Assembly: GCF_002148795.1 (NCBI RefSeq)
Contig: NZ_MPOB01000003.1
Span: forward strand, 310,001-374,000
DNA length: 64,000 nucleotides
Direction of reading: 5' to 3'
DNA from: Oceanibaculum nanhaiense
GTDB lineage: Bacteria; Pseudomonadota; Alphaproteobacteria; Oceanibaculales; Oceanibaculaceae
Position 1 is the first letter of the stretch, and every line of letters starts with the position of its first letter. The notes beneath the pieces were generated by a model. The model did not search any database, had not been told where the DNA came from, and saw only the letters and a list, made by a program, of their open reading frames with translations. The translations under genes were made by a program, and so were the position numbers. Positions 1 to 64,000 of this stretch are shown one piece after another.

Positions 1-1254
1 CACGGCATGGCCCTGCGCCAGCACCTCCGCCGCCAGCCGCTCGATCTCCGCGAAGACGCGGCGCGAGACCTCCGGCTTGTAGGCCTCCTGCGGCAGGGTC
101 TCGGTTTCCGCCACGCCGAACAGCCGCTTGCGGATCACGTCACTGCGCAGCACGACAGCGCCGGGGGCCCCGCCAAGGGCAGGCGCCAGACCGCGCGCCA
201 GCGTCGATTTGCCGGTGCCGGACAACCCGCCGACCGCCACCAGCCGCGCCGGAGCGGGATCGAGATAGGACAGCGCCAGATCGAGGTAGGCCCGCGCCTC
301 GGCCGCCGCCCTCTCCCGCTTCTCGCCCTCCAGACTATCAACCAGCCGCGCCGTCACATGGGCACGGATTACCGCCCGGCAGGCCAGCATCAGCGGCAGC
401 GCCGCCAGCCCGTCATAGCCGGTCTGCGCCAGATAGCGGTTCAGCACCCGGTTGGCAGGGCCGTGCAGACCGCGATAGCCAAGGTCCATCAGCAGGAAGC
501 TGAGGTCATACAGCGTGTCGATAAGGGCGAAATCGTCGTTGAACTCGATACAGTCGAACAGGGTCGGCCGGTCATCGATCAGGCAGATGTTGCGCAGATG
601 CAGATCGCCATGGCAGCGCCGCACATGGCCTGCCGAACGCCGTGCATCCAGCACGCCGGCCACCTGCTTCAGCGCGGCGCGGCAGTCCTCATTGACCCGT
701 TCGACCCGGCCCGCCTCGAACACCGTGCCGATGGCGCGCTCCAGCTCCACCGCATTGCCCTCGACATACCCCCGGAACGCCGGTGCACCGCCGCGATCCG
801 GCGCCGGTTCCGCCGCTTCGTGCAGATCGGCCACGGCATCGGCCAGCCCGTCCATCAGCGGTTCGGTCAGCGCGCCGCGTTCCGCCATCGCGTCGAACAG
901 CGCCGACTGGTCGAAGCGCCGCATGACGACCAGCCAATCCAGCGCCTCCCCCTCTTCCTGCCCCAGAATCAGCGTCTCATCGGGCAGACGCCGCACCGCC
1001 CGCACTTCCAGATAGAGTTCCGGTGCGGTGCGGCGATTCAGGCGCAGTTCCTCCTCGCAGAAAGACCGGCGCTTTTCGACGGTGGAGAAATCCATATAGG
1101 GAAAATGCACCGCCTTCTTCAGCTTGTAGGCCCGCTCGCCGGCCAGGAAGACATGGGCGGTGTGGGTCTCCAGCCGCTCCACTGGTCCGGCGACGCCATA
1201 GGCCTCCGGTCGTGACAGGAAATCGACGACGGCCTGCTGGGACTCGCCAGTCAT
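1..1254 (-). CDS. Aminoglycoside phosphotransferase-like / P-loop ATPase fusion (3' end beyond window)
   Basis: The frame is open from an ATG at 1254 to the left edge, so the C-terminus lies outside the window. Two modules are visible. The N-terminal half has a phosphotransferase catalytic loop HGDLHLRN near residue 214, followed by LFDCIEFND, as in aminoglycoside phosphotransferase/choline kinase folds. Near residue 340 a Walker A loop, GGLSGTGKST, opens a gluconate-kinase-like P-loop domain. This two-domain arrangement is a known conserved family of unproven substrate, so drug resistance should not be assumed. The start overlaps the stop of the upstream cation transporter by four bases (ATGA), suggesting translational coupling. 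The family is clear; the physiological substrate is not. Confidence 0.85.
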   Translation of the reverse strand, partial: MTGESQQAVVDFLSRPEAYGVAGPVERLETHTAHVFLAGERAYKLKKAVHFPYMDFSTVEKRRSFCEEELRLNRRTAPELYLEVRAVRRLPDETLILGQEEGEALDWLVVMRRFDQSALFDAMAERGALTEPLMDGLADAVADLHEAAEPAPDRGGAPAFRGYVEGNAVELERAIGTVFEAGRVERVNEDCRAALKQVAGVLDARRSAGHVRRCHGDLHLRNICLIDDRPTLFDCIEFNDDFALIDTLYDLSFLLMDLGYRGLHGPANRVLNRYLAQTGYDGLAALPLMLACRAVIRAHVTARLVDSLEGEKRERAAAEARAYLDLALSYLDPAPARLVAVGGLSGTGKSTLARGLAPALGGAPGAVVLRSDVIRKRLFGVAETETLPQEAYKPEVSRRVFAEIERLAAEVLAQGHAV

Positions 1255-2183
1255 GCCGCCCCCGCCGGCGGGTTGGGTTCGCGCGGTGCATCCGGAATGC
1301 CGTGCGGATCCTGATGCACAATGACGTCGGCACCCGGAAAGGCCGCCTCGATCTCCGCCTCCACCGCATCGGCGATCTCGTGCGCCTCGGCCAGGCGGGT
1401 ATCGCCATCCAGTTCCAGATGCATCTGGATGAACCGGATTGGCCCGGCGGCGCGGGTGCGCAGATCGTGGACGCCCAGCACGCCGGAGTGGGCACGCGCC
1501 AGCGCCAGGATCGTCTGCCGTTCCTCGTCGGGCAGTTCTCGGTCCATCAGCATGTCCAGCGCCTCGCCGCCGATCCCCTTGGCGTTCCACAGCAGATAGG
1601 CGGCGATGCCCAGCGCGAAGACCGGATCGGCCAGCGGAAAATCGAACCAGCCGGTCAGCACCAGCGAGGCGATGATCGACAGGTTGATCAGCAGGTCGCC
1701 CTTGTAGTGCAGGCTGTCGGCGGAGACGACCAGCGAGCCGGTGCGGCGGATCACATGAGCCTGGAAGGCAACCAGCGCCAGCGTCACCAGGATCGAGAAC
1801 ACCATGACGGCGATGCCGATTTCCTGCTGCCCGACCGGCTGCGGCGACCACAGCCGGCGCACCGCCTCGACGCTGAGAAACAGCGCTGACCCGACGATGA
1901 AGGCCGCCTGCCCCAGCGCCGCGATGGGTTCTGCCTTGCCATGGCCGAAACGGTGCTCCTTGTCCGCCGGGGTCAGCGCCTGACGGATCGCCACCAGGGC
2001 GACGATTGAGGCGAAGGCGTCGAGCACCGAATCGATCAGGCTGGACAGCAGCGCCACCGAGCCGGTAAGCAGCCACGCCCCCAGCTTTGCCGCGATCAGC
2101 ACCAGTGCCACCGACACCGCGACATAGCTCGCCAGCCGCATCAGGCGGCCATTGGCGTTATTCGATGCGGGGGCGTCGGTCAT
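1251..2183 (-). CDS. Cation diffusion facilitator (CDF) transporter
   Basis: A 310-residue inner-membrane protein with about six hydrophobic segments in the first 220 residues and a soluble C-terminal domain. Metal-site residues of the Zn/Fe exporter type are visible: SLIDSVLDAF in the second helix (D51, D55), HRFGHGK after it (H77, H81) and SLHYKGD in the fifth helix region. Family knowledge says such dimers export divalent cations (Zn, Fe, Mn, Co) using proton antiport; the metal cannot be told here. It is the first gene of a two-gene unit with the downstream phosphotransferase/ATPase fusion (four-base overlap). It starts 18 bases after the pdxH stop and may be co-transcribed with it. Confidence 0.93.
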   Translation of the reverse strand: MTDAPASNNANGRLMRLASYVAVSVALVLIAAKLGAWLLTGSVALLSSLIDSVLDAFASIVALVAIRQALTPADKEHRFGHGKAEPIAALGQAAFIVGSALFLSVEAVRRLWSPQPVGQQEIGIAVMVFSILVTLALVAFQAHVIRRTGSLVVSADSLHYKGDLLINLSIIASLVLTGWFDFPLADPVFALGIAAYLLWNAKGIGGEALDMLMDRELPDEERQTILALARAHSGVLGVHDLRTRAAGPIRFIQMHLELDGDTRLAEAHEIADAVEAEIEAAFPGADVIVHQDPHGIPDAPREPNPPAGAA

Positions 2184-2201
2184 ACGATGCGGACCTTGTC
2201 C

Positions 2202-2792
2202 TTAAGGATACAGCTTCTCGGTCGCCCAGCCATTGCCCGCCGGCTTGAAGATCAGCCGGTCATGCAGCCGGAACGGCCGGTCCTCCCAGAACTCGAAATA
2301 ATCCGGACGGATGCGGAAGCCTGACCAGTAGGGCGGGCGCGGAATGGTGCCGACCGGGTATTTGGCGGCATATTTCGCCACCGCCTTCTCCAGCGCGAAG
2401 CGGCTTTCAAGCGGCCGCGACTGCTGCGAGGCCCAGGCGCCGATCTGGCTCTGCCGGGGCCGGCTGTGGAAGTAATCGTCGGCCTCGGCGTCGCTCACCT
2501 TCTCCACCGGCCCCTCGATGCGCACCTGCCGGCGCAGCGATTTCCAGTGAAACAGCAGCGCCGTCTGCGGGTTGCCGAGGATTTCCGTGCCCTTGCGGCT
2601 TTCGTAATTGGTGTAGAAGACGAAACCGCCCGCATCGAAATCCTTCAGCAGAACCATGCGGATCGACGGCCGCCCGCTGGCATCGACGCTGGCCACGGCC
2701 ATCGCGTTGGGGTCGTTGATTTCCTTCTCCTTCGCCTCCCCGAACCATTTGGCGAAGAGATCGAAGGGATCGTCGTGCTGCGTGTCGCTCAT
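2202..2792 (-). CDS. pdxH: Pyridoxamine 5'-phosphate oxidase
   Basis: FMN-dependent oxidase that makes pyridoxal 5'-phosphate from the pyridoxine or pyridoxamine phosphates, the last step of vitamin B6 synthesis and salvage, in the cytosol. The ATG at 2792 gives 196 residues, close to the usual length, beginning [13 protein letters not shown]. The frame stays open upstream to 3017, but that extension is low-complexity and lacks family similarity. Family hallmarks include [53 protein letters not shown] and the terminal EKLYP. It is divergent from the lipoprotein gene to its right, with about 270 bases between the two starts. Confidence 0.95.
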
Positions 2793-3064
2793 TAAAGTCG
2801 GGCCTCGGCGTCGTGCGGGTTGGCGGTTAAGGTAGTCAGAGCCTGCCGCCGGGTCCAGCGGTGACTGGCAAAAACAGCCATGCAGGCAGAACAGCGCGGC
2901 CTGCCGCGACGGCCCCGCCCGGCGCGGAGCCGATCTGCAAAAAATCCTGTTGGATTGGGGCTTTGTCTCACTATCTTGTGGGTCTGTGTGCTGCCCTACG
3001 CTAATATCGTGTGACATCCGGTGGGCAGCAAACGCCGGAAACCTGCATTAAGGTCACCATCGGG

Positions 3065-3535
3065 ATGATGAAGAAAACCGCTATCGCCCTTTCCGCCCTG
3101 CTGCTGCTCGCGGCCTGCGAGAACGGCAATCACGAGAACAAGCAGACCGCCGGCACCATCCTGGGCGGTATCGCCGGTGCTGTCGCCGGGTCGCAGATCG
3201 GCGGCGGCAAGGGCAGGCTGGCAGCCGTGGCCGCCGGCGCGCTGCTGGGCGGCTTCCTCGGCAACCAGATCGGCAGCGATCTCGACGAGGTGGACCGTCA
3301 GCGCGCGACTTCGGCGATGAACCGCGCGCAGGCCGCCCCGGTCGGCCAGACCATCACCTGGAACAACCCGAACAGCGGCAATTCCGGCAGCGTGACGCCG
3401 GTCCGCGAGGGCACCACCGCCAGCGGTGAGTATTGCCGCGAATTCCAGCAGACCGTCATCATTGGCGGCAAGAGCGAGAATGCCTACGGCACCGCCTGCC
3501 GCCAGCCGGACGGCAGCTGGAAGATCGTCGAATAA
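3065..3535 (+). CDS. Glycine-zipper outer-membrane lipoprotein (17 kDa surface antigen-like)
   Basis: The chosen ATG at 3065 gives 156 residues. It begins MMKKTAIALSALLLLAAC, a lipoprotein signal peptide with the lipobox cysteine at residue 18. The mature part contains a glycine-zipper stretch (GGIAGAVAGSQIGGGKG, then GALLGGFLGNQIG) of the kind that packs as two membrane-embedded helices. A C-terminal module follows with one conserved-looking Cys (GEYCREFQQTV) and GTACRQPDGSWKIV. This matches the rickettsial 17 kDa antigen / RT0821-type surface lipoprotein family; function is unknown beyond envelope structure. An upstream in-frame start at 3011 would bury the signal peptide and was rejected. 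Confidence 0.88.
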   Translation: MMKKTAIALSALLLLAACENGNHENKQTAGTILGGIAGAVAGSQIGGGKGRLAAVAAGALLGGFLGNQIGSDLDEVDRQRATSAMNRAQAAPVGQTITWNNPNSGNSGSVTPVREGTTASGEYCREFQQTVIIGGKSENAYGTACRQPDGSWKIVE

Positions 3536-3556
3536 CCGGCGAGGACAGGAACAAAG

Positions 3557-4591
3557 ATGCGCGATCCCTATGACGTGTTGGGCGTGGCGCCGAACGCGTC
3601 TCAGGCTGACATCAAGGCGGCGTTCCGCAAGCTTGCGAAGAAATACCACCCGGACGTGAATGCCGGCGACCCGGATGTGGAGCGCAAGTTCAAGGAGGCG
3701 AACACCGCCTATAACCTGCTCTCCGATCCCGACAAGCGCGCCAAGTTCGACCGCGGCGATCTGGATGCGGAGGGCAATGAGCGGCGCTTCTCCGGCGGCG
3801 GCTATCGCGGCACGCGCGCCGGCACCCGCACGAGTTCCGGCCGCCCGCGCGGCCCCTTCGGCTTTGGCGGATCGAGCGGTACCGCCGAGGATTTCTTCTC
3901 GGAATTCTTCCGTGCCGCCGGCATGAAGCCGGAGGATGTGAAGGCCCAGGCCCGTGCTGGGCAAGCAGGGGCTGGCCAAACGGGTGCTGGCCAGACACGG
4001 GCGGATGCCGGTCAGGGAGCCGGCGCAAAGACCAGGACGCGCGACACCGAGCGCGGCGCGGAGGTGCGCTACAAGCTGGATATCGAATTCCTGGAAGCCG
4101 CCGCCGGTGCCAAGAAGCGCGCCACCTTCCCCGACGGCAAGTCGCTGGACATCACCATCCCGGCAGGCACCGAAAGCGGCCAGACGCTGCGCCTGAAGGG
4201 TCAGGGCCGCCCCGGCACCCAGGGCAGCCCGCCGGGCGATGCCTATGTCGAGGTCACGGTGAAGCCGCACCATTATTTCGAGCGCCGGGACATCAACATC
4301 TATCTCGATCTGCCGGTGGCGTTACAGGAGGCAGCCCTCGGTGCCTCGGTTTCCGTGCCGACCATCGACGGCAAGGTGCAACTGCGCATTCCCGCCGGAT
4401 CCAACGGCGACACCACCTTGCGCCTGAAGGGCAAGGGCGTGCTGGACCGCAAGAGCGGCATCCGCGGCGACCAGTATGTGCGGTTGCGCATCATGCTGCC
4501 CGACCCGGCCGACCGCGAGCTCACCGATTTCCTGGAACGCTGGAAGCCGAAGAACAGTTTCAACCCGCGCAAGGCGCTGGGGATGGAATAG
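3557..4591 (+). CDS. DnaJ/CbpA-type co-chaperone
   Basis: A 344-residue J-domain protein that would stimulate DnaK ATPase and deliver unfolded clients. The J domain occupies residues 1-68, with the invariant HPD at 31-33 inside KKYHPDVN. A Gly/Phe/Arg-rich linker follows (about 75-115), then an unusual Ala/Gly/Gln linker with [11 protein letters not shown] repeats (about 132-155), then the paired beta-sandwich DnaJ C-terminal domains. There is no CxxCxGxG zinc finger, so this is a class II, CbpA-like protein rather than the main DnaJ. It lies 21 bases after the lipoprotein gene with an AGGACAGGAAC ribosome-binding region. Confidence 0.92.
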
Positions 4592-4658
4592 ACATCTGCC
4601 GGTGCTAGATACGCCGGGCGGTGAGGGAGCGCTGTGATGGCCGTGACCATAGCTATAT

Positions 4659-4692
4659 CCGTCACCCCCGCACTTGTTTGCGGGGGTGACGG
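4659..4692. repeat. Palindromic intergenic repeat (CCGTCACCCCCG hairpin)
   Basis: Perfect 12-base arms CCGTCACCCCCG and CGGGGGTGACGG flank a 10-base loop containing CTTGTTT. The unit sits in the 223-base gap between the dnaJ-like gene and fabI, where I see no gene. Related units occur at 25361-25473 and 35387-35419. It could act as a transcript-end hairpin, but no T tract follows on either strand. Confidence 0.85.
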
Positions 4693-4814
4693 AACAAGCA
4701 AACCGAACGCCAGCGTTACAAACTGAAACAATGCCGCAGCTTTACCCTGCTTCGCGCTTTCGTGTAGGATGCCCGACCTTTCTTTCGACCCGTTTCTGTA
4801 CCAGTGGGGACTAG

Positions 4815-5627
4815 ATGACCAACGCCTCGGCGCTTATGGCCGGCAAACGCGGCCTCATCATGGGTGTCGCGAACGATCGCTCTATCGCCTGGGGCATTGC
4901 CCGCGCCATCGCGGCGCAGGGGGCCACGCTCGCCTTCACCTATCAGGGCGATGCGCTGAAGAAGCGGGTCGAGCCGCTGGCCGCCTCCATCGGCTCCAGC
5001 CTGCTGCTGCCCTGCGACGTGACCGACGAGGCCAGCATCGACGCCACCTTTGCCGCGCTGAAGAAGGAGTGGGGCAAGCTGGACTTCATCGTCCATGCCG
5101 TCGCCTATTCCGACAAGGACGAGCTGAAGGGCAAATATGTCGATACCAGCCGGGACAACTTCCTGAATACGCTGGATATCTCCTGCTATTCCTTCACCGC
5201 CGTGGCGCAGCGCGCCGTGCCGATGATGAATGATGGCGGCAGCCTGCTGACGCTGACCTATTACGGCGCCGAGCGCGTCATGCCGCATTACAATGTGATG
5301 GGCGTAGCCAAGGCGGCACTGGAAGCCAGCATCCGCTACCTCGCCGTCGATCTGGGCGACCGCGGCATCCGGGTGAACGGCATCTCCGCCGGCCCGATCA
5401 AGACGCTGGCCGCCTCGGGCATCGGCGATTTCCGCTATATCCTGAAGTGGAACCAGTATAATTCGCCGCTGAAGCGCAATGTGACGCTGGAGGATGTCGG
5501 CGGGTCGGCCCTCTATCTGCTCAGCGATCTCTCGACCGGTGTCACCGGCGAAATCCATCATGTCGATTGCGGCTATCATGTCGTCGGCATGAAGGCCGTT
5601 GACGCGCCCGACATCTCCGTCGTCTGA
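4815..5627 (+). CDS. fabI: Enoyl-[acyl-carrier-protein] reductase (NADH)
   Basis: Cytosolic type II fatty-acid synthase enzyme that reduces trans-2-enoyl-ACP to acyl-ACP. The 270-residue protein is full length. It has the FabI-specific nucleotide site GVANDRSIAWGIA rather than the classical SDR glycine motif. The catalytic set is Y149 in TYYGAE, Y159 in PHYNVMGVAK, and K166. The ATG at 4815 gives the normal N-terminus just before GKRGLIMGVAN. The stop is three bases before the aroC start, so fabI, aroC and sppA look like one transcription unit. Confidence 0.97.
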   Translation: MTNASALMAGKRGLIMGVANDRSIAWGIARAIAAQGATLAFTYQGDALKKRVEPLAASIGSSLLLPCDVTDEASIDATFAALKKEWGKLDFIVHAVAYSDKDELKGKYVDTSRDNFLNTLDISCYSFTAVAQRAVPMMNDGGSLLTLTYYGAERVMPHYNVMGVAKAALEASIRYLAVDLGDRGIRVNGISAGPIKTLAASGIGDFRYILKWNQYNSPLKRNVTLEDVGGSALYLLSDLSTGVTGEIHHVDCGYHVVGMKAVDAPDISVV

Positions 5628-5630
5628 GCC

Positions 5631-6719
5631 ATGGCCGGCAACAGCTTCGGCACGGCCTTCCGCTTTACCACCTGGGGCGAAAGCCACGGACCGTCCATCG
5701 GCTGCGTCGTCGATGGCGTGCCGCCGCTGGTACCGTTGAGCGAGCCCGACATCCAGCACTGGATGGACCGGCGCCGGCCCGGCCAGTCGCGCTTCACCAC
5801 CCAGCGCCGCGAGCCGGACGAGGTCAAAATCGTCTCCGGCGTGTTCGAAGGCGTGACCACCGGCACGCCGATCGGCCTGATCGTCGAGAATGTCGATCAG
5901 CGCTCCAAGGATTATTCGGAAATCTCCGAACAGTACCGCCCCGGCCATGCCGACTTCACCTATCAGGCGAAGTACGGCATCCGCGATTATCGCGGCGGCG
6001 GCCGGTCCTCCGCGCGCGAGACCGCGATGCGCGTGGCCGCCGGCGGCATCGCCCGCAAGATGCTGCATCATATTCTGGGCGGCGATATCGCGATCCGCGG
6101 CGCGCTGGTGCAGGTCGGCCCGCATGGCATCGACCGCGCGGCCTGGGATTGGGCGGAGACCGAAAACAACCCGTTCTGGTGCCCGGACGTCAAGGCGGCG
6201 GCGCAGTGGGAAGAGTATCTGGACGGCGTGCGCAAGGCGGGATCCTCCTGCGGCGCGGTCATCGAGGTGGTGGCCAGCGGCTTCCCCGCAGGATTGGGCG
6301 AACCGATCTATGACAAGCTGGATAGCGACCTCGCCCGCGCCATGATGACGATCAACGCGGTGAAGGGTGTGGAAATCGGCGCCGGCTTCGAGGCGGCCTC
6401 TCTGACCGGCGAGCAGAATGCCGACGAGATGCGCATGGCCGGCAACCAGGTCGAGTTCCTGTCGAACAAGGCGGGCGGGATTCTGGGCGGCATCTCCACC
6501 GGCCAGGATATCGTGGTGCGCTTCGCGGTGAAGCCGACCAGCTCCATCCTCACGCCGCGCCGCTCAGTGGATCGCAACAACCGTGACGTCGAGGTCCGCA
6601 CCAAGGGCCGGCACGATCCCTGCGTCGGGATCCGCGCCGTACCGGTGGGCGAGGCGATGATGGCGCTGGTGCTGGCCGACCATGTGCTGCGCCAGCGCGC
6701 CCTGACCGGGAAGGTATAG
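5631..6719 (+). CDS. aroC: Chorismate synthase
   Basis: Seventh enzyme of the shikimate pathway: an FMN-dependent 1,4-elimination of phosphate from EPSP to give chorismate, precursor of aromatic amino acids, folate and quinones. The 362 residues match the family from the N-terminal [20 protein letters not shown]. Further signatures are [18 protein letters not shown], the flavin-site segment [18 protein letters not shown], and the C-terminal [18 protein letters not shown]. It is tightly linked to fabI (three bases) and sppA (four bases), so it is probably translated from the same message. Nothing looks truncated. Confidence 0.98.
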
Positions 6720-6723
6720 CGCC

Positions 6724-8508
6724 ATGCTGGGCTGGCTGCGCCGCGTGATCGTCGGCCTGTTGGCCCTTGTCGGCCTGGTGGTGGTGGTGGTGGCCGGCGG
6801 CCTCTATCTGCTGTCGGCGCAGCTTTTCGAACAGTATGAATCGCGCTGGCAGGCGCCGGAGATGCCGCCGCGCGTGCTGTTGCACCTGAAACTCGGCGGG
6901 CCGCTGCCGGAGCAGGAAACCGGTACGGTGCAGGCGCTCGTCCGGCGGCAGCATCAATCCAGCCTGCGGCAGGTCCTGGAGGCGCTGGACCGCGCCGCCA
7001 TCGATCCGCGCGTCGGCGGCATCCTTGCCGATCTCAGCCACGCCCAGCTTGGCCATGCGCAGGCGCAGGAGCTGCATCAGGCGATCCTGCGCTTCCGCAG
7101 TGCCGGCAAGCCGACCATCGCTTTCGCCGATACCTTCGGCGAGGGCCAGTCCGGCAACACCGCCTATTACATCGCCAGCGCCTTCGACCATATCTGGCTG
7201 CAACCATCCGGCGATATCGGCCTGACCGGCATATCGATGGAGTTCATGTTCCTGCGCGAGGCGCTGGACGAGCTGGGTATCGAGCCGCAGATGATGCGGC
7301 GGCAGGAATATAAGGGCGTGGTCGAGACGCTGACCGAACGCAGCCTGACCCTGCCGGTACGCGAAAATTACCGGCAGATCGCGGAATCGCTGTATGGCCG
7401 GATGATCGGCGACATCGCCATGCGCCGCGATATCGCCCCCGAGCGGCTGCGCGCGCTGGTCGACACCGCCCCGCTGAACGCGACGGCAGGGCTGGAGAAC
7501 CGCCTTGTGGACCGGCTGGGCTACCGCGACGAGGCACGCGCGGCGGCGCTGGCGCTTGCCGGCGGCGAGGCAAGGCCGATCACTTTGGGCGACTACGCCC
7601 GCACCCCGCCCGCGAATCCCGAAGCGCCATCGGCACAGATCGCGCTGATCACTGTCAGCGGCCCGATCGTGCGCGCAGCACCGGACGGGCTGTTCCGCGA
7701 GGATATGGCCGCCGCCGGACAACTGGCCGATGCGCTGGACGCGGCGGTGAACGCCCCGTCGGTGCGGGCGATCCTGCTGCGGATCGACAGTCCGGGCGGC
7801 TCCTATGTTGCCTCCGACAGCATCTGGCAGGCGGTCCGCCGCGCGAAGGAATCCGGCAAGCCGGTGGTCGCCTGGATGGGCAATGTCGCGGCGTCCGGCG
7901 GCTATTTCATCGCCATGGCGGCGGACCGGATCGTGGCGCAGCCGATGACGCTGACCGGCTCCATCGGCGTGGCCGGCGGCAAGATCGTGTTCGCCGGCGC
8001 ACTGGACCGGCTGGGCATCGGCCATGACCGGGTCGCGGCCGGGGAAAATGCCGGCCTGTACAGCCCGCTTGAACCCTTCACCACCGCCCAGCGCCAGCAG
8101 ATGGAACGCACGCTGGACCGCATCTATGCCGATTTCACCGGCAAGGCGGCAGCGGCGCGCGGGCTGGACAGCGTGCAGATCGACCGGGCGGCGCGCGGCC
8201 GTGTCTTCACCGGCGCCGATGCCGGGGAGGTTGGCCTGGTCGATGCAGTCGGCGGTTATGCCGAGGCGAAGCAGGCGCTGCGGACGCTGCTGACTCTGCC
8301 GCAGGGCGCACCGCTGAAGCTGCAGCCTTTCCCGGCGCCGGAAGACCCGTTCCAGGCCATGCTCGACCTGCTGCGCGGCGGCGACTTCCTGCAGGCGCTG
8401 TCCGGCCTGTCGCGGCTCTCGGCGCTGCTGACGCATTACGAGACAATGCTGGGCGGGGCGATGGAAGCGCCGCAGCCGCTGCGCACGCCATTACCGGAAC
8501 TGCGGTGA
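6724..8508 (+). CDS. sppA: Signal peptide peptidase SppA, 67K type
   Basis: Inner-membrane serine protease that degrades cleaved signal peptides. The 594 residues contain an N-terminal transmembrane helix (about 9-32) followed by two tandem crotonase-like peptidase domains, the long E. coli form. The catalytic dyad is split between the domains as in the family: K197 in QEYKGVVETL and the nucleophile Ser near residue 390 in GNVAASGGYF. TGSIGVAGGKIVFAGALDRLGI, read here only in part as TGSIGVAGG, follows. It is the last gene of the fabI-aroC-sppA run. Confidence 0.95.
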   Translation: MLGWLRRVIVGLLALVGLVVVVVAGGLYLLSAQLFEQYESRWQAPEMPPRVLLHLKLGGPLPEQETGTVQALVRRQHQSSLRQVLEALDRAAIDPRVGGILADLSHAQLGHAQAQELHQAILRFRSAGKPTIAFADTFGEGQSGNTAYYIASAFDHIWLQPSGDIGLTGISMEFMFLREALDELGIEPQMMRRQEYKGVVETLTERSLTLPVRENYRQIAESLYGRMIGDIAMRRDIAPERLRALVDTAPLNATAGLENRLVDRLGYRDEARAAALALAGGEARPITLGDYARTPPANPEAPSAQIALITVSGPIVRAAPDGLFREDMAAAGQLADALDAAVNAPSVRAILLRIDSPGGSYVASDSIWQAVRRAKESGKPVVAWMGNVAASGGYFIAMAADRIVAQPMTLTGSIGVAGGKIVFAGALDRLGIGHDRVAAGENAGLYSPLEPFTTAQRQQMERTLDRIYADFTGKAAAARGLDSVQIDRAARGRVFTGADAGEVGLVDAVGGYAEAKQALRTLLTLPQGAPLKLQPFPAPEDPFQAMLDLLRGGDFLQALSGLSRLSALLTHYETMLGGAMEAPQPLRTPLPELR

Positions 8509-8562
8509 CCGGCGCGACAATGCGCCTTCCTTTTGCCGCAGAAACCCGGCAAGGATAACAGC

Positions 8563-8985
8563 ATGATGTCCCGCACCCCGCACCTGTTGCTCGTCGCCCT
8601 GATGCTCGCCTCCGTGCTGGCCTTCGCCGCGATTACATTCGCGCCGATGACAGCCAGTGCGGCATCCGGCGGCAAATCGGATAGCGGCAGCACCGTGCGC
8701 TTCGTGAATGTCGGCCCCTATCTCATCAATTTCTATCTCGACGAGAAACCGGTCTCCGGCCGCCTGGCGCTCACCATCGAGGCTAAGGATCTGAATGCCC
8801 GCACCGCGCTGACCCAGAACAGCCAGCTGATCGATGCGATGCTCCTGCCGCTGGCCATCGAGCTCTATTCCCACGGCAGGCCCAGCCAGCAGCGTATCCG
8901 CACCTTCAAGCTGAAGGCGATCGAGGTGCTCAACCAGCAGTTCGGCAATGTCGTCAGCGATATCTATATCCGCAGCCTGATGTAG
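8563..8985 (+). CDS. Small membrane-anchored or secreted protein, possibly FliL-like
   Basis: The ATG at 8563, eight bases after AAGG, gives 140 residues. An earlier in-frame TTG at 8533 has no ribosome-binding site. An N-terminal hydrophobic segment (about 7-28, ending TASAASGG) is followed by a domain whose pattern resembles FliL: a VRFVNVGPYLINF strand, LALTIEAKDLNAR, an ALTQNSQLIDAMLLPLA helix, and a final NVVSDIYIRSLM. FliL proteins bind the flagellar stator, but no flagellar genes are adjacent. The assignment rests on pattern only; a generic periplasmic protein remains possible. Confidence 0.5.
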   Translation: MMSRTPHLLLVALMLASVLAFAAITFAPMTASAASGGKSDSGSTVRFVNVGPYLINFYLDEKPVSGRLALTIEAKDLNARTALTQNSQLIDAMLLPLAIELYSHGRPSQQRIRTFKLKAIEVLNQQFGNVVSDIYIRSLM

Positions 8986-8988
8986 GCA

Positions 8989-9729
8989 TCACGCCGTCTT
9001 GCGGCCGGCGATCAGGAATTCGCGATTGCCCTCCGGCCCCAGGATCGGCGACGGATCGATGCCCAGCACCGTCCAGCCCGGCTGTGCGGCCAGCCAGCCC
9101 GCGATGCGCTGGCATACCTCCTCATGCAGGTCCGGATCGCGCACCACCCCGCCCTTGCCGACACGTTCCTTGCCGACCTCGAATTGCGGTTTGATGAGCG
9201 CCACCAGAAAAGCGCCCGGCCCGGTCAGTTCCAGCGGCCGCGACAGCACCAGCTCCAGCCCGATGAAGCTGGCGTCGCAGACCACGAGATCGATGGCGTC
9301 GGGGATTTGCTCCGCAGTCAGATGCCGGGCGTTGGTCCGCTCCAGCACGACCACCCGGTCATCCTGCCGCAGCTTCCAGGCAAGCTGCCCGTGTCCCACG
9401 TCAACCGCATAGATTTTAGCCGCGCCGCGGCTGAGCAGCACGTCGGTGAAGCCACCGGTGGAGGCGCCGACATCGAGGCAGGTCATACCGTTCGGATCGA
9501 TTCCGAAATGATCTAACCCATGTTGCAGTTTCAACCCGCCACGCGAGACCCAGGGGTGATCCTGCCCCTTCAGTTCCAGCGGTGCGTCTTCCGGCAGCGC
9601 CGTGCCCGCCTTGTCCAGCCGCCTGGTGTCGGAATAGACCAGCCCGGCCATCACCAGCGCCTGGGCGCGGGCGCGGCTCTCCACCAGCCCGCGTTCCACC
9701 AGCAGCACATCGAGGCGCTTCTTCGCCAT
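8989..9729 (-). CDS. tlyA: TlyA-family rRNA 2'-O-methyltransferase / S4-domain protein
   Basis: A 246-residue protein with an N-terminal S4 RNA-binding domain (KRLDVLLVERGLVESRARAQ, about residues 3-60). An FtsJ-like Rossmann methyltransferase domain follows: CLDVGASTGGFTDVLL as the SAM loop, VVCDASFIG, and LVALIKPQFEVGKE with the catalytic lysine region. Family members methylate 16S/23S rRNA; some are annotated hemolysin A on historical grounds. It runs convergent to the gene on its left and sits seven bases after the deiminase-like gene, probably co-transcribed with it. Confidence 0.92.
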   Translation of the reverse strand: MAKKRLDVLLVERGLVESRARAQALVMAGLVYSDTRRLDKAGTALPEDAPLELKGQDHPWVSRGGLKLQHGLDHFGIDPNGMTCLDVGASTGGFTDVLLSRGAAKIYAVDVGHGQLAWKLRQDDRVVVLERTNARHLTAEQIPDAIDLVVCDASFIGLELVLSRPLELTGPGAFLVALIKPQFEVGKERVGKGGVVRDPDLHEEVCQRIAGWLAAQPGWTVLGIDPSPILGPEGNREFLIAGRKTA

Positions 9730-9736
9730 CGGGCGG

Positions 9737-10606
9737 TCAGGCCCGGCGGATCGGCATCGTCATGCAGCGCGGCCCGCCGCCACCCATGGTGAACATGGTG
9801 AGGTCCGGGTCCAGCACGTCGAGGCCCAGCGCGCGCAGTTTCGCATTCACGCCCGTCGAGCCGGCGGCGGACAGCACCTTGCCGCCGCCCAGCGCCAGCA
9901 CATTACCGTTCAGCTCCATCGCCTCCTTGTAGCTGACCGGCACCAGTTCGATGCCGAGACCGCGCAGCCAGGCCGCGAAATCGTCGGGCAGCACCTCCAG
10001 GCAGGCCAGCGCCACCTTCTCCGCCGCCATCGCGAACAGCAGATCCATATGCAGGAAATGCTGGGCGAAGGGCTGGCAGCGCACCTGCCACCCCTGCCCT
10101 TCGAACCAGCCGGCAACCTGCCGGGCCGAAGCCTCCTTGGTGCGGTCGCCGCTATAGCCGATCAGCAGCGTGCCGGGCCGCACCAGATGGATGTCGCCGC
10201 CCTCGATGGAGCCGGCGGTGGCCCAGTTCCAGACCGGAATGCCGTGGCCCTGGTAGAAGCGCACGATGGGCGCCACCTCGCCGACCCGCTGCGGGCGGAA
10301 CATCTGCGTCACCAGCACGCCCCAGGGCGTCATCACGTCGGGATCGCGGGTATAGACCTGATAGGGCAGGTTCGGGTCCGGCGCGGCGAAATGACACGTC
10401 ACCCCGGCGCTCTCCAGCGCCTGCACCATCTCGCGGTGCTGCCGCTGCGCCAGTTGCAGATCGAAGGAGGTGCCCCGGCGCAACGTCTCCTCGGCCACGG
10501 AATTGGCCGGAAACCATTTGAAATTACCGGGTTCGCACAGCAGCACATCGGTCAGCAGCCCATAATCGCTGTCGGCGCCATGGGCCAGGGGCGGAGTATC
10601 GGTCAT
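9737..10606 (-). CDS. Arginine deiminase / dimethylargininase-superfamily amidinohydrolase
   Basis: A 289-residue member of the guanidino-group-modifying fold. Active-site elements in order: TRDPDV (residues 86-91), EGGDIH (135-140), the catalytic histidine in HFLHMDLL (H186, with H183 near it) and the nucleophile C281 in GGGGPRCMTMPI. These match arginine deiminases and dimethylarginine dimethylaminohydrolases, which hydrolyse the guanidinium to give citrulline; amidinotransferases share the fold. Substrate cannot be read from sequence. It is transcribed divergently from a class II aldolase-fold gene, about 100 bases between starts, hinting at shared control. Confidence 0.85.
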   Translation of the reverse strand: MTDTPPLAHGADSDYGLLTDVLLCEPGNFKWFPANSVAEETLRRGTSFDLQLAQRQHREMVQALESAGVTCHFAAPDPNLPYQVYTRDPDVMTPWGVLVTQMFRPQRVGEVAPIVRFYQGHGIPVWNWATAGSIEGGDIHLVRPGTLLIGYSGDRTKEASARQVAGWFEGQGWQVRCQPFAQHFLHMDLLFAMAAEKVALACLEVLPDDFAAWLRGLGIELVPVSYKEAMELNGNVLALGGGKVLSAAGSTGVNAKLRALGLDVLDPDLTMFTMGGGGPRCMTMPIRRA

Positions 10607-10708
10607 CGTGGTCGTCCGGTTTCAGATCAAGGAGGTAAAGCAGTAAGTCGGATTGACAGGTTGGGTGCAAGCCCGCACTGTCCAACGCATCTACAATACG
10701 AGGAACGC

Positions 10709-11446
10709 ATGACCGACACGACCTTTTACGAAGCCTCGTTCGAGGAACCCGTCCTGCGCCGCGATATCGCCGCGACCTGCCGGCTGTTCGGCCTGTACCG
10801 GCTGGCCCATATCGATGATGGGCGGATCACGGTCAGAATGCCGGGCGGCGTTCTGGCGAAACCCGACGATGTGGCGTTCGGCGACATGCGCGCCTCCGAC
10901 GCGGTGTTCGTCGCCGATGGGGCGGAGAGCGATCCGGAAGGCCGCGTCGATGCCGATACGCTGGCAGCGCACCGCGCCATCCTGGCGGCCCGGCCGGAGA
11001 TCATGGTGGTGTTCGAGGTGACGGCGGGCGCCGCCGCCGCGGTCGCCTGCGGTCCGGAAGGGCTGCTGCCGATCAGCCAGTTCTCATTGCAGTTCTACAA
11101 CCGCATCGGCACCGAGGAGCTGGCCGGACCGGGCGACAATCTGGCGGCCGGCAAGCGCGCGGCCCATGCGCTGGGCCAGCACCCCGCGCTGATGCGCAAG
11201 GGGCGCGGCATGCTGGTGGTCGGCCGCACCATACCCGAGGTTTTCGTGCTGATGTTCTATCTGGTCCGCTCCTGCCAGGTGCAGGTGCCGGCTGTCACCG
11301 GCGGCGCGGAACTGGTGCTGCCGAGCCATGAGGTCGCCGAATATACCGCCCAGCAATATGAGCGCGATCCGACACCCGGCGGGAAACGGGAATGGCCGGC
11401 GCTGCTGCGCCTGCTGGATCGGACAAACCCCGGATATACGAACTGA
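10709..11446 (+). CDS. Class II aldolase/adducin-fold protein lacking metal-binding histidines
   Basis: The ATG at 10709 gives 245 residues; the frame stays open far upstream but that is antisense to the deiminase gene. The fold is recognisable from AAHRAILAARPEIMVVF, PISQFSLQFYNRIGT and GRGMLVVGRTIPEVFVLMFYL, which line up with class II aldolases. However, the usual HxH zinc ligands after the RPE helix are replaced by FEV (102-104), and the normal N-H-G before LLVVG reads KGRG (164-167). With the zinc site gone, aldol or epimerase chemistry is unlikely. A binding or regulatory role, or a distinct substrate, is inferred. Confidence 0.75.
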   Translation: MTDTTFYEASFEEPVLRRDIAATCRLFGLYRLAHIDDGRITVRMPGGVLAKPDDVAFGDMRASDAVFVADGAESDPEGRVDADTLAAHRAILAARPEIMVVFEVTAGAAAAVACGPEGLLPISQFSLQFYNRIGTEELAGPGDNLAAGKRAAHALGQHPALMRKGRGMLVVGRTIPEVFVLMFYLVRSCQVQVPAVTGGAELVLPSHEVAEYTAQQYERDPTPGGKREWPALLRLLDRTNPGYTN

Positions 11447-11476
11447 GCAGCGAAATGGTTCCTTCACAAATCGATC

Positions 11477-11490
11477 ACATCGATGTGAAA
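11477..11490. promoter_or_regulatory. Perfect 14-bp palindrome TCACATCGATGTGA
   Basis: This perfectly symmetric site lies about 100 bases upstream of the small secreted protein gene and 31 bases after the aldolase-fold gene. It is preceded by TTCACAAATCGA, so TCACA-type half-sites recur. Its symmetry suggests a dimeric regulator, possibly of the CRP/FNR superfamily, but the half-sites point the opposite way to the classical TGTGA-N6-TCACA. Regulator identity is unknown. Confidence 0.45.
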
Positions 11491-11587
11491 AGACGTTGAG
11501 TTTAAAAGGAAATTTTCATCCCCATCTCCTGTTCATCGAGGCCGGCACCCATCGTCGGCTTCACCGAAGAGATCAAGGAGATTTACG

Positions 11588-11935
11588 ATGACCATCCGCA
11601 CTCTGATGAACAAGACCGCCCTTCCCGCCCTTCTGGTTGCCGGCTTCATCGGCCTCGGCGCCGCCGGTGCCAGCGCCGCGCAGGTGACCGCCTGGGGCGC
11701 AAGCGACGCCAGCCCGACCTACCTGAACATGGTCAGCGAGACCCAGCGCTCGCAGGCCGGCATGGTACCCATGGTCGGTGGCAGCCTGCCGGGCGTTGCC
11801 TCGGGCGCCAGCGATGCCGACCCGACCGCCGGTAACCGCAATCTCGCGGTCAATGTGATCGATGGCGACGCCGCGCCGAGCCAGGCTCAGCTGTCGCAGA
11901 ACCCGGCCGCAAATGCCGAGGTCGGCTTTTACTAA
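11588..11935 (+). CDS. Small secreted protein with duplicated GASDAxPT motif
   Basis: 115 residues, not recognised. The start has a good AAGGAGAT ribosome-binding site six bases upstream. Residues 1-30 form a Sec signal peptide (basic start, hydrophobic core LLVAGFIGLGAAG, likely cleavage near ASA-AQ). The mature protein is about 85 residues, rich in Ala, Ser, Asn and Gly, without cysteine. It contains a repeated motif: GASDASPT at 37-44 and GASDADPT at 73-80. It stands alone between a palindromic site and a rho-independent terminator, so it is probably a monocistronic, well-expressed exported protein of unknown role. Confidence 0.8.
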   Translation: MTIRTLMNKTALPALLVAGFIGLGAAGASAAQVTAWGASDASPTYLNMVSETQRSQAGMVPMVGGSLPGVASGASDADPTAGNRNLAVNVIDGDAAPSQAQLSQNPAANAEVGFY

Positions 11936-11990
11936 GCCGCGGCACTGACCCCGGAAACGGGCCCGGAAACGGGAATAGCCGAGTAGACGG

Positions 11991-12020
11991 AAAGGCGGGG
12001 GAAACCCCGCCTTTCTTTTT
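11991..12020 (+). terminator. Rho-independent terminator
   Basis: AAAGGCGGGG, loop GAAA, CCCCGCCTTT, then CTTTTT: a perfect 10-base stem followed by a T tract. It ends the transcript of the small secreted protein gene about 55 bases after its stop. Confidence 0.93.
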
Positions 12021-12022
12021 GC

Positions 12023-12796
12023 CTAATCGCCCACAGGACGCACCGCAAACTGCGTGCGGACCGGCCCGGACAGGCCGGCGATCTCGCGGATCAGCTTCTG
12101 CAGGATGGCGACGCGGAAATCGTCAAAGCCTTCCGCCACCACCAGAAACGCATTCTCCCCGCCGATTACCTGGTTCTCGTAATAGAGATCCAGCTTCAGC
12201 TCGCGCGGTGTCGGCGAGCCGAAAGGCTGCGGCCGGTCGTTCAGGATCGGCAGGCCGTTGATGGTGATGCCCTTGGCAACCGCACGGTCGCGCGCCGGCG
12301 CGGCCTGTACGCCGCGATTGGTCGGCCCGTCGCCGGAAATGTCGATCACCTTACGCTTGGCGTCGAACGGTGCGCGCTCGATCACGCCAACGGAATAATC
12401 GATGGCCGAGCCAATCGCCGTCCACATGGAGCGGTTCAGCGGCTTGCTTTCCAGCAGGCTGGCGAACGCCTCCGCCGTCTCCGGCCCGTCCACCAGCGTC
12501 CAGTCGATCAGCGTCCATTGGAACTCCGCCCCTGCCCATTCGACATAGGCAATGGCGATCTTGCCCTGCTCGCCATCCTGGATGGCGCGGATCACGGCGG
12601 GGTGGCGGATGGCGTCGATATAGCCCTGGCGCTGCTGGCTCATCTCGTGCTCGTCCATGCTGCCGGAAACATCGACCGCCAGCACCAGCACCAGATCGAC
12701 CGCCGGCCCGGCGGCGCGCACCGGGACGGGCAAACTCAGCAGGATGGACAGGACCAGAAGAAACGGGGCCAGAAGAAACGGGAAAAGCAAGCGCAT
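12023..12796 (-). CDS. DUF1194 / von Willebrand factor A-type secreted protein
   Basis: The ATG at 12796, behind GAGAGG, gives 257 residues. Residues 1-28 are a signal peptide (LLFPFLLAPFLLVLSILLSLPVPVRA, of which the core is strongly hydrophobic). A VWA domain begins at once with the metal-adhesion motif DVSGS at 42-46, continuing with QRQGYIDAIRHPAV, GKIAIAYVEWAG and VIDISGDGPTNRG. This is the DUF1194 family of exported alphaproteobacterial proteins; partner and role are unknown. It is convergent with the secreted-protein gene terminator and divergent from the DUF2842 gene. Confidence 0.85.
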   Translation of the reverse strand: MRLLFPFLLAPFLLVLSILLSLPVPVRAAGPAVDLVLVLAVDVSGSMDEHEMSQQRQGYIDAIRHPAVIRAIQDGEQGKIAIAYVEWAGAEFQWTLIDWTLVDGPETAEAFASLLESKPLNRSMWTAIGSAIDYSVGVIERAPFDAKRKVIDISGDGPTNRGVQAAPARDRAVAKGITINGLPILNDRPQPFGSPTPRELKLDLYYENQVIGGENAFLVVAEGFDDFRVAILQKLIREIAGLSGPVRTQFAVRPVGD

Positions 12797-12928
12797 GGCC
12801 AACCTCTCTCTGAGTGGCATTGCCCCTGGTGACTTCCCCGACTTCAGTGTGTGCGAATATAACATTTGCCGCAAGATGGCAGGACAAGCCCCTTGGCGCG
12901 GGCGCATGCACCACCTATCTTCCCCGGC

Positions 12929-13159
12929 ATGTCGCGCGATTTCCTTCCCTTCCGGTGGCGTTCCACCGTGGCCGTACTGCTGATCCTGGTCGGACTGGTG
13001 ATCTATTCCCTGCTCGCCATGGTGGTCGGCACCTATTTCCTGCCGGACCATTGGGCGGCTGAGCTGGGCTTCTATCTGGTGGCCGGCATCGCCTGGGTAT
13101 GGCCCAGCGCCAAGCTGATCGGCTGGGCCGCCAGGACCGACGCCAAACCGCTTCAGTAG
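12929..13159 (+). CDS. DUF2842 small inner-membrane protein
   Basis: 76 residues from an ATG at 12929 (MSRDFLPFRW). There are two hydrophobic helices, STVAVLLILVGLVIYSLLAM and, after the polar FLPDHW, AAELGFYLVAGIAWVWPSAK. The Trp-Pro near the second helix end and the overall size match the DUF2842 family, common in alphaproteobacteria and of unknown function. The frame is open upstream to 12866, but that part overlaps the promoter region of the divergent DUF1194 gene. It ends three bases before the convergent ABC ATPase gene. Confidence 0.75.
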   Translation: MSRDFLPFRWRSTVAVLLILVGLVIYSLLAMVVGTYFLPDHWAAELGFYLVAGIAWVWPSAKLIGWAARTDAKPLQ

Positions 13160-13162
13160 AAT

Positions 13163-15283
13163 TCAGGCCGCGGCGGCGGGATCGTTGCCGTCATCATCTT
13201 CCTTCGTGCTGAAGACCGGCGGCACGTTCCGCAGCTTTTGCAGCGGGATGTGACAGGCGATGCGGTGCCCCTTCTCCGGCTCCAGCACCGGCGGCCTTTC
13301 CTGATCGCAGATATCGCCCAGCTTGCTCGGGCAGCGCGACGCGAAGGGGCAGCCCTTCGGTGTGCTCAGTGCGCTGGGCAGCTCGCCTTCCAGCACGATG
13401 CGGCGCTTTTCGATGGACGTATCCGCGACCGGCACCGCCGACAGCAGCGCCTCGGTATAGGGATGGTAAGGCGGCGAGAACACTTCCTCGGTCGTGCCCT
13501 GCTCCATGATCTGGCCCAGATACATCACGACGATGCGGTCCGCCAGATAGCGCACCACCGACAGGTCATGGCTGATGAACAGCAGGGTCGTGCCGGAATT
13601 ACGCTGAATCTCCATCAGCAGCTGCGTCACCGCCGCCTGCACCGAGACATCCAGCGCCGAGACCGGCTCGTCGGCGATCACCATATCGGGATTGCCGGCG
13701 AAGGCGCGGGCGATGCCGACGCGCTGCTTCTGCCCGCCAGACAGCTGGCGCGGCCGGCGCTTGGCGAAATCGCGCGGCAGCTTCACCATGTCCAGCAGCT
13801 TCAGGACGCGCTGCTCGATCTCCTTCGGATCGCTGGCGACGCCGAACTTGCGGATCACCCGGGCGATCTGACCGCCCACCGTATGGCTGGGGTTCAGCGT
13901 ATCGTTCGGGTTCTGGAACACCATCTGGAGGGAGCCGATCTGCTCCGGTGAACGCTGTTCCACAGGCAGGTCGCCGATATCGTCGCCATTGAAGCGGATA
14001 CGCCCCTCGCTGGCCGTCTCCAGCCCCATCAGCACCTTGGCGAAGGTGGATTTGCCGCAACCGGATTCGCCGACGATGGCGACCGTCTGCTTGCGGCGGG
14101 CATCGAAGCTCAGCGTTTCGTTCGCCTTCACATAGCGGATGGTGCGGCCCTTCAGCAGCGCCAGCAGGGAATTGTCGGACAATTCGTAATATTTGCGCAT
14201 CTCCTCGACGCGCAGCACCCGCTCGCCCGGCGCCATCGGCTCCAGCGTCTCGGCATCGGGTGCATAGGCGCTCCAGTCGATCTCTTCCCAGCGCAGGCAG
14301 CGCACCGCATGCGGACGCGGCGCACCCGAAACCGTCTCCAGCGGGATGCCGCCGGTATCGCAGCGCCCGGACTCGAAATGATCGCAGCGCGGCCCGAAAT
14401 TGCAGCCCTTCGGGCGCTCATGCGGCAAGGGCAGCTGGCCGCGGATCGGCATCAGCGGGCGGGCATACTTGTCCGACCCCGGCATCGGGATCGCGCCGAA
14501 CAGCCCGTGCGTATAGGGATGGCGCGTGGTGGCGAACACCTCGTCGATGCTGCCCTCCTCGATCACCTCGCCGGAATACATCACGAAGACGCGGTCGCAG
14601 GTCTCCCGGATCAGCCCCAGATTGTGCGAGATATAGAGGTTGGAGGTACCGAAATCGCGGCTGAGGTCGGCGATCAGTTCGACGATGCCGGCCTCCACCG
14701 TCACATCCAGCGCCGTCGTCGGTTCGTCCAGCAACAGCAGCGACGGCTTCGACAGCAGCGCCATGGCAATCACCACGCGCTGCTGCTGGCCGCCGGAAAT
14801 CTGGTGCGGATAGGCGTCCAGAATACGCTGCGCATCCGGTAGGCGCACCGCATCCAGCAACTCCGCCGCGCGCTTCATGGCGGTGCGCTCGTCCACGCCC
14901 TCATGGCAGATCGGCACTTCGGCCAGCTGCCTGCCGATGGTCATGGACGGGTTCAGCGCCGCCATCGGCTCCTGATAGACCATGGCGATCTCGCCGCCGC
15001 GCAGCCGGCGCAGCTCGTCCGGCGGCATCTGCACGATATCGCGGCCCCGGAACTTGATGGAGCCGCCGACGATTCCGCCATTGTCGCCCATATAGTTCAT
15101 GATCGCCATGGCGACGGTGGATTTGCCGCAGCCCGATTCGCCCACCAGACCGGCGGTCTCGCCCTCCTTCAGCGTGAGGTTGAAGTCAACCACCGCCGGA
15201 ATCTCGCCGGCGCGGGTGAAGTAGGAGATCGAGAGATTCTCGATCTCCAGTACGGGTGTGTCGCTCTTGCCGTTTATCGCCAT
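13163..15283 (-). CDS. Fused dual ATPase of a peptide/nickel-type ABC importer
   Basis: 706 residues carrying two complete nucleotide-binding domains, equivalent to DppD and DppF joined. The first has Walker A GESGCGKST at 48-56, signature SGGQQQRVVIA and Walker [13 protein letters not shown]. The second repeats GESGCGKST near residue 404, then LSGGQKQRVGIARA and VIADEPVSALD. After each domain there is an oligopeptide-ABC C-terminal region with Cys-rich segments: GCNFGPRCDHFESGRC and GCPFASRCPSKLGDIC. It would energise import through the two adjacent permeases. It is the last gene of a four-gene operon whose binding protein is at 17258-18922. Confidence 0.95.
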   Translation of the reverse strand: MAINGKSDTPVLEIENLSISYFTRAGEIPAVVDFNLTLKEGETAGLVGESGCGKSTVAMAIMNYMGDNGGIVGGSIKFRGRDIVQMPPDELRRLRGGEIAMVYQEPMAALNPSMTIGRQLAEVPICHEGVDERTAMKRAAELLDAVRLPDAQRILDAYPHQISGGQQQRVVIAMALLSKPSLLLLDEPTTALDVTVEAGIVELIADLSRDFGTSNLYISHNLGLIRETCDRVFVMYSGEVIEEGSIDEVFATTRHPYTHGLFGAIPMPGSDKYARPLMPIRGQLPLPHERPKGCNFGPRCDHFESGRCDTGGIPLETVSGAPRPHAVRCLRWEEIDWSAYAPDAETLEPMAPGERVLRVEEMRKYYELSDNSLLALLKGRTIRYVKANETLSFDARRKQTVAIVGESGCGKSTFAKVLMGLETASEGRIRFNGDDIGDLPVEQRSPEQIGSLQMVFQNPNDTLNPSHTVGGQIARVIRKFGVASDPKEIEQRVLKLLDMVKLPRDFAKRRPRQLSGGQKQRVGIARAFAGNPDMVIADEPVSALDVSVQAAVTQLLMEIQRNSGTTLLFISHDLSVVRYLADRIVVMYLGQIMEQGTTEEVFSPPYHPYTEALLSAVPVADTSIEKRRIVLEGELPSALSTPKGCPFASRCPSKLGDICDQERPPVLEPEKGHRIACHIPLQKLRNVPPVFSTKEDDDGNDPAAAA

Positions 15284-15287
15284 TGGT

Positions 15288-16169
15288 TCAGTCCTTCAGC
15301 GATATTTCGCGCAGGCCATCGGCCAGCAGGTTGAAGCCCAGCACCAGCGAGGAGATGGCGATGCAGGGGAAGATCGTCATGTGCGGGAAGACCATCGCCA
15401 TGCCGCGCGTCTCGTTCACCATGCCGCCCCAGTCGGGATCGGGCGGCGGCAGCCCGAGGCCGAGGAACCCGAGCACGCCGATGGTGATGATGACGTAGCC
15501 AAGGCGCAGGCAGCCATCGACGATCAGCGGGCCGCGTGCATTCGGCAGGATCTCCACGAACATGATGTACCAGGCCGATTCGCCACGGGTCTGCGCGGCC
15601 GCCACATAGTCGCGGGTACGCAGATCCAGCACCAGGCCGCGCACGATGCGCATGATGCCCGGCGCGCTGGCGAAGGTGACGGCGATGATGATGTTGATGC
15701 CCGAGGCGCCGAAGGTGGTGATGACCACGACATAGAGCACCAACACCGGGAAGGAGAGGATGATGTCGGCCGCGCGGCTCAGCACATCGTCGATCCAGCC
15801 GCGCTTGTAGCCCGCCGCCAGCCCCATGACGATGCCGACGGCATAGGCGCAGAAGGTGGCGAGCGGCGCGTAGAACAGTACGGTCCTGGCACCCCATACG
15901 AGGCGCGAGAGGATGTCGCGGCCGAGATGGTCGGTGCCGAGCCAGAAGGTGCCGCCATCGGGCGCCGTCACGCCCGGCACCTGGAAGGGCACATATTGCG
16001 AATTCGGCGGATAGGGCGCGATCAGCGGCGCCAGCAGCGCCAGCAGGCACCAGAACAGGATGATGGCAAGGCCGACCGTGCCGACACCGCTTTCGCGGAT
16101 CAGCGCGAGACGGCGCCAGTTACGCAGCAGGAGGCCAGGAGAACGGGTCGGAAGCGCGCTGTCTGTCAT
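15288..16169 (-). CDS. Peptide-type ABC importer permease (DppC-like)
   Basis: 293 residues with an N-terminal transmembrane segment (SGVGTVGLAIILFWCLLALL), the DppC-type LGTDHLGRDILSRLVWGAR segment after it, then about five more helices. The cytoplasmic coupling loop for the ATPase is RTRDYVAAAQTRGESAWYIM followed by ILPNARGPLIV. It pairs with the DppB-like permease to form the membrane channel. The stop lies four bases before the fused ATPase start and the gene begins ten bases after the other permease, so translation is probably coupled. Confidence 0.93.
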   Translation of the reverse strand: MTDSALPTRSPGLLLRNWRRLALIRESGVGTVGLAIILFWCLLALLAPLIAPYPPNSQYVPFQVPGVTAPDGGTFWLGTDHLGRDILSRLVWGARTVLFYAPLATFCAYAVGIVMGLAAGYKRGWIDDVLSRAADIILSFPVLVLYVVVITTFGASGINIIIAVTFASAPGIMRIVRGLVLDLRTRDYVAAAQTRGESAWYIMFVEILPNARGPLIVDGCLRLGYVIITIGVLGFLGLGLPPPDPDWGGMVNETRGMAMVFPHMTIFPCIAISSLVLGFNLLADGLREISLKD

Positions 16170-16179
16170 TGCCGCCTCC

Positions 16180-17112
16180 TCACGCGAACCGGATGCGGGG
16201 ATTGAGATAGGTATAGCCGATATCGGCGATGGTCTGCGTCGTCACCGCGACGAACACGGCCACCATGGCGCAGGCCTGGATCATATAGATGTCCTGGTTG
16301 AGCGAAGCCTCCAGCAGCAGCGCGCCGAAGCCCTTATAGGCAAAGAAGAACTCCACCACGATGACGCCCGACAGCAGCCAGTTGATCTGCAGCATGATGA
16401 CGGTGAAGGGCGCGATCAGCGCGTTGCGCAGCGCATGGCGCAGGATCACCTGATGGTAGGGCAGCCCCTTCAGCACCGCGGTGCGGATATAGGGCGTCTG
16501 CATCACCTCGGCCATCGAGGCGCGGGTCATCCGCACCAGATAGCCGAAGCCGTACAGGAACAGCACCGAAACCGGCAGGATCAGCTGCACCGGATCGAAG
16601 CCGCCGCTCATCGCGCTGGTGCCGGGCAGCCAGCCCAGCGTAAAGACGAAGATGAAGGCCAGCAGCACGGCGCTGGCGAATTCCGGCACCGAGGTGGTGC
16701 CGATGGAGGTCAGCGAGATCACCCGGTCGAGGGCCGAGCCCTCCTTCATGCCGGCCAGCACGCCCAGCGCCAGCGAGGTCGGCACCATGATGGCGTAGGT
16801 CGCCGCCCCCAGAATCGCAGTGTTGCCCAGCCGGTCCCACAGAACGTCGGAAACCGGCACCTTGAAGCGGATGGACTGGCCGAAATCGCCACTGGCGATG
16901 CTGAACAGCCAGTCGAAGTAGCGCACATAGAGCGGCCGGAAATAACCGTTGTTTTCCAGCCAGATATTGCGCTGTTCGATGGAGGTGTAGGGGCCCAGAA
17001 CCTTGACTGCCACCGCCTCGCCATTCACCTCCAGCAGGAGGAACAGCAGGATCGACACCACCAGCATGGTGACGATCATGAAGGCCAATCGCTTGGCCAG
17101 AAAAATCACCAT
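16180..17112 (-). CDS. Peptide-type ABC importer permease (DppB-like)
   Basis: 310 residues. It starts with the family-typical amphipathic and hydrophobic stretch VIFLAKRLAFMIVTMLVVSI, has a periplasmic loop (LENNGYFRPLYVRYFDWLFS), and ends with five further helices. The EAA-like coupling loop reads QTPYIRTAVLKGLPYHQVIL followed by HALRNALIAPFTVI. The C-terminal LNPRIRFA is typical. It forms the channel with the DppC-like neighbour. It is separated from the upstream binding-protein gene by 145 bases containing a strong hairpin, which may lower permease expression relative to the binding protein. Confidence 0.93.
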   Translation of the reverse strand: MVIFLAKRLAFMIVTMLVVSILLFLLLEVNGEAVAVKVLGPYTSIEQRNIWLENNGYFRPLYVRYFDWLFSIASGDFGQSIRFKVPVSDVLWDRLGNTAILGAATYAIMVPTSLALGVLAGMKEGSALDRVISLTSIGTTSVPEFASAVLLAFIFVFTLGWLPGTSAMSGGFDPVQLILPVSVLFLYGFGYLVRMTRASMAEVMQTPYIRTAVLKGLPYHQVILRHALRNALIAPFTVIMLQINWLLSGVIVVEFFFAYKGFGALLLEASLNQDIYMIQACAMVAVFVAVTTQTIADIGYTYLNPRIRFA

Positions 17113-17194
17113 TCTCGATAGTCTCCAGCAGCGGCGGTGCGCACACCCTTTTCCCTAATCCACCCCCGCAAGGGGGGCGGAAAAAGGCCCATCG

Positions 17195-17217
17195 CCCTCC
17201 CCCGGCAAGGGGGAGGG
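17195..17217. repeat. Intercistronic hairpin CCCTCCCCC/GGGGGAGGG
   Basis: Nine-base perfect arms around GGCAA, with a second, weaker C/G hairpin just to the left (about 17161-17180). It lies between the binding-protein gene and its permease gene in the leftward ABC operon. No T tract follows, so it looks like a REP-type stabilising or processing element rather than a terminator. Confidence 0.75.
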
Positions 17218-17257
17218 GTGGGGTTGGCGTCAAGGTGGCACACCGGCCTGCGCACGA

Positions 17258-18922
17258 TCAGGCGTCGAGCCAGATCTTGTTGACGTGCATCTCCTCGGCC
17301 GGCTGGATCTGGAAGCCCTTCACCTTCTTGTTGCTGGCGGTGAAGATCGAGCGCCAGTAAGGCTGGATGATGACCGCGTCCTGCTGCAGCATCTTCTCGA
17401 CCGGCACCATCTTCTCCTTGCGCTTCTCCGGGTCCAGCACGCCCATCGCATTGTCGAGCAGCTTGTCGAACTCCGGATTGGCGTAGGAGCTTTCGTTCCA
17501 GGCCACGCCGGAACGATAGGCAAGGTTCAGCACCTGCACGCCGAGCGGGCGATGCGTCCAGGAGGTGAAGCCGAAGGGCGTGGTGGTCCAGCGGTCCCAG
17601 TAGGTGCCGCCGGGCAGGATATTGACCTTCAGGTTGATGCCGGCCGGCTTCACCATCTCGGCAATGGCGAGACAGGTGTTCGGCTCCCAGGACGGCTGGG
17701 TCACGCAATCGATGGTGATTTCCAGACCGTTCGCATAACCGGCCTCTGCCAGCAGCTTCTTGGCCTTGTCGTAATCCTGATTCATCGCCGGCAGCTCGGC
17801 ATATTCCGGATGCACCGGGCTGACATGATGGTCCTCGCCGGGCACGCCGAAGCCCTGATAGGCCAGTTCCAGCAGACGCTTATGGTCGATACAGGCCTGG
17901 ATTGCCTGGCGTACGCGCACATCGTCGAACGGCTTTTCCGTCACCTTCATGCGGGCGACGCCGGTCTGGCCGGTCACCGTCTCGTAAATCTGCAGATGCG
18001 ACATCTGCCTTACCGCCGGCACGTTCTCGGTGATCAGGCGGTACAACAGATCGACCTGGTCGGAGGCCAGTGCGGCCAGCCAGGCGGAGTGGTCGTCGCC
18101 ATGGTCGATATAGGTAACGCCGTCCAGATAGACATCGCCGCCCCAGTACTTGCCCTCGCGGCGCTCGAAGCGGGCGGTCTCGCCGACGCGGAAATCCTTC
18201 AGCGCGAACGGGCCGGTGCCGATCGGGTTATCGACCAGATTGCCGCCCATCTTCGCGAAATCGCGGTGCACGATCAGCGCCGGATAGTCGCCCATCGATT
18301 CCGGCAGGGCGATATCGGCGGTCTGCAGCTTGAAGCGGACTGTGTGCTCGTCCACCTTCTCGATCGCCCCCGGCGCCATCTTCTGCTTGCCGCCCTCCTC
18401 GACCATCATCGAGCTGAAGCGGCCCAGATTGGAGGAACCGGTGGCGGGGTCGAGCCAGCGCTCGAAATTGAAGATCACGTCATCGGCGCCGAATTCGTCG
18501 CCATTCGACCATTTCACGCCCTTGCGCAGGCGGAAGGTCCAGGTCTTGAGATCGTCGGACGTCTCCCAGCCTTCGGCGAGGTGCGGGCGCGTCACATTGT
18601 CGGAGCCGACCTGGGTCAGCGATTCGACGATATGCCGGCCGACATTGCCCTTCTCCGACCAGTCATAGGTCGCGGGGTCCGTGATCTCCTTCACATTCAT
18701 GGAGATGCGGAGATTGCCGCCCTTTTTCGGGGTGCCGGTCTGCGCCAGCGCCGCGGAGCTGGTGCCCATCAGCTTGTCGGCCATGGTGTAGGCCGTGCCG
18801 GCGGAAACGCCGAGCAGGGTCGCCGTGCGCAGGAAGTCGCGCCGGCCAATGCGGCCCTTGCCGAGCTGGTCGGCGAGCTTGGGGATATAGGGGTGAATGC
18901 CGTTTTTGGGCGTGTCGCTCAT
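17258..18922 (-). CDS. Periplasmic substrate-binding protein of peptide-type ABC importer, Tat-exported
   Basis: 554 residues of the SBP_bac_5 family (oligopeptide, dipeptide, nickel, opine binding). The N-terminus carries a twin-arginine signal, GRIGRRDFLRTATLLGVSAG, with R27 and R28, unusual for this mostly Sec-exported family. Domain hallmarks include ITDPATYDWSEKGNVGRHIV, GWETSDDLKTWTFRLRKGVK, WSNGDEFGADDVIFNFERW and GTGPFALKDFRVGETARFER. First gene of the operon SBP-permease-permease-fused ATPase. The ligand is not predictable; Tat export suggests cytoplasmic folding or cofactor acquisition before export. Confidence 0.93.
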   Translation of the reverse strand: MSDTPKNGIHPYIPKLADQLGKGRIGRRDFLRTATLLGVSAGTAYTMADKLMGTSSAALAQTGTPKKGGNLRISMNVKEITDPATYDWSEKGNVGRHIVESLTQVGSDNVTRPHLAEGWETSDDLKTWTFRLRKGVKWSNGDEFGADDVIFNFERWLDPATGSSNLGRFSSMMVEEGGKQKMAPGAIEKVDEHTVRFKLQTADIALPESMGDYPALIVHRDFAKMGGNLVDNPIGTGPFALKDFRVGETARFERREGKYWGGDVYLDGVTYIDHGDDHSAWLAALASDQVDLLYRLITENVPAVRQMSHLQIYETVTGQTGVARMKVTEKPFDDVRVRQAIQACIDHKRLLELAYQGFGVPGEDHHVSPVHPEYAELPAMNQDYDKAKKLLAEAGYANGLEITIDCVTQPSWEPNTCLAIAEMVKPAGINLKVNILPGGTYWDRWTTTPFGFTSWTHRPLGVQVLNLAYRSGVAWNESSYANPEFDKLLDNAMGVLDPEKRKEKMVPVEKMLQQDAVIIQPYWRSIFTASNKKVKGFQIQPAEEMHVNKIWLDA

Positions 18923-18968
18923 GAATGTATCTCCCGCTGTCTCATGGGTCGCTGCGCCGCTTTCATCA

Positions 18969-18990
18969 AGTAAAAAATCATGTTTTTACT
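18969..18990. promoter_or_regulatory. Inverted repeat AGTAAAAA/TTTTTACT upstream of ABC operon
   Basis: Perfect eight-base arms with a six-base centre (ATCATG), 47 bases before the binding-protein start. It lies in an AT-rich, gene-free stretch of about 380 bases (18923-19304) that presumably holds the operon promoter. I see no credible reading frame there. The symmetry suggests an operator, although an RNA hairpin in the leader is also possible. Confidence 0.45.
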
Positions 18991-19235
18991 CAACGTCTCG
19001 ATCAACCGACATCATGTCTAAATAGATAATACGATTTTTATTGGAGCGGCCAGTATCAGTGGCTATCCAAGAAAATCTCCGCACACATCATTTGCAAAAT
19101 GCCGACCGAACGACAGAGCGCTCGATTGGGATGGACTAGGATTTTTAGAGCCACAGCCCGATTTGTCAACCTCGCTGGGCTGCAATATTCAGAAGATGAT
19201 TGATAGAAAAGGAAAATTAGTTATTTTCATCAACA

Positions 19236-19268
19236 AGAAAAAGGGCGCCGCCTGCCATGGCGACGCCC
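19236..19268 (-). terminator. Rho-independent terminator of the 19305-19901 gene
   Basis: Read on the minus strand: GGGCGTCGCC, loop ATGGCA, GGCGGCGCCC, then TTTTTCTT. The ten-base stem has one G-T wobble. It begins about 36 bases after the stop of the leftward gene. Confidence 0.88.
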
Positions 19269-19304
19269 AGTTGGGGGGCTTTCAGAAAATTCGGGGACCG
19301 GAAA

Positions 19305-19901
19305 TCAGCTATTCTCCATGCCCTGCAGGACGATCTCGCCCTGCTCCAGGGCCTGTTTCAGCTCCTCGACGCCACGCCGGGCTTCCTCGTACATCTCGCG
19401 GCAGCGCGCGATCTCACGCATCTCGCCCTCGGTGACCGGGCCGCGACCGCTGGCGCCGCTGTCCAGCAGCTTCGCCAGGTAGCGGCCCCGCAACTTCGCG
19501 GCGATGGTGACGATGCCCTCGATCTCGCGGGCGGACACGTCCATGACGGTCTTGCGCGCCTCGCTGGCGAATTGCTGGCGCTGGAACCCATCCAGCTCGC
19601 GCAGCAGCTGCTGGCGGTTCACACCCTTGCGCGGCAGGCCGGCACCCTGCCCCTGCAGCCAGGCGGCCTGCGGCTCGGCCCGTTCAGTCCGCTCGGCGCC
19701 GCGGTCGGTGTTGCGCTCAGCACGCAGCGGCTCGGCCGGGCGTGCCGCCGGCTTGGCTTCCGGCTTCGCTTGCGGCTTTATCGCACGGATCGAAGGGCGC
19801 ACCGCCTTGGCGGGAGAAATCACAGGATTTTGCGGCGCATCGGCTTCGGTGCTGGCCTCGCGGCGCGGCGCGGCGAAACGGGTGGCGGTCATCAGAGACA
19901 T
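19305..19901 (-). CDS. Unknown protein; C-terminal domain paralogous to the 39570-39953 product
   Basis: 198 residues, not assigned to a family. A strong AGGAGGG lies five bases before the ATG. The first half (about 1-95) is a low-complexity, Ala/Pro/Lys/Arg/Glu-rich, probably disordered region with KPQAKPEAKPAARPAEP. The second half is helical and charged: QLLRELDGFQRQQFASEA, AAKLRGRYLAKLLDSG, GEMREIARCREMYEEARRG and ELKQALEQGEIV. This half lines up with the protein at 39570-39953, sharing LR..YLAK.L, a Gly-rich turn, then E...I...R..YEE. No signal peptide or membrane segment. It ends in its own terminator. Confidence 0.75.
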   Translation of the reverse strand: MSLMTATRFAAPRREASTEADAPQNPVISPAKAVRPSIRAIKPQAKPEAKPAARPAEPLRAERNTDRGAERTERAEPQAAWLQGQGAGLPRKGVNRQQLLRELDGFQRQQFASEARKTVMDVSAREIEGIVTIAAKLRGRYLAKLLDSGASGRGPVTEGEMREIARCREMYEEARRGVEELKQALEQGEIVLQGMENS

Positions 19902-20101
19902 GTTCCCTCCTGGCGTAAAGCGGGTGGCCCCAAATGGGCCTCGCCAGTACAGAAAGCAACCGCCGTGCCAATCGCCACGACAACCGAAAACAATTGTAAA
20001 ATCAGCCGATTAAGGCGAAATCACCATAGCCGACACTAGGCTCATGGCAGCTTTTGCCGGGTCGGCATCGGGCACCCGGCAGAAACGGTCAAGGGTAACG
20101 G

Positions 20102-21130
20102 TCAAAGGGTGCGGTAGCGGTCCACCCCATCCGCTCCGGTTTCGCGCGCCAGCCGGCCTTCATGCAGCAGCCGGTTCAGATGCGCCAGCGCCTCACCGAT
20201 GGCGAAACCGAGCTGCATCATGTCCAGCTTGCGGGTGAACATCGCGTTCATCACCTCGACGCCGGTGCGCGGCGTCCTGGCACAATCCTCCAGGATCAGG
20301 TCCAGCCGGTGCTGGTGATGCTGGCGCAGATTGGATATCCGTTCGTGTACGCCGGTGAAAGGCGTGTCGTGCGAGGGCAGCACCAGCGTGTCGTCCGGCA
20401 GACCGGCGAACCGGTCGAGACAGCCGAGATAGCGGGCCAGCGGATCGCCATCGGGTTCCTGCGGCCACAGCGAGACGTTCGGGCTGATGCGCGGCAGGAT
20501 GATATCGCCGGAGATCAGCAGCCTGTCCTCCGGGCAGGCGAGGCAGGCATGCTCCGGGCAATGCCCCTCGCCAATGATGATCTGCCAATCGCGGTTGCCG
20601 ATGCGGATCGTCTCGCCACCGAAGATACGCCGATAGGCTGCCGGGATCGGCTCCACCCCCTTGCGGTAGCGCCCGACGCGCTCCAGCAGCGCCGGCATCT
20701 GCTCCTCGCTGACGCCGGCGCGGGTGTAGAAGGCACGGGCGACGGCCTCGCGGCTGCCATCATCCTCGGCGCGCTGATGGCGGCCATAAAGCCATTCCGC
20801 CTGCGTCATCCACAGCGGCGCGTTCCAGCGCTGCGTCAGCCAGCCGGCCTGGCCGATATGATCGGGGTGAAAATGCGTGACCAGGATGCGCGTCACCGGG
20901 CGGCCGCCCAGCGTGCTGGCGAACACGCCTTCCCACAGGGTGCGGGTCTTCTCGCCGCCGATGCCGGTATCGACGATGGTCCAGCCCTCGCCATCCTCCA
21001 GCAGCCAGAGGTTGATGTGGTCCAGCGCGAAGGGCAGCGGCATGCGCAGCCAGTACACGCCGTCAGCCACGCGCATCGTCGTGCCGCCCTCGGGCAGCTC
21101 ACTGAACCGATAGTTGATTTCCGGCTTCAT
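20102..21130 (-). CDS. Metallo-beta-lactamase-fold hydrolase
   Basis: 342 residues. The dinuclear zinc motif HFHPDH is at 86-91 (THFHPDHIGQAGWL), preceded by the conserved TIVDTGIGG strand. Later ligands are in EGHCPEHACL and LISGDIILPRISPN, with VLPSHDTPFTGVHERI as the last histidine. A C-terminal helical region (RTGVEVMNAMFTRKLDMMQL, ALAHLNRLL) resembles the winged-helix tail of LACTB2-type and related hydrolases. The substrate, perhaps an acyl thioester or nucleic acid, cannot be specified. It stands alone in a leftward orientation between an unknown gene and the DUF1217 gene. Confidence 0.9.
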   Translation of the reverse strand: MKPEINYRFSELPEGGTTMRVADGVYWLRMPLPFALDHINLWLLEDGEGWTIVDTGIGGEKTRTLWEGVFASTLGGRPVTRILVTHFHPDHIGQAGWLTQRWNAPLWMTQAEWLYGRHQRAEDDGSREAVARAFYTRAGVSEEQMPALLERVGRYRKGVEPIPAAYRRIFGGETIRIGNRDWQIIIGEGHCPEHACLACPEDRLLISGDIILPRISPNVSLWPQEPDGDPLARYLGCLDRFAGLPDDTLVLPSHDTPFTGVHERISNLRQHHQHRLDLILEDCARTPRTGVEVMNAMFTRKLDMMQLGFAIGEALAHLNRLLHEGRLARETGADGVDRYRTL

Positions 21131-21262
21131 GCTTTGTTCGTCTCCCCGCTTTTCGTTGCGGCAAAGACTAGCGGCCCGGTGCCGGATGGCAAGCAGGCAG
21201 CGTGAACCATCGCCGGATGCCAGCCATGCAGGCCATGCAGGCCGCCGGAGCGGCGCTAAGGA

Positions 21263-23671
21263 TCAGACGTTGAAGTTGAAATTGATCGGCTGGACCAGGT
21301 TCAGCAGATAGGCGTCCCTGCCGGAGCCCAGACCCAGCTGCGAGGTGGCGGACTCAGCATCCTTCATCGCCAGGAATTTCTGGATGAACTCCACGGCGAA
21401 CTTGCTGGACCCGGCATAGGGGTCCTCCGTTTCAGACGACTCGCTGCCGACAAACTGGGCCAGCGTCGCATCGACGATGCTCTTTTCCATCTGCTGCGTG
21501 CGCAGATCGGAATTCAGCGTCTCACGCACCCGCCCCAGCGAGAACAGCGCGTCGTTTAGCGCCGCGATGGCACCGGTGCTGTCACCGCCATCGCTTGGCA
21601 GGCCATCGGCCCCGCCACGCAGGATCGCACCGAAATTGGTCGCGAAATCACTGATCGCATCGACGCTCATAAGCCGGCCGCTGGATTCCACACGGTACTC
21701 AATGTTTTCCTGGTCAGCGGACAGCAGGTTCCGTCCCTCAAACGCGGCAGCGTTGATATAGGTCTGCAAATCGTTCGACAGCCTGCGATAGGCGCTGTCC
21801 ACCGCGGCGCGCGGGTCCAGCGTCTCCGACGCCAGGTTGAAGGAGCTGGCGTCGATGGAAATCTCGCGGAAGGCGGTGCTGGTGGCGGTCGCGATCTGAT
21901 TGTCCAGCGCGGTCAGAACGCCCTGGGCATTGGCGAAGGAACTGATGTCGCGGCCGGTCAGTTCGGCCAGCACGCTGGTCGTCAGATCGCGGCCGCGGGC
22001 CTCGATATTGAAACCGTTCAGCAGCTCGTAGCTCTGATTACCGCCGGCCAGCAGATTGTCGAGGCCAGCCGTGCGCGGATCGTTGATCAGGTCGCCGATC
22101 TTGCCGACAATCTCGTCATACTGGGTCTGCAAGCCGGTACGGTTGGAGCTGGCGGGCAGCGCGGTGGACTCCACCGCCAGGCCACGCAGTTCACCCAGCA
22201 GCAGATTGATCTCGCTCAGCCGCGAGCCGGCATCGCGTACCGCTTCCGCGCCCGGATAGAGCGATGCAGAATTCAGGGTCGCGGCGAATTGCGGGATCGA
22301 GGCAATCGCGTCCGTCAGCGCCGTGCGGTCGGCGGTGACTTCTTTGCGGACATTGGCCAGCTCCGTCGTGCTGCTGGTGACGATACCGCCCGCGGTCGCC
22401 AGATTGCCGGCGTCGCCGGAGCCGGTGACGGCCTGGAAGCTGGCGTTGGCGGCATCGATATCGGCCAGGAAGCCGGTGAGGTCCTGCGAGCGCGTGGTCA
22501 GGGTCTCGCCGGTCGATTTATACTGCACGGACAGGTCGGGCAGCGCGCCGCTCAACAGGTTTTCCAGCGTGCCGGCAGCATCCGCATCGCCGTCGTCATA
22601 GGAATAGGTCGCCTCACTATAGGCGGTGTTGATCTTGTCGCGCAGATCCGCGAACTCGGTCTTGTAGCTGTCCAGCCTGGCGGCGTTGGCGGGGTCGCTG
22701 GCGAGGCCGACCAGCGTGTTCATGCGGCTGACATAGCCTTGAATGCGGCCCAGCGAATCATTGGCGGCGGCCAGCAACCCGTTCTGGCGCACCATTTCGG
22801 GGATGGCGGCTTCCTGCACTGGGATTTCCGCCTGGAATTCGCCGGCCGGGTCCTGCACCGCATCCAGCGCGCCATAGCCGGCGCGGATCAGCTCAAGCTG
22901 GCTCTGGATCGCATCGACCTGGGCAATCGCCTGCTTCGACAGCTGCACGCCATTATAGAGCAGCGTCTGGTCGTCGCGCGCATCATCGATGCGGATCGAG
23001 CCGCTGCCCGTCTGCGCCGTGCTCTCCACACCCTTGAATTTTTCGAGGTCGAGCCGCCCTTCGATGAGCCGCGCCTGCGTTTCCACCGACTGCACGGCAA
23101 TCTGCGCCGGCAGGTTCAGCGTGAAGGTGACGACCGAGCGCAGCACATTGTCGCCCAGGATATCGTAGGGGCTGGTGACATTGCCGATATTGCGCAGGAA
23201 GTAGGTCGCCTCGCGCAGTGCCGGATTGTTGTTGCCCAGCGCCTTCTCGAACTCGTTGAGAATATATTTCTGCGACAGGTCTTCCAGGAAAGCCGCGTCC
23301 TGCAGCTTCGACATGCCGCTGTTCGCGAAGTCGAAGGCGCCGGCGATTTCGCGGTAGCGGTTGTCGGACAGCCGGTTGGCCAGCGAGCTGTTGTCGTCCA
23401 GGTCGCTTTCCAGCACCTTCTTCAGGCGCCCGGGATACTGCGCTTCGCTTTCCAGGCTGAAGGCCGACAGGGCAAAATTCATCAGCCGGCGATCCTTCAT
23501 GAGATCGTCCACGCTTTCGATGGAGCCGGCCTTTTTCTTGAAATACTCGACCTCGCGCATGACCTGCGCAGTCTGTCCGAACTGCGTGATCTGCTGCGAG
23601 GTGTTCTTCTGCAGCATCTGGAAGGAGAGTGCTGCGGAGACACCGCTCATATAGGCGACGTTGGCTACCAT
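21263..23671 (-). CDS. Large DUF1217-containing protein, probably flagellum-associated
   Basis: 802 residues. The N-terminal about 230 residues match the DUF1217 pattern: LKKVLESDLDDNSSLANRLS, REIAGAFDFANSGMSKLQDA, FLRNIGNVTSPYDILGD and LNLPAQIAVQSVETQARLIE. A long, helical, Asn/Ser/Thr/Gln-rich region of flagellin/hook-associated character follows (NRTGLQTQYDEIVGKIGDLI and AFEGRNLLSADQ near the end recall flagellin D0/D1 helices). DUF1217 proteins are often found in alphaproteobacterial flagellar loci, but none is adjacent here. There are no cysteines and no Sec signal, consistent with type III flagellar export. Role inferred, moderate certainty. Confidence 0.75.
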   Translation of the reverse strand: MVANVAYMSGVSAALSFQMLQKNTSQQITQFGQTAQVMREVEYFKKKAGSIESVDDLMKDRRLMNFALSAFSLESEAQYPGRLKKVLESDLDDNSSLANRLSDNRYREIAGAFDFANSGMSKLQDAAFLEDLSQKYILNEFEKALGNNNPALREATYFLRNIGNVTSPYDILGDNVLRSVVTFTLNLPAQIAVQSVETQARLIEGRLDLEKFKGVESTAQTGSGSIRIDDARDDQTLLYNGVQLSKQAIAQVDAIQSQLELIRAGYGALDAVQDPAGEFQAEIPVQEAAIPEMVRQNGLLAAANDSLGRIQGYVSRMNTLVGLASDPANAARLDSYKTEFADLRDKINTAYSEATYSYDDGDADAAGTLENLLSGALPDLSVQYKSTGETLTTRSQDLTGFLADIDAANASFQAVTGSGDAGNLATAGGIVTSSTTELANVRKEVTADRTALTDAIASIPQFAATLNSASLYPGAEAVRDAGSRLSEINLLLGELRGLAVESTALPASSNRTGLQTQYDEIVGKIGDLINDPRTAGLDNLLAGGNQSYELLNGFNIEARGRDLTTSVLAELTGRDISSFANAQGVLTALDNQIATATSTAFREISIDASSFNLASETLDPRAAVDSAYRRLSNDLQTYINAAAFEGRNLLSADQENIEYRVESSGRLMSVDAISDFATNFGAILRGGADGLPSDGGDSTGAIAALNDALFSLGRVRETLNSDLRTQQMEKSIVDATLAQFVGSESSETEDPYAGSSKFAVEFIQKFLAMKDAESATSQLGLGSGRDAYLLNLVQPINFNFNV

Positions 23672-23830
23672 GACGCTTCTGTCACTTCTCTTGCCGGTGG
23701 GCGTAGGGCAGGCCTTTTACCGCCCAATTCCACGAGATGAACATTAGCATAGCCTCCGCACGAGTCCAGAAGAATCTCGTGCACAGCCAAGCAAGATGCG
23801 GGCCATACCTCCCTGGCCCGCCCCCGCCCG

Positions 23831-25231
23831 TCACGCGGCCTTACGCGCCGGCACCGATTTCTCGCCCAGATCCCAGAACAGCCCGGCCATCATCTGCAAG
23901 CCCTCGCGGATGATCGGCAGCAGCGCATGCTCGTTCGGCGCATGCTGGGAGCAGGACGCATAGGAATGCGGGACCCAGACGGTAGGCAATTTCAGCACGT
24001 CGGTAAAAATGTCGTTGGGCAGCGAGCCGCCGAGATTGGGCAGCACGGCGGGCTTCGCCCCCAGCGTCGCCTCGATGGAGCCGACCGCCCACTTCACCCA
24101 GGGATCGTCCGGGTCCAGGCGCGTCGCCTTGAAATAGGCATCGCGGCTGGCCGCCAGCTGCACCGCCTGGAAGCCGCGCGCGTCCAGATGCTTGCGTAAA
24201 GACGGCAGGAAATTCTCCGGGTCGCTGCCGACCACGAAGCGGATCTGGCAATGCGCCTTGGCCGAGGGCGGGATGGCGTTCACCGGGCGCTCCGGATTGC
24301 CGGTCTTGAAGGCCAGCACATCGAAGCTGTTCCAGCCATAGACGCGCTCCGCCGGGGTCATGCCCGGCTCGCCCCACCATGCGTCGATCTTCGGCCCGTC
24401 CTCGCCGCCATCGACGGTGCAGTCGGCCAGCGCCGCGCGCACCGAATTGGGGATCGGCGTCGGCAGGAAGCCATCGACCAGGATCTTGCCGGTCGGCGAG
24501 CAGATCGAGGCGATGGCGTGCGCCAGGATCACGCCGGGATCGGCCAGCAGCCCACCCCAATTGCCGGAATGATGCGCGCCCTCGCGCAGATCCAGCCACA
24601 TGTCGAAATTGAAATTGCCGCGCGCGCCCAGGAAGATGGTCGGGCGGCCCGGCTGCAAACGGGGACCGTCGGAGGCCAGCAGCAAATCGGCGGCCAGCGC
24701 GTCTTTCTCCTGCTCGCACAACAGACGCAGGCCGGGGGAGCCGGTTTCCTCGCCGGTCTCGATCAGCAGCTTGCAGTTGAAGCCGAGATTGCCGCGCGCG
24801 CCGATCACCGATGTCAGCGCCTGGATGTTGATCGAGTGCTGGCCCTTATTGTCCGCCGTGCCGCGCCCGTAGAGCTTGTCGCCCTCCTGCTTCATCTCCC
24901 ACGGGGTGATGCCGTCGCGCCACTGGTCCTCCAGCCCGCGGATCACATCGCCATGGCCATAGCTCAGCACGGTCGGCAGCCCCTCGCCCTCGATGCGCTC
25001 GGCGATCAGGAACGGCCCGCCATGCGCGACCGGATTCGGCAGGATGCGGCAGGAAAAGCCGATGGCCTCCAGCGTCGGCTGCATCTCGTCGGTGAGGTAG
25101 GCCAGCAGCGCGTCCTTGCGCTCCGGGTTCTGGCTTTCCGTGGGGATCGCCACGCGCCGCGCGAGGTCCTTCAGAAAAGTCCCATTGTCGAGTTGCGCCA
25201 CCGCGTCCGCGATCGCTGCCTGCCTGCTCAT
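23831..25231 (-). CDS. M20-family metallopeptidase (dipeptidase/deacylase type)
   Basis: 466 residues. Zinc-site motifs in order: SYGHGDVIRG (H93, D95), GRGTADNKGQ with bridging D127, and IETGEETGSPG with the general base Glu at 161/162. Late histidines are in NLGGSLPNDIF and SHYAS-like PHSYASCSQHAPNEHA. A dimerisation lid domain occupies about residues 210-350. Members hydrolyse dipeptides, N-acyl amino acids or carbamoyl amides in the cytosol; the exact substrate is unclear. It is isolated, with palindromic repeats on its upstream side. A role downstream of the peptide importers in this window is possible but not shown. Confidence 0.9.
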   Translation of the reverse strand: MSRQAAIADAVAQLDNGTFLKDLARRVAIPTESQNPERKDALLAYLTDEMQPTLEAIGFSCRILPNPVAHGGPFLIAERIEGEGLPTVLSYGHGDVIRGLEDQWRDGITPWEMKQEGDKLYGRGTADNKGQHSINIQALTSVIGARGNLGFNCKLLIETGEETGSPGLRLLCEQEKDALAADLLLASDGPRLQPGRPTIFLGARGNFNFDMWLDLREGAHHSGNWGGLLADPGVILAHAIASICSPTGKILVDGFLPTPIPNSVRAALADCTVDGGEDGPKIDAWWGEPGMTPAERVYGWNSFDVLAFKTGNPERPVNAIPPSAKAHCQIRFVVGSDPENFLPSLRKHLDARGFQAVQLAASRDAYFKATRLDPDDPWVKWAVGSIEATLGAKPAVLPNLGGSLPNDIFTDVLKLPTVWVPHSYASCSQHAPNEHALLPIIREGLQMMAGLFWDLGEKSVPARKAA

Positions 25232-25360
25232 GTCCTGATATCCACCGGGTAGGGAACGGAAGCCCGGAGTTTAGCGCCGGAAAAAGCCGGGCGGCAAGGT
25301 GGGGATACTAGGTTTCGGTGGCATTCCTGCTTGAGGGAGCGAAGCACCGGCGGGAAAACC

Positions 25361-25473
25361 CTTATCTTGTCACCCCCGGACTTGATCCGGGGGTCCAGGG
25401 GCGGTGCTCTGCCTGCATCTTATTTGCCTGCCGCCCTGGATTGCCGGGTCAAGCCCGGCAATGACAAGATGAG
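25361..25473. repeat. Paired inverted palindromic repeat element (two 40-base units)
   Basis: Unit A (25361-25400) contains the palindrome CCCCCGGACTTGATCCGGGGG. Unit B (25434-25473) is an imperfect reverse complement of A containing TTGCCGGGTCAAGCCCGGCAA. The units share outer sequence (CTTATCTTGTCA / TGACAAGATGAG and TCCAGGG / CCCTGGA) and are separated by 33 bases. This head-to-head arrangement resembles BIME/REP or MITE-type elements. It lies in the 246-base gap between the radC-like gene and the M20 peptidase promoter region; no gene is seen in that gap. Confidence 0.88.
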
Positions 25474-25477
25474 AGCT

Positions 25478-26206
25478 CTACAACAGCCCCAGCGCCTTGA
25501 AGCTCGCATGGTCGTCGCGGCCGATGACGACATGGTCGTGCAGCGCGATGCCGAGCGCCTTGCCGGCGGCCTGCACCTCCTTCGTCATCTCGATGTCGGC
25601 GCGGCTGGGCGTCGGGTCGCCGGACGGGTGGTTGTGGACCATGATGAGGGCGGAGGCGTGCAGTTCCAGCGCGCGGCGGATCACCTCGCGCGGATAGACC
25701 GGCGTCTGGTCCACCGTACCCTTCTGCATCAGCTCGTCGGCGATGATCATGTTCTTGCGGTCGAGGAACAGCACGCGGAACTGCTCCAGCTTCTCGAAGC
25801 CCATGGAGGCGCGGCAATAATCCAGCAGGTCGCGCCAGGAGGAGATCACAGGCCGGTTCAGGATGCGCTGGCGCAACAGCCGGTGCGCGCCCGCCTGCAC
25901 GCTCTTCAGCGCGGCCAGCGCGCTCTCCCCCACCCCCTCGATCTCGGACAGCGCGTGCGGGTCGGCGCTGATGACCTCGGCGAAATTGCCGAACCGGTCA
26001 ATGAGCCGCTTGGCCAGCGGCTTCATGTCGCCGCGCGGCTGGGCCAGGAACAGCACCAGCTCCAGCAGTTCGTAATCCGGCAGCGCGTCGGCGCCGGCCG
26101 CCAGGAAGCGCTCGCGCAGGCGCTTGCGGTGGCCGTGATAATGCGGCCGTTCCGTCTCTTCTTCTGCCGCTTCCGCCGTCGCCTGCCGTGCATTGTGCCG
26201 GGCCAT
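25478..26206 (-). CDS. radC: RadC-family JAB/MPN domain protein
   Basis: 242 residues. The N-terminal region has helix-hairpin-helix-like segments (YELLELVLFLAQPRGDMKPL, LSEIEGVGESALAALKSVQA). The C-terminal MPN metalloprotease-like domain carries the JAMM-type signature ALIMVHNHPSGDPTPSRAD (H-x-H-x7-S-x2-D), near residues 185-203. Despite the name, a role in DNA repair has not been upheld for this family, and its biochemical function is unsettled. The start is the ATG at 26206. A short gap separates it from the upstream amidase gene on the same strand. Confidence 0.95.
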   Translation of the reverse strand: MARHNARQATAEAAEEETERPHYHGHRKRLRERFLAAGADALPDYELLELVLFLAQPRGDMKPLAKRLIDRFGNFAEVISADPHALSEIEGVGESALAALKSVQAGAHRLLRQRILNRPVISSWRDLLDYCRASMGFEKLEQFRVLFLDRKNMIIADELMQKGTVDQTPVYPREVIRRALELHASALIMVHNHPSGDPTPSRADIEMTKEVQAAGKALGIALHDHVVIGRDDHASFKALGLL

Positions 26207-26285
26207 GCCGCACCATTCCTGATTGGCGTTCCCGCCATTGAACGGTGCGGCGCGCGGCTTGGCAAGGGGGGTGTCTCTCCCCCCC

Positions 26286-27704
26286 TCAATGGGTGACGTT
26301 CGCGTCCTTCGGCATCACGAAGGGGTGCGCCGATTCATAGGCGCGGGCGGCCTGCAGCACCAGCGCATCGGCATGGGCCGGTCCGACGATCTGCAGCCCG
26401 ATCGGCAGTCCCGCCTTCGTAAACCCGCAGGGCGCGCTGGCGGCGGGCTGCTGCGTCAGGTTGAAGGGATGGCTGAACGGCGCCCAGTCGGGCCAGCGGC
26501 TGAAGCCCTTGCCCGCCGGGAATTCGATGCCGGCATCGAAGGCAGGCTGCGGCAGGGTCGGCGTCAGCAGCAGATCGTAGCTCTCATGGAACAAATTCAT
26601 GGTAAGGCCAAGCGAGGAGCGCGCCTCGGCCGCCTTGGCGATCTGCTCCGAGGTATAGGTCAGCCCTTCCTCCGCCACCTCGACGAAGCCGGGATCCATC
26701 AGCTTGCGCTGCTCCGGCGTCAGCTTGCGATAGAGGTTGGCGGCACCGAAATACCAGTGGGTGCGGAACACCCAGGCCGGATCCTCGAAGCCGGGATCGA
26801 CCTCGTCCACCTCCGCCCCCATATCGACGAAGACCTGCACCGCCCGGTTCACCGCCTCGGCAATCTCCGGATCGACCTTGGCATAGCCCAGCGCCGGGCT
26901 GTAGGCGATGCGCAGCCCCTCGACGCCATCCTCCAGCCCGATGCGGTAGTCGCGTCCGTCATAAGGCAGGGAGAACCAGTCGCGCGCATCCGGCATGGCA
27001 ATCGCGTTCATCATCAGCGCCGTGTCGCCCACGGTGCGGGTCATCGGCCCGACATGCGACAGCGTGCCCATCGGGCTGGCCGGGAAGGCGGGAACCCGGC
27101 CGAAATGCGCCTTCAGGCCGAAGATGCCGGTGAAGCCCGAGGGCATGCGGATCGAGCCGCCGCCATCGGTGCCAATATGCAGGCATCCCATGCCAAGCGC
27201 CGCCGCCGCCGCCGCCCCGCCGGAGGAACCGCCCGGCGTCTTCGAGGTGTCCCACGGATTGCGGGTGATGCCGGTCAGCGGGCTGTCGGTGACGCCCTTC
27301 CAGCCATATTCCGGCGTGGTGGTCTTGCCGACCAGAACGGCCCCTTCCTCGCGCAGCCGCGCCACGGCGGGCGCGTCCTCCGGCCAGTTCTGGTTGCGCG
27401 CCACGGTCTTGCTGCCGCGCAGGGTCGGCCAGCCCTCGCTCAGGATCAGATCCTTCACCGTCGCCGGGATGCCATCGACCATGCCGCGCGGTTCGCGCTG
27501 CATCCAGCGCGCTTCCGAGGCGCGGGCGGCGGCCAGCGCCGATTCGGCATCGACCAGGCAGAAGGCGTTCACATGCGGGTCCACCGCCTCGATACGCGCC
27601 AGCACCGCCTTGGTCACCTCGACCGGCGACAGGCTCTTGCGGCGGTAGTGCTTCAGCAGCTCCGTCGCGGGAAGATAGCAGATGTCGATATTGTCGTTTG
27701 TCAT
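26286..27704 (-). CDS. Amidase-signature family amidohydrolase
   Basis: 472 residues of the amidase-signature fold. The Ser-cisSer-Lys triad is visible: K84 in GIPATVKDLILSEG, S160 or S161 in TPGGSSGGAAAAAA, and nucleophile S184 in GTDGGGSIRMPSGFTG. FGLKAHFGRVPAFPAS completes the signature. Enzymes of this fold hydrolyse a wide range of amides; it is distinguished from GatA by absence of gatB/gatC neighbours and by its C-terminus. The C-terminal FSHPFNLTQQPAASAPCGFT and GLPIGLQIVG are standard. The substrate is unknown. Confidence 0.92.
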   Translation of the reverse strand: MTNDNIDICYLPATELLKHYRRKSLSPVEVTKAVLARIEAVDPHVNAFCLVDAESALAAARASEARWMQREPRGMVDGIPATVKDLILSEGWPTLRGSKTVARNQNWPEDAPAVARLREEGAVLVGKTTTPEYGWKGVTDSPLTGITRNPWDTSKTPGGSSGGAAAAAALGMGCLHIGTDGGGSIRMPSGFTGIFGLKAHFGRVPAFPASPMGTLSHVGPMTRTVGDTALMMNAIAMPDARDWFSLPYDGRDYRIGLEDGVEGLRIAYSPALGYAKVDPEIAEAVNRAVQVFVDMGAEVDEVDPGFEDPAWVFRTHWYFGAANLYRKLTPEQRKLMDPGFVEVAEEGLTYTSEQIAKAAEARSSLGLTMNLFHESYDLLLTPTLPQPAFDAGIEFPAGKGFSRWPDWAPFSHPFNLTQQPAASAPCGFTKAGLPIGLQIVGPAHADALVLQAARAYESAHPFVMPKDANVTH

Positions 27705-27793
27705 TGGCCTACCCTGTTCCGTTGGGCAGACCTTAGCGAAGCGGAGGCGCGTTTGACCAGCCCCCGAAGAAGCCGGTCCGGTTCAGACGCAGG

Positions 27794-28597
27794 TCAGACG
27801 TAGGGTGGGCGGTCCCAGCCCCTGGGCGAGGCCGTGAAAATCTCGAACCCGTCCTCGGTCACGGCGATGGAATGCTCGAACTGCGCCGACAGCGAACGGT
27901 CCTTGGTGACCGCCGTCCAGTCATCGGCCAGCACCTTCACGTCATAGCGGCCGGCATTGATCATCGGCTCGACGGTGAAGAACATGCCCGGGCGCAGCGC
28001 GATGCCCTTGCCCGGCTTGCCGTAATGCAGGATCGACGGTGCGTCGTGGAACACCTTGCCCAGGCCGTGGCCGCAGAAATCCCGCACCACGGAAAAGCGC
28101 TGCCCCTCGGCATGGGTCTGGATGGCATGGCCGATATCGCCCAGCGTGGCGCCGGGCTTCACCGCCTGGATGCCCAGCATCATCGCCTCATAGGTGACAT
28201 CGATCAGCTTCTGGCCCTTCACGCCGATCTTGCCGACCCCGAACATGCGGCTGGTATCGCCGTGCCAGCCATCCAGGATCACCGTCACGTCGATGTTCAG
28301 GATGTCGCCCTCGACCAGCTTCTTGTCGCCGGGAATACCGTGGCAGACGACATGATTGACCGAGGTGCAGATCGATTTCGGAAAGCCGCGATAGCCCAGC
28401 GGCGCCGGCACCGCGCCATTTTCGACGATGTAGTCATGACACAGCCGGTCCAGTTCGCCGGTGGTCACGCCAGGCTGTACATGCGGCGTGATAAAATCCA
28501 GCGTTTCGGCCGCAAGCCGCCCGGCGCGCCGCATGCCATCGAAGTCGGCGGCGGTGTGAATTTTGATGCTGCGCTCTTCGCGTCGGAGGTCTTCCAT
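27794..28597 (-). CDS. map: Methionine aminopeptidase, type I
   Basis: Removes the initiator methionine from nascent proteins in the cytosol. The ATG at 28597 behind AAGGATCAGG gives 267 residues; an earlier in-frame start at 28681 adds a tail without similarity. The five metal ligands are D103 (NIDVTVILDGW), D114 (HGDTSR), H177 (FCGHGLG), E210 (FTVEPMI) and E241 (QFEHSIAV), with substrate-site H86 in VVCHGIPG. The N-terminus lacks the zinc-finger extension of the longer forms. It is flanked by an amidase gene and a PAS_5 gene on the same strand. Confidence 0.97.
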   Translation of the reverse strand: MEDLRREERSIKIHTAADFDGMRRAGRLAAETLDFITPHVQPGVTTGELDRLCHDYIVENGAVPAPLGYRGFPKSICTSVNHVVCHGIPGDKKLVEGDILNIDVTVILDGWHGDTSRMFGVGKIGVKGQKLIDVTYEAMMLGIQAVKPGATLGDIGHAIQTHAEGQRFSVVRDFCGHGLGKVFHDAPSILHYGKPGKGIALRPGMFFTVEPMINAGRYDVKVLADDWTAVTKDRSLSAQFEHSIAVTEDGFEIFTASPRGWDRPPYV

Positions 28598-28735
28598 GAC
28601 CTGATCCTTATCGCATAGAAAGAGGCCGAAATCACGGTCATCCGGCGTAAAAGCCCGGCCTATACCGCCAAGCGACCCCACTTGTCCAGCCAGATGGGGA
28701 TGACGGGATGGCGCGTCACCTGCTTTTACGGCAGA

Positions 28736-29293
28736 TCAGCCCTTCCGTGATGCGGTGAGCACCGCCGCCATTTCCTGTTCCAGCGGCGCCTCCTTCCCAT
28801 CCTTCACCACGCCGACCTTCGGCACGATGCAGCCGATGATCGAGGTCACAGTGTCGCTGTCCGCCGACAGCGGCAGCAGCAGCCGCTCATAGGCGGCGAA
28901 CCAGAAATCCTTGTAGAAGCGCTGGGTCTGGCAGGTGGGTGCGCGGCTCTCCACCACCTCGCGATAGGCCGCGCCGGCGATGCGGCGGAACAGCGGATTC
29001 GGCATCTGATCGACATATTTGCCTTCGGGATTGCTGCCATAGAAGCGCTGCAGCGCCATCCCGATGGTGCGGTAGCGGAAGCGCGATGGCGCCCCATTCT
29101 CCGGCCAGACAACCTCGACATGCAGCAGATTCGGCAGCTCGTCCGCCAGATCGACCGGTCCGATACGGCCGGGATCGGGCATGCGGTAGCCGTCGGCGGC
29201 ATGCAGCCACAGCGCATAGAGTTTCTGCAGCCGCGGGCTGACGATGCGCATGGGGCGCGGCATTGCAGACGGCGCTGCCTTGGCGGGGGTCAT
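28736..29293 (-). CDS. Single-domain PAS_5-type protein
   Basis: 185 residues from the ATG at 29293, preceded by AAGGGA; a GTG at 29317 is a weaker alternative. A PAS-like sensory domain fills most of the chain: LYALWLHAADGYRMPDPGRI, VDLADELPNLLHVEV, FRYRTIGMALQRFYG, SNPEGKYVDQM. A C-terminal strand pair follows (YERLLLPLSADSDTVTSIIG). The pattern W..a....R.PdP..idp.dL...L matches the alphaproteobacterial PAS_5 family and each half of the tandem protein at 39965-40987. No output domain is present, so it may act through a partner. Divergent from the CinA-like gene. Confidence 0.8.
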   Translation of the reverse strand: MTPAKAAPSAMPRPMRIVSPRLQKLYALWLHAADGYRMPDPGRIGPVDLADELPNLLHVEVVWPENGAPSRFRYRTIGMALQRFYGSNPEGKYVDQMPNPLFRRIAGAAYREVVESRAPTCQTQRFYKDFWFAAYERLLLPLSADSDTVTSIIGCIVPKVGVVKDGKEAPLEQEMAAVLTASRKG

Positions 29294-29406
29294 TCTGCTG
29301 CTATCCCTTTCCTGCACGCATGAGGCGGCCTATCTTCTCCCGGCGCGCCCTTGCGTTTTCCTCTGCGGCCTGCATCCGTAAAGCAAGAAAGTTAAGGTTT
29401 CATCCC

Positions 29407-30189
29407 ATGGAATCAAACCCCGCCCCCACAGCCTCACTCGTCATCATCGGCAATGAGGTGCTGTCCGGCCGCACCAAGGACGCGAACCTCGCCTATCTGG
29501 GCGCGCAGCTGGCCGAGATGGGCATCCGCATGATGGAAGTGCGCATCGTGCCCGATATCGAGGCCAATATCGTCGAGGCGGTGAACGCGCTGCGCGCACG
29601 CTACTCCTATGTCTTCACCACCGGCGGCATCGGGCCGACGCATGACGACATCACCTCGGCCTGCATTGCCGCGGCCTTCGGGGTGAAGCTCATCCGCCAC
29701 CCCGACGCGATGGCGGTGCTGGCCGCGCACTATGCCGCCACCGGGGCGGAGTTCAACGACGCGCGCAAGAAGATGGCCGAGGTGCCGGAAGGTGCCACGC
29801 TGGTCGAGAACCCGGTCTCCAAGGCGCCCGGCTTCCGCATCGGCAATGTCTATGTGTTCGCCGGCATCCCGCGCATCATGCAGGCGATGTTCGACAGCGT
29901 GCGCGGCGAGCTGGCGACTGGCGCGCCGATCGCCTCGCGCACCGTATCTTGCCGGCTGGGCGAAGGCACGCTGGCGCAGGGGCTGGGCGCCATCCAGGCG
30001 CGCCATCCCGACATCGACATCGGCAGCTACCCCTATTTCGCCGGCGGCGGCTTTGGCGTGTCGCTGGTGCTGCGCGGCACCGACGAGGCGGCGCTGGACA
30101 CGGCGGCGGAGGAAGTGCGCGTCCTGATCCGCAGCCTCGGCGGCGAACCCGTCGAGGGCGAGCCGGTGAAGGAAGCAGCGGCGAAGTAG
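29407..30189 (+). CDS. CinA N-terminal / molybdopterin-binding-fold protein
   Basis: The ATG at 29407 gives 260 residues. The fold is that of MoaB/MogA-like molybdopterin-binding domains as in the N-terminal half of CinA: ASLVIIGNEVLSGRTKDANL, YSYVFTTGGIGPTHDDITSA and KAPGFRIGNVYVFAGIPRIM. The C-terminal CinA nicotinamide-nucleotide deamidase domain is absent, so this is the stand-alone COG1058 type. Proposed family activities include hydrolysis of ADP-ribose-like nucleotides; a role in molybdenum cofactor handling is only inferred from the fold. It is the last protein gene before tRNA-Leu. Confidence 0.9.
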   Translation: MESNPAPTASLVIIGNEVLSGRTKDANLAYLGAQLAEMGIRMMEVRIVPDIEANIVEAVNALRARYSYVFTTGGIGPTHDDITSACIAAAFGVKLIRHPDAMAVLAAHYAATGAEFNDARKKMAEVPEGATLVENPVSKAPGFRIGNVYVFAGIPRIMQAMFDSVRGELATGAPIASRTVSCRLGEGTLAQGLGAIQARHPDIDIGSYPYFAGGGFGVSLVLRGTDEAALDTAAEEVRVLIRSLGGEPVEGEPVKEAAAK

Positions 30190-30283
30190 GCGGAGCTGGG
30201 TGAGGGGGAAAACGAATCCCACCACCATCGGCGATTGTCCTGGCCTGCCCGGACGCGCTATCAAGGGCGCGGCTACTCCCCCT

Positions 30284-30370
30284 GCCCGCTTGGCGGAATC
30301 GGTAGACGCAGCAGACTTAAAATCTGTTTTCCTCCGGGAAGTGCCGGTTCGAGTCCGGCAGCGGGCACCA
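30284..30370 (+). tRNA. tRNA-Leu (anticodon TAA)
   Basis: An 87-base gene with CCA encoded. The acceptor stem GCCCGCT pairs with AGCGGGC; the anticodon loop is CTTAAAA with anticodon TAA at 30318-30320. A long variable arm (TTTTCCTCCGGGAAG), expected for leucine, and the T arm GCCGGTTCGAGTCCGGC are clear. It reads UUA/UUG codons. The Mrr-like gene converges on it, ending 16 bases beyond its 3' end. Confidence 0.97.
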
Positions 30371-30386
30371 GGGAGGACGCCGGAGG

Positions 30387-31304
30387 CTATTCGAAAAAAT
30401 CCTCGTCGATCTTCTTGATGTAGAGCGTCTCTTCGATACGGCAGCCGACATCGTAGCGGATCATCAGCCGCGCGAGCTGCGGACCGTCTATGAGGACGAT
30501 GCGCTTGCTCAAGCTCTCCGCCGTCTGCTTCGCCGAGGCGCTGAAGCCGGAGGTGGTGACGAACAGCCCCTTGGCTGCCTTGAACCCGTCCAGCGCGCCG
30601 AAGAAATCTCGGATCGCCCCCGCGCCAACGATATTGCCATCGGCATAGCGCTTTGCCTGGACATAGACCCGGTCCAGCCCCAACGCATCCTGATCAATCA
30701 CGCCATCAATGCCGCCATCGCCGCTACGCCCGATCACCAGCGCCTCGCCGGCCTGCCCGGTCGAACCGCCATAGCCCATGGCGACGAGAAGCTGCACCAC
30801 GATCCGCTCGAAAAAAGCCGGCGGAGCCGCCTGAATACGTTGCAGGATTTCCTGAGACAACTCCGCCTCAAGACCGGCATGGGCTTCGCGGATCAATTCG
30901 TCAGGCGTGGCAGCTTGATCAGTATCCTCGCTTGCCGGTTCGTGCGTTGCACGTATCTCTTCGGCGGGCTGATGAAACGTCAAAAACTCGGGGTACTGCT
31001 TCAGGAACTTGACGTTCAGGGCGGCAGGTGGATTTTCCATCACCTTCAGCCCGCGTTCCGAAATACGGAACAGCCCACGGCCTGTCAGCTCGATCAATTT
31101 TGCCTTGCCAAGATAGCTTTTCGCCCAGCGTACCCGATTCGCGAACACCCCTTGTTTGCCCGATGGCAACAGGGCCGCCAGATCGTCAGCGCTCAAATGC
31201 AGATCAGCGGCAATACGATTTTCCACCTCAGCGATATGCACCTCGCCATCCGCTGATGCCTTGAGGACCGGCATCAGCAATTCCTGGAAATTCGGTATCG
31301 CCAT
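30387..31304 (-). CDS. Mrr-like type IV restriction endonuclease
   Basis: 305 residues. The N-terminal winged-helix Mrr domain covers about 1-90 (MAIPNFQELLMPVLKASADG, ELTGRGLFRISERGLKVM). A linker follows, then a restriction-endonuclease-like catalytic domain from about 160: FFERIVVQLLVAMGYGGS, GDGGIDGVIDQD and the nuclease core VYVQAKRYADG. These enzymes cut DNA bearing foreign modified bases, a defence role. No methyltransferase is next to it, as expected for a modification-dependent nuclease. It lies between tRNA-Leu and putA, has somewhat lower GC and an AT-rich leader, and may have been acquired. Confidence 0.9.
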   Translation of the reverse strand: MAIPNFQELLMPVLKASADGEVHIAEVENRIAADLHLSADDLAALLPSGKQGVFANRVRWAKSYLGKAKLIELTGRGLFRISERGLKVMENPPAALNVKFLKQYPEFLTFHQPAEEIRATHEPASEDTDQAATPDELIREAHAGLEAELSQEILQRIQAAPPAFFERIVVQLLVAMGYGGSTGQAGEALVIGRSGDGGIDGVIDQDALGLDRVYVQAKRYADGNIVGAGAIRDFFGALDGFKAAKGLFVTTSGFSASAKQTAESLSKRIVLIDGPQLARLMIRYDVGCRIEETLYIKKIDEDFFE

Positions 31305-31321
31305 TCCCGTATTGCCTCCCT

Positions 31322-31354
31322 GATAACACGCACAATTATTAAGTGCATGTTATC
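31322..31354. promoter_or_regulatory. Near-perfect 12-base inverted repeat upstream of the Mrr-like gene
   Basis: GATAACACGCAC, spacer AATTATTAA, GTGCATGTTATC: 11 of 12 positions pair. It lies 18-50 bases before the Mrr-like start in the AT-rich gap to putA. It is probably an operator for that nuclease gene; alternatively it forms a hairpin in the leader. Confidence 0.55.
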
Positions 31355-31390
31355 CAAAGCAATACGAATTTAACTATTACTATTTCACCC

Positions 31391-34300
31391 CTACCCGATG
31401 GTCATCAGGCTGGCATTGCCGCCGGCCGCCGCCGTATTGATGCTGACCGCGCGTTCCTCCAGCAGCATGAACAGCGGATAGTCGTCGCGGCCCTCGGCCA
31501 GATCCGCGCGGGTGACGCCATGCACCGGCACGATGGCGCCGGGACGCTCGGCCAGCGCTCGGTTCAGCGCCATCAGCGCGTCACTGTCGCCCTCGAACAG
31601 CAGTGCCGCACACGCAGCCTTCGCCACATCCTCGACCGGCTGGATCAGCGGCTTCACGGCGTCCGGCACGCCCGCGAACAGCGTGGCCCGATCCGCCGGC
31701 ACCAGCGCGCGGTTGCCGGTCGCCAGCGCCGCGCCGACCTGGCACAGCAGCCCCTCCTCGCCCTGCGTCAGGCAGGCGATGGTGCCGCGCGGCGTCAGCG
31801 AGTAGAGATTGCGTTCGCCGACCGGGCCGGGCAGCTCGACCGAGGCGCCCAGCAGGCTGCGGTCAATATAGCGGGTGACGGTTTCAGCCACCGTTGACTT
31901 ACCCGACGCCGCCAGCCAGTCGCGATAGGCAAGAGCCGGGGCCAGCGCCTTTTTCGAGGGGGCGAGGTCGGCATGTTTGTCCGCCGGGCGGCGCGACAGC
32001 AGCCGGTGCAGATAGAGCGGCCCGCCCGCCTTCGGCCCGGTACCGGACAGGCCGCGCCCGCCGAAGGGCTGCACGCCGACCACCGCGCCGATCAGATTGC
32101 GGTTCACATAGATATTGCCGGCCTCCGCCTGCGCGGTCAGCTTTGCGATGGTCTCGTCGATGCGGCTGTGCACGCCGAAGGTCAGGCCATAGCCGGTGCC
32201 GTTGATTGCCTCGACCAGCGCCTTCAGCTTCGGGCGGCGATAACGCACGACATGCAGGACGGGGCCGAACACCTCGCGCTCCAACTCGCCGATATCGCCG
32301 ATCTCGATCAGCGCCGGGGCGACGAAGGTGCCGTGCCGCGCCGCCGGGGGCAGTTCCGCCTGCTCCACCTTGTGGCCCTTGCCGCGCATCGCCTCGATAT
32401 GGGTCTGGATGGTCTGCCGCGCCTCCTCGGTGATGACCGGGCCGACATCGGTCGCCAGCCGGTCCGGATTGCCGACCGTCAGTTCGGCCAGCGCGCCGCG
32501 CAGCATTTCCAGCACCCGGTCGGCGATCTCCTCCTGCAGGCACAGCACGCGCAGGGCGGAGCAGCGCTGGCCGGCGGAATCGAAGGCCGACATCAGCACG
32601 TCCAGCACCACCTGTTCCGGCAGGGCAGAGCTATCCACGATCAGCGCGTTCTGGCCGCCGGTCTCGGCGATCAGCGGCACCGGCTTGCCGTCGGCGTTCA
32701 GCCGCTCGGCCAGTTTGCTGCGGATCAGCCGCGCCACCTCGGTCGAGCCGGTGAACATGACGCCCGCCGTGCGCGTATCCGCGACCAGCGCAGCACCCAC
32801 CCGGCCATCGCCCGGCAGCAATTGCAGGGCACCGGCCGGCACCCCGGCCTCCTGCAGCAGGGCCACGGCCTGCGCGGCGATCAGCGGCGTTTCCTCGGCC
32901 GGTTTCGCCAGCACGGCATTGCCGGCTGCCAGCGCCGCTGCCACCTGCCCGGTGAAGATCGCCAGCGGAAAGTTCCACGGGCTGATGCAGACCACCGGCC
33001 CCAGCGGGCGGTGCGTGTCATTGGCGAAGCCGTCACGCACCTGCACGGCGTAGTAGCGCAGGAAATCCACCGCCTCGCGCACCTCGCCGATGGCGTTGGG
33101 CAGCGACTTGCCGGCCTCACGCACGATGAGGCCGAGCAGCGCCTGCATCCGTGCCTCCATCAGATCGGCGGCACGGTCGAGGCAGGCCGCGCGCTCCTCC
33201 GGCGGGGTCGCCTGCCAGATTGGCGCGGAAGAAGCGGCATGGCCCATCGCCGCCGTGACAGTCTCCGGCGTGGCATCGAAGCAGACGCCGACGAGATCGC
33301 GGTGGTTGGCTGGGTTGCGGATCGCCCGCTCGACACCGTCTGCCGGGCCGTCGGCCAGCAGCGGCTCGGCGCGGTAGGGCATCTCCACCCCGCTCAACAG
33401 GGCGCCGGACAGCGAAGCCAGCCGCTGTTCGTTGGTGAGATCGAGGCCGGCGGAATTCGGCCGCGCCGGCCGGAACAGGTCGCGCGGCAGGGAAATCTTC
33501 GGATGCGGTGCCCCGACCGGCGTGATGGCGGCGGCCTGCGCCACCGGATCGGCGACCAGATCCTCCACCGGGATCGACCGGTCGGCGATGCGGTTCACGA
33601 AGGAGGTGTTGGCGCCGTTCTCCAGCAGGCGGCGCACGAGGTAGGCCAGCAGCGTCTCATGCGTGCCGACCGGCGCATAGATGCGGCAGGGCCGGTTCAG
33701 CTTGTTATGGCCGACCACCTCGTCATAGAGCGGCTCGCCCATGCCGTGCAGGCACTGGAACTCGTACTGGCCGGCGTAATAATTGGCGCCCGCCATGTGA
33801 TAGATCGTCGCCAGCGTGTGCGCGTTATGGGTGGCGAATTGCGGGAATACCGCATCGGGGGCGGCCAGCAGCTTGCGCGCGCAGGCGATGTAGGAAACGT
33901 CGGTATAGAGCTTGCGGGTATAGACCGGGAAGCCCTCCAGACCGTCCTGCTGGGCGCGTTTGATCTCGCCGTCCCAATAAGCACCCTTCACCAGCCGGAT
34001 CATCAGGCGGTGGCCACTGCGCCGCGCTAGGTCGATCACATAATCGATCACGAAGGGCGCGCGCTTCTGATAGGCCTGGATGACGAAGCCGATGCCGTTC
34101 CAGCCGGCGAGATCGGGATCGAAGCAGAGCGAGTCCAGCAGATCGAGGGAGATTTCCAGCCGGTCGGCTTCCTCCGCGTCGATGTTCAGGCCGATATCAT
34201 ACTGCTTCGCCAGCAGCACCAGCGTCTTCAGGCGCGGCAGCAGCTCGCCGGTCATGCGCTCATACTGGCTGCGCGAATAGCGCGGGTGCAGCGCCGACAG

Positions 34301-35284
34301 CTTTACCGAGATGCCCGGCCCCTCATAGATGCCGCGCTTGCCCGCCGCCTTGCCGATGGCGTGGATCGCCTGCTCATAATCGCGATAATAGCGGTCGGCA
34401 TCCGCCGCCGTGACCGCCGCCTCGCCCAGCATGTCGTAGGAATAACGGAAGCCGCGCGATTCATATTTGCGGCTGTTGGCCAGCGCCTCGGCGATGGTCT
34501 GGCCGGTGACGAACTGCTCGCCCATCATCCGCATGGCGATATCGACGCCCTTGCGGATCAGCGGCTCGCCGCCCTTGCCGATGATCCGGGTCAGGGCCGA
34601 GGACAGGCCGGCCTCGCTGCTGGTGCCGGTCAGCTTGCCAGTGACCAGCAGCCCCCAGGTGGCGGCGTTCACGAACAGCGACGGGCTGTGGCCGATATGC
34701 GCCTCCCAGTCGCCGACGCCGATCTTGTCGCGGATCAGCGCGTCGCGGGTGCCACGGTCGGGGATGCGCAGCAGCGCTTCGGCCAGGCACATCAGCGCCA
34801 CGCCTTCCTGGCTGGACAGCGAATATTCGTGGATCAGCGCCTCGACGCCGCCGCCGTGCATCTTCTCGCGCAGCGCTTCGACCAGCGTGCCGGCAAGCGC
34901 CTTCGCCGGATCGGTGACGCTCTTCGGCAAGGCGGCCTGGGTCAGCAGCAGCGGCAGGCATTCCGGCTCCGGCCGGCGGTAGGCCGCCGTGATCTTGGCG
35001 CGCAGCACGCTCTGCGGCTGCACCGTCTGGGCGAAGTCCAGGAAGGGCGCCAGTGCTGCATCCTCCGCCGCCTCGACCATGTCGAGATCGTCGCCCTCCT
35101 CGCCCAGGATCGCGGCCAGCGTGCCGCCACGCTCGATCTGCTCGACGGTGTTCAGCAGCGACTGTTTCACCAGCCAGTGCGGCGAGCGGCCGACCTGCTC
35201 CGCCACTGCCTTCAGCCGGGCGCGCAAGCGTTCGTCGATCTTCACGCCGATGGTGGTGGAGGATGTCTTGACGCTGCTGCTCAT
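31391..35284 (-). CDS. putA: Trifunctional PutA: repressor, proline dehydrogenase, glutamate semialdehyde dehydrogenase
   Basis: Oxidises proline to glutamate in two steps and represses its own gene when proline is scarce. The ATG at 35284 gives 1297 residues; a GTG at 35332 would place coding sequence over the operators. An N-terminal ribbon-helix-helix begins with TTIGVKIDERLRARLKAVAE. The FAD-dependent barrel spans roughly 170-500 (GPGISVKLSALHPRYSRSQY, MIRLVKGAYWDGEIKRAQ). The aldehyde dehydrogenase follows from about 560, with catalytic Cys in FDSAGQRCSALR, SPWNFPLAIFTGQVAAALAA and LIAETGGQNALIV. A C-terminal lid-type domain completes the long form. Family knowledge places it at the membrane when reduced. 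Confidence 0.97.
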   Translation of the reverse strand: MSSSVKTSSTTIGVKIDERLRARLKAVAEQVGRSPHWLVKQSLLNTVEQIERGGTLAAILGEEGDDLDMVEAAEDAALAPFLDFAQTVQPQSVLRAKITAAYRRPEPECLPLLLTQAALPKSVTDPAKALAGTLVEALREKMHGGGVEALIHEYSLSSQEGVALMCLAEALLRIPDRGTRDALIRDKIGVGDWEAHIGHSPSLFVNAATWGLLVTGKLTGTSSEAGLSSALTRIIGKGGEPLIRKGVDIAMRMMGEQFVTGQTIAEALANSRKYESRGFRYSYDMLGEAAVTAADADRYYRDYEQAIHAIGKAAGKRGIYEGPGISVKLSALHPRYSRSQYERMTGELLPRLKTLVLLAKQYDIGLNIDAEEADRLEISLDLLDSLCFDPDLAGWNGIGFVIQAYQKRAPFVIDYVIDLARRSGHRLMIRLVKGAYWDGEIKRAQQDGLEGFPVYTRKLYTDVSYIACARKLLAAPDAVFPQFATHNAHTLATIYHMAGANYYAGQYEFQCLHGMGEPLYDEVVGHNKLNRPCRIYAPVGTHETLLAYLVRRLLENGANTSFVNRIADRSIPVEDLVADPVAQAAAITPVGAPHPKISLPRDLFRPARPNSAGLDLTNEQRLASLSGALLSGVEMPYRAEPLLADGPADGVERAIRNPANHRDLVGVCFDATPETVTAAMGHAASSAPIWQATPPEERAACLDRAADLMEARMQALLGLIVREAGKSLPNAIGEVREAVDFLRYYAVQVRDGFANDTHRPLGPVVCISPWNFPLAIFTGQVAAALAAGNAVLAKPAEETPLIAAQAVALLQEAGVPAGALQLLPGDGRVGAALVADTRTAGVMFTGSTEVARLIRSKLAERLNADGKPVPLIAETGGQNALIVDSSALPEQVVLDVLMSAFDSAGQRCSALRVLCLQEEIADRVLEMLRGALAELTVGNPDRLATDVGPVITEEARQTIQTHIEAMRGKGHKVEQAELPPAARHGTFVAPALIEIGDIGELEREVFGPVLHVVRYRRPKLKALVEAINGTGYGLTFGVHSRIDETIAKLTAQAEAGNIYVNRNLIGAVVGVQPFGGRGLSGTGPKAGGPLYLHRLLSRRPADKHADLAPSKKALAPALAYRDWLAASGKSTVAETVTRYIDRSLLGASVELPGPVGERNLYSLTPRGTIACLTQGEEGLLCQVGAALATGNRALVPADRATLFAGVPDAVKPLIQPVEDVAKAACAALLFEGDSDALMALNRALAERPGAIVPVHGVTRADLAEGRDDYPLFMLLEERAVSINTAAAGGNASLMTIG

Positions 35285-35303
35285 GGCCTGCTCCGGGCGG
35301 CGG

Positions 35304-35347
35304 GTTGCACCTCTCTCAAAATACGGTTGCACCTCGTCGGGTGCAAC
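35304..35347. promoter_or_regulatory. Three GTTGCA boxes: PutA autoregulatory operators
   Basis: GTTGCA occurs at 35304-35309 and 35326-35331, and inverted (TGCAAC) at 35342-35347, all within 63 bases upstream of the putA start. The first and second starts are 22 bases apart; each is embedded in GGTTGCACC-type sequence. GTTGCA is the known core recognised by the PutA ribbon-helix-helix domain in enterobacteria, and this PutA has that domain. Confidence 0.82.
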
Positions 35348-35386
35348 CGGAGTTTGGTCTGCTCAGAAATAAGACACTCACTCCAT

Positions 35387-35419
35387 CCGTCATTCCCGGC
35401 CTTGTACCGGGGGTGACGG
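35387..35419. repeat. Palindromic intergenic repeat, third locus
   Basis: CCGTCATTCCCGG, centre CCTTGTA, CCGGGGGTGACGG: imperfect 13-base arms. It is the same family as the repeats at 4659 and 25361. It lies in the 325-base gene-free gap between putA and the DoxX gene. Confidence 0.82.
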
Positions 35420-35508
35420 CATGAGGATGAGGCGAAGTCACTGCTTCTTAGTCAGCTTAGCTTGCACAAACTGTCTCCAAATCGGCGACAATATGTTTCG
35501 ATTAACCT

Positions 35509-35524
35509 GAATTGTATCCAATTC
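35509..35524. promoter_or_regulatory. Inverted repeat GAATTG-TATC-CAATTC upstream of doxX-dioxygenase pair
   Basis: Perfect six-base arms with a four-base centre, 86 bases before the DoxX start, in AT-rich surroundings where a promoter is expected. A candidate operator; no regulator gene is adjacent, so the binding protein is unknown. Confidence 0.45.
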
Positions 35525-35609
35525 GAAAAAGCGTATCTTCATCCCCAACGGCGGCCGGACGGCAACTCAGCCGGGCCGGCCACACGATCCAAACACGGAG
35601 GGATGAGAG

Positions 35610-36062
35610 ATGATGACAGCAACCCAAAATACCCAACCCAATACCCAAAACGTCGCTTATGCGGCGCTTGTGACCCGGCTGTCGCTGGGCGTGATGTATC
35701 TGGCCCATGGCCTGCTGAAACTGCTGGTCTTCACCCCGGCCGGTACGGTGGGGTTCTTCGAGTCGATTGGCCTGCCCGGCTTCCTCGCCTACCTGACCAT
35801 CCTGGCGGAGGTCGGCGGCGGGCTGTTGCTGATCGCCGGCATCGGCACGCGGCTGGTCTCGGCGGCGCTGATCCCGGCCCTGCTGGGCGCCCTATTCCTG
35901 GTGCATGCCGACAAGGGCTGGCTGTTCTCCGCCCCCGGCGGCGGCTGGGAGTACCCGGCCTTCCTGATCGCGACCTCGGTGGTGGCGGTTCTGCTGGGCA
36001 ACGGCGCCTATGCGCTGGCCGACCGGCTGCCGGTGCTGCGCGAGACGAAGCTGGCGTCATAA
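35610..36062 (+). CDS. DoxX-family inner-membrane protein
   Basis: 150 residues with a GGAGGGATGAGAG ribosome-binding region before two successive ATGs. There are four hydrophobic segments: ALVTRLSLGVMYLAHGLLKL, GLPGFLAYLTILAEVGGGLL, LIPALLGALFLVHADKG and AFLIATSVVAVLLGNGAYAL. The LxxGxxxxxHGxxKL pattern in the first helix and the AEVGGGLLLIAG segment mark the DoxX/DoxD family, linked in various bacteria to redox or detoxification complexes. It is followed 60 bases later by an extradiol dioxygenase-fold gene, a pairing seen in quinone or electrophile stress loci. Exact function unknown. Confidence 0.9.
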   Translation: MMTATQNTQPNTQNVAYAALVTRLSLGVMYLAHGLLKLLVFTPAGTVGFFESIGLPGFLAYLTILAEVGGGLLLIAGIGTRLVSAALIPALLGALFLVHADKGWLFSAPGGGWEYPAFLIATSVVAVLLGNGAYALADRLPVLRETKLAS

Positions 36063-36122
36063 CCGAAACTGGCGGGGGCTGCCTGGAAACGGGCCGCCCC
36101 TGCCGCTTCAAGGAAAACCGCC

Positions 36123-36899
36123 ATGACCATGCCCACGCTCTTCGTCTCGCACGGCTCACCCATGCTGGCGATCCAGGACGGGCCGGCGCACCGTTTCCTG
36201 AAGGGCTACGGCGCCACGCTCAGCAAGCCGGCGGCGATCCTGTCCGTCTCCGCCCATTGGGAGGCGGCACAGCCGACCGTCTCCACCGCCGGGCGTCCGG
36301 CCACCATCCATGATTTCAGCCGATTCCCGCAGGCACTGTTCGATATCGACTATCCCGCCCCCGGCGCACCGGACCTCGCCGCAAAGGCCGCCGGCCTGCT
36401 GCGCGCGGCGGGCCATGAGGCAACGACCGATGCCGGGCACGGCCTCGATCATGGCAGCTGGGTACCGCTGTCGCTGATGTACCCGGCGGCGGACGTGCCG
36501 GTCTTCCAGCTTTCCGTGCAGACCTGCTACGGCCCGGCGCACCATCTGGCGCTGGGGCAGGCACTGCGCCCGCTGCGCGAGGAGAATGTGCTGATCTTCG
36601 GATCGGGCAGCCTGACGCACAATCTGCGCGCCTTCTTCACGCAAGATGGCAGCGGCGCGACGCCGGGCTGGGTGGCGGACTTCGCTGACTGGACGGAACG
36701 CGCCATCGCGGAGGGCCGCACCGATGACCTGCTCGCCTACCGCGAGACCGCCCCATACGCCGTGCAGAACCACCCGACGGACGAGCATTTCCTGCCGCTG
36801 TTCGCCGCACTGGGCGCGGGCAGCGACGGCAAGGGAAAGCGCGTCCACCACAGCATCGATGGCGGCGTGCTGGCGATGGACATGTACCGCTTCGACTAG
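36123..36899 (+). CDS. Class III extradiol dioxygenase, DODA/YgiD type
   Basis: 258 residues of the LigB superfamily. Metal-site histidines are H10 in FVSHGSPML, H45 in SVSAHWEAAQ and a further catalytic His in GLDHGSWVPLSLMYP (H110). GSGSLTHNLRAF and QNHPTDEHFLPLFAALG complete the DODA signature. Plant and bacterial relatives cleave 4,5-extradiol bonds of DOPA-like catechols; the bacterial substrate is usually unknown. It is probably co-transcribed with the DoxX gene. It overlaps the convergent sulfatase gene by four bases at its 3' end. Confidence 0.92.
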   Translation: MTMPTLFVSHGSPMLAIQDGPAHRFLKGYGATLSKPAAILSVSAHWEAAQPTVSTAGRPATIHDFSRFPQALFDIDYPAPGAPDLAAKAAGLLRAAGHEATTDAGHGLDHGSWVPLSLMYPAADVPVFQLSVQTCYGPAHHLALGQALRPLREENVLIFGSGSLTHNLRAFFTQDGSGATPGWVADFADWTERAIAEGRTDDLLAYRETAPYAVQNHPTDEHFLPLFAALGAGSDGKGKRVHHSIDGGVLAMDMYRFD

Positions 36900-38431
36900 C
36901 GCCCCCGCACCACCCCGCCGGGGCCGAGCATGAGGTTGGCGAGCGCGCCATATTCATGCTCCATCCGCCAGGACAGCAGGCGCTGCGCGCACTCCAGCAT
37001 CACACCGGCATAGGCCGGATCATTGGCCAGATTGCGGGTCTCCTGCGGATCGTCGCGCATGTCGAACAGCAGTGGCGGTAGCGCGGTGAAATGCACATAT
37101 TTCCAGCGCTCCCCGCGCATCGCTATCAGCGTGCAATGGTCGGCCTTCAGCCCCAGCGGTTCCTGCAGCACCGGCAGGCGGGCGTCGCGGAAATCGAACA
37201 GGAAGCAGGCGGCGTCGCGCCAGTCCTCGGGAGCCGGCTGCCCCTCCAGAAAGCCGGTCAGCGGGCGGCCGTCGCACTGGTCCGGCACCTCGAGGCCGAG
37301 CACCTCCAGCACGGTCGGCATCACATCCACCGATTCGGTGAAGTCGGTCACCTGCCGCCCGCCCGGCATTCCCGGCGCGCGGACAATCAGCGGGATGTGG
37401 AAGGCCCCATCGAACCAGCCCTGCTTGCCGAGCAGGAAATGATCGCCCAGCATCTCGCCATGATCGCTGGTGAGGATGACCAGCGTGTCATCCCACAGGC
37501 CTTCACGCTTCAGGAAGCCGAACAGCCGGCCCAGATTGTCGTCCACCTCGCTCAACAGCGCGTAATAGGTGGCGCGGAGTTGGCGCATGTCGCGCGCGCT
37601 CATCTCGGCGGCCAATCCTACCCCATGCTGGAAGAAGGCCGATTGCGGGATCGCCTCCAGCATCGCCTTCAGCAGCGGATGCTGGGCCTTGTCCTCCGCG
37701 ATGTCGCCGCACAGCGGCGGCGGCACCGCGTCCGGATCGTACATCGCATGATAGGGTTCCGGCGCGATGAAGGGCGGGTGCGGGCGCAGGTAGGAGAGGT
37801 GGACGAAGAAGGGTTCCGCCCCCTGCATCGACAGATGCTCGATGACGCGGTCGGTCAGCCAGTGGGTTTCGCTGTCCTCCGCCCTGAAGCGGGCCGGCGC
37901 GAAGGTCGGGCCCTTATCGGGCGTGACCGCCGCCGGGTCAGGCCGGTAGATCGCATAACCCGGCCCCGGCACGGCGTAGCCCTTTACCTTCAGGCTGGCG
38001 AGCCAGGGCTTCGAATCCTCGGCCATGCGCACCCCCACCGTGAAGCCGGGCAGCACCCCCTCATAGGTTTCCAGCCGGGGATCGCCGGGTGGCAGCTCAC
38101 GCGGATCGGCGGCACTGTCGGTATAGCCGAACAGCACCGGGTCATAGCCGGCCTTGCGTGCCTCCAGCGCGATGTTGGTGAAGCGCGCCTCCAGCGGCGT
38201 GCCGTTGCGGATCGAGCGGTGATTGTGCGGATAGAGGCCAGTCAGCAGGCTGGCGCGCGACGGGCCGCAGGGCGAGGCATTGGCGTAATGCCGGCGGAAG
38301 AAGGTGCCCTCCACCGCCAGCGCATCGATGTTGGGCGTGCGCACCAGCGGATGGCCCGCCGCGCCCACAGTGTCGCCGCGCCACTGGTCGGCGGTGATCA
38401 GCAGAATGTTGCGCGGTTTCGTCACGGCCAT
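36896..38431 (-). CDS. Formylglycine-dependent sulfatase / phosphonate monoester hydrolase
   Basis: 511 residues from the ATG at 38431 behind GAGGGGGGA; an upstream start at 38461 lacks a ribosome-binding site. The alkaline-phosphatase-superfamily metal site begins at ITADQWRGD (D15). The nucleophile motif is CGPSRASLLTG with C55-x-P-x-R, which must be oxidised to formylglycine. LTSDHGEMLGDHFLLGKQGW supplies further ligands. YLRPHPPFIAPEPYHAMY and HFTALPPLLFDMRDDPQE closely resemble rhizobial phosphonate monoester hydrolase/phosphodiesterase, so that activity is favoured over a simple arylsulfatase. No signal peptide is present, so it is cytosolic. No formylglycine-generating enzyme gene is in the window. 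Confidence 0.92.
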   Translation of the reverse strand: MAVTKPRNILLITADQWRGDTVGAAGHPLVRTPNIDALAVEGTFFRRHYANASPCGPSRASLLTGLYPHNHRSIRNGTPLEARFTNIALEARKAGYDPVLFGYTDSAADPRELPPGDPRLETYEGVLPGFTVGVRMAEDSKPWLASLKVKGYAVPGPGYAIYRPDPAAVTPDKGPTFAPARFRAEDSETHWLTDRVIEHLSMQGAEPFFVHLSYLRPHPPFIAPEPYHAMYDPDAVPPPLCGDIAEDKAQHPLLKAMLEAIPQSAFFQHGVGLAAEMSARDMRQLRATYYALLSEVDDNLGRLFGFLKREGLWDDTLVILTSDHGEMLGDHFLLGKQGWFDGAFHIPLIVRAPGMPGGRQVTDFTESVDVMPTVLEVLGLEVPDQCDGRPLTGFLEGQPAPEDWRDAACFLFDFRDARLPVLQEPLGLKADHCTLIAMRGERWKYVHFTALPPLLFDMRDDPQETRNLANDPAYAGVMLECAQRLLSWRMEHEYGALANLMLGPGGVVRGR

Positions 38432-38591
38432 GAAGTCCCCCCTCTTGCGGCGGCCCATCATCGCCTACGCGGCGCCGCCGTCCAGCGGATTTCAATGATG
38501 GTTCCGCGACAGTTGCGGGCGGCCCTTGCCCTGCCCAAAATTCGTCGCAGTTAGACATTTAACATCAGGCGAACAGACAGGAGGGAGAGAC

Positions 38592-38984
38592 ATGAAACCT
38601 GAGCCCATCGCGCTGCGTCCCCTGGCCCGCCGGCTGATGCTGATGCTGGGTCTGGCCGCCCTTGCGGCTTTCGCGCTGCATCAAAACGCCAACGCGCATC
38701 ATGGCTGGAGCAGCTACGATTCCGCGAAGCTCGTCACGTTGACCGGGACAATCAAGTCCGCCAGCTACGACAACCCGCACGGCACGCTCGACATGACCGC
38801 CGAGGGCAAGGAGTGGAATGTCATCCTTGCTCCGCCGTTCCGCATGGACAGCCGTGGCCTCGAACGCGGCATGCTGACCGAGGGCAAGGAAGTGACAGTC
38901 GAGGGCTATCAGAACCGCCGCGATCCTCAGGAGCTGCGCGCTGAACGCATCACCGTGGACGGCAAGACGGTCGAACTGCGCTGA
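38592..38984 (+). CDS. DUF6152 exported protein
   Basis: 130 residues. The first 36 form a signal peptide (RRLMLMLGLAALAAFALHQN, cleavage after ANA). The mature domain runs HHGWSSYDSAKLVTLTGTI, YDNPHGTLDM, EWNVILAPPFRMDSRGLERG and a C-terminal ELRAERITVDGKTVELR. This is a small beta-rich periplasmic family of unknown function. The start follows GAGGGAGAGAC. Its stop overlaps the next start (TGATG), so it is translationally coupled to the four-helix membrane protein that follows; the two probably work together. Confidence 0.82.
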   Translation: MKPEPIALRPLARRLMLMLGLAALAAFALHQNANAHHGWSSYDSAKLVTLTGTIKSASYDNPHGTLDMTAEGKEWNVILAPPFRMDSRGLERGMLTEGKEVTVEGYQNRRDPQELRAERITVDGKTVELR

Positions 38985-39481
38985 TGCCCCCCGATTCGCA
39001 GGGGCCCGCCCTTCTGCACTGGCTGCAGGATGGCGCCATCGGCCGCGCCATGCGGGAAAGCCTGTGGCTGTTCCCGGCGGTGGAGATCGTCCATATCCTG
39101 GGCTTTGCCCTGCTGATCGGCACCATCGTCGCGCTGGATTTTCGCCTCCTGGGCTGGCGCATGGCGGCAATGCCCGTGGCACAGCTGGCCAGCCTCACCC
39201 TGCCGCTTTCCATTGCCGGCTTCGCGCTGGCGCTGCCCAGCGGCCTGCTGCTGCTGACGACGGAGGCCGCGCATGTTGGCGTGAACCCTGCCTTTCTTGT
39301 GAAGATAGGGCTGATCTTCCTTGCCGGCCTGAACGCGCTGCTGCTGCATCGCGGCGCGTGGCGCAGTGTCGCCGCCTGGCCAACGGACGCCCCGCCGCCG
39401 GGCGCCAGGCTGGCGGCCATCGCCTCGCTGTTCCTGTGGCTTGGCGTGCTGATCGCCGGCCGGATGATCGCCTATCTGTAA
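38984..39481 (+). CDS. DUF6644 inner-membrane protein
   Basis: 165 residues with about four helices: LFPAVEIVHILGFALLIGTI, LASLTLPLSIAGFALALPSG, FLVKIGLIFLAGLNALLLH and AIASLFLWLGVLIAGRMIAYL (the last shown here slightly split, starting at AAIA). Histidine in the first helix (EIVHILGF) and in LNALLLHRG could bind haem or metal, as in related cytochrome-b-like membrane proteins, but that is inference. It is coupled to the DUF6152 gene by a start-stop overlap; DUF6152 and DUF6644 genes form a recurrent pair. Function unknown. Confidence 0.78.
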   Translation: MPPDSQGPALLHWLQDGAIGRAMRESLWLFPAVEIVHILGFALLIGTIVALDFRLLGWRMAAMPVAQLASLTLPLSIAGFALALPSGLLLLTTEAAHVGVNPAFLVKIGLIFLAGLNALLLHRGAWRSVAAWPTDAPPPGARLAAIASLFLWLGVLIAGRMIAYL

Positions 39482-39569
39482 GTCTGGCCGGAAACGGATT
39501 CGTCTAGGTTTTCCAGCACTTTCTGATATGCTTGCGTAGCAGGGCCAACCTCGGCTCGGGAGAGTTCGG

Positions 39570-39953
39570 ATGCCGAAGATCACACGGGTCAATATCGGTG
39601 AGAAGGTCGATCACCTGATGTCACGCGACATGCTGGACAAGGACGCTCGTATAAAGCTGATCCGCTTCATGGAAGGCATCGAGATGTCGGTCTTCGCGGC
39701 CAACCGCGAGGTCATCCACAAGAAGGTGCAGAACCTCAATCAGCAGAACTTCCTGCGGCTGGCAACCCGCGTGGCGGAGCTGCGGGCCGACTATCTGGCC
39801 AAGGCGCTGACCTTCGCCGGCGGCGCCGGCCGGCCGAACGCCACGGAAATCCAGGAGCTGCGCCAGGCACGCGAAGCCTATGAGGAACTGATGCGCGCCT
39901 TCGAGGCGATGGAACGCGCCATTGAGCGCGGCTATACCGACATCGCAAGCTAG
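39570..39953 (+). CDS. Unknown small helical protein; paralogue of the 19305-19901 C-terminal domain
   Basis: 127 residues, soluble, no signal or membrane segment and no cysteine. The start follows GGGAGAG. It is almost wholly helical and charged, with likely amphipathic helices DARIKLIRFMEGIEMSVFAA, VIHKKVQNLNQQNFLRLATR, VAELRADYLAKALTFAGGAG, then IQELRQAREAYEELMRAFEA. The stretch from FLRLATRV to the end aligns with the C-terminal half of the 19305-19901 product (LR.DYLAK.L, Gly-rich turn, E...R.AYEE). It lies 11 bases from the convergent stop of the tandem PAS_5 gene. Function not recognised. Confidence 0.75.
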   Translation: MPKITRVNIGEKVDHLMSRDMLDKDARIKLIRFMEGIEMSVFAANREVIHKKVQNLNQQNFLRLATRVAELRADYLAKALTFAGGAGRPNATEIQELRQAREAYEELMRAFEAMERAIERGYTDIAS

Positions 39954-39964
39954 GACACCGGTCC

Positions 39965-40987
39965 CTAGCCCCGGAATTCCACGAAAATCAGAACGCGGTT
40001 CACGTTCTCTCCATCATCGGAGAGCGGCAGCAGGATTTCCTGGAACATCCGCATCTTTGGGTTCTCGCCAGCATAGTCCGAGCGGCCGAAGCGCGGCAAC
40101 TTCCCGTACACGACGGTCGCCAGCGTATCGAAGATAGTGTTGCCGGGCTTCTTCTCGTCGAATTCCCGGAAACTGCGGCCTTTCAGCCCCTTGCGCCCGA
40201 ACTTGCCGACATGCTCGCCGATCAGCCGGTAGCGGAAATCGAGCGGCTCGGCTTCCACGTCCAGCACCAGCGCATGGGGCAACAGCTTCGGGATATCGAT
40301 CGCATCGATATCGGTGAATCGCGGCATCCGGCGGTCCCCGCGAATCTGGTCCCAATAGGCGAAGCCCTCGTCCAGGACGCTGGAAGTGAAGCGCGGCAGG
40401 TTCACCGGCGCGTTAAGGTTGGACAGGCTGGAATCGCTGACTGCGACCGGTTCGACATGGTCGTATTTCGCCACCGTCAGCACATAGGCGACCTGCCCCA
40501 CCTCGTCGCAGAGCGGCAGCACGAGCGCCTCGTAACTGGTGCAGGTGACATTGTCCCACTTCGCGGTATTGCGGATGCGGTAGGGCAGCTTGCGCTCGAC
40601 GCAGAAACGCATGCGCTGACTGGTCTCCTCCGCGCCCTTCACCTCGTCGAGATAGCGCCCGCGCAGCTCGATACCGATATGCCGGGTGACCAGTTCGCCG
40701 ACCGTGCGCACCTTCAGGCGTATCGACTCTCCTCGCTCCACCTCAATCAGATAGAGCCAGGGCAGCAGCCGGCGCGGCAGCGTCGAGAAATCGAGGTCGA
40801 GGTAATGCGCATCGCCATCGGGGCGGCGCAACCGCTTCCAATATTCGAAAAGCATCTTCAGGTCCGGATCGATGGCCATCGCCGGATCGGCAATCACAAT
40901 GCCCTCGCCTTTCAATGAATCATAGACGCGCAACATCGTGTCCGATCCTGTCGGTCCCAGATTTCCAGGTACATATTTCATGGTCAT
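39965..40987 (-). CDS. Tandem PAS_5-type sensor protein
   Basis: 340 residues containing two copies of the same PAS-like domain. Copy one is about residues 45-180 (FEYWKRLRRPDGDAHYLDLD, LPRRLLPWLYLIEVE, TVGELVTRHIGIELRGRYLD). Copy two is about 205-340 (FAYWDQIRGDRRMPRFTDID, IPKLLPHALVLDVEA, FRYRLIGEHVGKFGRKGLKG). No kinase, cyclase or DNA-binding output domain is attached. Both align with the single-domain protein at 28736-29293. It probably senses a small ligand or redox state and acts through a partner. Divergent from phzF-like gene, with about 160 bases between starts. Confidence 0.8.
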   Translation of the reverse strand: MTMKYVPGNLGPTGSDTMLRVYDSLKGEGIVIADPAMAIDPDLKMLFEYWKRLRRPDGDAHYLDLDFSTLPRRLLPWLYLIEVERGESIRLKVRTVGELVTRHIGIELRGRYLDEVKGAEETSQRMRFCVERKLPYRIRNTAKWDNVTCTSYEALVLPLCDEVGQVAYVLTVAKYDHVEPVAVSDSSLSNLNAPVNLPRFTSSVLDEGFAYWDQIRGDRRMPRFTDIDAIDIPKLLPHALVLDVEAEPLDFRYRLIGEHVGKFGRKGLKGRSFREFDEKKPGNTIFDTLATVVYGKLPRFGRSDYAGENPKMRMFQEILLPLSDDGENVNRVLIFVEFRG

Positions 40988-41146
40988 GCGATTTCTATCG
41001 GCTGCCTGCGCTCTAGTTTCACGCGGGCACGCTTAAAATTGCGTTAACCGGCACGTTCAGGAGAAATGTCGCCGTGACAAGCTCTTGCTTGAGGTTTCGC
41101 CATTCCGTGCCTAGCCTCCCGTCGAGCATCAACCGGGAGATCAGCC

Positions 41147-42055
41147 ATGGCCAAGCCGCGCCGCTATACCATCCTCGATGTTTTCGCCGACCGCCCGCTG
41201 GCCGGCAATCCGCTGGCCGTGGTGCTGGACGCGGACGGGCTGGACGACGCCGCGATGCAGGCCATCGCCAGAGAATTCAACCTGTCGGAAACGGTGTTCG
41301 TGCTGCCGCCGGCGGATGAGCGCCACCGCGCCGCCGTCCGCATCTTCACGCCGGGGCGGGAACTGCCTTTTGCCGGCCATCCGACGGTCGGCACGGCGGT
41401 ACTGCTGGCGCTGCTGGACAAGGCGAAAGGCGCCAGCGCCGAGGCCTTCGGGCTTGAGGAGAAGATCGGCATCGTGCCCTGCGTGGCGGAACCGAAGGGC
41501 GCGCGGCTGGGCCGGGCGCGCTTCCGCCTGCCGCGCCTGCCGCAAATCTGGGGTGAGGGTGTGAGCGTGGATAAGGCCGCCCGTGCGCTGGGGCTGACGC
41601 CCGCCGAGATCGGCTTCGGTCGGCATCTGCCCAGCCGCCATTCCGCCGGCGTCGCTTTCGACCTGGTGCCGGTCGCCTCGCTGGATGCCATCGGGCGCGC
41701 CCGACCGACCGCCGCCTTCATGGAAGCGTTCGGCGACAGCGACCATCCGGCCGCCTATGTCTATACCGCCGAGACGGTGGAGGCGGGCTCGCGCTTTCAT
41801 GCCCGCATGTTCGCGCCCGGCATGGGGATATCCGAGGATCCGGCGACCGGCTCCGCCGCCGCCGCCTTCTCCGGCGCGCTGATGCAGTTCGAGAAGCTGG
41901 GCGACGGCACGCACGATTTCGTCATCGAGCAGGGCTACGAGATGGGCCGCCCCAGCCTGATCGCCCTGCAACTGGTCATCGAGCAGGGTGCACTTGCCTT
42001 CGCCGAGATCGGCGGCGACGCGGTGATCGTCGCCGAGGGCACGCTTTACGCCTGA
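41147..42055 (+). CDS. PhzF-family isomerase/epimerase-fold protein
   Basis: 302 residues, with start behind GGGAGATCA. The diaminopimelate-epimerase-like two-domain fold is marked by YTILDVFADRPLAGNPLAVV, FNLSETVFVLPP with the catalytic acid E48, and VRIFTPGRELPFAGHPTVGT. The late FAPGMGISEDPATGSAAAAF is the second-domain signature. PhzF itself isomerises a phenazine precursor, but there are no other phenazine genes here, so this is a general member of unknown substrate. Its 3' end overlaps the convergent MaoC gene by ten bases. Confidence 0.93.
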   Translation: MAKPRRYTILDVFADRPLAGNPLAVVLDADGLDDAAMQAIAREFNLSETVFVLPPADERHRAAVRIFTPGRELPFAGHPTVGTAVLLALLDKAKGASAEAFGLEEKIGIVPCVAEPKGARLGRARFRLPRLPQIWGEGVSVDKAARALGLTPAEIGFGRHLPSRHSAGVAFDLVPVASLDAIGRARPTAAFMEAFGDSDHPAAYVYTAETVEAGSRFHARMFAPGMGISEDPATGSAAAAFSGALMQFEKLGDGTHDFVIEQGYEMGRPSLIALQLVIEQGALAFAEIGGDAVIVAEGTLYA

Positions 42056-42543
42056 GTATCCGGGGCCTGACGCTTGCGCACGAGGTATCGGTGCTGCCCG
42101 TCCAGCACCAGCTCCCGGCGCTGGTTGTGGATGGTCGAGCGCATGGCGATGACGCCCGTCGTACGCTGCGGCGTCAGTTCCGCGATCTCCAGCGCCGGAT
42201 AGAGCGTGTCGCCGAGGAACACCGGCTTCAGAAAGCGTGAGGACTGATCCAGGAAAGCGATCAGCGACTGCGACACCTCATGCGGGAAGCGCCCCGCCCC
42301 CGCCGCCGTGAAGCACACCACCTGCAGCCCGTGCGCCAGCATGCCGGGCAGCCCGTGCGCACGGCAATATTCCACATCGTAATGAATCGGGTGATTGTCG
42401 CCGGACACGGTCTGGAAGGCGGCGAAGTTGGATTCCGTGACCGTACGGCTGGGCAGGCAATAACGCTCCCCCACATGGAAATCCTCGAACCAGCGCAGTT
42501 CGGCGACCTGATGCGCGGCGGGATCGAACTCGGTGTCGGTCAT
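42046..42543 (-). CDS. MaoC-type hot-dog dehydratase
   Basis: 165 residues forming a single hot-dog domain. The (R)-hydratase motif is TVSGDNHPIHYD, with D49 and H54 as the catalytic pair. LPGMLAHGLQVVCFTA forms the central helix, and FLKPVFLGDTLYPALEIAEL the following strands. It would hydrate or dehydrate an enoyl-CoA. Its start overlaps the stop of the CaiB/BaiF CoA-transferase gene by four bases, so the pair probably activates and then processes the same acid as its CoA thioester. Such pairs occur in mesaconyl/itaconyl-like catabolic routes, but the substrate here is not established. Confidence 0.92.
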   Translation of the reverse strand: MTDTEFDPAAHQVAELRWFEDFHVGERYCLPSRTVTESNFAAFQTVSGDNHPIHYDVEYCRAHGLPGMLAHGLQVVCFTAAGAGRFPHEVSQSLIAFLDQSSRFLKPVFLGDTLYPALEIAELTPQRTTGVIAMRSTIHNQRRELVLDGQHRYLVRKRQAPDTQA

Positions 42544-43751
42544 GCCGGCTCCTCCTCTTTATTCACTATGCCGACATGGCCAGCCTCGGCCAGCGCCGCG
42601 ATGGCGGCCTCGTCATAGCCCAGCTCGCGCAATATCTCCGCGCTGTGCTGGCCCAGCAGCGGCGGCGTGCGGCTGGCCTGTCGCGCCTCCCCCGCGAAGC
42701 GCACCGGATAGCCGATATTGCGGATCGGCCCCAGCGCCGGATGATCGCTGTCCACTAGCAGGCCGCGTGCCGCCAGCTGCGGATGGTCCAGCGCCTGGTC
42801 CAGCGTGTGGATCGGCGCGCAGGGCAGGCCGGCCTCGGACAAGACGGCCAGCCAGTGCGCGGCGGGCTGCGCCCTCACCTTCTCCTGCACCAGCGCCACG
42901 GTGCGGGCAAAATTGCGCACCCGCGCCGCGTTCGTCGCAAAGTCGGGATGCGCGGCATAATCCTCCAGCCCCAGCAGCACGCAGAGCCGCCGCCACTGCC
43001 CATCATTGCCGACGCCGACCATCAGCGCGCCGTCCGACGCCGCGAACGCCTGATAGGGTGCAAGCGAGGGATGGCCGGTGCCCATACGCTCAGGCAGCGC
43101 GCCGGATCGCCAGTAATTCTGCGCCAGATAGCCCATCAGACCCATCGCGCTGTCGAGCAGGGAGACTTCGAGATACACCCCCTTGCCGGTCTTCTGCCGT
43201 TCCAGCAGGGCGGCCAGAACGCCGCTCAACGCATGCATGCCGGTGGCCTGATCGACCGGCGAGAAGCTGGCCCGGGCGTACGGCCCGTCCGGGTCGCCCA
43301 TGGTCGAGATCATGCCGGAGAAGGCCTGCAGCATGACGTCATAGCCCGGCGTTTTGCCCATCGGCCCGTCGCGGCCATAGCCGGAAATCTCGCAATAGAT
43401 CAGCCGCGGGTTCAGCGCCGACAGCGTCGCGTAATCGACGCCCAGCTTCGCCGCGGTGCCGCCGCCAAAGCCCTGCAGCACGATATCGGCGCGTTTCGCC
43501 AGATCGTGGACGATCTTCCGCCCTTCATCGCTCTTCAGGTCCAGGGCGATGCTGCGCTTGTTATGGTTGAAGGCGAGGAACAGCGCCGACTGGCCCTTCT
43601 CCTGCGGCGACCAGCCCCGCGTATCGTCGCCGCTGCCGACCGGCTCCACCTTCACCACCTCGGCCCCCAGATCGCCCAGATACTGGCCGCATAGCGGGCC
43701 AGCGATCACCTTGCTGAGGTCGAGGATTTTTATTCCTTCGAGCGGTTTCAT
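42540..43751 (-). CDS. CaiB/BaiF-family (class III) CoA-transferase
   Basis: 403 residues. Family marks include KPLEGIKILDLSKVIAGPLC, YLGDLGAEVVKVEP, FNHNKRSIALDLKSDEG, and the catalytic aspartate D167 in FSPVDQATGMHALSG, which carries the acyl during CoA transfer. SGYGRDGPMGKTPGYD is also typical. It moves CoA between carboxylic acids in the cytosol. The MaoC dehydratase gene follows with an ATGA overlap. It is divergent from the second ABC importer operon (244-base gap), leaving open that the importer supplies the acid or its precursor. Confidence 0.93.
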   Translation of the reverse strand: MKPLEGIKILDLSKVIAGPLCGQYLGDLGAEVVKVEPVGSGDDTRGWSPQEKGQSALFLAFNHNKRSIALDLKSDEGRKIVHDLAKRADIVLQGFGGGTAAKLGVDYATLSALNPRLIYCEISGYGRDGPMGKTPGYDVMLQAFSGMISTMGDPDGPYARASFSPVDQATGMHALSGVLAALLERQKTGKGVYLEVSLLDSAMGLMGYLAQNYWRSGALPERMGTGHPSLAPYQAFAASDGALMVGVGNDGQWRRLCVLLGLEDYAAHPDFATNAARVRNFARTVALVQEKVRAQPAAHWLAVLSEAGLPCAPIHTLDQALDHPQLAARGLLVDSDHPALGPIRNIGYPVRFAGEARQASRTPPLLGQHSAEILRELGYDEAAIAALAEAGHVGIVNKEEEPA

Positions 43752-43928
43752 CCCTTGCCTTTTCGTATTGTTGTTGCCGGTTCCGGCTTGCGTTCGTCAC
43801 AATCTGCCATGCCCGGCCGGTCAGGAAAATGAGCCAATATGTACTGGCATTCGCTGGCCGTGCCGACTAGTCTGCGCCGTGGGCCTGTTTTCAAGCCTTA
43901 CAACTTAAGGCGCCCGGACGCATCAAAA

Positions 43929-43945
43929 GAAGGGCATAACCCTTC
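43929..43945. promoter_or_regulatory. Hairpin/inverted repeat GAAGGG-CATAA-CCCTTC
   Basis: Perfect six-base arms, 51 bases before the binding-protein start and followed by six A residues. It lies in the 244-base divergent gap between the CoA-transferase and the ABC operon. A candidate operator or leader hairpin; no terminator T tract on the operon strand. Confidence 0.4.
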
Positions 43946-43995
43946 AAAAAATCACGATATTTTACGACTGAAGCACAATAGGAGGCTGGATAACG

Positions 43996-45522
43996 ATGAG
44001 ACGGTTTGCGCGGACAAAGCTTTGGGCCCTGGCTGGCACGGCCGCCGTGGCCCTTTGCCTGGCGGCACCGTCGGCCATGGCGGGAAAGGCCGACGACACC
44101 CTCAACATCGCCTGGGATGTCGAGGTGCCGAATGTGAACATGTATTTCGACACCTCGCGTAACGGCGTCATCATCGCCCATCACGTCTGGGACGCGCTGA
44201 TCTGGCGCGATCCGGCCTCGGGCGATTTCAAGCCGCTGCTGGCGACCGCCTGGAACATCGTCGATGACAAGACCATCGAACTCGATATCCGTCAGGGCGT
44301 GAAGTTCCACAATGGCGATCCGATGACCGCCGACGATGTGGTCTATACCTACAATTATCTCGCCAAGCCGGATAACGGCATTCTGAACCGTAATTATACG
44401 AGCTGGATCGATAAGGCGGAGAAGATCGGCGATGCCAAGGTCCGGATCACCGCCAAGAACACCAACCCGCTGATCCTGCTCTATATGGGCGAAATCGGCA
44501 TCTATCCTCAGAAATATTATGAGGAAGTCGGGCCCGAGGGCATGGGGACCAAGCCGGTCGGCACCGGCCCCTACAAGATCACCGAGGTCGATCCCGGCAA
44601 GCGCCTGGTGTTCGAGGCCTTCGAGGATTATTACGACAGCCCGAAGGGCCAGCCGAAGATCAAGAATATCGTGCAGCGCACGATCCCGGAGATGAACACC
44701 CAGGTCGTCGAGCTGGCCAGTGGCCGCCTCAACTGGATCTGGCGCGTGGCGCAGGACCAGGCCGACCGTCTGACCAAGAGCGGCCGGGTCGAGGTCATCA
44801 ACGCCAACACCATGCGCGTCGGCTACCTGCAGCTGAACGCCGCCAAGGGGCCGGAGGATTCACCGCTGCGCAAGCAGAAGGTGCGCCAGGCGATCAACCA
44901 TGCCATCAACCTCGACGGCATCGTGAAGAACCTGGTGCGCGGCTCCTCCCAGATCATCCACTCGGCCTGCTATCCGGAGCAGTTCGGCTGCACCGACGAT
45001 GTGCAGAAATATCCGTACGACGTTGCCAAGGCGAAGGCCCTGCTGGCCGAGGCCGGTTATCCGAACGGCTTCTCCACGGTGCTCTACGCCTATCGCGACC
45101 GGTCGCACAACGAGGCGATCATGTCCGATCTCGCCGCCGTCGGCATCAAGGCGGAGCTGCGCTACGGCCAGTACGCCGCGACCCGCGACGCGCTGCGCAA
45201 GGGCGAGGTTCCGATCGGCAGCCTGACCTGGGGCTCCAACTCGATCCCCGACGTCGATGCCATCCTGCCGGTCTTCTTCGGCGGCCTGCCGGACGATCTG
45301 TCCCAGGATGAGGAGGTGCAGGCCCTGCTTGTCGAGGGCAAGTCCACCCTCGACCAGGATAAGCGCAAGGCAGCCTACAAGAAGGCGCTGCAGAAGATCG
45401 CAGAGCAGGCCTATTGGGTGCCGACCTGGACCTACACCACGAATTATGCGATTTCCAACGACCTCGACTTCAAGCCGACGGCCGACGAAATCCCGCGGTT
45501 CTGGACCGCTTCGTGGAAGTAA
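43996..45522 (+). CDS. Periplasmic substrate-binding protein of second peptide-type ABC importer
   Basis: 508 residues of the SBP_bac_5 family. An AGGAGG lies 12 bases before the ATG. A Sec signal peptide covers 1-29 (WALAGTAAVALCLAAPSAMA), in contrast with the Tat signal of the other importer. Domain signatures include HHVWDALIWRDPASGDFKPL, DIRQGVKFHNGDPMTADDVV, GTGPYKITEVDPGKRLVFEA and KQKVRQAINHAINLDGIVKN. Likely ligands are peptides, opines, glutathione or similar. First gene of a six-gene unit; a 12-base-arm hairpin follows it before the permease gene. Confidence 0.93.
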   Translation: MRRFARTKLWALAGTAAVALCLAAPSAMAGKADDTLNIAWDVEVPNVNMYFDTSRNGVIIAHHVWDALIWRDPASGDFKPLLATAWNIVDDKTIELDIRQGVKFHNGDPMTADDVVYTYNYLAKPDNGILNRNYTSWIDKAEKIGDAKVRITAKNTNPLILLYMGEIGIYPQKYYEEVGPEGMGTKPVGTGPYKITEVDPGKRLVFEAFEDYYDSPKGQPKIKNIVQRTIPEMNTQVVELASGRLNWIWRVAQDQADRLTKSGRVEVINANTMRVGYLQLNAAKGPEDSPLRKQKVRQAINHAINLDGIVKNLVRGSSQIIHSACYPEQFGCTDDVQKYPYDVAKAKALLAEAGYPNGFSTVLYAYRDRSHNEAIMSDLAAVGIKAELRYGQYAATRDALRKGEVPIGSLTWGSNSIPDVDAILPVFFGGLPDDLSQDEEVQALLVEGKSTLDQDKRKAAYKKALQKIAEQAYWVPTWTYTTNYAISNDLDFKPTADEIPRFWTASWK

Positions 45523-45549
45523 CTGGCGGCCATCCGCTATAGACTAAGC

Positions 45550-45580
45550 TCCGGGCGGCATGCCGGTCATGCCGCCCGGA
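45550..45580 (+). repeat. Intercistronic hairpin after the second binding-protein gene
   Basis: TCCGGGCGGCAT, loop GCCGGTC, ATGCCGCCCGGA: perfect 12-base arms. It lies between the binding-protein stop (45522) and the permease start (45611). TCGATTTCAG follows, so there is no real T tract. Likely an RNA-stabilising or partial-attenuation hairpin. Confidence 0.82.
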
Positions 45581-45610
45581 TCGATTTCAGATAGGGCATT
45601 ACCCCGGCAC

Positions 45611-46528
45611 ATGCTGATTTACACCGCAAAAAGGCTGGTCGTGGCGCTGCTTGTGGCGCTGACGATCTCGCTCATCAGTTTCGGACTGCTGTTCCTGTCC
45701 GGCGACCCGGCGACGACGATTGCCGGCGAAAGCGCCGACGACGCCGCCATCCAGGCGATCCGCATGCAGTACGGGTTCGATAAACCCATTCACGAGCAGT
45801 ATTTCGCCTGGGTTGGGCGCGCGCTGCAGGGCGATTTCGGCACCAGCTTCTATTTCAAGGTGCCGGTTACCCATCTCATTTTCGAGCGGCTGCCGGTCAC
45901 GCTGGGGCTGGGGCTGTCCGCCATCACCTTCGCGATCATCCTGTCGATTCCACTGGGCGTGCTGGCCGCGCGCTATCCCAACAGCCTGATCGACCGGCTG
46001 GCGCTGACCATGTCCGTGATGGGCCAGGCGCTGCCAAGCTTCTGGTTCGCACTGCTGCTGATCATGGTGTTTTCCTTCATGTACCCGCTGCTGCCGCCCT
46101 CGGGTTCGGAAAGCTGGGTGCATTTCATCATGCCGACCATCGTGCTGGGCTATTACGCAACGCCGGCGATCATGCGGCTGACCCGTACTGGCATGCTGGA
46201 AGTGCTGGGCGCGGACTATATCCGCACCGCCCGTGCCAAGGGGTTGCGGCCGCGCACCGTGCTGTTCAAGCACGCGCTGCGCAACGCGATCATCCCGGTG
46301 GTCAGCCTGTCCGCCGTGCAGCTGGGTTTCATGCTGGGCGGCTCCATCGTGGTGGAGACCATCTTCGCCCTGCATGGCACCGGCTATCTCGCCTGGGAAT
46401 CGATCCGCCGCTATGACCTGCCGACCGTGCAGGCGATCCTGCTGGTCTTCTCCCTCATCTATATCGTGCTGACGTTCCTGGCCGACCTGCTGAACGCCTG
46501 GCTCGATCCCCGTATCCGCGTGGGCTGA
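45611..46528 (+). CDS. Peptide-type ABC importer permease (DppB-like), second system
   Basis: 305 residues from the ATG at 45611 (MLIYTAKRLVVALLVALTIS); the upstream in-frame start at 45560 lies in the hairpin. Six helices are seen with the DppB-type periplasmic segment MQYGFDKPIHEQYFAWVGRA and GDFGTSFYFKVPVTHLIFER. The ATPase-coupling loop is GADYIRTARAKGLRPRTVLF followed by HALRNAIIPVVSL. LDPRIRVG is the usual C-terminus. It forms the channel with the next gene, which starts three bases after its stop. Confidence 0.94.
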   Translation: MLIYTAKRLVVALLVALTISLISFGLLFLSGDPATTIAGESADDAAIQAIRMQYGFDKPIHEQYFAWVGRALQGDFGTSFYFKVPVTHLIFERLPVTLGLGLSAITFAIILSIPLGVLAARYPNSLIDRLALTMSVMGQALPSFWFALLLIMVFSFMYPLLPPSGSESWVHFIMPTIVLGYYATPAIMRLTRTGMLEVLGADYIRTARAKGLRPRTVLFKHALRNAIIPVVSLSAVQLGFMLGGSIVVETIFALHGTGYLAWESIRRYDLPTVQAILLVFSLIYIVLTFLADLLNAWLDPRIRVG

Positions 46529-46531
46529 CCG

Positions 46532-47431
46532 ATGGCCGCAATCACCATTCCCGCTGCCGAGGATATCGTCGGCCCGACCCCGGGCCAGCGGCTGCGCAAG
46601 CGCATCCTCGGCCATCGCGGCGTCATGATCGGCGCCGTCATCCTTGGCTTCATCCTGCTGGTGGCCCTGCTGGCCCCGCTGCTGGCGCCCTACGATCCCT
46701 ATGCCCAGACCCTCAGCAACCGTCTGGTGCCGCCGGTCTGGGCCGAAGGCGGCAGCTGGGTGCATCCGCTGGGCACCGACGGGCTGGGCCGCGACTATCT
46801 TTCCCGCCTGATGTATGGCGCGCAGATCTCGCTGTTCATCGGCTTCGCCACGGCGCTGATCTCCGGTGTCATCGGCACCGTGATGGGCGTGGCCGCCGGC
46901 TATTTCGGCGGGCGCGTCGATCTCGTCGTCACCTTCCTCATCACCTGCCGGCTGTCGATGCCGGTCATCCTGGTGTCACTGGCGGTGGTCGCCATGCTGG
47001 GCAATTCGCTGACCATCGTGGTCACCGTGCTGGGCGTGCTGCTGTGGGACCGCTATGCCGTGGTCATGCGCAGCGCCACCATGCAGGTGCGCTCGCTGGA
47101 TTATGTCGCCGCCGCCTCGGCGGCCGGCTGTTCGACCTGGCGCATCCTGGTCTCCGAGATCCTGCCCAACGTGATGAACCCGCTGATCGTGGTGGCGACC
47201 TTGGAAGTCGCCCATGCCGTGCTGCTGGAAGCGGCCTTGAGCTTCCTCGGCCTTGGCGTGCAGCCGCCCCTGCCCTCCTGGGGACTGATGATCTCGGAAG
47301 GCAAGGACTACCTGCTGTTCGACGCCTGGCTGATCACCATTCCCGGCATCTGCCTGTTCGCGCTGCTGCTGGCCATCAACCTGCTCGGCGATGGCGTGCG
47401 CGACGTGACCGCCCCCGAAAACCGGAGCTGA
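46532..47431 (+). CDS. Peptide-type ABC importer permease (DppC-like), second system
   Basis: 299 residues. The N-terminal helix GVMIGAVILGFILLVALLAP is followed by the DppC signature HPLGTDGLGRDYLSRLMYGA, then five helices. The coupling loop is VRSLDYVAAASAAGCSTWRI followed by EILPNVMNPLIVVATLEV. The C-terminus INLLGDGVRDVTAPENRS is typical. Partner of the DppB-like permease; the ATPase gene starts four bases after its stop, implying coupled translation. Confidence 0.94.
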   Translation: MAAITIPAAEDIVGPTPGQRLRKRILGHRGVMIGAVILGFILLVALLAPLLAPYDPYAQTLSNRLVPPVWAEGGSWVHPLGTDGLGRDYLSRLMYGAQISLFIGFATALISGVIGTVMGVAAGYFGGRVDLVVTFLITCRLSMPVILVSLAVVAMLGNSLTIVVTVLGVLLWDRYAVVMRSATMQVRSLDYVAAASAAGCSTWRILVSEILPNVMNPLIVVATLEVAHAVLLEAALSFLGLGVQPPLPSWGLMISEGKDYLLFDAWLITIPGICLFALLLAINLLGDGVRDVTAPENRS

Positions 47432-47435
47432 CCCG

Positions 47436-49417
<1,982 letters not shown>

Positions 49418-49431
49418 GGAGACAAGGCGCG

Positions 49432-49716
49432 ATGATCCGGCACATCGTGTTCTTTTCGGTAAAGGACCCGGCGCAGCTGGACGCGGTCGAGACGGGGCTG
49501 AAGCTGCTGGAGCAGAGCCCCTACCCGACCCTGCTGGAGGTGAAGCGCAATCTGCGCCGCGACCTGTTCGACAATGATGTCGATCTCGTCGTCTATGGCG
49601 AGTTCCCGGACCAGGCGGCGCTGGATGCCTACAAGCAGGACCCGCTCTACCAGCGCTCTATCGACCGCGTGCGCCCCTTGCGGGAATTGCGCATCGCGGC
49701 CGATATCGAGGGCTGA
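49432..49716 (+). CDS. Dabb-family (stress-responsive alpha/beta barrel) protein
   Basis: 94 residues from an ATG behind AGGAGACAAGG. The fold is a small dimeric ferredoxin-like barrel: MIRHIVFFSVKDPAQLDAVE, NDVDLVVYGEFPDQAALDAY, then HP-like segment DPLYQRSIDRVRPLRELRIA. Dabb members include polyketide cyclases, olivetolic acid cyclase and stress proteins, so function is not fixed. It is the last gene of the second ABC operon, 14 bases after the DppF-like gene. That suggests it acts on the imported compound. Convergent with the TonB receptor, three bases apart. Confidence 0.88.
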   Translation: MIRHIVFFSVKDPAQLDAVETGLKLLEQSPYPTLLEVKRNLRRDLFDNDVDLVVYGEFPDQAALDAYKQDPLYQRSIDRVRPLRELRIAADIEG

Positions 49717-49719
49717 AAC

Positions 49720-51903
49720 CTACCAGCGGTAGGTCATGCCGGCGGTGACCCAGCGGCCCGGCCCGTAATAGCAGGAGCCGAAGGCGCAGGTGGTCGTGTA
49801 TTCCTCGTCCAGCAGATTGCTGGCGCGCAGATCCAGCGTCATGTTCTCGTTGAACGCGTAGCTGACCAGCGCATCGACCAGCAGATAGTCCGGGTTCTCC
49901 GAAGTGTTCAGCGTGTCGTTATAGGCCGTGCCGACATAACGCAACCCGCCGCCGAAGCGCAGGCCGCGCAGTTCCGGCTGCTGCAGGCTGTACACCGCCC
50001 ACAGCGAGGCGGTGTGTTCGGGGATCAGCACCGGGCTCAAACCGACATTGCCGTCATTGCTCTCCGTCACCTCGGCATCCATGAAGGCATAGGCCGCAGT
50101 CAGATCCAGCCCCTTGAACAGGCCGGCTTTCGCCTCCAGCTCCAGGCCGCGCACCTCGATCTCGCCGGTCTGCAGCGTGTTGTTGATGTCCGCCGGATCG
50201 CGGGTCTGCACATTGGTCTTGGTCAGGTGATAGACCGAGGCGGTGAACAGCGCGTTGTAATTAACCGGCTGGTATTTGACGCCGATTTCATACTGCGTCG
50301 AATCCTCCGGCTCGAACGGCTTGCCGAACAGATCGGTGCCCTGCTTCGGCGTGAAACCCTGGATGAAGCTGACATAGGGCGCCAGGCCATTCTCGAACAG
50401 GTAGGTCACGCCGACACGGCCGGTAAAGGCGCTGTCCTCGAAGGATTGGGTGGTGTTGGTCAGCAAATCGTCGGTATCGAGATCGACCCAGCTGTAGCGG
50501 CCGCCCAGAGTCACAATCCAGTTATCCAGCTTGACCTGGTCCTGAATATAAACGCCGGTCTGGGTCAGCGTCTGCTCGTTCGAGAGATAAGGTGCTGCCG
50601 GCAGCACCGCACCGGTATAGACCGGATTGACAAGGTCGATCGACGTGGCAGCCCCGTTGTAATACTGGAACTCGTCCACGCTGCGGCTGTAGTCGAAGCC
50701 GAACAGCATGGTGTGGCGCATGCCCTGGAAGTCGAAGCGCGCCTCCAGCTGGTTGTCGATGGCGGTCTGGGCGAGATCGTCGGGGGCGGCCCAGACATAG
50801 CGGTTGAGCGTGCGGTTGTCAGCCGAGAGGCCGTTCGCCGACACCGTCTGGTAATCCACGCTGACCTCGAAATAGCGCGCGGTCTGGCGGAAGGTGAAAG
50901 TGTCGTCGAAGCGGTGCGCGAGGGCGTAGCCGACCGAGAACTGCTCCTGATCGAACTTGTCGAAGCCGGGCTCGCCGGACACCACATTGGTGCGCCCGAC
51001 CGTCTCGTTGGCGAAGGTGTTGAACAGCGGCGAGCGCTCGTCCTTCATATAGTCGGCCAGGAAGGTGATCTCGGTCTTGTCGCCCTTCCAGGTCAGCGAC
51101 GGCGCGATGAACAGCCGGTTGTTCTTCTGCGAGGTGCCGTCATTATAATCGAACTCGGTGTCGGAATCGCGCGCCACGCCGGTGAGGCGGAACAGCAGGC
51201 TACCATCCTCATTGGCCTTGCCGCCCATATCGAAGGCGCCCTGGAAATGGTCCCAGCTGCCGGCCTCGACCTTCACTTCCTGGCGCATGTCGGCGTTCGG
51301 CCGCTTGGTGGTGCGGTCGATGACGCCGCCGGCCTCCGCCTGGCCATACAGCGCGCCGCTGGGGCCGCGCATGATGTCGATACGCTCGATGGCGTAGGGC
51401 TCCGTCGTGTAGGCGGCAAAAGCGTTGCCGTCCATGCGCAGACCGTCGCGGAACGACCCGGTGGTCGAGGAATAGAAGCCGCGAATGGTGATCGAATCAT
51501 AGCCGCGCGGATCGACGCCGTAATTATCGACGGTCACGCCGGGAGAATAGCGCACGGCCTCCGCCATGGTCTTGGCACCGCGATCCTCCATCTCCTGACG
51601 GCCGATGGTCGAGACCGACTGCGGGGTCTCGATGGCCGGCGTGTCCGACTTGGTCGCCGCCACCGAGAAATAGGAGACATAGCCTTCCGTCGCCTCGTAG
51701 GAGGTGATGCTGCGCAGCGCCTCGATATTGACCGGCGCCAGCTCGACCGACTTCTCGTCCTTGCTCTCCTGCTCCGGCTTCTTGTCCTGCGCGAAGCCCG
51801 GCTGCGGCAGCGCCAGGCACAGCAGCAGCGCCGTGCCCCCCATCAGCGCCGCCCCCCCTTTTAGCGCAGGGCGCAGCCCCTTTCCTGCGGAACGCCTGTG
51901 CAT
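49720..51903 (-). CDS. TonB-dependent siderophore receptor
   Basis: 727 residues. A signal peptide (about 1-38, ending GFAQ) precedes a short linker, then the plug domain: TPQSVSTIGRQEMEDRGAKT, RYSPGVTVDNYGVDPRGYDS, TIRGFYSSTTGSFRDGLRMD, IDIMRGPSGALYGQAEAGGV. A 22-strand barrel completes the chain, ending RWVTAGMTYRW with the terminal aromatic needed for assembly. The plug pattern (YGQAEAGGVI, SFRDG) is of the ferric-hydroxamate/pyoverdine type. There is no N-terminal signalling domain, so it would not drive an anti-sigma cascade. The upstream Fur-like repeat supports iron control. Confidence 0.95.
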   Translation of the reverse strand: MHRRSAGKGLRPALKGGAALMGGTALLLCLALPQPGFAQDKKPEQESKDEKSVELAPVNIEALRSITSYEATEGYVSYFSVAATKSDTPAIETPQSVSTIGRQEMEDRGAKTMAEAVRYSPGVTVDNYGVDPRGYDSITIRGFYSSTTGSFRDGLRMDGNAFAAYTTEPYAIERIDIMRGPSGALYGQAEAGGVIDRTTKRPNADMRQEVKVEAGSWDHFQGAFDMGGKANEDGSLLFRLTGVARDSDTEFDYNDGTSQKNNRLFIAPSLTWKGDKTEITFLADYMKDERSPLFNTFANETVGRTNVVSGEPGFDKFDQEQFSVGYALAHRFDDTFTFRQTARYFEVSVDYQTVSANGLSADNRTLNRYVWAAPDDLAQTAIDNQLEARFDFQGMRHTMLFGFDYSRSVDEFQYYNGAATSIDLVNPVYTGAVLPAAPYLSNEQTLTQTGVYIQDQVKLDNWIVTLGGRYSWVDLDTDDLLTNTTQSFEDSAFTGRVGVTYLFENGLAPYVSFIQGFTPKQGTDLFGKPFEPEDSTQYEIGVKYQPVNYNALFTASVYHLTKTNVQTRDPADINNTLQTGEIEVRGLELEAKAGLFKGLDLTAAYAFMDAEVTESNDGNVGLSPVLIPEHTASLWAVYSLQQPELRGLRFGGGLRYVGTAYNDTLNTSENPDYLLVDALVSYAFNENMTLDLRASNLLDEEYTTTCAFGSCYYGPGRWVTAGMTYRW

Positions 51904-51960
51904 CGTCTTTCCCCTTCCCGTATCGGATAGCCATGACCCGGACGCCGACCCCCGGCGTCC

Positions 51961-51989
51961 ATGCGAATTACACTAAGAGTCATTCGCAT
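51961..51989. promoter_or_regulatory. Fur-like inverted repeat upstream of the TonB receptor
   Basis: ATGCGAAT and ATTCGCAT form perfect eight-base arms spaced by 13 bases, 58-86 bases before the receptor start. Within it TAAGAGTCATTCGCA matches the 7-1-7 Fur pattern TGAGAATnATTCTCA at 11 of 14 informative positions. The site is in an AT-rich 233-base gap with no gene. Iron-responsive control is inferred. Confidence 0.55.
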
Positions 51990-52136
51990 TACATGAGGAG
52001 AGGAAAGTTTCAAGACCTAGTGCGCTGGCAAATCGAAACACTTTTGCAATCCGGCAGATTTGTCACACTGGCAGAAAGGCTGCGCCTGTTGGGTTACTTG
52101 ACGCCCCACACTGGCAGGGGGAAACATTGCTGACTG

Positions 52137-53231
52137 TCAGGCGGCGCTCTTGATGGTGGGGGTAAAGCGAACCTGGTTCCGGCCACCCTGCTTGGCCTTG
52201 TAGAGTTCCACGTCGGCGCGTTTCAGGCCCGTCGTCAGGTCCATGGCATTCAGGCTCCAGCACCCACCAATACTGGTGCTGGCCTTAATCGAAGAACCGT
52301 TGCTGGCAACGCTGCTCGTCTCGATACCGGCGCGGATACGCTCGGCAATGTTCCGGGCGTCAGCCATGCTCGCATTCGGCAGGTAAACCACAAACTCCTC
52401 CCCGCCGAGACGAGCCAGCAGGTCGCTCTGGCGGACCGCCTTGCGCAGGGTTGCTCCAACCGATTGCAGGACGAGATCGCCGATGTCGTGGCCGTAGGTA
52501 TCGTTCAGCTTCTTGAAATGGTCGAGATCGACCAGAAGGATCGCCGCACCATTTTCCGAAACGGTTTCTTCCTGCGCCGCTTCGAAACCACTCTGGAACC
52601 CCCGCCGATTCAAAAGACCCGTCAGCGGATCGGTGTTCACCTCGTTGGTCAGCCGCCGTTCGCGCATGGCATAAAAACGCTCTCGTTCGACGAAGGTCCC
52701 GAGCAGCAGGGCGCCAAGAATATAGGAGGCGGCTGCATAGGGCGCGGCATTCTTGAATGCCTTTATACGGATTTCCGGCGGCAGTAACAGGAAAGCCAGC
52801 AGGCCGACGCACAGCATAAGGCCCAGCAGCAGCAAATGCCGGACGCGCGCGCGCGACCGGTTGCGCATAAGGTAGCCCCAGAGCGTGCCGCTGCAGCCTG
52901 CAAGAGTCATCGCAACAATACCCGGTACCACGCCAGTGCCACCGATCTGATACCGGGTCACGGCCCCGATCGTGAGCGAGATCACCATGGCCACGGGCCC
53001 CAGAAAGGCGCCGGAAAAACCGATAAAAAGGCTGCGCAGATCGACGATGACACCTGGCGCGACGCGCAACGGGTCCATCATGGAGACGGCGGCGCCGACA
53101 CCGAACATAATACCGCCCAGGATACGCCGCACATCACGAGGATAGTCCAGCCGCAGGATGATGCCATACAGCACGGCCGCAAGCGCCATGAGGGCGAAGT
53201 TATCCAAGAATTCAAAAGCGTTGAGTTTCAT
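52137..53231 (-). CDS. Membrane diguanylate cyclase (5TMR-LYT-type sensor + GGDEF)
   Basis: 364 residues. The first 185 form five to six helices with a 5TM-LYT-like segment (AVSMMDPLRVAPGVIVDLRS, GPVAMVISLTIGAVTRY). The GGDEF domain runs from about 198 (NTDPLTGLLNRRGFQSGF). Its catalytic motif is GGEEF at 276-280, which is active in many enzymes. An RQSD (267-270) lies exactly five residues before it, fitting the product-inhibition I-site RxxD. It makes cyclic di-GMP at the inner membrane in response to an unknown signal. No neighbours obviously related. Confidence 0.95.
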   Translation of the reverse strand: MKLNAFEFLDNFALMALAAVLYGIILRLDYPRDVRRILGGIMFGVGAAVSMMDPLRVAPGVIVDLRSLFIGFSGAFLGPVAMVISLTIGAVTRYQIGGTGVVPGIVAMTLAGCSGTLWGYLMRNRSRARVRHLLLLGLMLCVGLLAFLLLPPEIRIKAFKNAAPYAAASYILGALLLGTFVERERFYAMRERRLTNEVNTDPLTGLLNRRGFQSGFEAAQEETVSENGAAILLVDLDHFKKLNDTYGHDIGDLVLQSVGATLRKAVRQSDLLARLGGEEFVVYLPNASMADARNIAERIRAGIETSSVASNGSSIKASTSIGGCWSLNAMDLTTGLKRADVELYKAKQGGRNQVRFTPTIKSAA

Positions 53232-53534
53232 TCAGGAATAACTCTTGGAGGAAGCATCATGCCGGGCAGCAAATTATGGGCATACCATGGCATTCGATAC
53301 GATTCGAAGATGTCAGACCCCATGTCGTCGAAAAGACAGAATGCCTGTAAACTCTAAAAATATAGTTAACCAGTTTCATGCAGCCGGATGACCCGCCAGG
53401 AAGCAAAATGACCGACCATCGGACTATTCACGGCTCTTAGGCGAATGCCCCGGCTGAGCGCCAACGCGGGAGAGGCTTCGAGCAGTGCCGGCACCTGACC
53501 TAGACGGCGGACTTATACCAGCCTGGAGGACTGA
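53232..53534. other. Gene-free intergenic stretch
   Basis: About 300 bases between the diguanylate cyclase start and the DUF1989 stop. It presumably holds the cyclase promoter (AT-rich around 53330-53370, with TAAAAATATAGTTAACC). I found no convincing reading frame, RNA gene or strong inverted repeat. Confidence 0.6.
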
Positions 53535-54422
53535 TCAGAGGCCGTGGCTGCGCGAATAGGCGTTCGGCGCCGGCGGTGTCCAGCCCTCCAGCGCGCCGGA
53601 GCGTGGTGCGAAGATCTCCACCTTCAGCGGATAACAGGCGGCGCTGTCGCTGGAATGCTGGCTGCCGCAATCGCCGCCGGGGCAGGCCGACAGCGCGCCC
53701 AGCAGGTCGATCTCCGCGAACATCTCCAGATAATCGCCGGGGCGCACCGGGCTGGCCTTCATGAAATACTGGTGGGTGTCATGGGTGAAGCCGGTACACA
53801 TGAAGACGTTCAGCACGTCATGCACATGCGCCTCCGCCTCCTCCAGACTCAGCCCGCGTTCCGCCGCCAGTGCCCGTGTCAGATTGGAATGACAGCAATG
53901 ATGGTACTCGCCGCCGGTCAGCAGGCGGTTTGTATAGGGATCGCAGCGCGTGCCGATCACGTCATGCACGCCGCCGCCATCGGCGTCCCAGCCATACCAG
54001 TCCAGCGTGTCGCTGGTGATGGTGGCCAGCGGGCGCAGAAACGGCATATTGCTCCACAGCCGGTCGCCGGTGGTCACATGGGTGGCGTGCAGCTGCCGCG
54101 TCTTGCCGCTGAAGAAGCGCTCCGAGAGGTCGTGCGCGTTCCACAGGTTCAGGTCCCCGACCTGCGGCCCCTCGATGCTGACGACACGGAACAGATGCCC
54201 CGCCGGCACGGTGAAGGTGCGGGCCTCGCGCGGCGGCACCACGATCTCCCCGACCAGCACCATGCCCTGCCGCGCATCCTCGTAGAAGGCGCGGTTGTAC
54301 GGCGGCAGCCGGTCCACCGGATAACAGACGGTGACCGCCGCCGCGCGGCGGCGCGCGGCATCCGCAGGCGGCTGATGGGCGGGCGTCTGGCGGGCAGGCG
54401 TCTGGTGGGCAGGGCTTGTCAT
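53535..54422 (-). CDS. DUF1989 / urea-carboxylase-associated family protein
   Basis: 295 residues. The N-terminus has a short repeat (HQTPARQTPAHQPPA) before the conserved domain. The domain includes GEIVVPPREARTFTVPAGHL, GPQVGDLNLWNAHDLSERFF, DVIGTRCDPYTNRL, GEYHHCCHSNLTRALAAERG and HVHDVLNVFMCTGFTHDTHQ. Several Cys and His (HHCCHSN; CPGGDCGSQHSSDS) could bind metal. Family members often sit beside urea carboxylase or guanidine-utilisation genes, but none is adjacent here. The biochemical role is unclear. 37 bases separate it from the SRAP gene on the same strand. Confidence 0.88.
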   Translation of the reverse strand: MTSPAHQTPARQTPAHQPPADAARRRAAAVTVCYPVDRLPPYNRAFYEDARQGMVLVGEIVVPPREARTFTVPAGHLFRVVSIEGPQVGDLNLWNAHDLSERFFSGKTRQLHATHVTTGDRLWSNMPFLRPLATITSDTLDWYGWDADGGGVHDVIGTRCDPYTNRLLTGGEYHHCCHSNLTRALAAERGLSLEEAEAHVHDVLNVFMCTGFTHDTHQYFMKASPVRPGDYLEMFAEIDLLGALSACPGGDCGSQHSSDSAACYPLKVEIFAPRSGALEGWTPPAPNAYSRSHGL

Positions 54423-54459
54423 GCTGTCCTCAAGGGAAAATGCCGGTACCGGCAGGATA

Positions 54460-55155
54460 TCAGGAAATCAGGGAGGGTTGCGCCCGGCGGGGCGGCAGCC
54501 GCGCCAGCAGCCCCTCCCCTTCATTGCGCGGATTGCCGACGGATCTGGACACCGGCCAGGCCTCCATCCGCTCGGCCGGAAAGGGCACCAGCAGATGCTG
54601 GGCCGCTTCCTTCGGGCCGTGCAGCCAGAGATCGTAATGCACCGGCGAAACGATCACCGGCATCCGATCATGGATCGGTGCCAGCAGCGGATTGGCGGCG
54701 GTGGTGATGAGGCAGACCGTGAGCTGAATCTCGCCCTCCGGCGCGCGCCAGGCCGACCACAGGCCGGCGATGGCGAAACCCGGTTCGTCCTTCAGGCGAA
54801 TGGCATAGGGCTGCTTGCCGCTGGCCATCTTCCGCCATTCGTAATAAGCGCTCACCGGCACCAGGCAGCGGCGTTCCGCGAAACTGTCCCGGAAGGAGGG
54901 CTTCTCGGCAAGGGTTTCCGCCCTGGCGTTGATGAGGTTGGCACCGATGGCGGCATCCTTCGCCCAGTGCGGGATCAGCCCCCAGCGCATGGATGTGAGC
55001 TGGCGTCCACCCTCCCGTCCGGCGGCGCGGATGACCGGGATATCGCTCTGCGGCGCCACATTATAGCGCGGCTGCCAGGGCGCATAATCGCCCGTGGCCT
55101 TGAACAGCCGGCGCATGGCCTCGGGCGCCAGGGTCTGGGCGAAGCGGCCGCACAT
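54460..55155 (-). CDS. SRAP/HMCES-family abasic-site DNA-crosslinking protein
   Basis: 231 residues from the ATG at 55155, chosen because the family needs Cys at position 2 (MCGRFAQT) as the residue that forms the covalent link to abasic DNA. An earlier in-frame start at 55197 would bury it. Other marks are PRYNVAPQSDIPVIR, MRWGLIPHWAKD, LINARAETLAEKPSFRDSF, RCLVPVSAYYEWRK and IHDRMPVIVSP with the active-site His. The protein shields abasic sites in single-stranded DNA. It is divergent from tRNA-Met's neighbourhood with about 170 bases upstream. Confidence 0.95.
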   Translation of the reverse strand: MCGRFAQTLAPEAMRRLFKATGDYAPWQPRYNVAPQSDIPVIRAAGREGGRQLTSMRWGLIPHWAKDAAIGANLINARAETLAEKPSFRDSFAERRCLVPVSAYYEWRKMASGKQPYAIRLKDEPGFAIAGLWSAWRAPEGEIQLTVCLITTAANPLLAPIHDRMPVIVSPVHYDLWLHGPKEAAQHLLVPFPAERMEAWPVSRSVGNPRNEGEGLLARLPPRRAQPSLIS

Positions 55156-55326
55156 TTGTGGCTTGAATCCTCCGACACACAACCAGACAGACAGCATGGA
55201 CCATAACCGCGACCACCGCCATGGCGGAGCGATGGGGGGCCAACGGGCCGACGCGTGAGAGCCAAACGAAAACCGGCGCCCAGTTGCCCAGGCGCCGGTA
55301 AATCGCTGAAATCATTCAGAACTATT

Positions 55327-55403
55327 TGGTAGCGAGGGAGGGACTCGAACCCCCGACACGGGGATTATGATTCCCCTGCTCTAACCAACTGAGCTACCCC
55401 GCC
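55327..55403 (-). tRNA. tRNA-Met (anticodon CAT)
   Basis: A 77-base gene on the minus strand with encoded CCA. The acceptor GGCGGGG pairs with CCTCGCT through two G-T wobbles. The anticodon stem GGGGA/TCCCC closes loop ATCATAA with anticodon CAT (55367-55369), and the T arm is GGGGG-TTCGAGT-CCCTC. The paired first acceptor position indicates elongator methionine rather than initiator; a lysidine-modified Ile tRNA is the other CAT possibility. Confidence 0.93.
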
Positions 55404-55560
55404 GCAGATGCGGTTCCGGCAAACAGACAGGCACCGCCATCTCTGTTTGCGAGGGCATGCGTATAGGCTGGCGACGCGCCACCTGTCAAGTATCCGAACG
55501 CATGTGCGTGCCCTTTCCGGCCTCGCCTTCCGGCTTGGCTGGCGCGGGCAGCGCCCCCAC

Positions 55561-55971
55561 ATGGCTGGTATGGCAAAATTCCCCCTCTTGCTGACGGTCA
55601 TATGCGCCCTCACAGCGCTTTACGCGGTACAGAACGCCCACGCGCAAACCGACAGGCGCAGCCTGATCTACGATCTGCTGGAACAGCGCCAGTCGCGGGA
55701 CCAGTCGCGGGGCCAATTGCGCGACCCGTCCCTGGACCCGGCGCAGCGCGAGCCCATCGAGCGGCTGCCCGAGCGTCCCGCCCTGCCCGATACGATGCGC
55801 GACCCGAACGGTCCGCGCGCGCCAATCCTCTCCCCCGGTACGCCCGACCCGACACGGCCGCGCAGCCCGCTGCTGGACTCGGACCGCCGCCAGCAGGAAG
55901 ACAGGGCGTTCCAGGAACGGCTTGACCGCCGCGAGCGGTTCGAACGCCAGCGCCTGCTGATGGAGCGTTGA
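55561..55971 (+). CDS. Small exported Arg/Pro/Gln-rich protein
   Basis: 136 residues from the ATG at 55561 (or 127 from the ATG at 55570). A signal peptide (FPLLLTVICALTALYAVQNAHA) ends near AHA-Q. The mature part is highly polar and probably disordered, with SRDQSRGQLRDPSLDP, PERPALPDTMRDPNGPRAP and a basic coiled tail RQQEDRAFQERLDRRERFER. No cysteine remains after cleavage. No family recognised. It sits 13 bases before the tandem operator of the HxlR gene; the next genes on this strand are the HxlR regulator and MATE pump, but the operator makes a separate transcript likely. Confidence 0.6.
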   Translation: MAGMAKFPLLLTVICALTALYAVQNAHAQTDRRSLIYDLLEQRQSRDQSRGQLRDPSLDPAQREPIERLPERPALPDTMRDPNGPRAPILSPGTPDPTRPRSPLLDSDRRQQEDRAFQERLDRRERFERQRLLMER

Positions 55972-55984
55972 CCGGTCACCTGAC

Positions 55985-56019
55985 TTGCATTATGCAATCT
56001 ATTAAGTTGCATCATGCAA
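55985..56019. promoter_or_regulatory. Tandem palindromic operator TTGCATnATGCAA x2
   Basis: Two 13-base perfect palindromes, TTGCATTATGCAA (55985-55997) and TTGCATCATGCAA (56007-56019). Their starts are 22 bases apart, about two helical turns, so both would face the same side of DNA. The second ends 13 bases before the HxlR ATG. Presumed binding site for that dimeric regulator, controlling itself and the MATE pump. Confidence 0.72.
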
Positions 56020-56032
56020 GCTGGAGCCGGCA

Positions 56033-56533
56033 ATGGTCCGCACCGATTTTTCCCGCATGCGCTGCCCCGTCGCCCGCTCCATGGAGGTGCTGGGCGAACG
56101 CTGGGCCATCCTGGTGCTGCGCGAGGCCTATTACGGCACCACCCGCTTCGACGATTTCCTGCGCCATCTCGGCATCGCCTCCAACATATTGAGCGCGCGC
56201 CTCGGCAAGCTGGTCGAGCATGGCGTGCTGGACCGCGTGCCCGCGCCGGAGAAGGGCGTGCGCCACGAATACCGGCTGACCGAGAAGGGGCGCGACTTCT
56301 TCCCCGCCTATCTGGCGCTGAAGCGCTGGGGCGACCGCTGGATGGCCGGACCGGAGGGGCCGGTGATCCGGCTGGTCGAGGCCGATACCGGTCACGAGGT
56401 GGCCGCGCCGCCGCTGCTGGACAGCACCGGTGCACCGCTGGCGCTGGAAAATCTGCGTGTGCTGCCGGGCCCCGGCGCCGGTCGGGCGATCCGCCAGCGT
56501 TTCAGTGATGAGCGCTTCGGTAACGGCGAATGA
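56033..56533 (+). CDS. HxlR-family winged-helix regulator
   Basis: 166 residues. The HxlR domain covers about 8-105: MRCPVARSMEVLGERWAILV with the conserved cysteine C11, LREAYYGTTRFDDFLRHLGI, ASNILSARLGKLVEHGVLDR, and the wing HEYRLTEKGRDFFPAYLALK. A longer-than-usual C-terminal extension follows (about 110-166). In several HxlR proteins the N-terminal Cys senses electrophiles or quinones. The gene starts 13 bases after a tandem palindromic operator and overlaps the MATE gene by four bases (ATGA), so it most likely represses its own efflux operon. Confidence 0.93.
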   Translation: MVRTDFSRMRCPVARSMEVLGERWAILVLREAYYGTTRFDDFLRHLGIASNILSARLGKLVEHGVLDRVPAPEKGVRHEYRLTEKGRDFFPAYLALKRWGDRWMAGPEGPVIRLVEADTGHEVAAPPLLDSTGAPLALENLRVLPGPGAGRAIRQRFSDERFGNGE

Positions 56534-57867
56534 CGGTTCTCGCGGCAGCCGCGCCCCCCGCCGAACCTATCTTCTCCATCCTGCGCCGCATCCAGAAACT
56601 GGCAACGCCGACGGCGCTGCTGGCCTTCCTGCAGATCGCCGCGCAGTTGCTGGAAACCTGGATCGCCGCCCGGCAGGGCACGGCGGCGCTGGCCGGCTGG
56701 GCCGTGGTGCTGCCCTTCGCGCTGCTGATGCAGCAGATGTCGGCGGGCGCCATGGGCGGCGGTGTGGTGTCCGCCATCGCCCGCGCGCTGGGCGGCAACC
56801 GCGAGCAGGAGGCCTCCTCTCTGGTGCTGCACGCGGCGCTGATCGCCATCATCGGCGGCGGGCTGTTCGCCCTTGTGCTGGCGGTGTTTCCCCTCACCCT
56901 TCTCGGGCTGATCGCCGGGCCGGTGGCGGCGGAGGCCGCCGCTCCTTATGCGATCTGGCTGTTCGGCGCGGGCGCCATTCCGCTGTGGCTGGCCAACACG
57001 CTGGCCTCGGTACTGCGCGGCGGCGGACGGCACGGGCTGGCGGCCCGCGTGCTGACGCTGGGCTATATCGTCTATCCGCCGCTGTCCTGGCTGCTGGCGG
57101 AGCCGCTGGGCATGGGGCTGGCTGGCATCGGCGCCGCATTCGCGCTGGTGTTCTGGGCCTCGGCGCTGGCGATGGTGCTGGTGGTGCTGCGCGGCGGTGC
57201 CGGGTTCACCCCCTCCTTGCGCATCCGCCCGTCTGGCCCCCTGTTCACCCGCATATTGTCGGTCGGGCTGGTCGCCTGCGCGCTGGCCTCCGTCGCCAAT
57301 CTGACGACCATCCTGGTGACGGCGCAGATCGCGCATCACGGGCCGGCGGCGGTGGCCGCCTACGGCATCGCGGCACGGCTGGAATTCCTGATGATCCCGC
57401 TGGCCTTCGGCGTCGGCTCGGCGCTGACCGCGCTGGTCGGCCGTGCCGTCGGGGCCGGCGACTGGCAGAATGGCCGGCGCATCGCCTGGACCGGCGGGCT
57501 GCTGGCCTTCGCGATGGCGGGTGCCGCCGGCCTTGCCGTCGGTCTCGCGCCGCACACCTTCGCCAGTGCCTTCAGCGACGACCCGGCGGTCATCGAGATC
57601 GCCGCACGCGGCCTCGCCTATACCGGCTTCGCCTTCGGCGGCTTCGGCCTCGGCATGGCGCTCTATTTCGCCGCGATGGGCGCCGGGCGGATGCGCTGGG
57701 CGGTGGTGGCGGCGTTCTCCCGCATCACCATCGCGGTCGGCGGCGGCTGGCTGCTGGCCAATGTCGCCGGTATGGGACTGGAAGGGCATTTCCTCGGCGT
57801 GGCGCTGGGCATCACCGCCTATGGGCTGGTGACCGCCATCGGCGTCAGACCCGGCGTGTGGCGCTAA
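56530..57867 (+). CDS. MATE-family multidrug efflux transporter
   Basis: 445 residues with about 12 helices in two similar halves. Typical stretches include ALLAFLQIAAQLLETWIAAR, LPFALLMQQMSAGAMGGGVV, and in the second half YGIAARLEFLMIPLAFGVGS followed by ALTALVGRAVGAGDW. NorM-like MATE pumps expel cationic drugs or toxic metabolites using Na+ or H+. Start codon overlaps the HxlR stop, so the regulator-pump operon responds to an unknown inducer. Convergent with mnmA, one base apart. Confidence 0.93.
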   Translation: MTVLAAAAPPAEPIFSILRRIQKLATPTALLAFLQIAAQLLETWIAARQGTAALAGWAVVLPFALLMQQMSAGAMGGGVVSAIARALGGNREQEASSLVLHAALIAIIGGGLFALVLAVFPLTLLGLIAGPVAAEAAAPYAIWLFGAGAIPLWLANTLASVLRGGGRHGLAARVLTLGYIVYPPLSWLLAEPLGMGLAGIGAAFALVFWASALAMVLVVLRGGAGFTPSLRIRPSGPLFTRILSVGLVACALASVANLTTILVTAQIAHHGPAAVAAYGIAARLEFLMIPLAFGVGSALTALVGRAVGAGDWQNGRRIAWTGGLLAFAMAGAAGLAVGLAPHTFASAFSDDPAVIEIAARGLAYTGFAFGGFGLGMALYFAAMGAGRMRWAVVAAFSRITIAVGGGWLLANVAGMGLEGHFLGVALGITAYGLVTAIGVRPGVWR

Positions 57868-57868
57868 C

Positions 57869-59002
57869 TCAGGCGGCCAGCGCCTGTTCCTCGCGCAGGA
57901 TCCAGCCGCCGCCCAGCACGCGCTCGCCGCTGTCGCGGTCATAGAACACGCAGGCCTGCCCCGGCGACACGCCATATTGCGGATCGTCAAAGCTGACGAC
58001 AGCGCCCGCCGGTGTCGCCCGTATAAAGGCCGGGATCGGCGCCATGGCGCTGCGCAGCTTCACCAGCACCGGCAGGCCCTCGACCGGCGGATGGGCCAGC
58101 CAGTTCACCTCGGTCAGGGTGACGCCGGGCTTCGCCAGCGCCTCACGCGGGCCGACCACGACACGGTGCGCCTCCGGCTCGATGCGCACGACATAGAGCG
58201 CGTCGGTCGAATCCACACGGCCGCCGATGCCCAGCCCCTTGCGCTGGCCGACCGTGTAATGGATGACGCCGTCATGGCGGCCCAGCACGGTGCCGTCGAC
58301 ATGCACGATCTCGCCGGCCTCCACGGCACCGGGGCGCAGCTTCTGCACCACATCGCCATAGCGCCCGGTGGGCACGAAGCAGATATCCTGGCTGTCCGGC
58401 TTGTCCGCCACCTCCAGCCCGAAGCGCTGGGCGAGAGCACGCACCGCCGGCTTTTCCATGCCGCCCAGCGGGAAGCGCAGATAATCCAGCTGCTCCGCCG
58501 TGGTCGCGAACAGGAAATAGCTCTGGTCGCGGTTGGCATCGACGGCGCGGCGCAGCTCCGCCCCTGCCGGCCCCATCGCGCGCTGCACGTAATGGCCGGT
58601 CGCCAGCACCTCCCCGCCCAGCTCACGCGCGGTCTGCAGCAGGTCGCGGAACTTCACGCGCTGGTTGCAGCGCACGCAGGGGATCGGCGTCTCGCCGCGC
58701 AGATAGGCGTCGGCGAAATCGTCGATCACGGCCTCGCGGAAGGCGCTCTCGTAATCCAGCACGTAATGCGGGATGCCCAGCCGGTCGCAGACCTGGCGGG
58801 CGTCGTAGATATCCTGTCCGGCGCAGCACGCGCCCTTCTTCTGCAGGGCCATGCCGTGATCGTAGAGCTGCAGCGTGATGCCGATCACCTCATAGCCCTG
58901 CTCATGCAGCAGCGCCGCGGTGACGGAGCTGTCCACCCCGCCCGACATGGCGACGACCACGCGGGTATCCTGCGGCCGCTTATCGATCCCGAGAGAATTC
59001 AT
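57869..59002 (-). CDS. mnmA: tRNA-uridine 2-sulfurtransferase MnmA
   Basis: Adds sulfur to U34 of Lys, Glu and Gln tRNAs. The 377 residues contain the ATP PP-loop SGGVDSS at 20-26 and the catalytic cysteines C109 ([12 protein letters not shown], also C112) and C208 ([12 protein letters not shown]). GATGHYVQ-like [11 protein letters not shown] and the C-terminal beta-barrel ([20 protein letters not shown]) are present. It is the last gene of the leftward cluster with tenA, fdx, the cysteine desulfurase, iscR and cysE. The desulfurase may supply its sulfur; no tusA-E genes are here. Confidence 0.97.
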
Positions 59003-59017
59003 GGGCTGGAATATAAT

Positions 59018-59728
59018 CTATTCCGCGTTCCGGGTCATCGCATCCAGTCCCATCTGCCAGAAGCGTACTTCCAGGCGCGTTGCCTCGGTGAAAGTGCGCG
59101 ACAGGCTGGGAATGCGCGCCTCGCTGCCACGCTGGGCGAACAGCCGGTCCAGCGTGGCGATGCTGGCCCTGGCGACGCCGACATAATCATCGCCGCCATA
59201 GGTCTCGATCCAGTCGCGGTAGGGGTTGCCCTCCAGCTTTGTGCGCGGATCGGCCTTCAGCGCCAGGCCGATCTCCGCATAACCGACGACGCAGGGCGCC
59301 AGCGCCACCTGCAGGTCGAGGATATCGCCGGCCATGCCGCGTTCCAGCACATAGCGGGTATAGGCCATGCAGGCCGGGTCTTCCGGCAGCGCCACGACAT
59401 CGGCCTCGCTCATGCCCCAGCCGGCGCAATAGCGCAGATGCAGGGAGGTTTCAGCCAGAATATGGCCGACCGCATCGTTGGCGGCGCGCATATCCTCCAG
59501 CGATTCCGACTTATAGACCGCCAGCGCATAGGCCCGCGCGAAATGGATCAGGAACAGATAGTCCTGGCCGAGATAGTAGCGGAAGGCCGCCTCCGGCAGG
59601 GTGCCGTCGCCCAGCCCGCGCACGAAGCGGTGATCGGTATAGTCGCCCCAATGCGGCTGCGCGGCGGCGCGCAGGCGGTCGAACAGGCTGCCCTGGGGGG
59701 CCAGCTGCGGGACCAGCGCTTCCGTCAT
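59018..59728 (-). CDS. tenA: TenA-family thiaminase II / aminopyrimidine hydrolase
   Basis: 236 residues, an all-helical fold. The catalytic cysteine is C146 in LAPCVVGYAEIG. Other active-site marks are FRYYLGQDYLFLIHFARAYA and LHLRYCAGWGMSE. TenA salvages the pyrimidine part of degraded thiamine by releasing 4-amino-5-hydroxymethyl-2-methylpyrimidine. No other thiamine gene is next to it; instead it is inserted between fdx (four bases) and mnmA (15 bases) in the sulfur cluster. The CVVGY variant replaces the usual CSWGY-like loop, which may affect specificity. Confidence 0.93.
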   Translation of the reverse strand: MTEALVPQLAPQGSLFDRLRAAAQPHWGDYTDHRFVRGLGDGTLPEAAFRYYLGQDYLFLIHFARAYALAVYKSESLEDMRAANDAVGHILAETSLHLRYCAGWGMSEADVVALPEDPACMAYTRYVLERGMAGDILDLQVALAPCVVGYAEIGLALKADPRTKLEGNPYRDWIETYGGDDYVGVARASIATLDRLFAQRGSEARIPSLSRTFTEATRLEVRFWQMGLDAMTRNAE

Positions 59729-59732
59729 CGGA

Positions 59733-60062
59733 TCAGCCCATCATGTTGTTGGTGCCGGACGGCAGCCGGACGGTGAGGCCGTCCAGCTCCTCGGTCATCA
59801 CGATCTGGCAGCCCAGCCGCGAGGTCTTGGTCAACCCGAAGGCGAGATCGAGCATGTCCTCCTCATCTTCGCTGACTTCTTCCAGCCGATCGTAATCGGC
59901 GGGATCGACGATGACATGGCAGGTCGAGCAGGCGAGCGAGCCTTCGCAGGCGCCCTCGATATCGATGCCGTTGCGATGTGCGACCTCCAGCACGGAAAGG
60001 CCGACCGGGGCCTCGACCTCGTGCCGCGTACCGTCGGGATCGATGAACACCATCTTCGGCAT
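59733..60062 (-). CDS. fdx: Adrenodoxin-type [2Fe-2S] ferredoxin
   Basis: 109 residues. The cluster ligands are C39, C45 and C48 in [14 protein letters not shown], and C85 in RLGCQIVMT, the spacing of Isc-type and adrenodoxin-type ferredoxins. The acidic helix [20 protein letters not shown] is the usual partner-docking surface. In Isc systems it provides electrons for cluster assembly. Next to a cysteine desulfurase and iscR, but the scaffold gene iscU is absent from the cluster. Start at the ATG 60062 gives the normal N-terminus. Confidence 0.95.
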
Positions 60063-60135
60063 GCTGCCTTCCTCAAACGCGCTGTCGATTGTGACGAAAG
60101 AACCGGGTGGGGTTAGGAACGGGTCGGTTTATCAG

Positions 60136-60152
60136 GCACCCTAGATGGGTGC
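60136..60152. repeat. Short hairpin GCACCC-TAGAT-GGGTGC between desulfurase and fdx
   Basis: Perfect six-base arms within the 113-base gap separating the cysteine desulfurase stop from the fdx start. No T tract follows, so it is not a clear terminator. It could mark a transcript boundary or an internal processing site. Confidence 0.4.
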
Positions 60153-60175
60153 AATCCCCGCCATGGCAAGGCCTC

Positions 60176-61288
60176 TCACGAGGCCACTGCCATCGGCCGC
60201 AGCCGCCGGGCGGTCTGCGACCAGGCGGCAAGGAACGCGTCCACATCCGCCGCCATGCTGGTCCAGCCGAAGCTGACGCGGATGGCGCCGCCGGCGATCC
60301 CGGGCGGCAGACCCATCGCCGCCAGCACATGCGAGGCTGTGACCTTGCCCGAGGAACAGGCGGAACCGGCACTGACCGCCACGCCGGCGAGATCGAGCGC
60401 CATGACGATATTCTCCGCCTTCATGCCGGGCAGCGCGATGCAGCTGGTGTTCGGCAGGCGCGGCATGTCTTGTCCGACGATGACCGCCTGCGGCGTCGCC
60501 GCCAGCACGCCCGCTTCCAGCGCGTCGCGCCAGACGGCCAGCGCCTGCACCCGGTCGATATCCGCCGCCACCCGCGCCGCCGCGCCGAAGCCGGCAATGC
60601 CGGGCAGATTCTCGGTACCGCCGCGCAGCCGCCGTTCCTGACCGCCGCCGCGCTGGATCGCCGCCAGATCGAGACCGGGGCGGATATAAAGCGCACCGAC
60701 GCCCGGCGGCCCGCCGATCTTGTGGCCGGAGAGGCTCATCAGATCGACGCCCAGTGCCGTCACATCGAGGGGCAGCTTGCCGGCGGCCTGGATGGCGTCG
60801 CAATGGATCAGCGCGCCATGGCGGCGCGCGATCTCGCGCGCCTCGGTCACCGGCTGCAGGATGCCGGTCTCGTTGTTCGCCAGCATCAGCGAGATGATGG
60901 CCGGGCGGCTGTCTGACGCCAGCAGCGCGTCCAGCGCCCCGAGATCGAGCACGCCGTCCGACGTTACCGGCACGGGCTCAGCCTGCGGATGCACGGCACG
61001 CACGGAATCATGCTCGATGGCGGAATAGAGGATGCGCGGGCGGCCGCTGCCCAGCAGCGCCAGCGCGTTCGCCTCGGTGCCACCGCTGGTGAAGACCAGC
61101 CCGGCAGGATCGCCGCCGATCAGCGCCGCTACCTCGCGCCGCGCCTGTTCCAGCCGCTTGCGGGCGGTGCGACCGGCGGCATGGACGGAGGATGGATTGC
61201 CGCCCTCCTGCATCGCCGCAAGGACGGCCTGCATCGCCTCCGGCCGTACCGGCGTGGTCGCGTTATGATCAAGATAGGTAATGGCCAT
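60176..61288 (-). CDS. Cysteine desulfurase (NifS/IscS-like)
   Basis: 370 residues, PLP-dependent, converting cysteine to alanine with persulfide on the enzyme. It starts with the class signature YLDHNATTPVRPEAM. The PLP lysine is K190 in SLSGHKIGGPPG; H93 (AIEHDSV) and the NNETG motif are in place. The persulfide cysteine is C311 in SAGSACSSGK, in a long-loop group I context. It starts three bases after iscR and belongs to the cysE-iscR operon. Shorter than E. coli IscS (404), like several alphaproteobacterial NifS-like members, so I leave the symbol open. Confidence 0.94.
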   Translation of the reverse strand: MAITYLDHNATTPVRPEAMQAVLAAMQEGGNPSSVHAAGRTARKRLEQARREVAALIGGDPAGLVFTSGGTEANALALLGSGRPRILYSAIEHDSVRAVHPQAEPVPVTSDGVLDLGALDALLASDSRPAIISLMLANNETGILQPVTEAREIARRHGALIHCDAIQAAGKLPLDVTALGVDLMSLSGHKIGGPPGVGALYIRPGLDLAAIQRGGGQERRLRGGTENLPGIAGFGAAARVAADIDRVQALAVWRDALEAGVLAATPQAVIVGQDMPRLPNTSCIALPGMKAENIVMALDLAGVAVSAGSACSSGKVTASHVLAAMGLPPGIAGGAIRVSFGWTSMAADVDAFLAAWSQTARRLRPMAVAS

Positions 61289-61291
61289 TTT

Positions 61292-61765
61292 CTATTCGGC
61301 GGCGGCGCCCATCGTGGGCTTTGGCGCCATCGCGGGCGGAAAACCCGTGGACCGCACCTGCCGCGCCACCACATCCTGCAGGCTGACGGATCCGAGATAG
61401 AGGTGGATCTGGTTGCCCAGCTCCTCCCACAGATCATGGGTCAGGCAGCGCGCCTTGTTGCTCTTGCAGCCAGCCGGCGATCCCGGCGTACAGCGGGTGG
61501 CGCGGATCGGCTCATCGACCGCCAGAATAACATCGGAAACCCGCGTCTCCTCGGGCGTGCGGGCCAGCAGATAGCCCCCGCCCGGGCCGCGCACGCTGCG
61601 TACCAGGCCGCCACGCCGCAGCTTGGCGAACAGCTGTTCGAGATAGGAGAGCGAAATTTCCTGCCGTTCCGCGATGTCGGCAAGCGCGATCGGCTGGCCC
61701 TCGCTGGTGGCCGCCAGATCGACCATCGCCATGACGGCATAGCGTCCCTTGGTGCTGAGCTTCAT
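61292..61765 (-). CDS. iscR: IscR-type Rrf2 regulator
   Basis: 157 residues. The winged helix-turn-helix covers 1-75 (MKLSTKGRYAVMAMVDLAAT, IAERQEISLSYLEQLFAKLR, GLVRSVRGPGGGYLLAR). A [2Fe-2S] site is predicted from C92, C100, C107 and H110 in RCTPGSPAGCKSNKARCLTH. The cysteine spacing (seven, six and two residues between ligands) is wider than the five-five-two of E. coli IscR. It would sense iron-sulfur supply and regulate the operon. It lies between cysE (12 bases) and the desulfurase (three bases). Confidence 0.95.
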   Translation of the reverse strand: MKLSTKGRYAVMAMVDLAATSEGQPIALADIAERQEISLSYLEQLFAKLRRGGLVRSVRGPGGGYLLARTPEETRVSDVILAVDEPIRATRCTPGSPAGCKSNKARCLTHDLWEELGNQIHLYLGSVSLQDVVARQVRSTGFPPAMAPKPTMGAAAE

Positions 61766-61777
61766 GGAAGCGCCTCC

Positions 61778-62488
61778 CTAATTTCCGTCGCGCGACGCCG
61801 CGTGACTGCGCCCGTTGCTTGCCTTTTTCGCCACCGGAGCGGCACTGCCCTCCAACTCCACGACACGCGCCTTCAGCGCCGTTACCTCGCCCAGCAACCC
61901 GTCCAGCGCGCGGGCCACCGGGTCCGGCATATCCACCGAGGTGCCATAGGCGCAGAACGCATCCTCCTGCTTCGACCGGCTGATCGCCACCTGGGCCGGG
62001 ATGCCGACCACCGTGACGCCTTCCGGCACATCCTTCAGCACCACGGCGTTAGCGCCAACGCGCGCGCCCTTACCGACGGTCAGCGGGCCCAGCACCTGCG
62101 CGCCGGAGCCGACGATGACGCCGTCGCCCAGCGTCGGATGGCGCTTGCCCTGATGCAGCGAGGTGCCGCCCAGCGTGACGCCCTGATACAGGGTGACATC
62201 ATCGCCGACCTCCGCCGTCTCTCCAATCACCACGCCCATGCCGTGATCGACGAAGAAGCGCCGGCCGATGGTGGCCCCCGGATGAATCTCGATGCCGGTC
62301 AGCACCCGGCCGATATGCGACAGGAAGCGGCCCAGCAGCCGCCAGCCGCGCCGCCAGGCGGCATTGCCGATGCGGTAGAACAGCAGGGCATGAAAGCCCG
62401 GATAGCACAGCATGACCTCGATCCGGGACTTCGCCGCCGGGTCGCGCGCCATGATGGCATCGATATCCTCACCGAGTTTCTTGAACAT
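61778..62488 (-). CDS. cysE: Serine O-acetyltransferase
   Basis: Makes O-acetylserine from serine and acetyl-CoA, the step committing carbon to cysteine. The ATG at 62488 ([13 protein letters not shown]) gives 236 residues; in-frame ATGs at 62503 and 62569 are longer alternatives. A helical N-terminus ([20 protein letters not shown]) is followed by the left-handed hexapeptide beta-helix: [60 protein letters not shown]. The C-terminal tail is long and polar. First gene of the cluster with iscR and the cysteine desulfurase, coupling cysteine supply to sulfur mobilisation. Confidence 0.96.
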
Positions 62489-62562
62489 TGCCCACCCCAG
62501 CATGATATAGTCCCGGCCCGCCAAAGGATGCGCCGGGCCATGCGGCCAGCGCGGCCGGCAAG

Positions 62563-62614
62563 CGCACACTTAGTCGATATAGAATGTCCCAGTTATGCGA
62601 TCAAGTATTGTGCG
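62563..62614. promoter_or_regulatory. Long imperfect inverted repeat in the cysE-hydrolase divergent promoter
   Basis: Left arm CGCACACTTAGTCGATATA; the reverse complement of the right end reads CGCACAATACTTGATCGCATA. The outer six bases (CGCACA/TGTGCG) are perfect, with ACTTAGTCGAT against ACTTGATCGCA inside. It starts about 75 bases upstream of cysE-iscR and spans a 52-base region. A regulator-binding site, possibly for IscR, is inferred from position only. Confidence 0.4.
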
Positions 62615-62690
62615 CCGCTTTTACGGGAAACAGCGGTGCAAGTCCGACTCCATTGGTCGGCTTAATGCGGGCACCACGCATATGAGGAGA
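62615..62690 (+). promoter_or_regulatory. Structured 5' leader of the alpha/beta hydrolase gene
   Basis: Potential stems: CCGC (62615-62618) with GCGG (62633-62636); CCGAC (62644-62648) with GTCGG (62656-62660); and GGTGC (62635-62639) with GCACC (62671-62675) enclosing the second hairpin. GAGGAG follows before the ATG at 62702. It has a superficial GGTGCAAGTCC resemblance to cobalamin riboswitches, but the rest of that consensus is missing. Confidence 0.35.
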
Positions 62691-62701
62691 ACGCAAGGCC
62701 C

Positions 62702-63352
62702 ATGCCCGAAGTGATTTTCAACGGTCCGGAAGGACGGCTTGAGGGGCGTTACCAGCACGGCAGCCAGCCCAACGCGCCGATTGCGCTGATGCTGCACCCG
62801 CACCCGCAGCATGGCGGGACGATGAACAACAAGATCGTCTATTCGCTCTATCATAATTTCGTGCAGCGCGGCTTTTCGGTCCTGCGCTTCAACTTCCGGG
62901 GCGTTGGCCGCTCGCAGGGCGTCTATGACCGCGGCGAGGGCGAGCTGTCGGACGCCGCCTCGGCGCTGGACTGGCTGCAGACCTACAACCCCAATGCCGG
63001 CCAGTGCTGGATCGCCGGCTTCTCCTTCGGTGCCTGGATCGGCATGCAGCTGCTGATGCGCCGGCCGGAGATCAGCGGCTTCATCTCAGTGGCGCCGCCC
63101 GCCAACAATTATGATTTCACCTTCCTTGCCCCCTGCCCGGCCTCCGGCCTGGTGGTGCAGGGCACGGCCGACGATATCGTGCCGCAGGAATCGGTGAAGA
63201 AGCTGGTCGACAAGCTGTCGCATCAGCGCGGCATCACCATCGATTACCGGCTGGTCGAGGGCGCCAACCATTTCTTCACCGGCCAGCTCGACGAGATGAT
63301 CGGGCATGTCGATAATTATCTCGACAAGGCGCTGGTGAAGACCGAAGCCTGA
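62702..63352 (+). CDS. Alpha/beta hydrolase
   Basis: 216 residues. The nucleophile elbow is GFSFGAW with S108; the acid is in VQGTADDIVPQESV and the histidine in EGANHFFTGQLDEM. The oxyanion segment ALMLHPHPQHGGTMNN and NFRGVGRSQGVYDRGEGE mark the small dienelactone-hydrolase/YfhR-like family often seen as a single-domain cytosolic hydrolase in alphaproteobacteria. Substrate unknown. Divergent from cysE-iscR-desulfurase, with a shared upstream region of about 210 bases; convergent with anmK six bases later. Confidence 0.93.
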   Translation: MPEVIFNGPEGRLEGRYQHGSQPNAPIALMLHPHPQHGGTMNNKIVYSLYHNFVQRGFSVLRFNFRGVGRSQGVYDRGEGELSDAASALDWLQTYNPNAGQCWIAGFSFGAWIGMQLLMRRPEISGFISVAPPANNYDFTFLAPCPASGLVVQGTADDIVPQESVKKLVDKLSHQRGITIDYRLVEGANHFFTGQLDEMIGHVDNYLDKALVKTEA

Positions 63353-63358
63353 TTCCAA

Positions 63359-64000
63359 TCAGGGCTGATTCAGCACCCCGCCCGGCAACGGGTGGGGGAC
63401 ACCTGTAGTGCCCGGAAAACTGAGCGGCAGCCCGGCCAGCGACCGCACCGCCAGATAGGCGAAGGCGTGCGCCTCCAGCGCATCGCCGTCCCAGCCCAGT
63501 TCTTCCGTTGCCTGTACCGGCACATCCAGCGCGGCGCGCAGCCCTTCCATGATGACCGGGTTGCGCCGCCCGCCGCCGGTGACGATCCAGCGCAGCGGCG
63601 GCTGCGGAAACCAGTCGGCGGCCTTGGCAACACAGGCCACGGTCAGCGCCGCCAGCGTCGCCGCGCCATCCTCCAGCGACAGGCCCTCGGCAAGGGTGGC
63701 AGAGAAATCGTCACGGTCCAGCGACTTGGGCGGTCGGCGCTGGAAATACGGCCCTTCCAGCACCGTATCGATGCGCACCCGGTCCACCTTCCCCTGCGCT
63801 GCCAGTCTTCCATCCTCGTCGCAGGCGGCACCGGTGTGACGGTGCACCCAATCATCGATCAGCGCATTGCCCGGCCCGGTATCGAAGGCCAGCAAATCGG
63901 TCTCGCCGCCGATCCAGGTGACATTGCCGACCCCGCCCAGATTGAGCATCGCCACCGGGCGGCCGAGATGCGCCGTCAGCGCCGCGTGATAGGCCGGTGC
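63359..64000 (-). CDS. anmK: Anhydro-N-acetylmuramic acid kinase (5' end beyond window)
   Basis: The frame is open to the right edge, giving the C-terminal 213 residues. It phosphorylates and opens anhydroMurNAc during cell-wall recycling. Visible motifs: APAYHAALTAHLGRPVAMLN at the edge, LNLGGVGNVTWIGG, LLAFDTGPGNALIDDWV with the phosphate-loop and catalytic Asp, and the C-terminal RWIVTGGGRRNPVIMEGLRA. TEELGWDGDALEAHAFAYLA closes the ASKHA fold. An internal ATG at 63955 is not the true start because similarity continues upstream of it. Convergent with the hydrolase gene. Confidence 0.95.
   Translation of the reverse strand, partial: APAYHAALTAHLGRPVAMLNLGGVGNVTWIGGETDLLAFDTGPGNALIDDWVHRHTGAACDEDGRLAAQGKVDRVRIDTVLEGPYFQRRPPKSLDRDDFSATLAEGLSLEDGAATLAALTVACVAKAADWFPQPPLRWIVTGGGRRNPVIMEGLRAALDVPVQATEELGWDGDALEAHAFAYLAVRSLAGLPLSFPGTTGVPHPLPGGVLNQP

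Follow-up and report, generated by a model that had tools for sequence, protein, structure and literature searches.

Two open reading frames in a 64,000-nt stretch of the Oceanibaculum nanhaiense genome (the window, meaning the whole stretch of DNA that was analysed) encode small proteins with a similar helical domain, which raises the question of how the two are related, how old their relationship is and what such proteins may do. The longer protein, hereafter type B, is encoded on the minus strand at 19305-19901 (coordinates that count the stop codon) and comprises 198 amino acids; the shorter, type A, is encoded on the plus strand at 39570-39953 and comprises 127. Directly 5' of the type B ATG lies AGGAGGGAAC, a good ribosome-binding site, while the codon-position differences from an Oceanibaculum relative (G003) amount to 17/12/57, the pattern of a coding frame, and the start MSL(M/L)T of the protein is kept in four Oceanibaculum species. 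These three features indicate that 19305-19901 is a real gene and that the long plus-strand open reading frame over the same stretch is its shadow. The type A gene is equally well supported, with codon-position differences of 5/1/35 against the same relative, whose type A protein is 96% identical to that of the window.

Type B is a two-part protein, as the original prediction had proposed from the sequence. Its Pro/Ala/Lys-rich arm, with abundant KP and AP, occupies the N-terminal ~90 residues and is predicted to be disordered (AlphaFold mean pLDDT ~50-60). The arm is followed by a C-terminal helical domain (19308-19634, minus strand; residues ~90-198) that is common to both proteins, and in which a three-helix bundle (residues 96-187) is well defined, with predicted helices at residues 96-118, 124-150 and 158-187. 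In type A a short tail precedes the predicted three-helix bundle (residues 24-52, 58-84 and 91-119; mean pLDDT 86). Alignment of the family revealed invariant or near-invariant positions in both forms, namely E126, R140, Y141, R168, E173, G188 and G194 in type B, and N45, A69, R72, A73, Y75, L97, R101, E106, G121 and Y122 in type A. The arm of type B varies in length across the family and is mostly rich in Pro and Ala, but short motifs with aromatic residues are found at either end of it: three lineages share a W-L immediately N-terminal of the bundle, and two families have W-[DE]-P-[YF] close to the start of the protein. In the type B protein of one genome (L087, from G097) the disordered arm contains several tandem copies of SSRDGL.

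That the C-terminal half of type B is homologous to type A had been proposed from shared motifs, which are indeed present (LRGRYLAKLL versus LRADYLAKAL, and CREMYEE versus AREAYEE), and this proposal holds. A single blastp comparison aligns residues 96-188 of type B with residues 27-121 of type A at 34% identity (E 2e-11). Comparison of profiles built for the two types likewise gave a significant score, with an E-value of 1e-8 for 13 and 5 rows and of 3.5e-16 over 106 columns of the helical domain for deeper profiles of 40 and 20 rows. The predicted structures agree with this homology, since the three helices follow each other in the same order, with identical topology and similar lengths. The original prediction had named two outcomes that would refute it, a lack of significant profile-profile similarity and a difference in helix topology, and neither was observed. 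Neither protein had suggested a recognisable function, an impression borne out by the library searches: Pfam, NCBIfam and PDB sequence searches returned no relative and yielded chance-level matches only (e.g. WWC1, DUF6212 and CasE), and the available annotation is "hypothetical protein", as it is for the short form on Azospirillum plasmids. The family is thus undescribed in the libraries searched. Foldseek searches of the PDB with the type A and type B models gave no match at E < 0.05, so that no mechanism can be read from the structure. The top match of the type A model is the periplasmic chaperone Skp (PDB 1u2m, 1sg2), which is helical like type A; however, the match is not significant (E 0.78, TM 0.41, rmsd 7 Å), and type A has no apparent signal peptide.

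Type A, the short form, and type B, the armed form, are two branches of an old alphaproteobacterial family of small three-helix proteins. In a tree of 65 core domains the two branches separate with support of 100/99. Among 386 sampled Alphaproteobacteria the A profile found members in 50 genomes, a few of these being B proteins, and the B profile found members in 37, of which ~24 are B; together the two profiles identify 55 carriers, including one borderline match (G234), and the family spans ~30 GTDB families of the class. Outside the Alphaproteobacteria a single member (G630) was found among 339 genomes of the phylum. The window's genome encodes exactly two members, one of each type, and several unrelated genera likewise carry one A and one B, each type usually being single-copy. 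Extra copies are rare, with two A genes in G358 and in G267. The deep split, the unrelated genera with one gene of each type and the rarity of extra copies show that the window contains a pair of old paralogues rather than the product of a local expansion. The two genes had been taken as a sign of an expanded lineage-specific family, which is not borne out; a recent expansion of this kind is ruled out by the well-supported split of A and B and by the usual count of one of each per genome. A local duplication is seen in a Rhodospirillaceae MAG (L021, near 8000-8900), where two type A genes lie on opposite strands within ~1 kb of each other.

The family co-occurs with flagellar genes. FliG was found in 49/51 carriers compared to 163/300 non-carriers (odds ratio 20.6, p 6e-10), FlgH in 48/55 carriers compared to 227/386 genomes overall (Fisher p 1e-6), and FlgH or FlhA in 46/51 carriers, all three counts ignoring phylogeny. 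The FliG signal persists at p ~2e-4 after a rough restriction to genomes of at least 2 Mb, an approximate correction for which the number of large FliG-negative genomes was estimated from 19 with a listed size. Seven carriers lack FlgH. Two of these (G047 and G061) have both FliG and FlhA and are therefore flagellated, as is, on the same grounds, the one carrier outside the class. The remaining five (G030, G072, G150, G211 and G337) appear to have no flagella, as judged from searches for FlgH, FliM and FlhA, which rules out a strict dependence of the family on flagella. In G030 only a broken FliM remnant is left, while in G072 all four flagellar genes searched for (FlgH, FliG, FliM and FlhA) are missing, although the genome is listed as 100% complete. 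G150, G211 and G337 have FliG; neither FlgH nor FliM nor FlhA was found in these three genomes, and their stand-alone FliG genes (L265-L269; contigs C45, C5 and C13 of G150, C16 of G337 and C92 of G211) lie amid metabolic genes, with three such loci in G150. Conversely, some flagellated relatives in the families f68, f26 and f52 have no family gene. The flagellated carrier G061 has five FliG matches (L270-L273 and L138), and a free 62-aa FliG C-terminal fragment lies 0.6 kb from its type A gene. This fragment is not a relic of a lost flagellum, since intact FliG, FliM and FlhA are present elsewhere in the same genome.

Some members of the family are also found next to flagellar genes. In the window, the type B gene adjoins a gene for a metallo-beta-lactamase-fold hydrolase (20102-21130, minus strand; PF00753, E 2e-34), and two genes upstream of type B lies a gene for an 802-aa DUF1217 protein (21263-23671, minus strand; Pfam PF06748, E 2e-44), which is a probable flagellar gene. 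By eye, the long C-terminal part of the DUF1217 protein resembles flagellins or hook-associated proteins, and NCBIfam gives it no name. All four Oceanibaculum species share this arrangement of the DUF1217 gene and type B, the hydrolase gene being kept beside type B in this genus only, and in G097 a DUF1217 gene lies 6 kb from type B, so that this proximity is seen in two families. Type B also lies within ~10 kb of a fliF/fliG/fliN-fliK cluster in two species of genus g165, and 7 kb from a fliG-fliN-flhA cluster in O. pacificum. The closest associations involve type A, which directly follows flgF-flgG-flgA-flgH in two species of genus g84 (G088 and G272; in the latter flgH spans 8665-9222 and type A 9255-9632), lies directly behind motA in G216, with ~15 nt between the genes, and is found behind ctrA-fliI-fliJ-tyrA-purU in Azospirillum thermophilum. 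A distance of ~6-8 kb separates type A from motA in three species of genus g64. Most family loci have no flagellar gene nearby: with loci merged into genera by hand, one was found within ~8 kb of 7/46 family loci compared to 4/80 among size-matched windows drawn at random from the same genomes (Fisher p 0.054; p = 0.10 once the two syntenic cases were merged), and the neighbourhood on its own is therefore suggestive only. A search for conserved neighbours found conservation limited to genera or close families. CtrA sites upstream of family genes were not enriched overall (7/90 compared to 5-10% of control genes), near-consensus sites being present in f115, f64 and f140 only.

Taken together, the co-occurrence and the two operons suggest that the A/B proteins, small three-helix-bundle proteins that are probably cytoplasmic, act as flagellar accessory factors, a reading that includes the binding model below and to which we tentatively assign a probability of about 45%, the highest of the readings considered. 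Of an earlier guess that such small charged proteins could be of a flagellar, chaperone or regulator type, the flagellar part gains support from the FliG co-occurrence and a few operons. The site of action would probably be the rotor/stator. From the shape of the proteins we infer a binding step in which the bundle would bind a helical stretch within FliG, MotA or a neighbouring rotor/stator or export component. In type B the long disordered arm, with its short conserved aromatic motifs, might tether another partner there as well.

The main rival to this flagellar reading is a real possibility, namely that these three-helix proteins have a general housekeeping or regulatory role in free-living Alphaproteobacteria, for instance as a small chaperone or a transcription or cell-cycle regulator, and that the link to flagella merely mirrors the occurrence of both in larger, free-living genomes. 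The many loci without a flagellar neighbour, the lack of a conserved neighbour beyond the genus and the five carriers without flagella, among them the apparently complete G072, would all be expected of such a protein. By contrast, it does not readily explain why FliG is present in 96% of carriers, which is far above background even after the approximate size correction, nor why type A is located inside flagellar operons in two independent genera. A role within the flagellum could also be that of an export chaperone of the FlgN/FliT/FliJ kind, which would keep a late export substrate unfolded or deliver it to the gate. FlgN and FliT are small and helical like the A/B proteins, and cytoplasmic, as the A/B proteins probably are. 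Size, all-helical make-up and charge agree with such a role, as does the location of type A close to fliI-fliJ in A. thermophilum and after flgH in g84. This identity is nevertheless unlikely, since the family matches none of the FlgN, FliT and FliJ models of Pfam and NCBIfam and no solved chaperone fold at a useful E-value, the flagellar cluster of the genome already includes a gene that looks FlgN-like by eye (L164, 16815-17276), and type A is kept in carriers with an orphan FliG that lack FlhA.

These orphan FliG genes raise the further idea that the A/B proteins serve specifically as partners of FliG-type rotor proteins, working at the motor in flagellated species and with stand-alone FliG where the flagellum has been lost, and thus acting outside the flagellum too. 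Indeed, stand-alone FliG is present in 3/5 non-flagellated carriers compared to 12/136 FlgH-less non-carriers (p 0.009), and FliG in multiple copies is commoner in carriers (11/49 compared to 13/163, p 0.009). However, both tests are post hoc, very few genomes are involved, mostly as draft assemblies, and the orphan FliG genes do not adjoin family genes, which makes such a partnership quite improbable.

If the flagellar reading is correct, the A/B proteins would be a new family among the flagellar accessory proteins, themselves a known kind, and an added component of the alphaproteobacterial flagellum, the motor of which carries lineage-specific parts. They would work like the flagellar motor accessory proteins FssF, FssA and FssB of Caulobacter, and MotE and MotK of Cereibacter and rhizobia, which are likewise small, lineage-restricted and found with flagella. 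FssF is a homologue of FliN, secretion signals are present in FssA and FssB (PMC11580411, PMC7885107), and MotK and MotE are periplasmic according to the title of the study describing them (PMC10954123). The A/B proteins, unlike FssA and FssB, have no signal peptide apparent by eye; FssA, FssB and FssF as names for the family are ruled out by what the papers describe (PMC11580411, PMC7885107). The flagellar claim is directly testable, as members occur in Azospirillum, a genus amenable to laboratory manipulation, and should the flagellar link fail, the family with its two clearly defined branches would still merit a Pfam entry. In the window, the type A gene converges with a minus-strand gene for a PAS_5 protein (39965-40987), which matches the MopJ family model below the cut-off, and by eye another PAS_5-like protein is encoded on the minus strand at 28736-29317.
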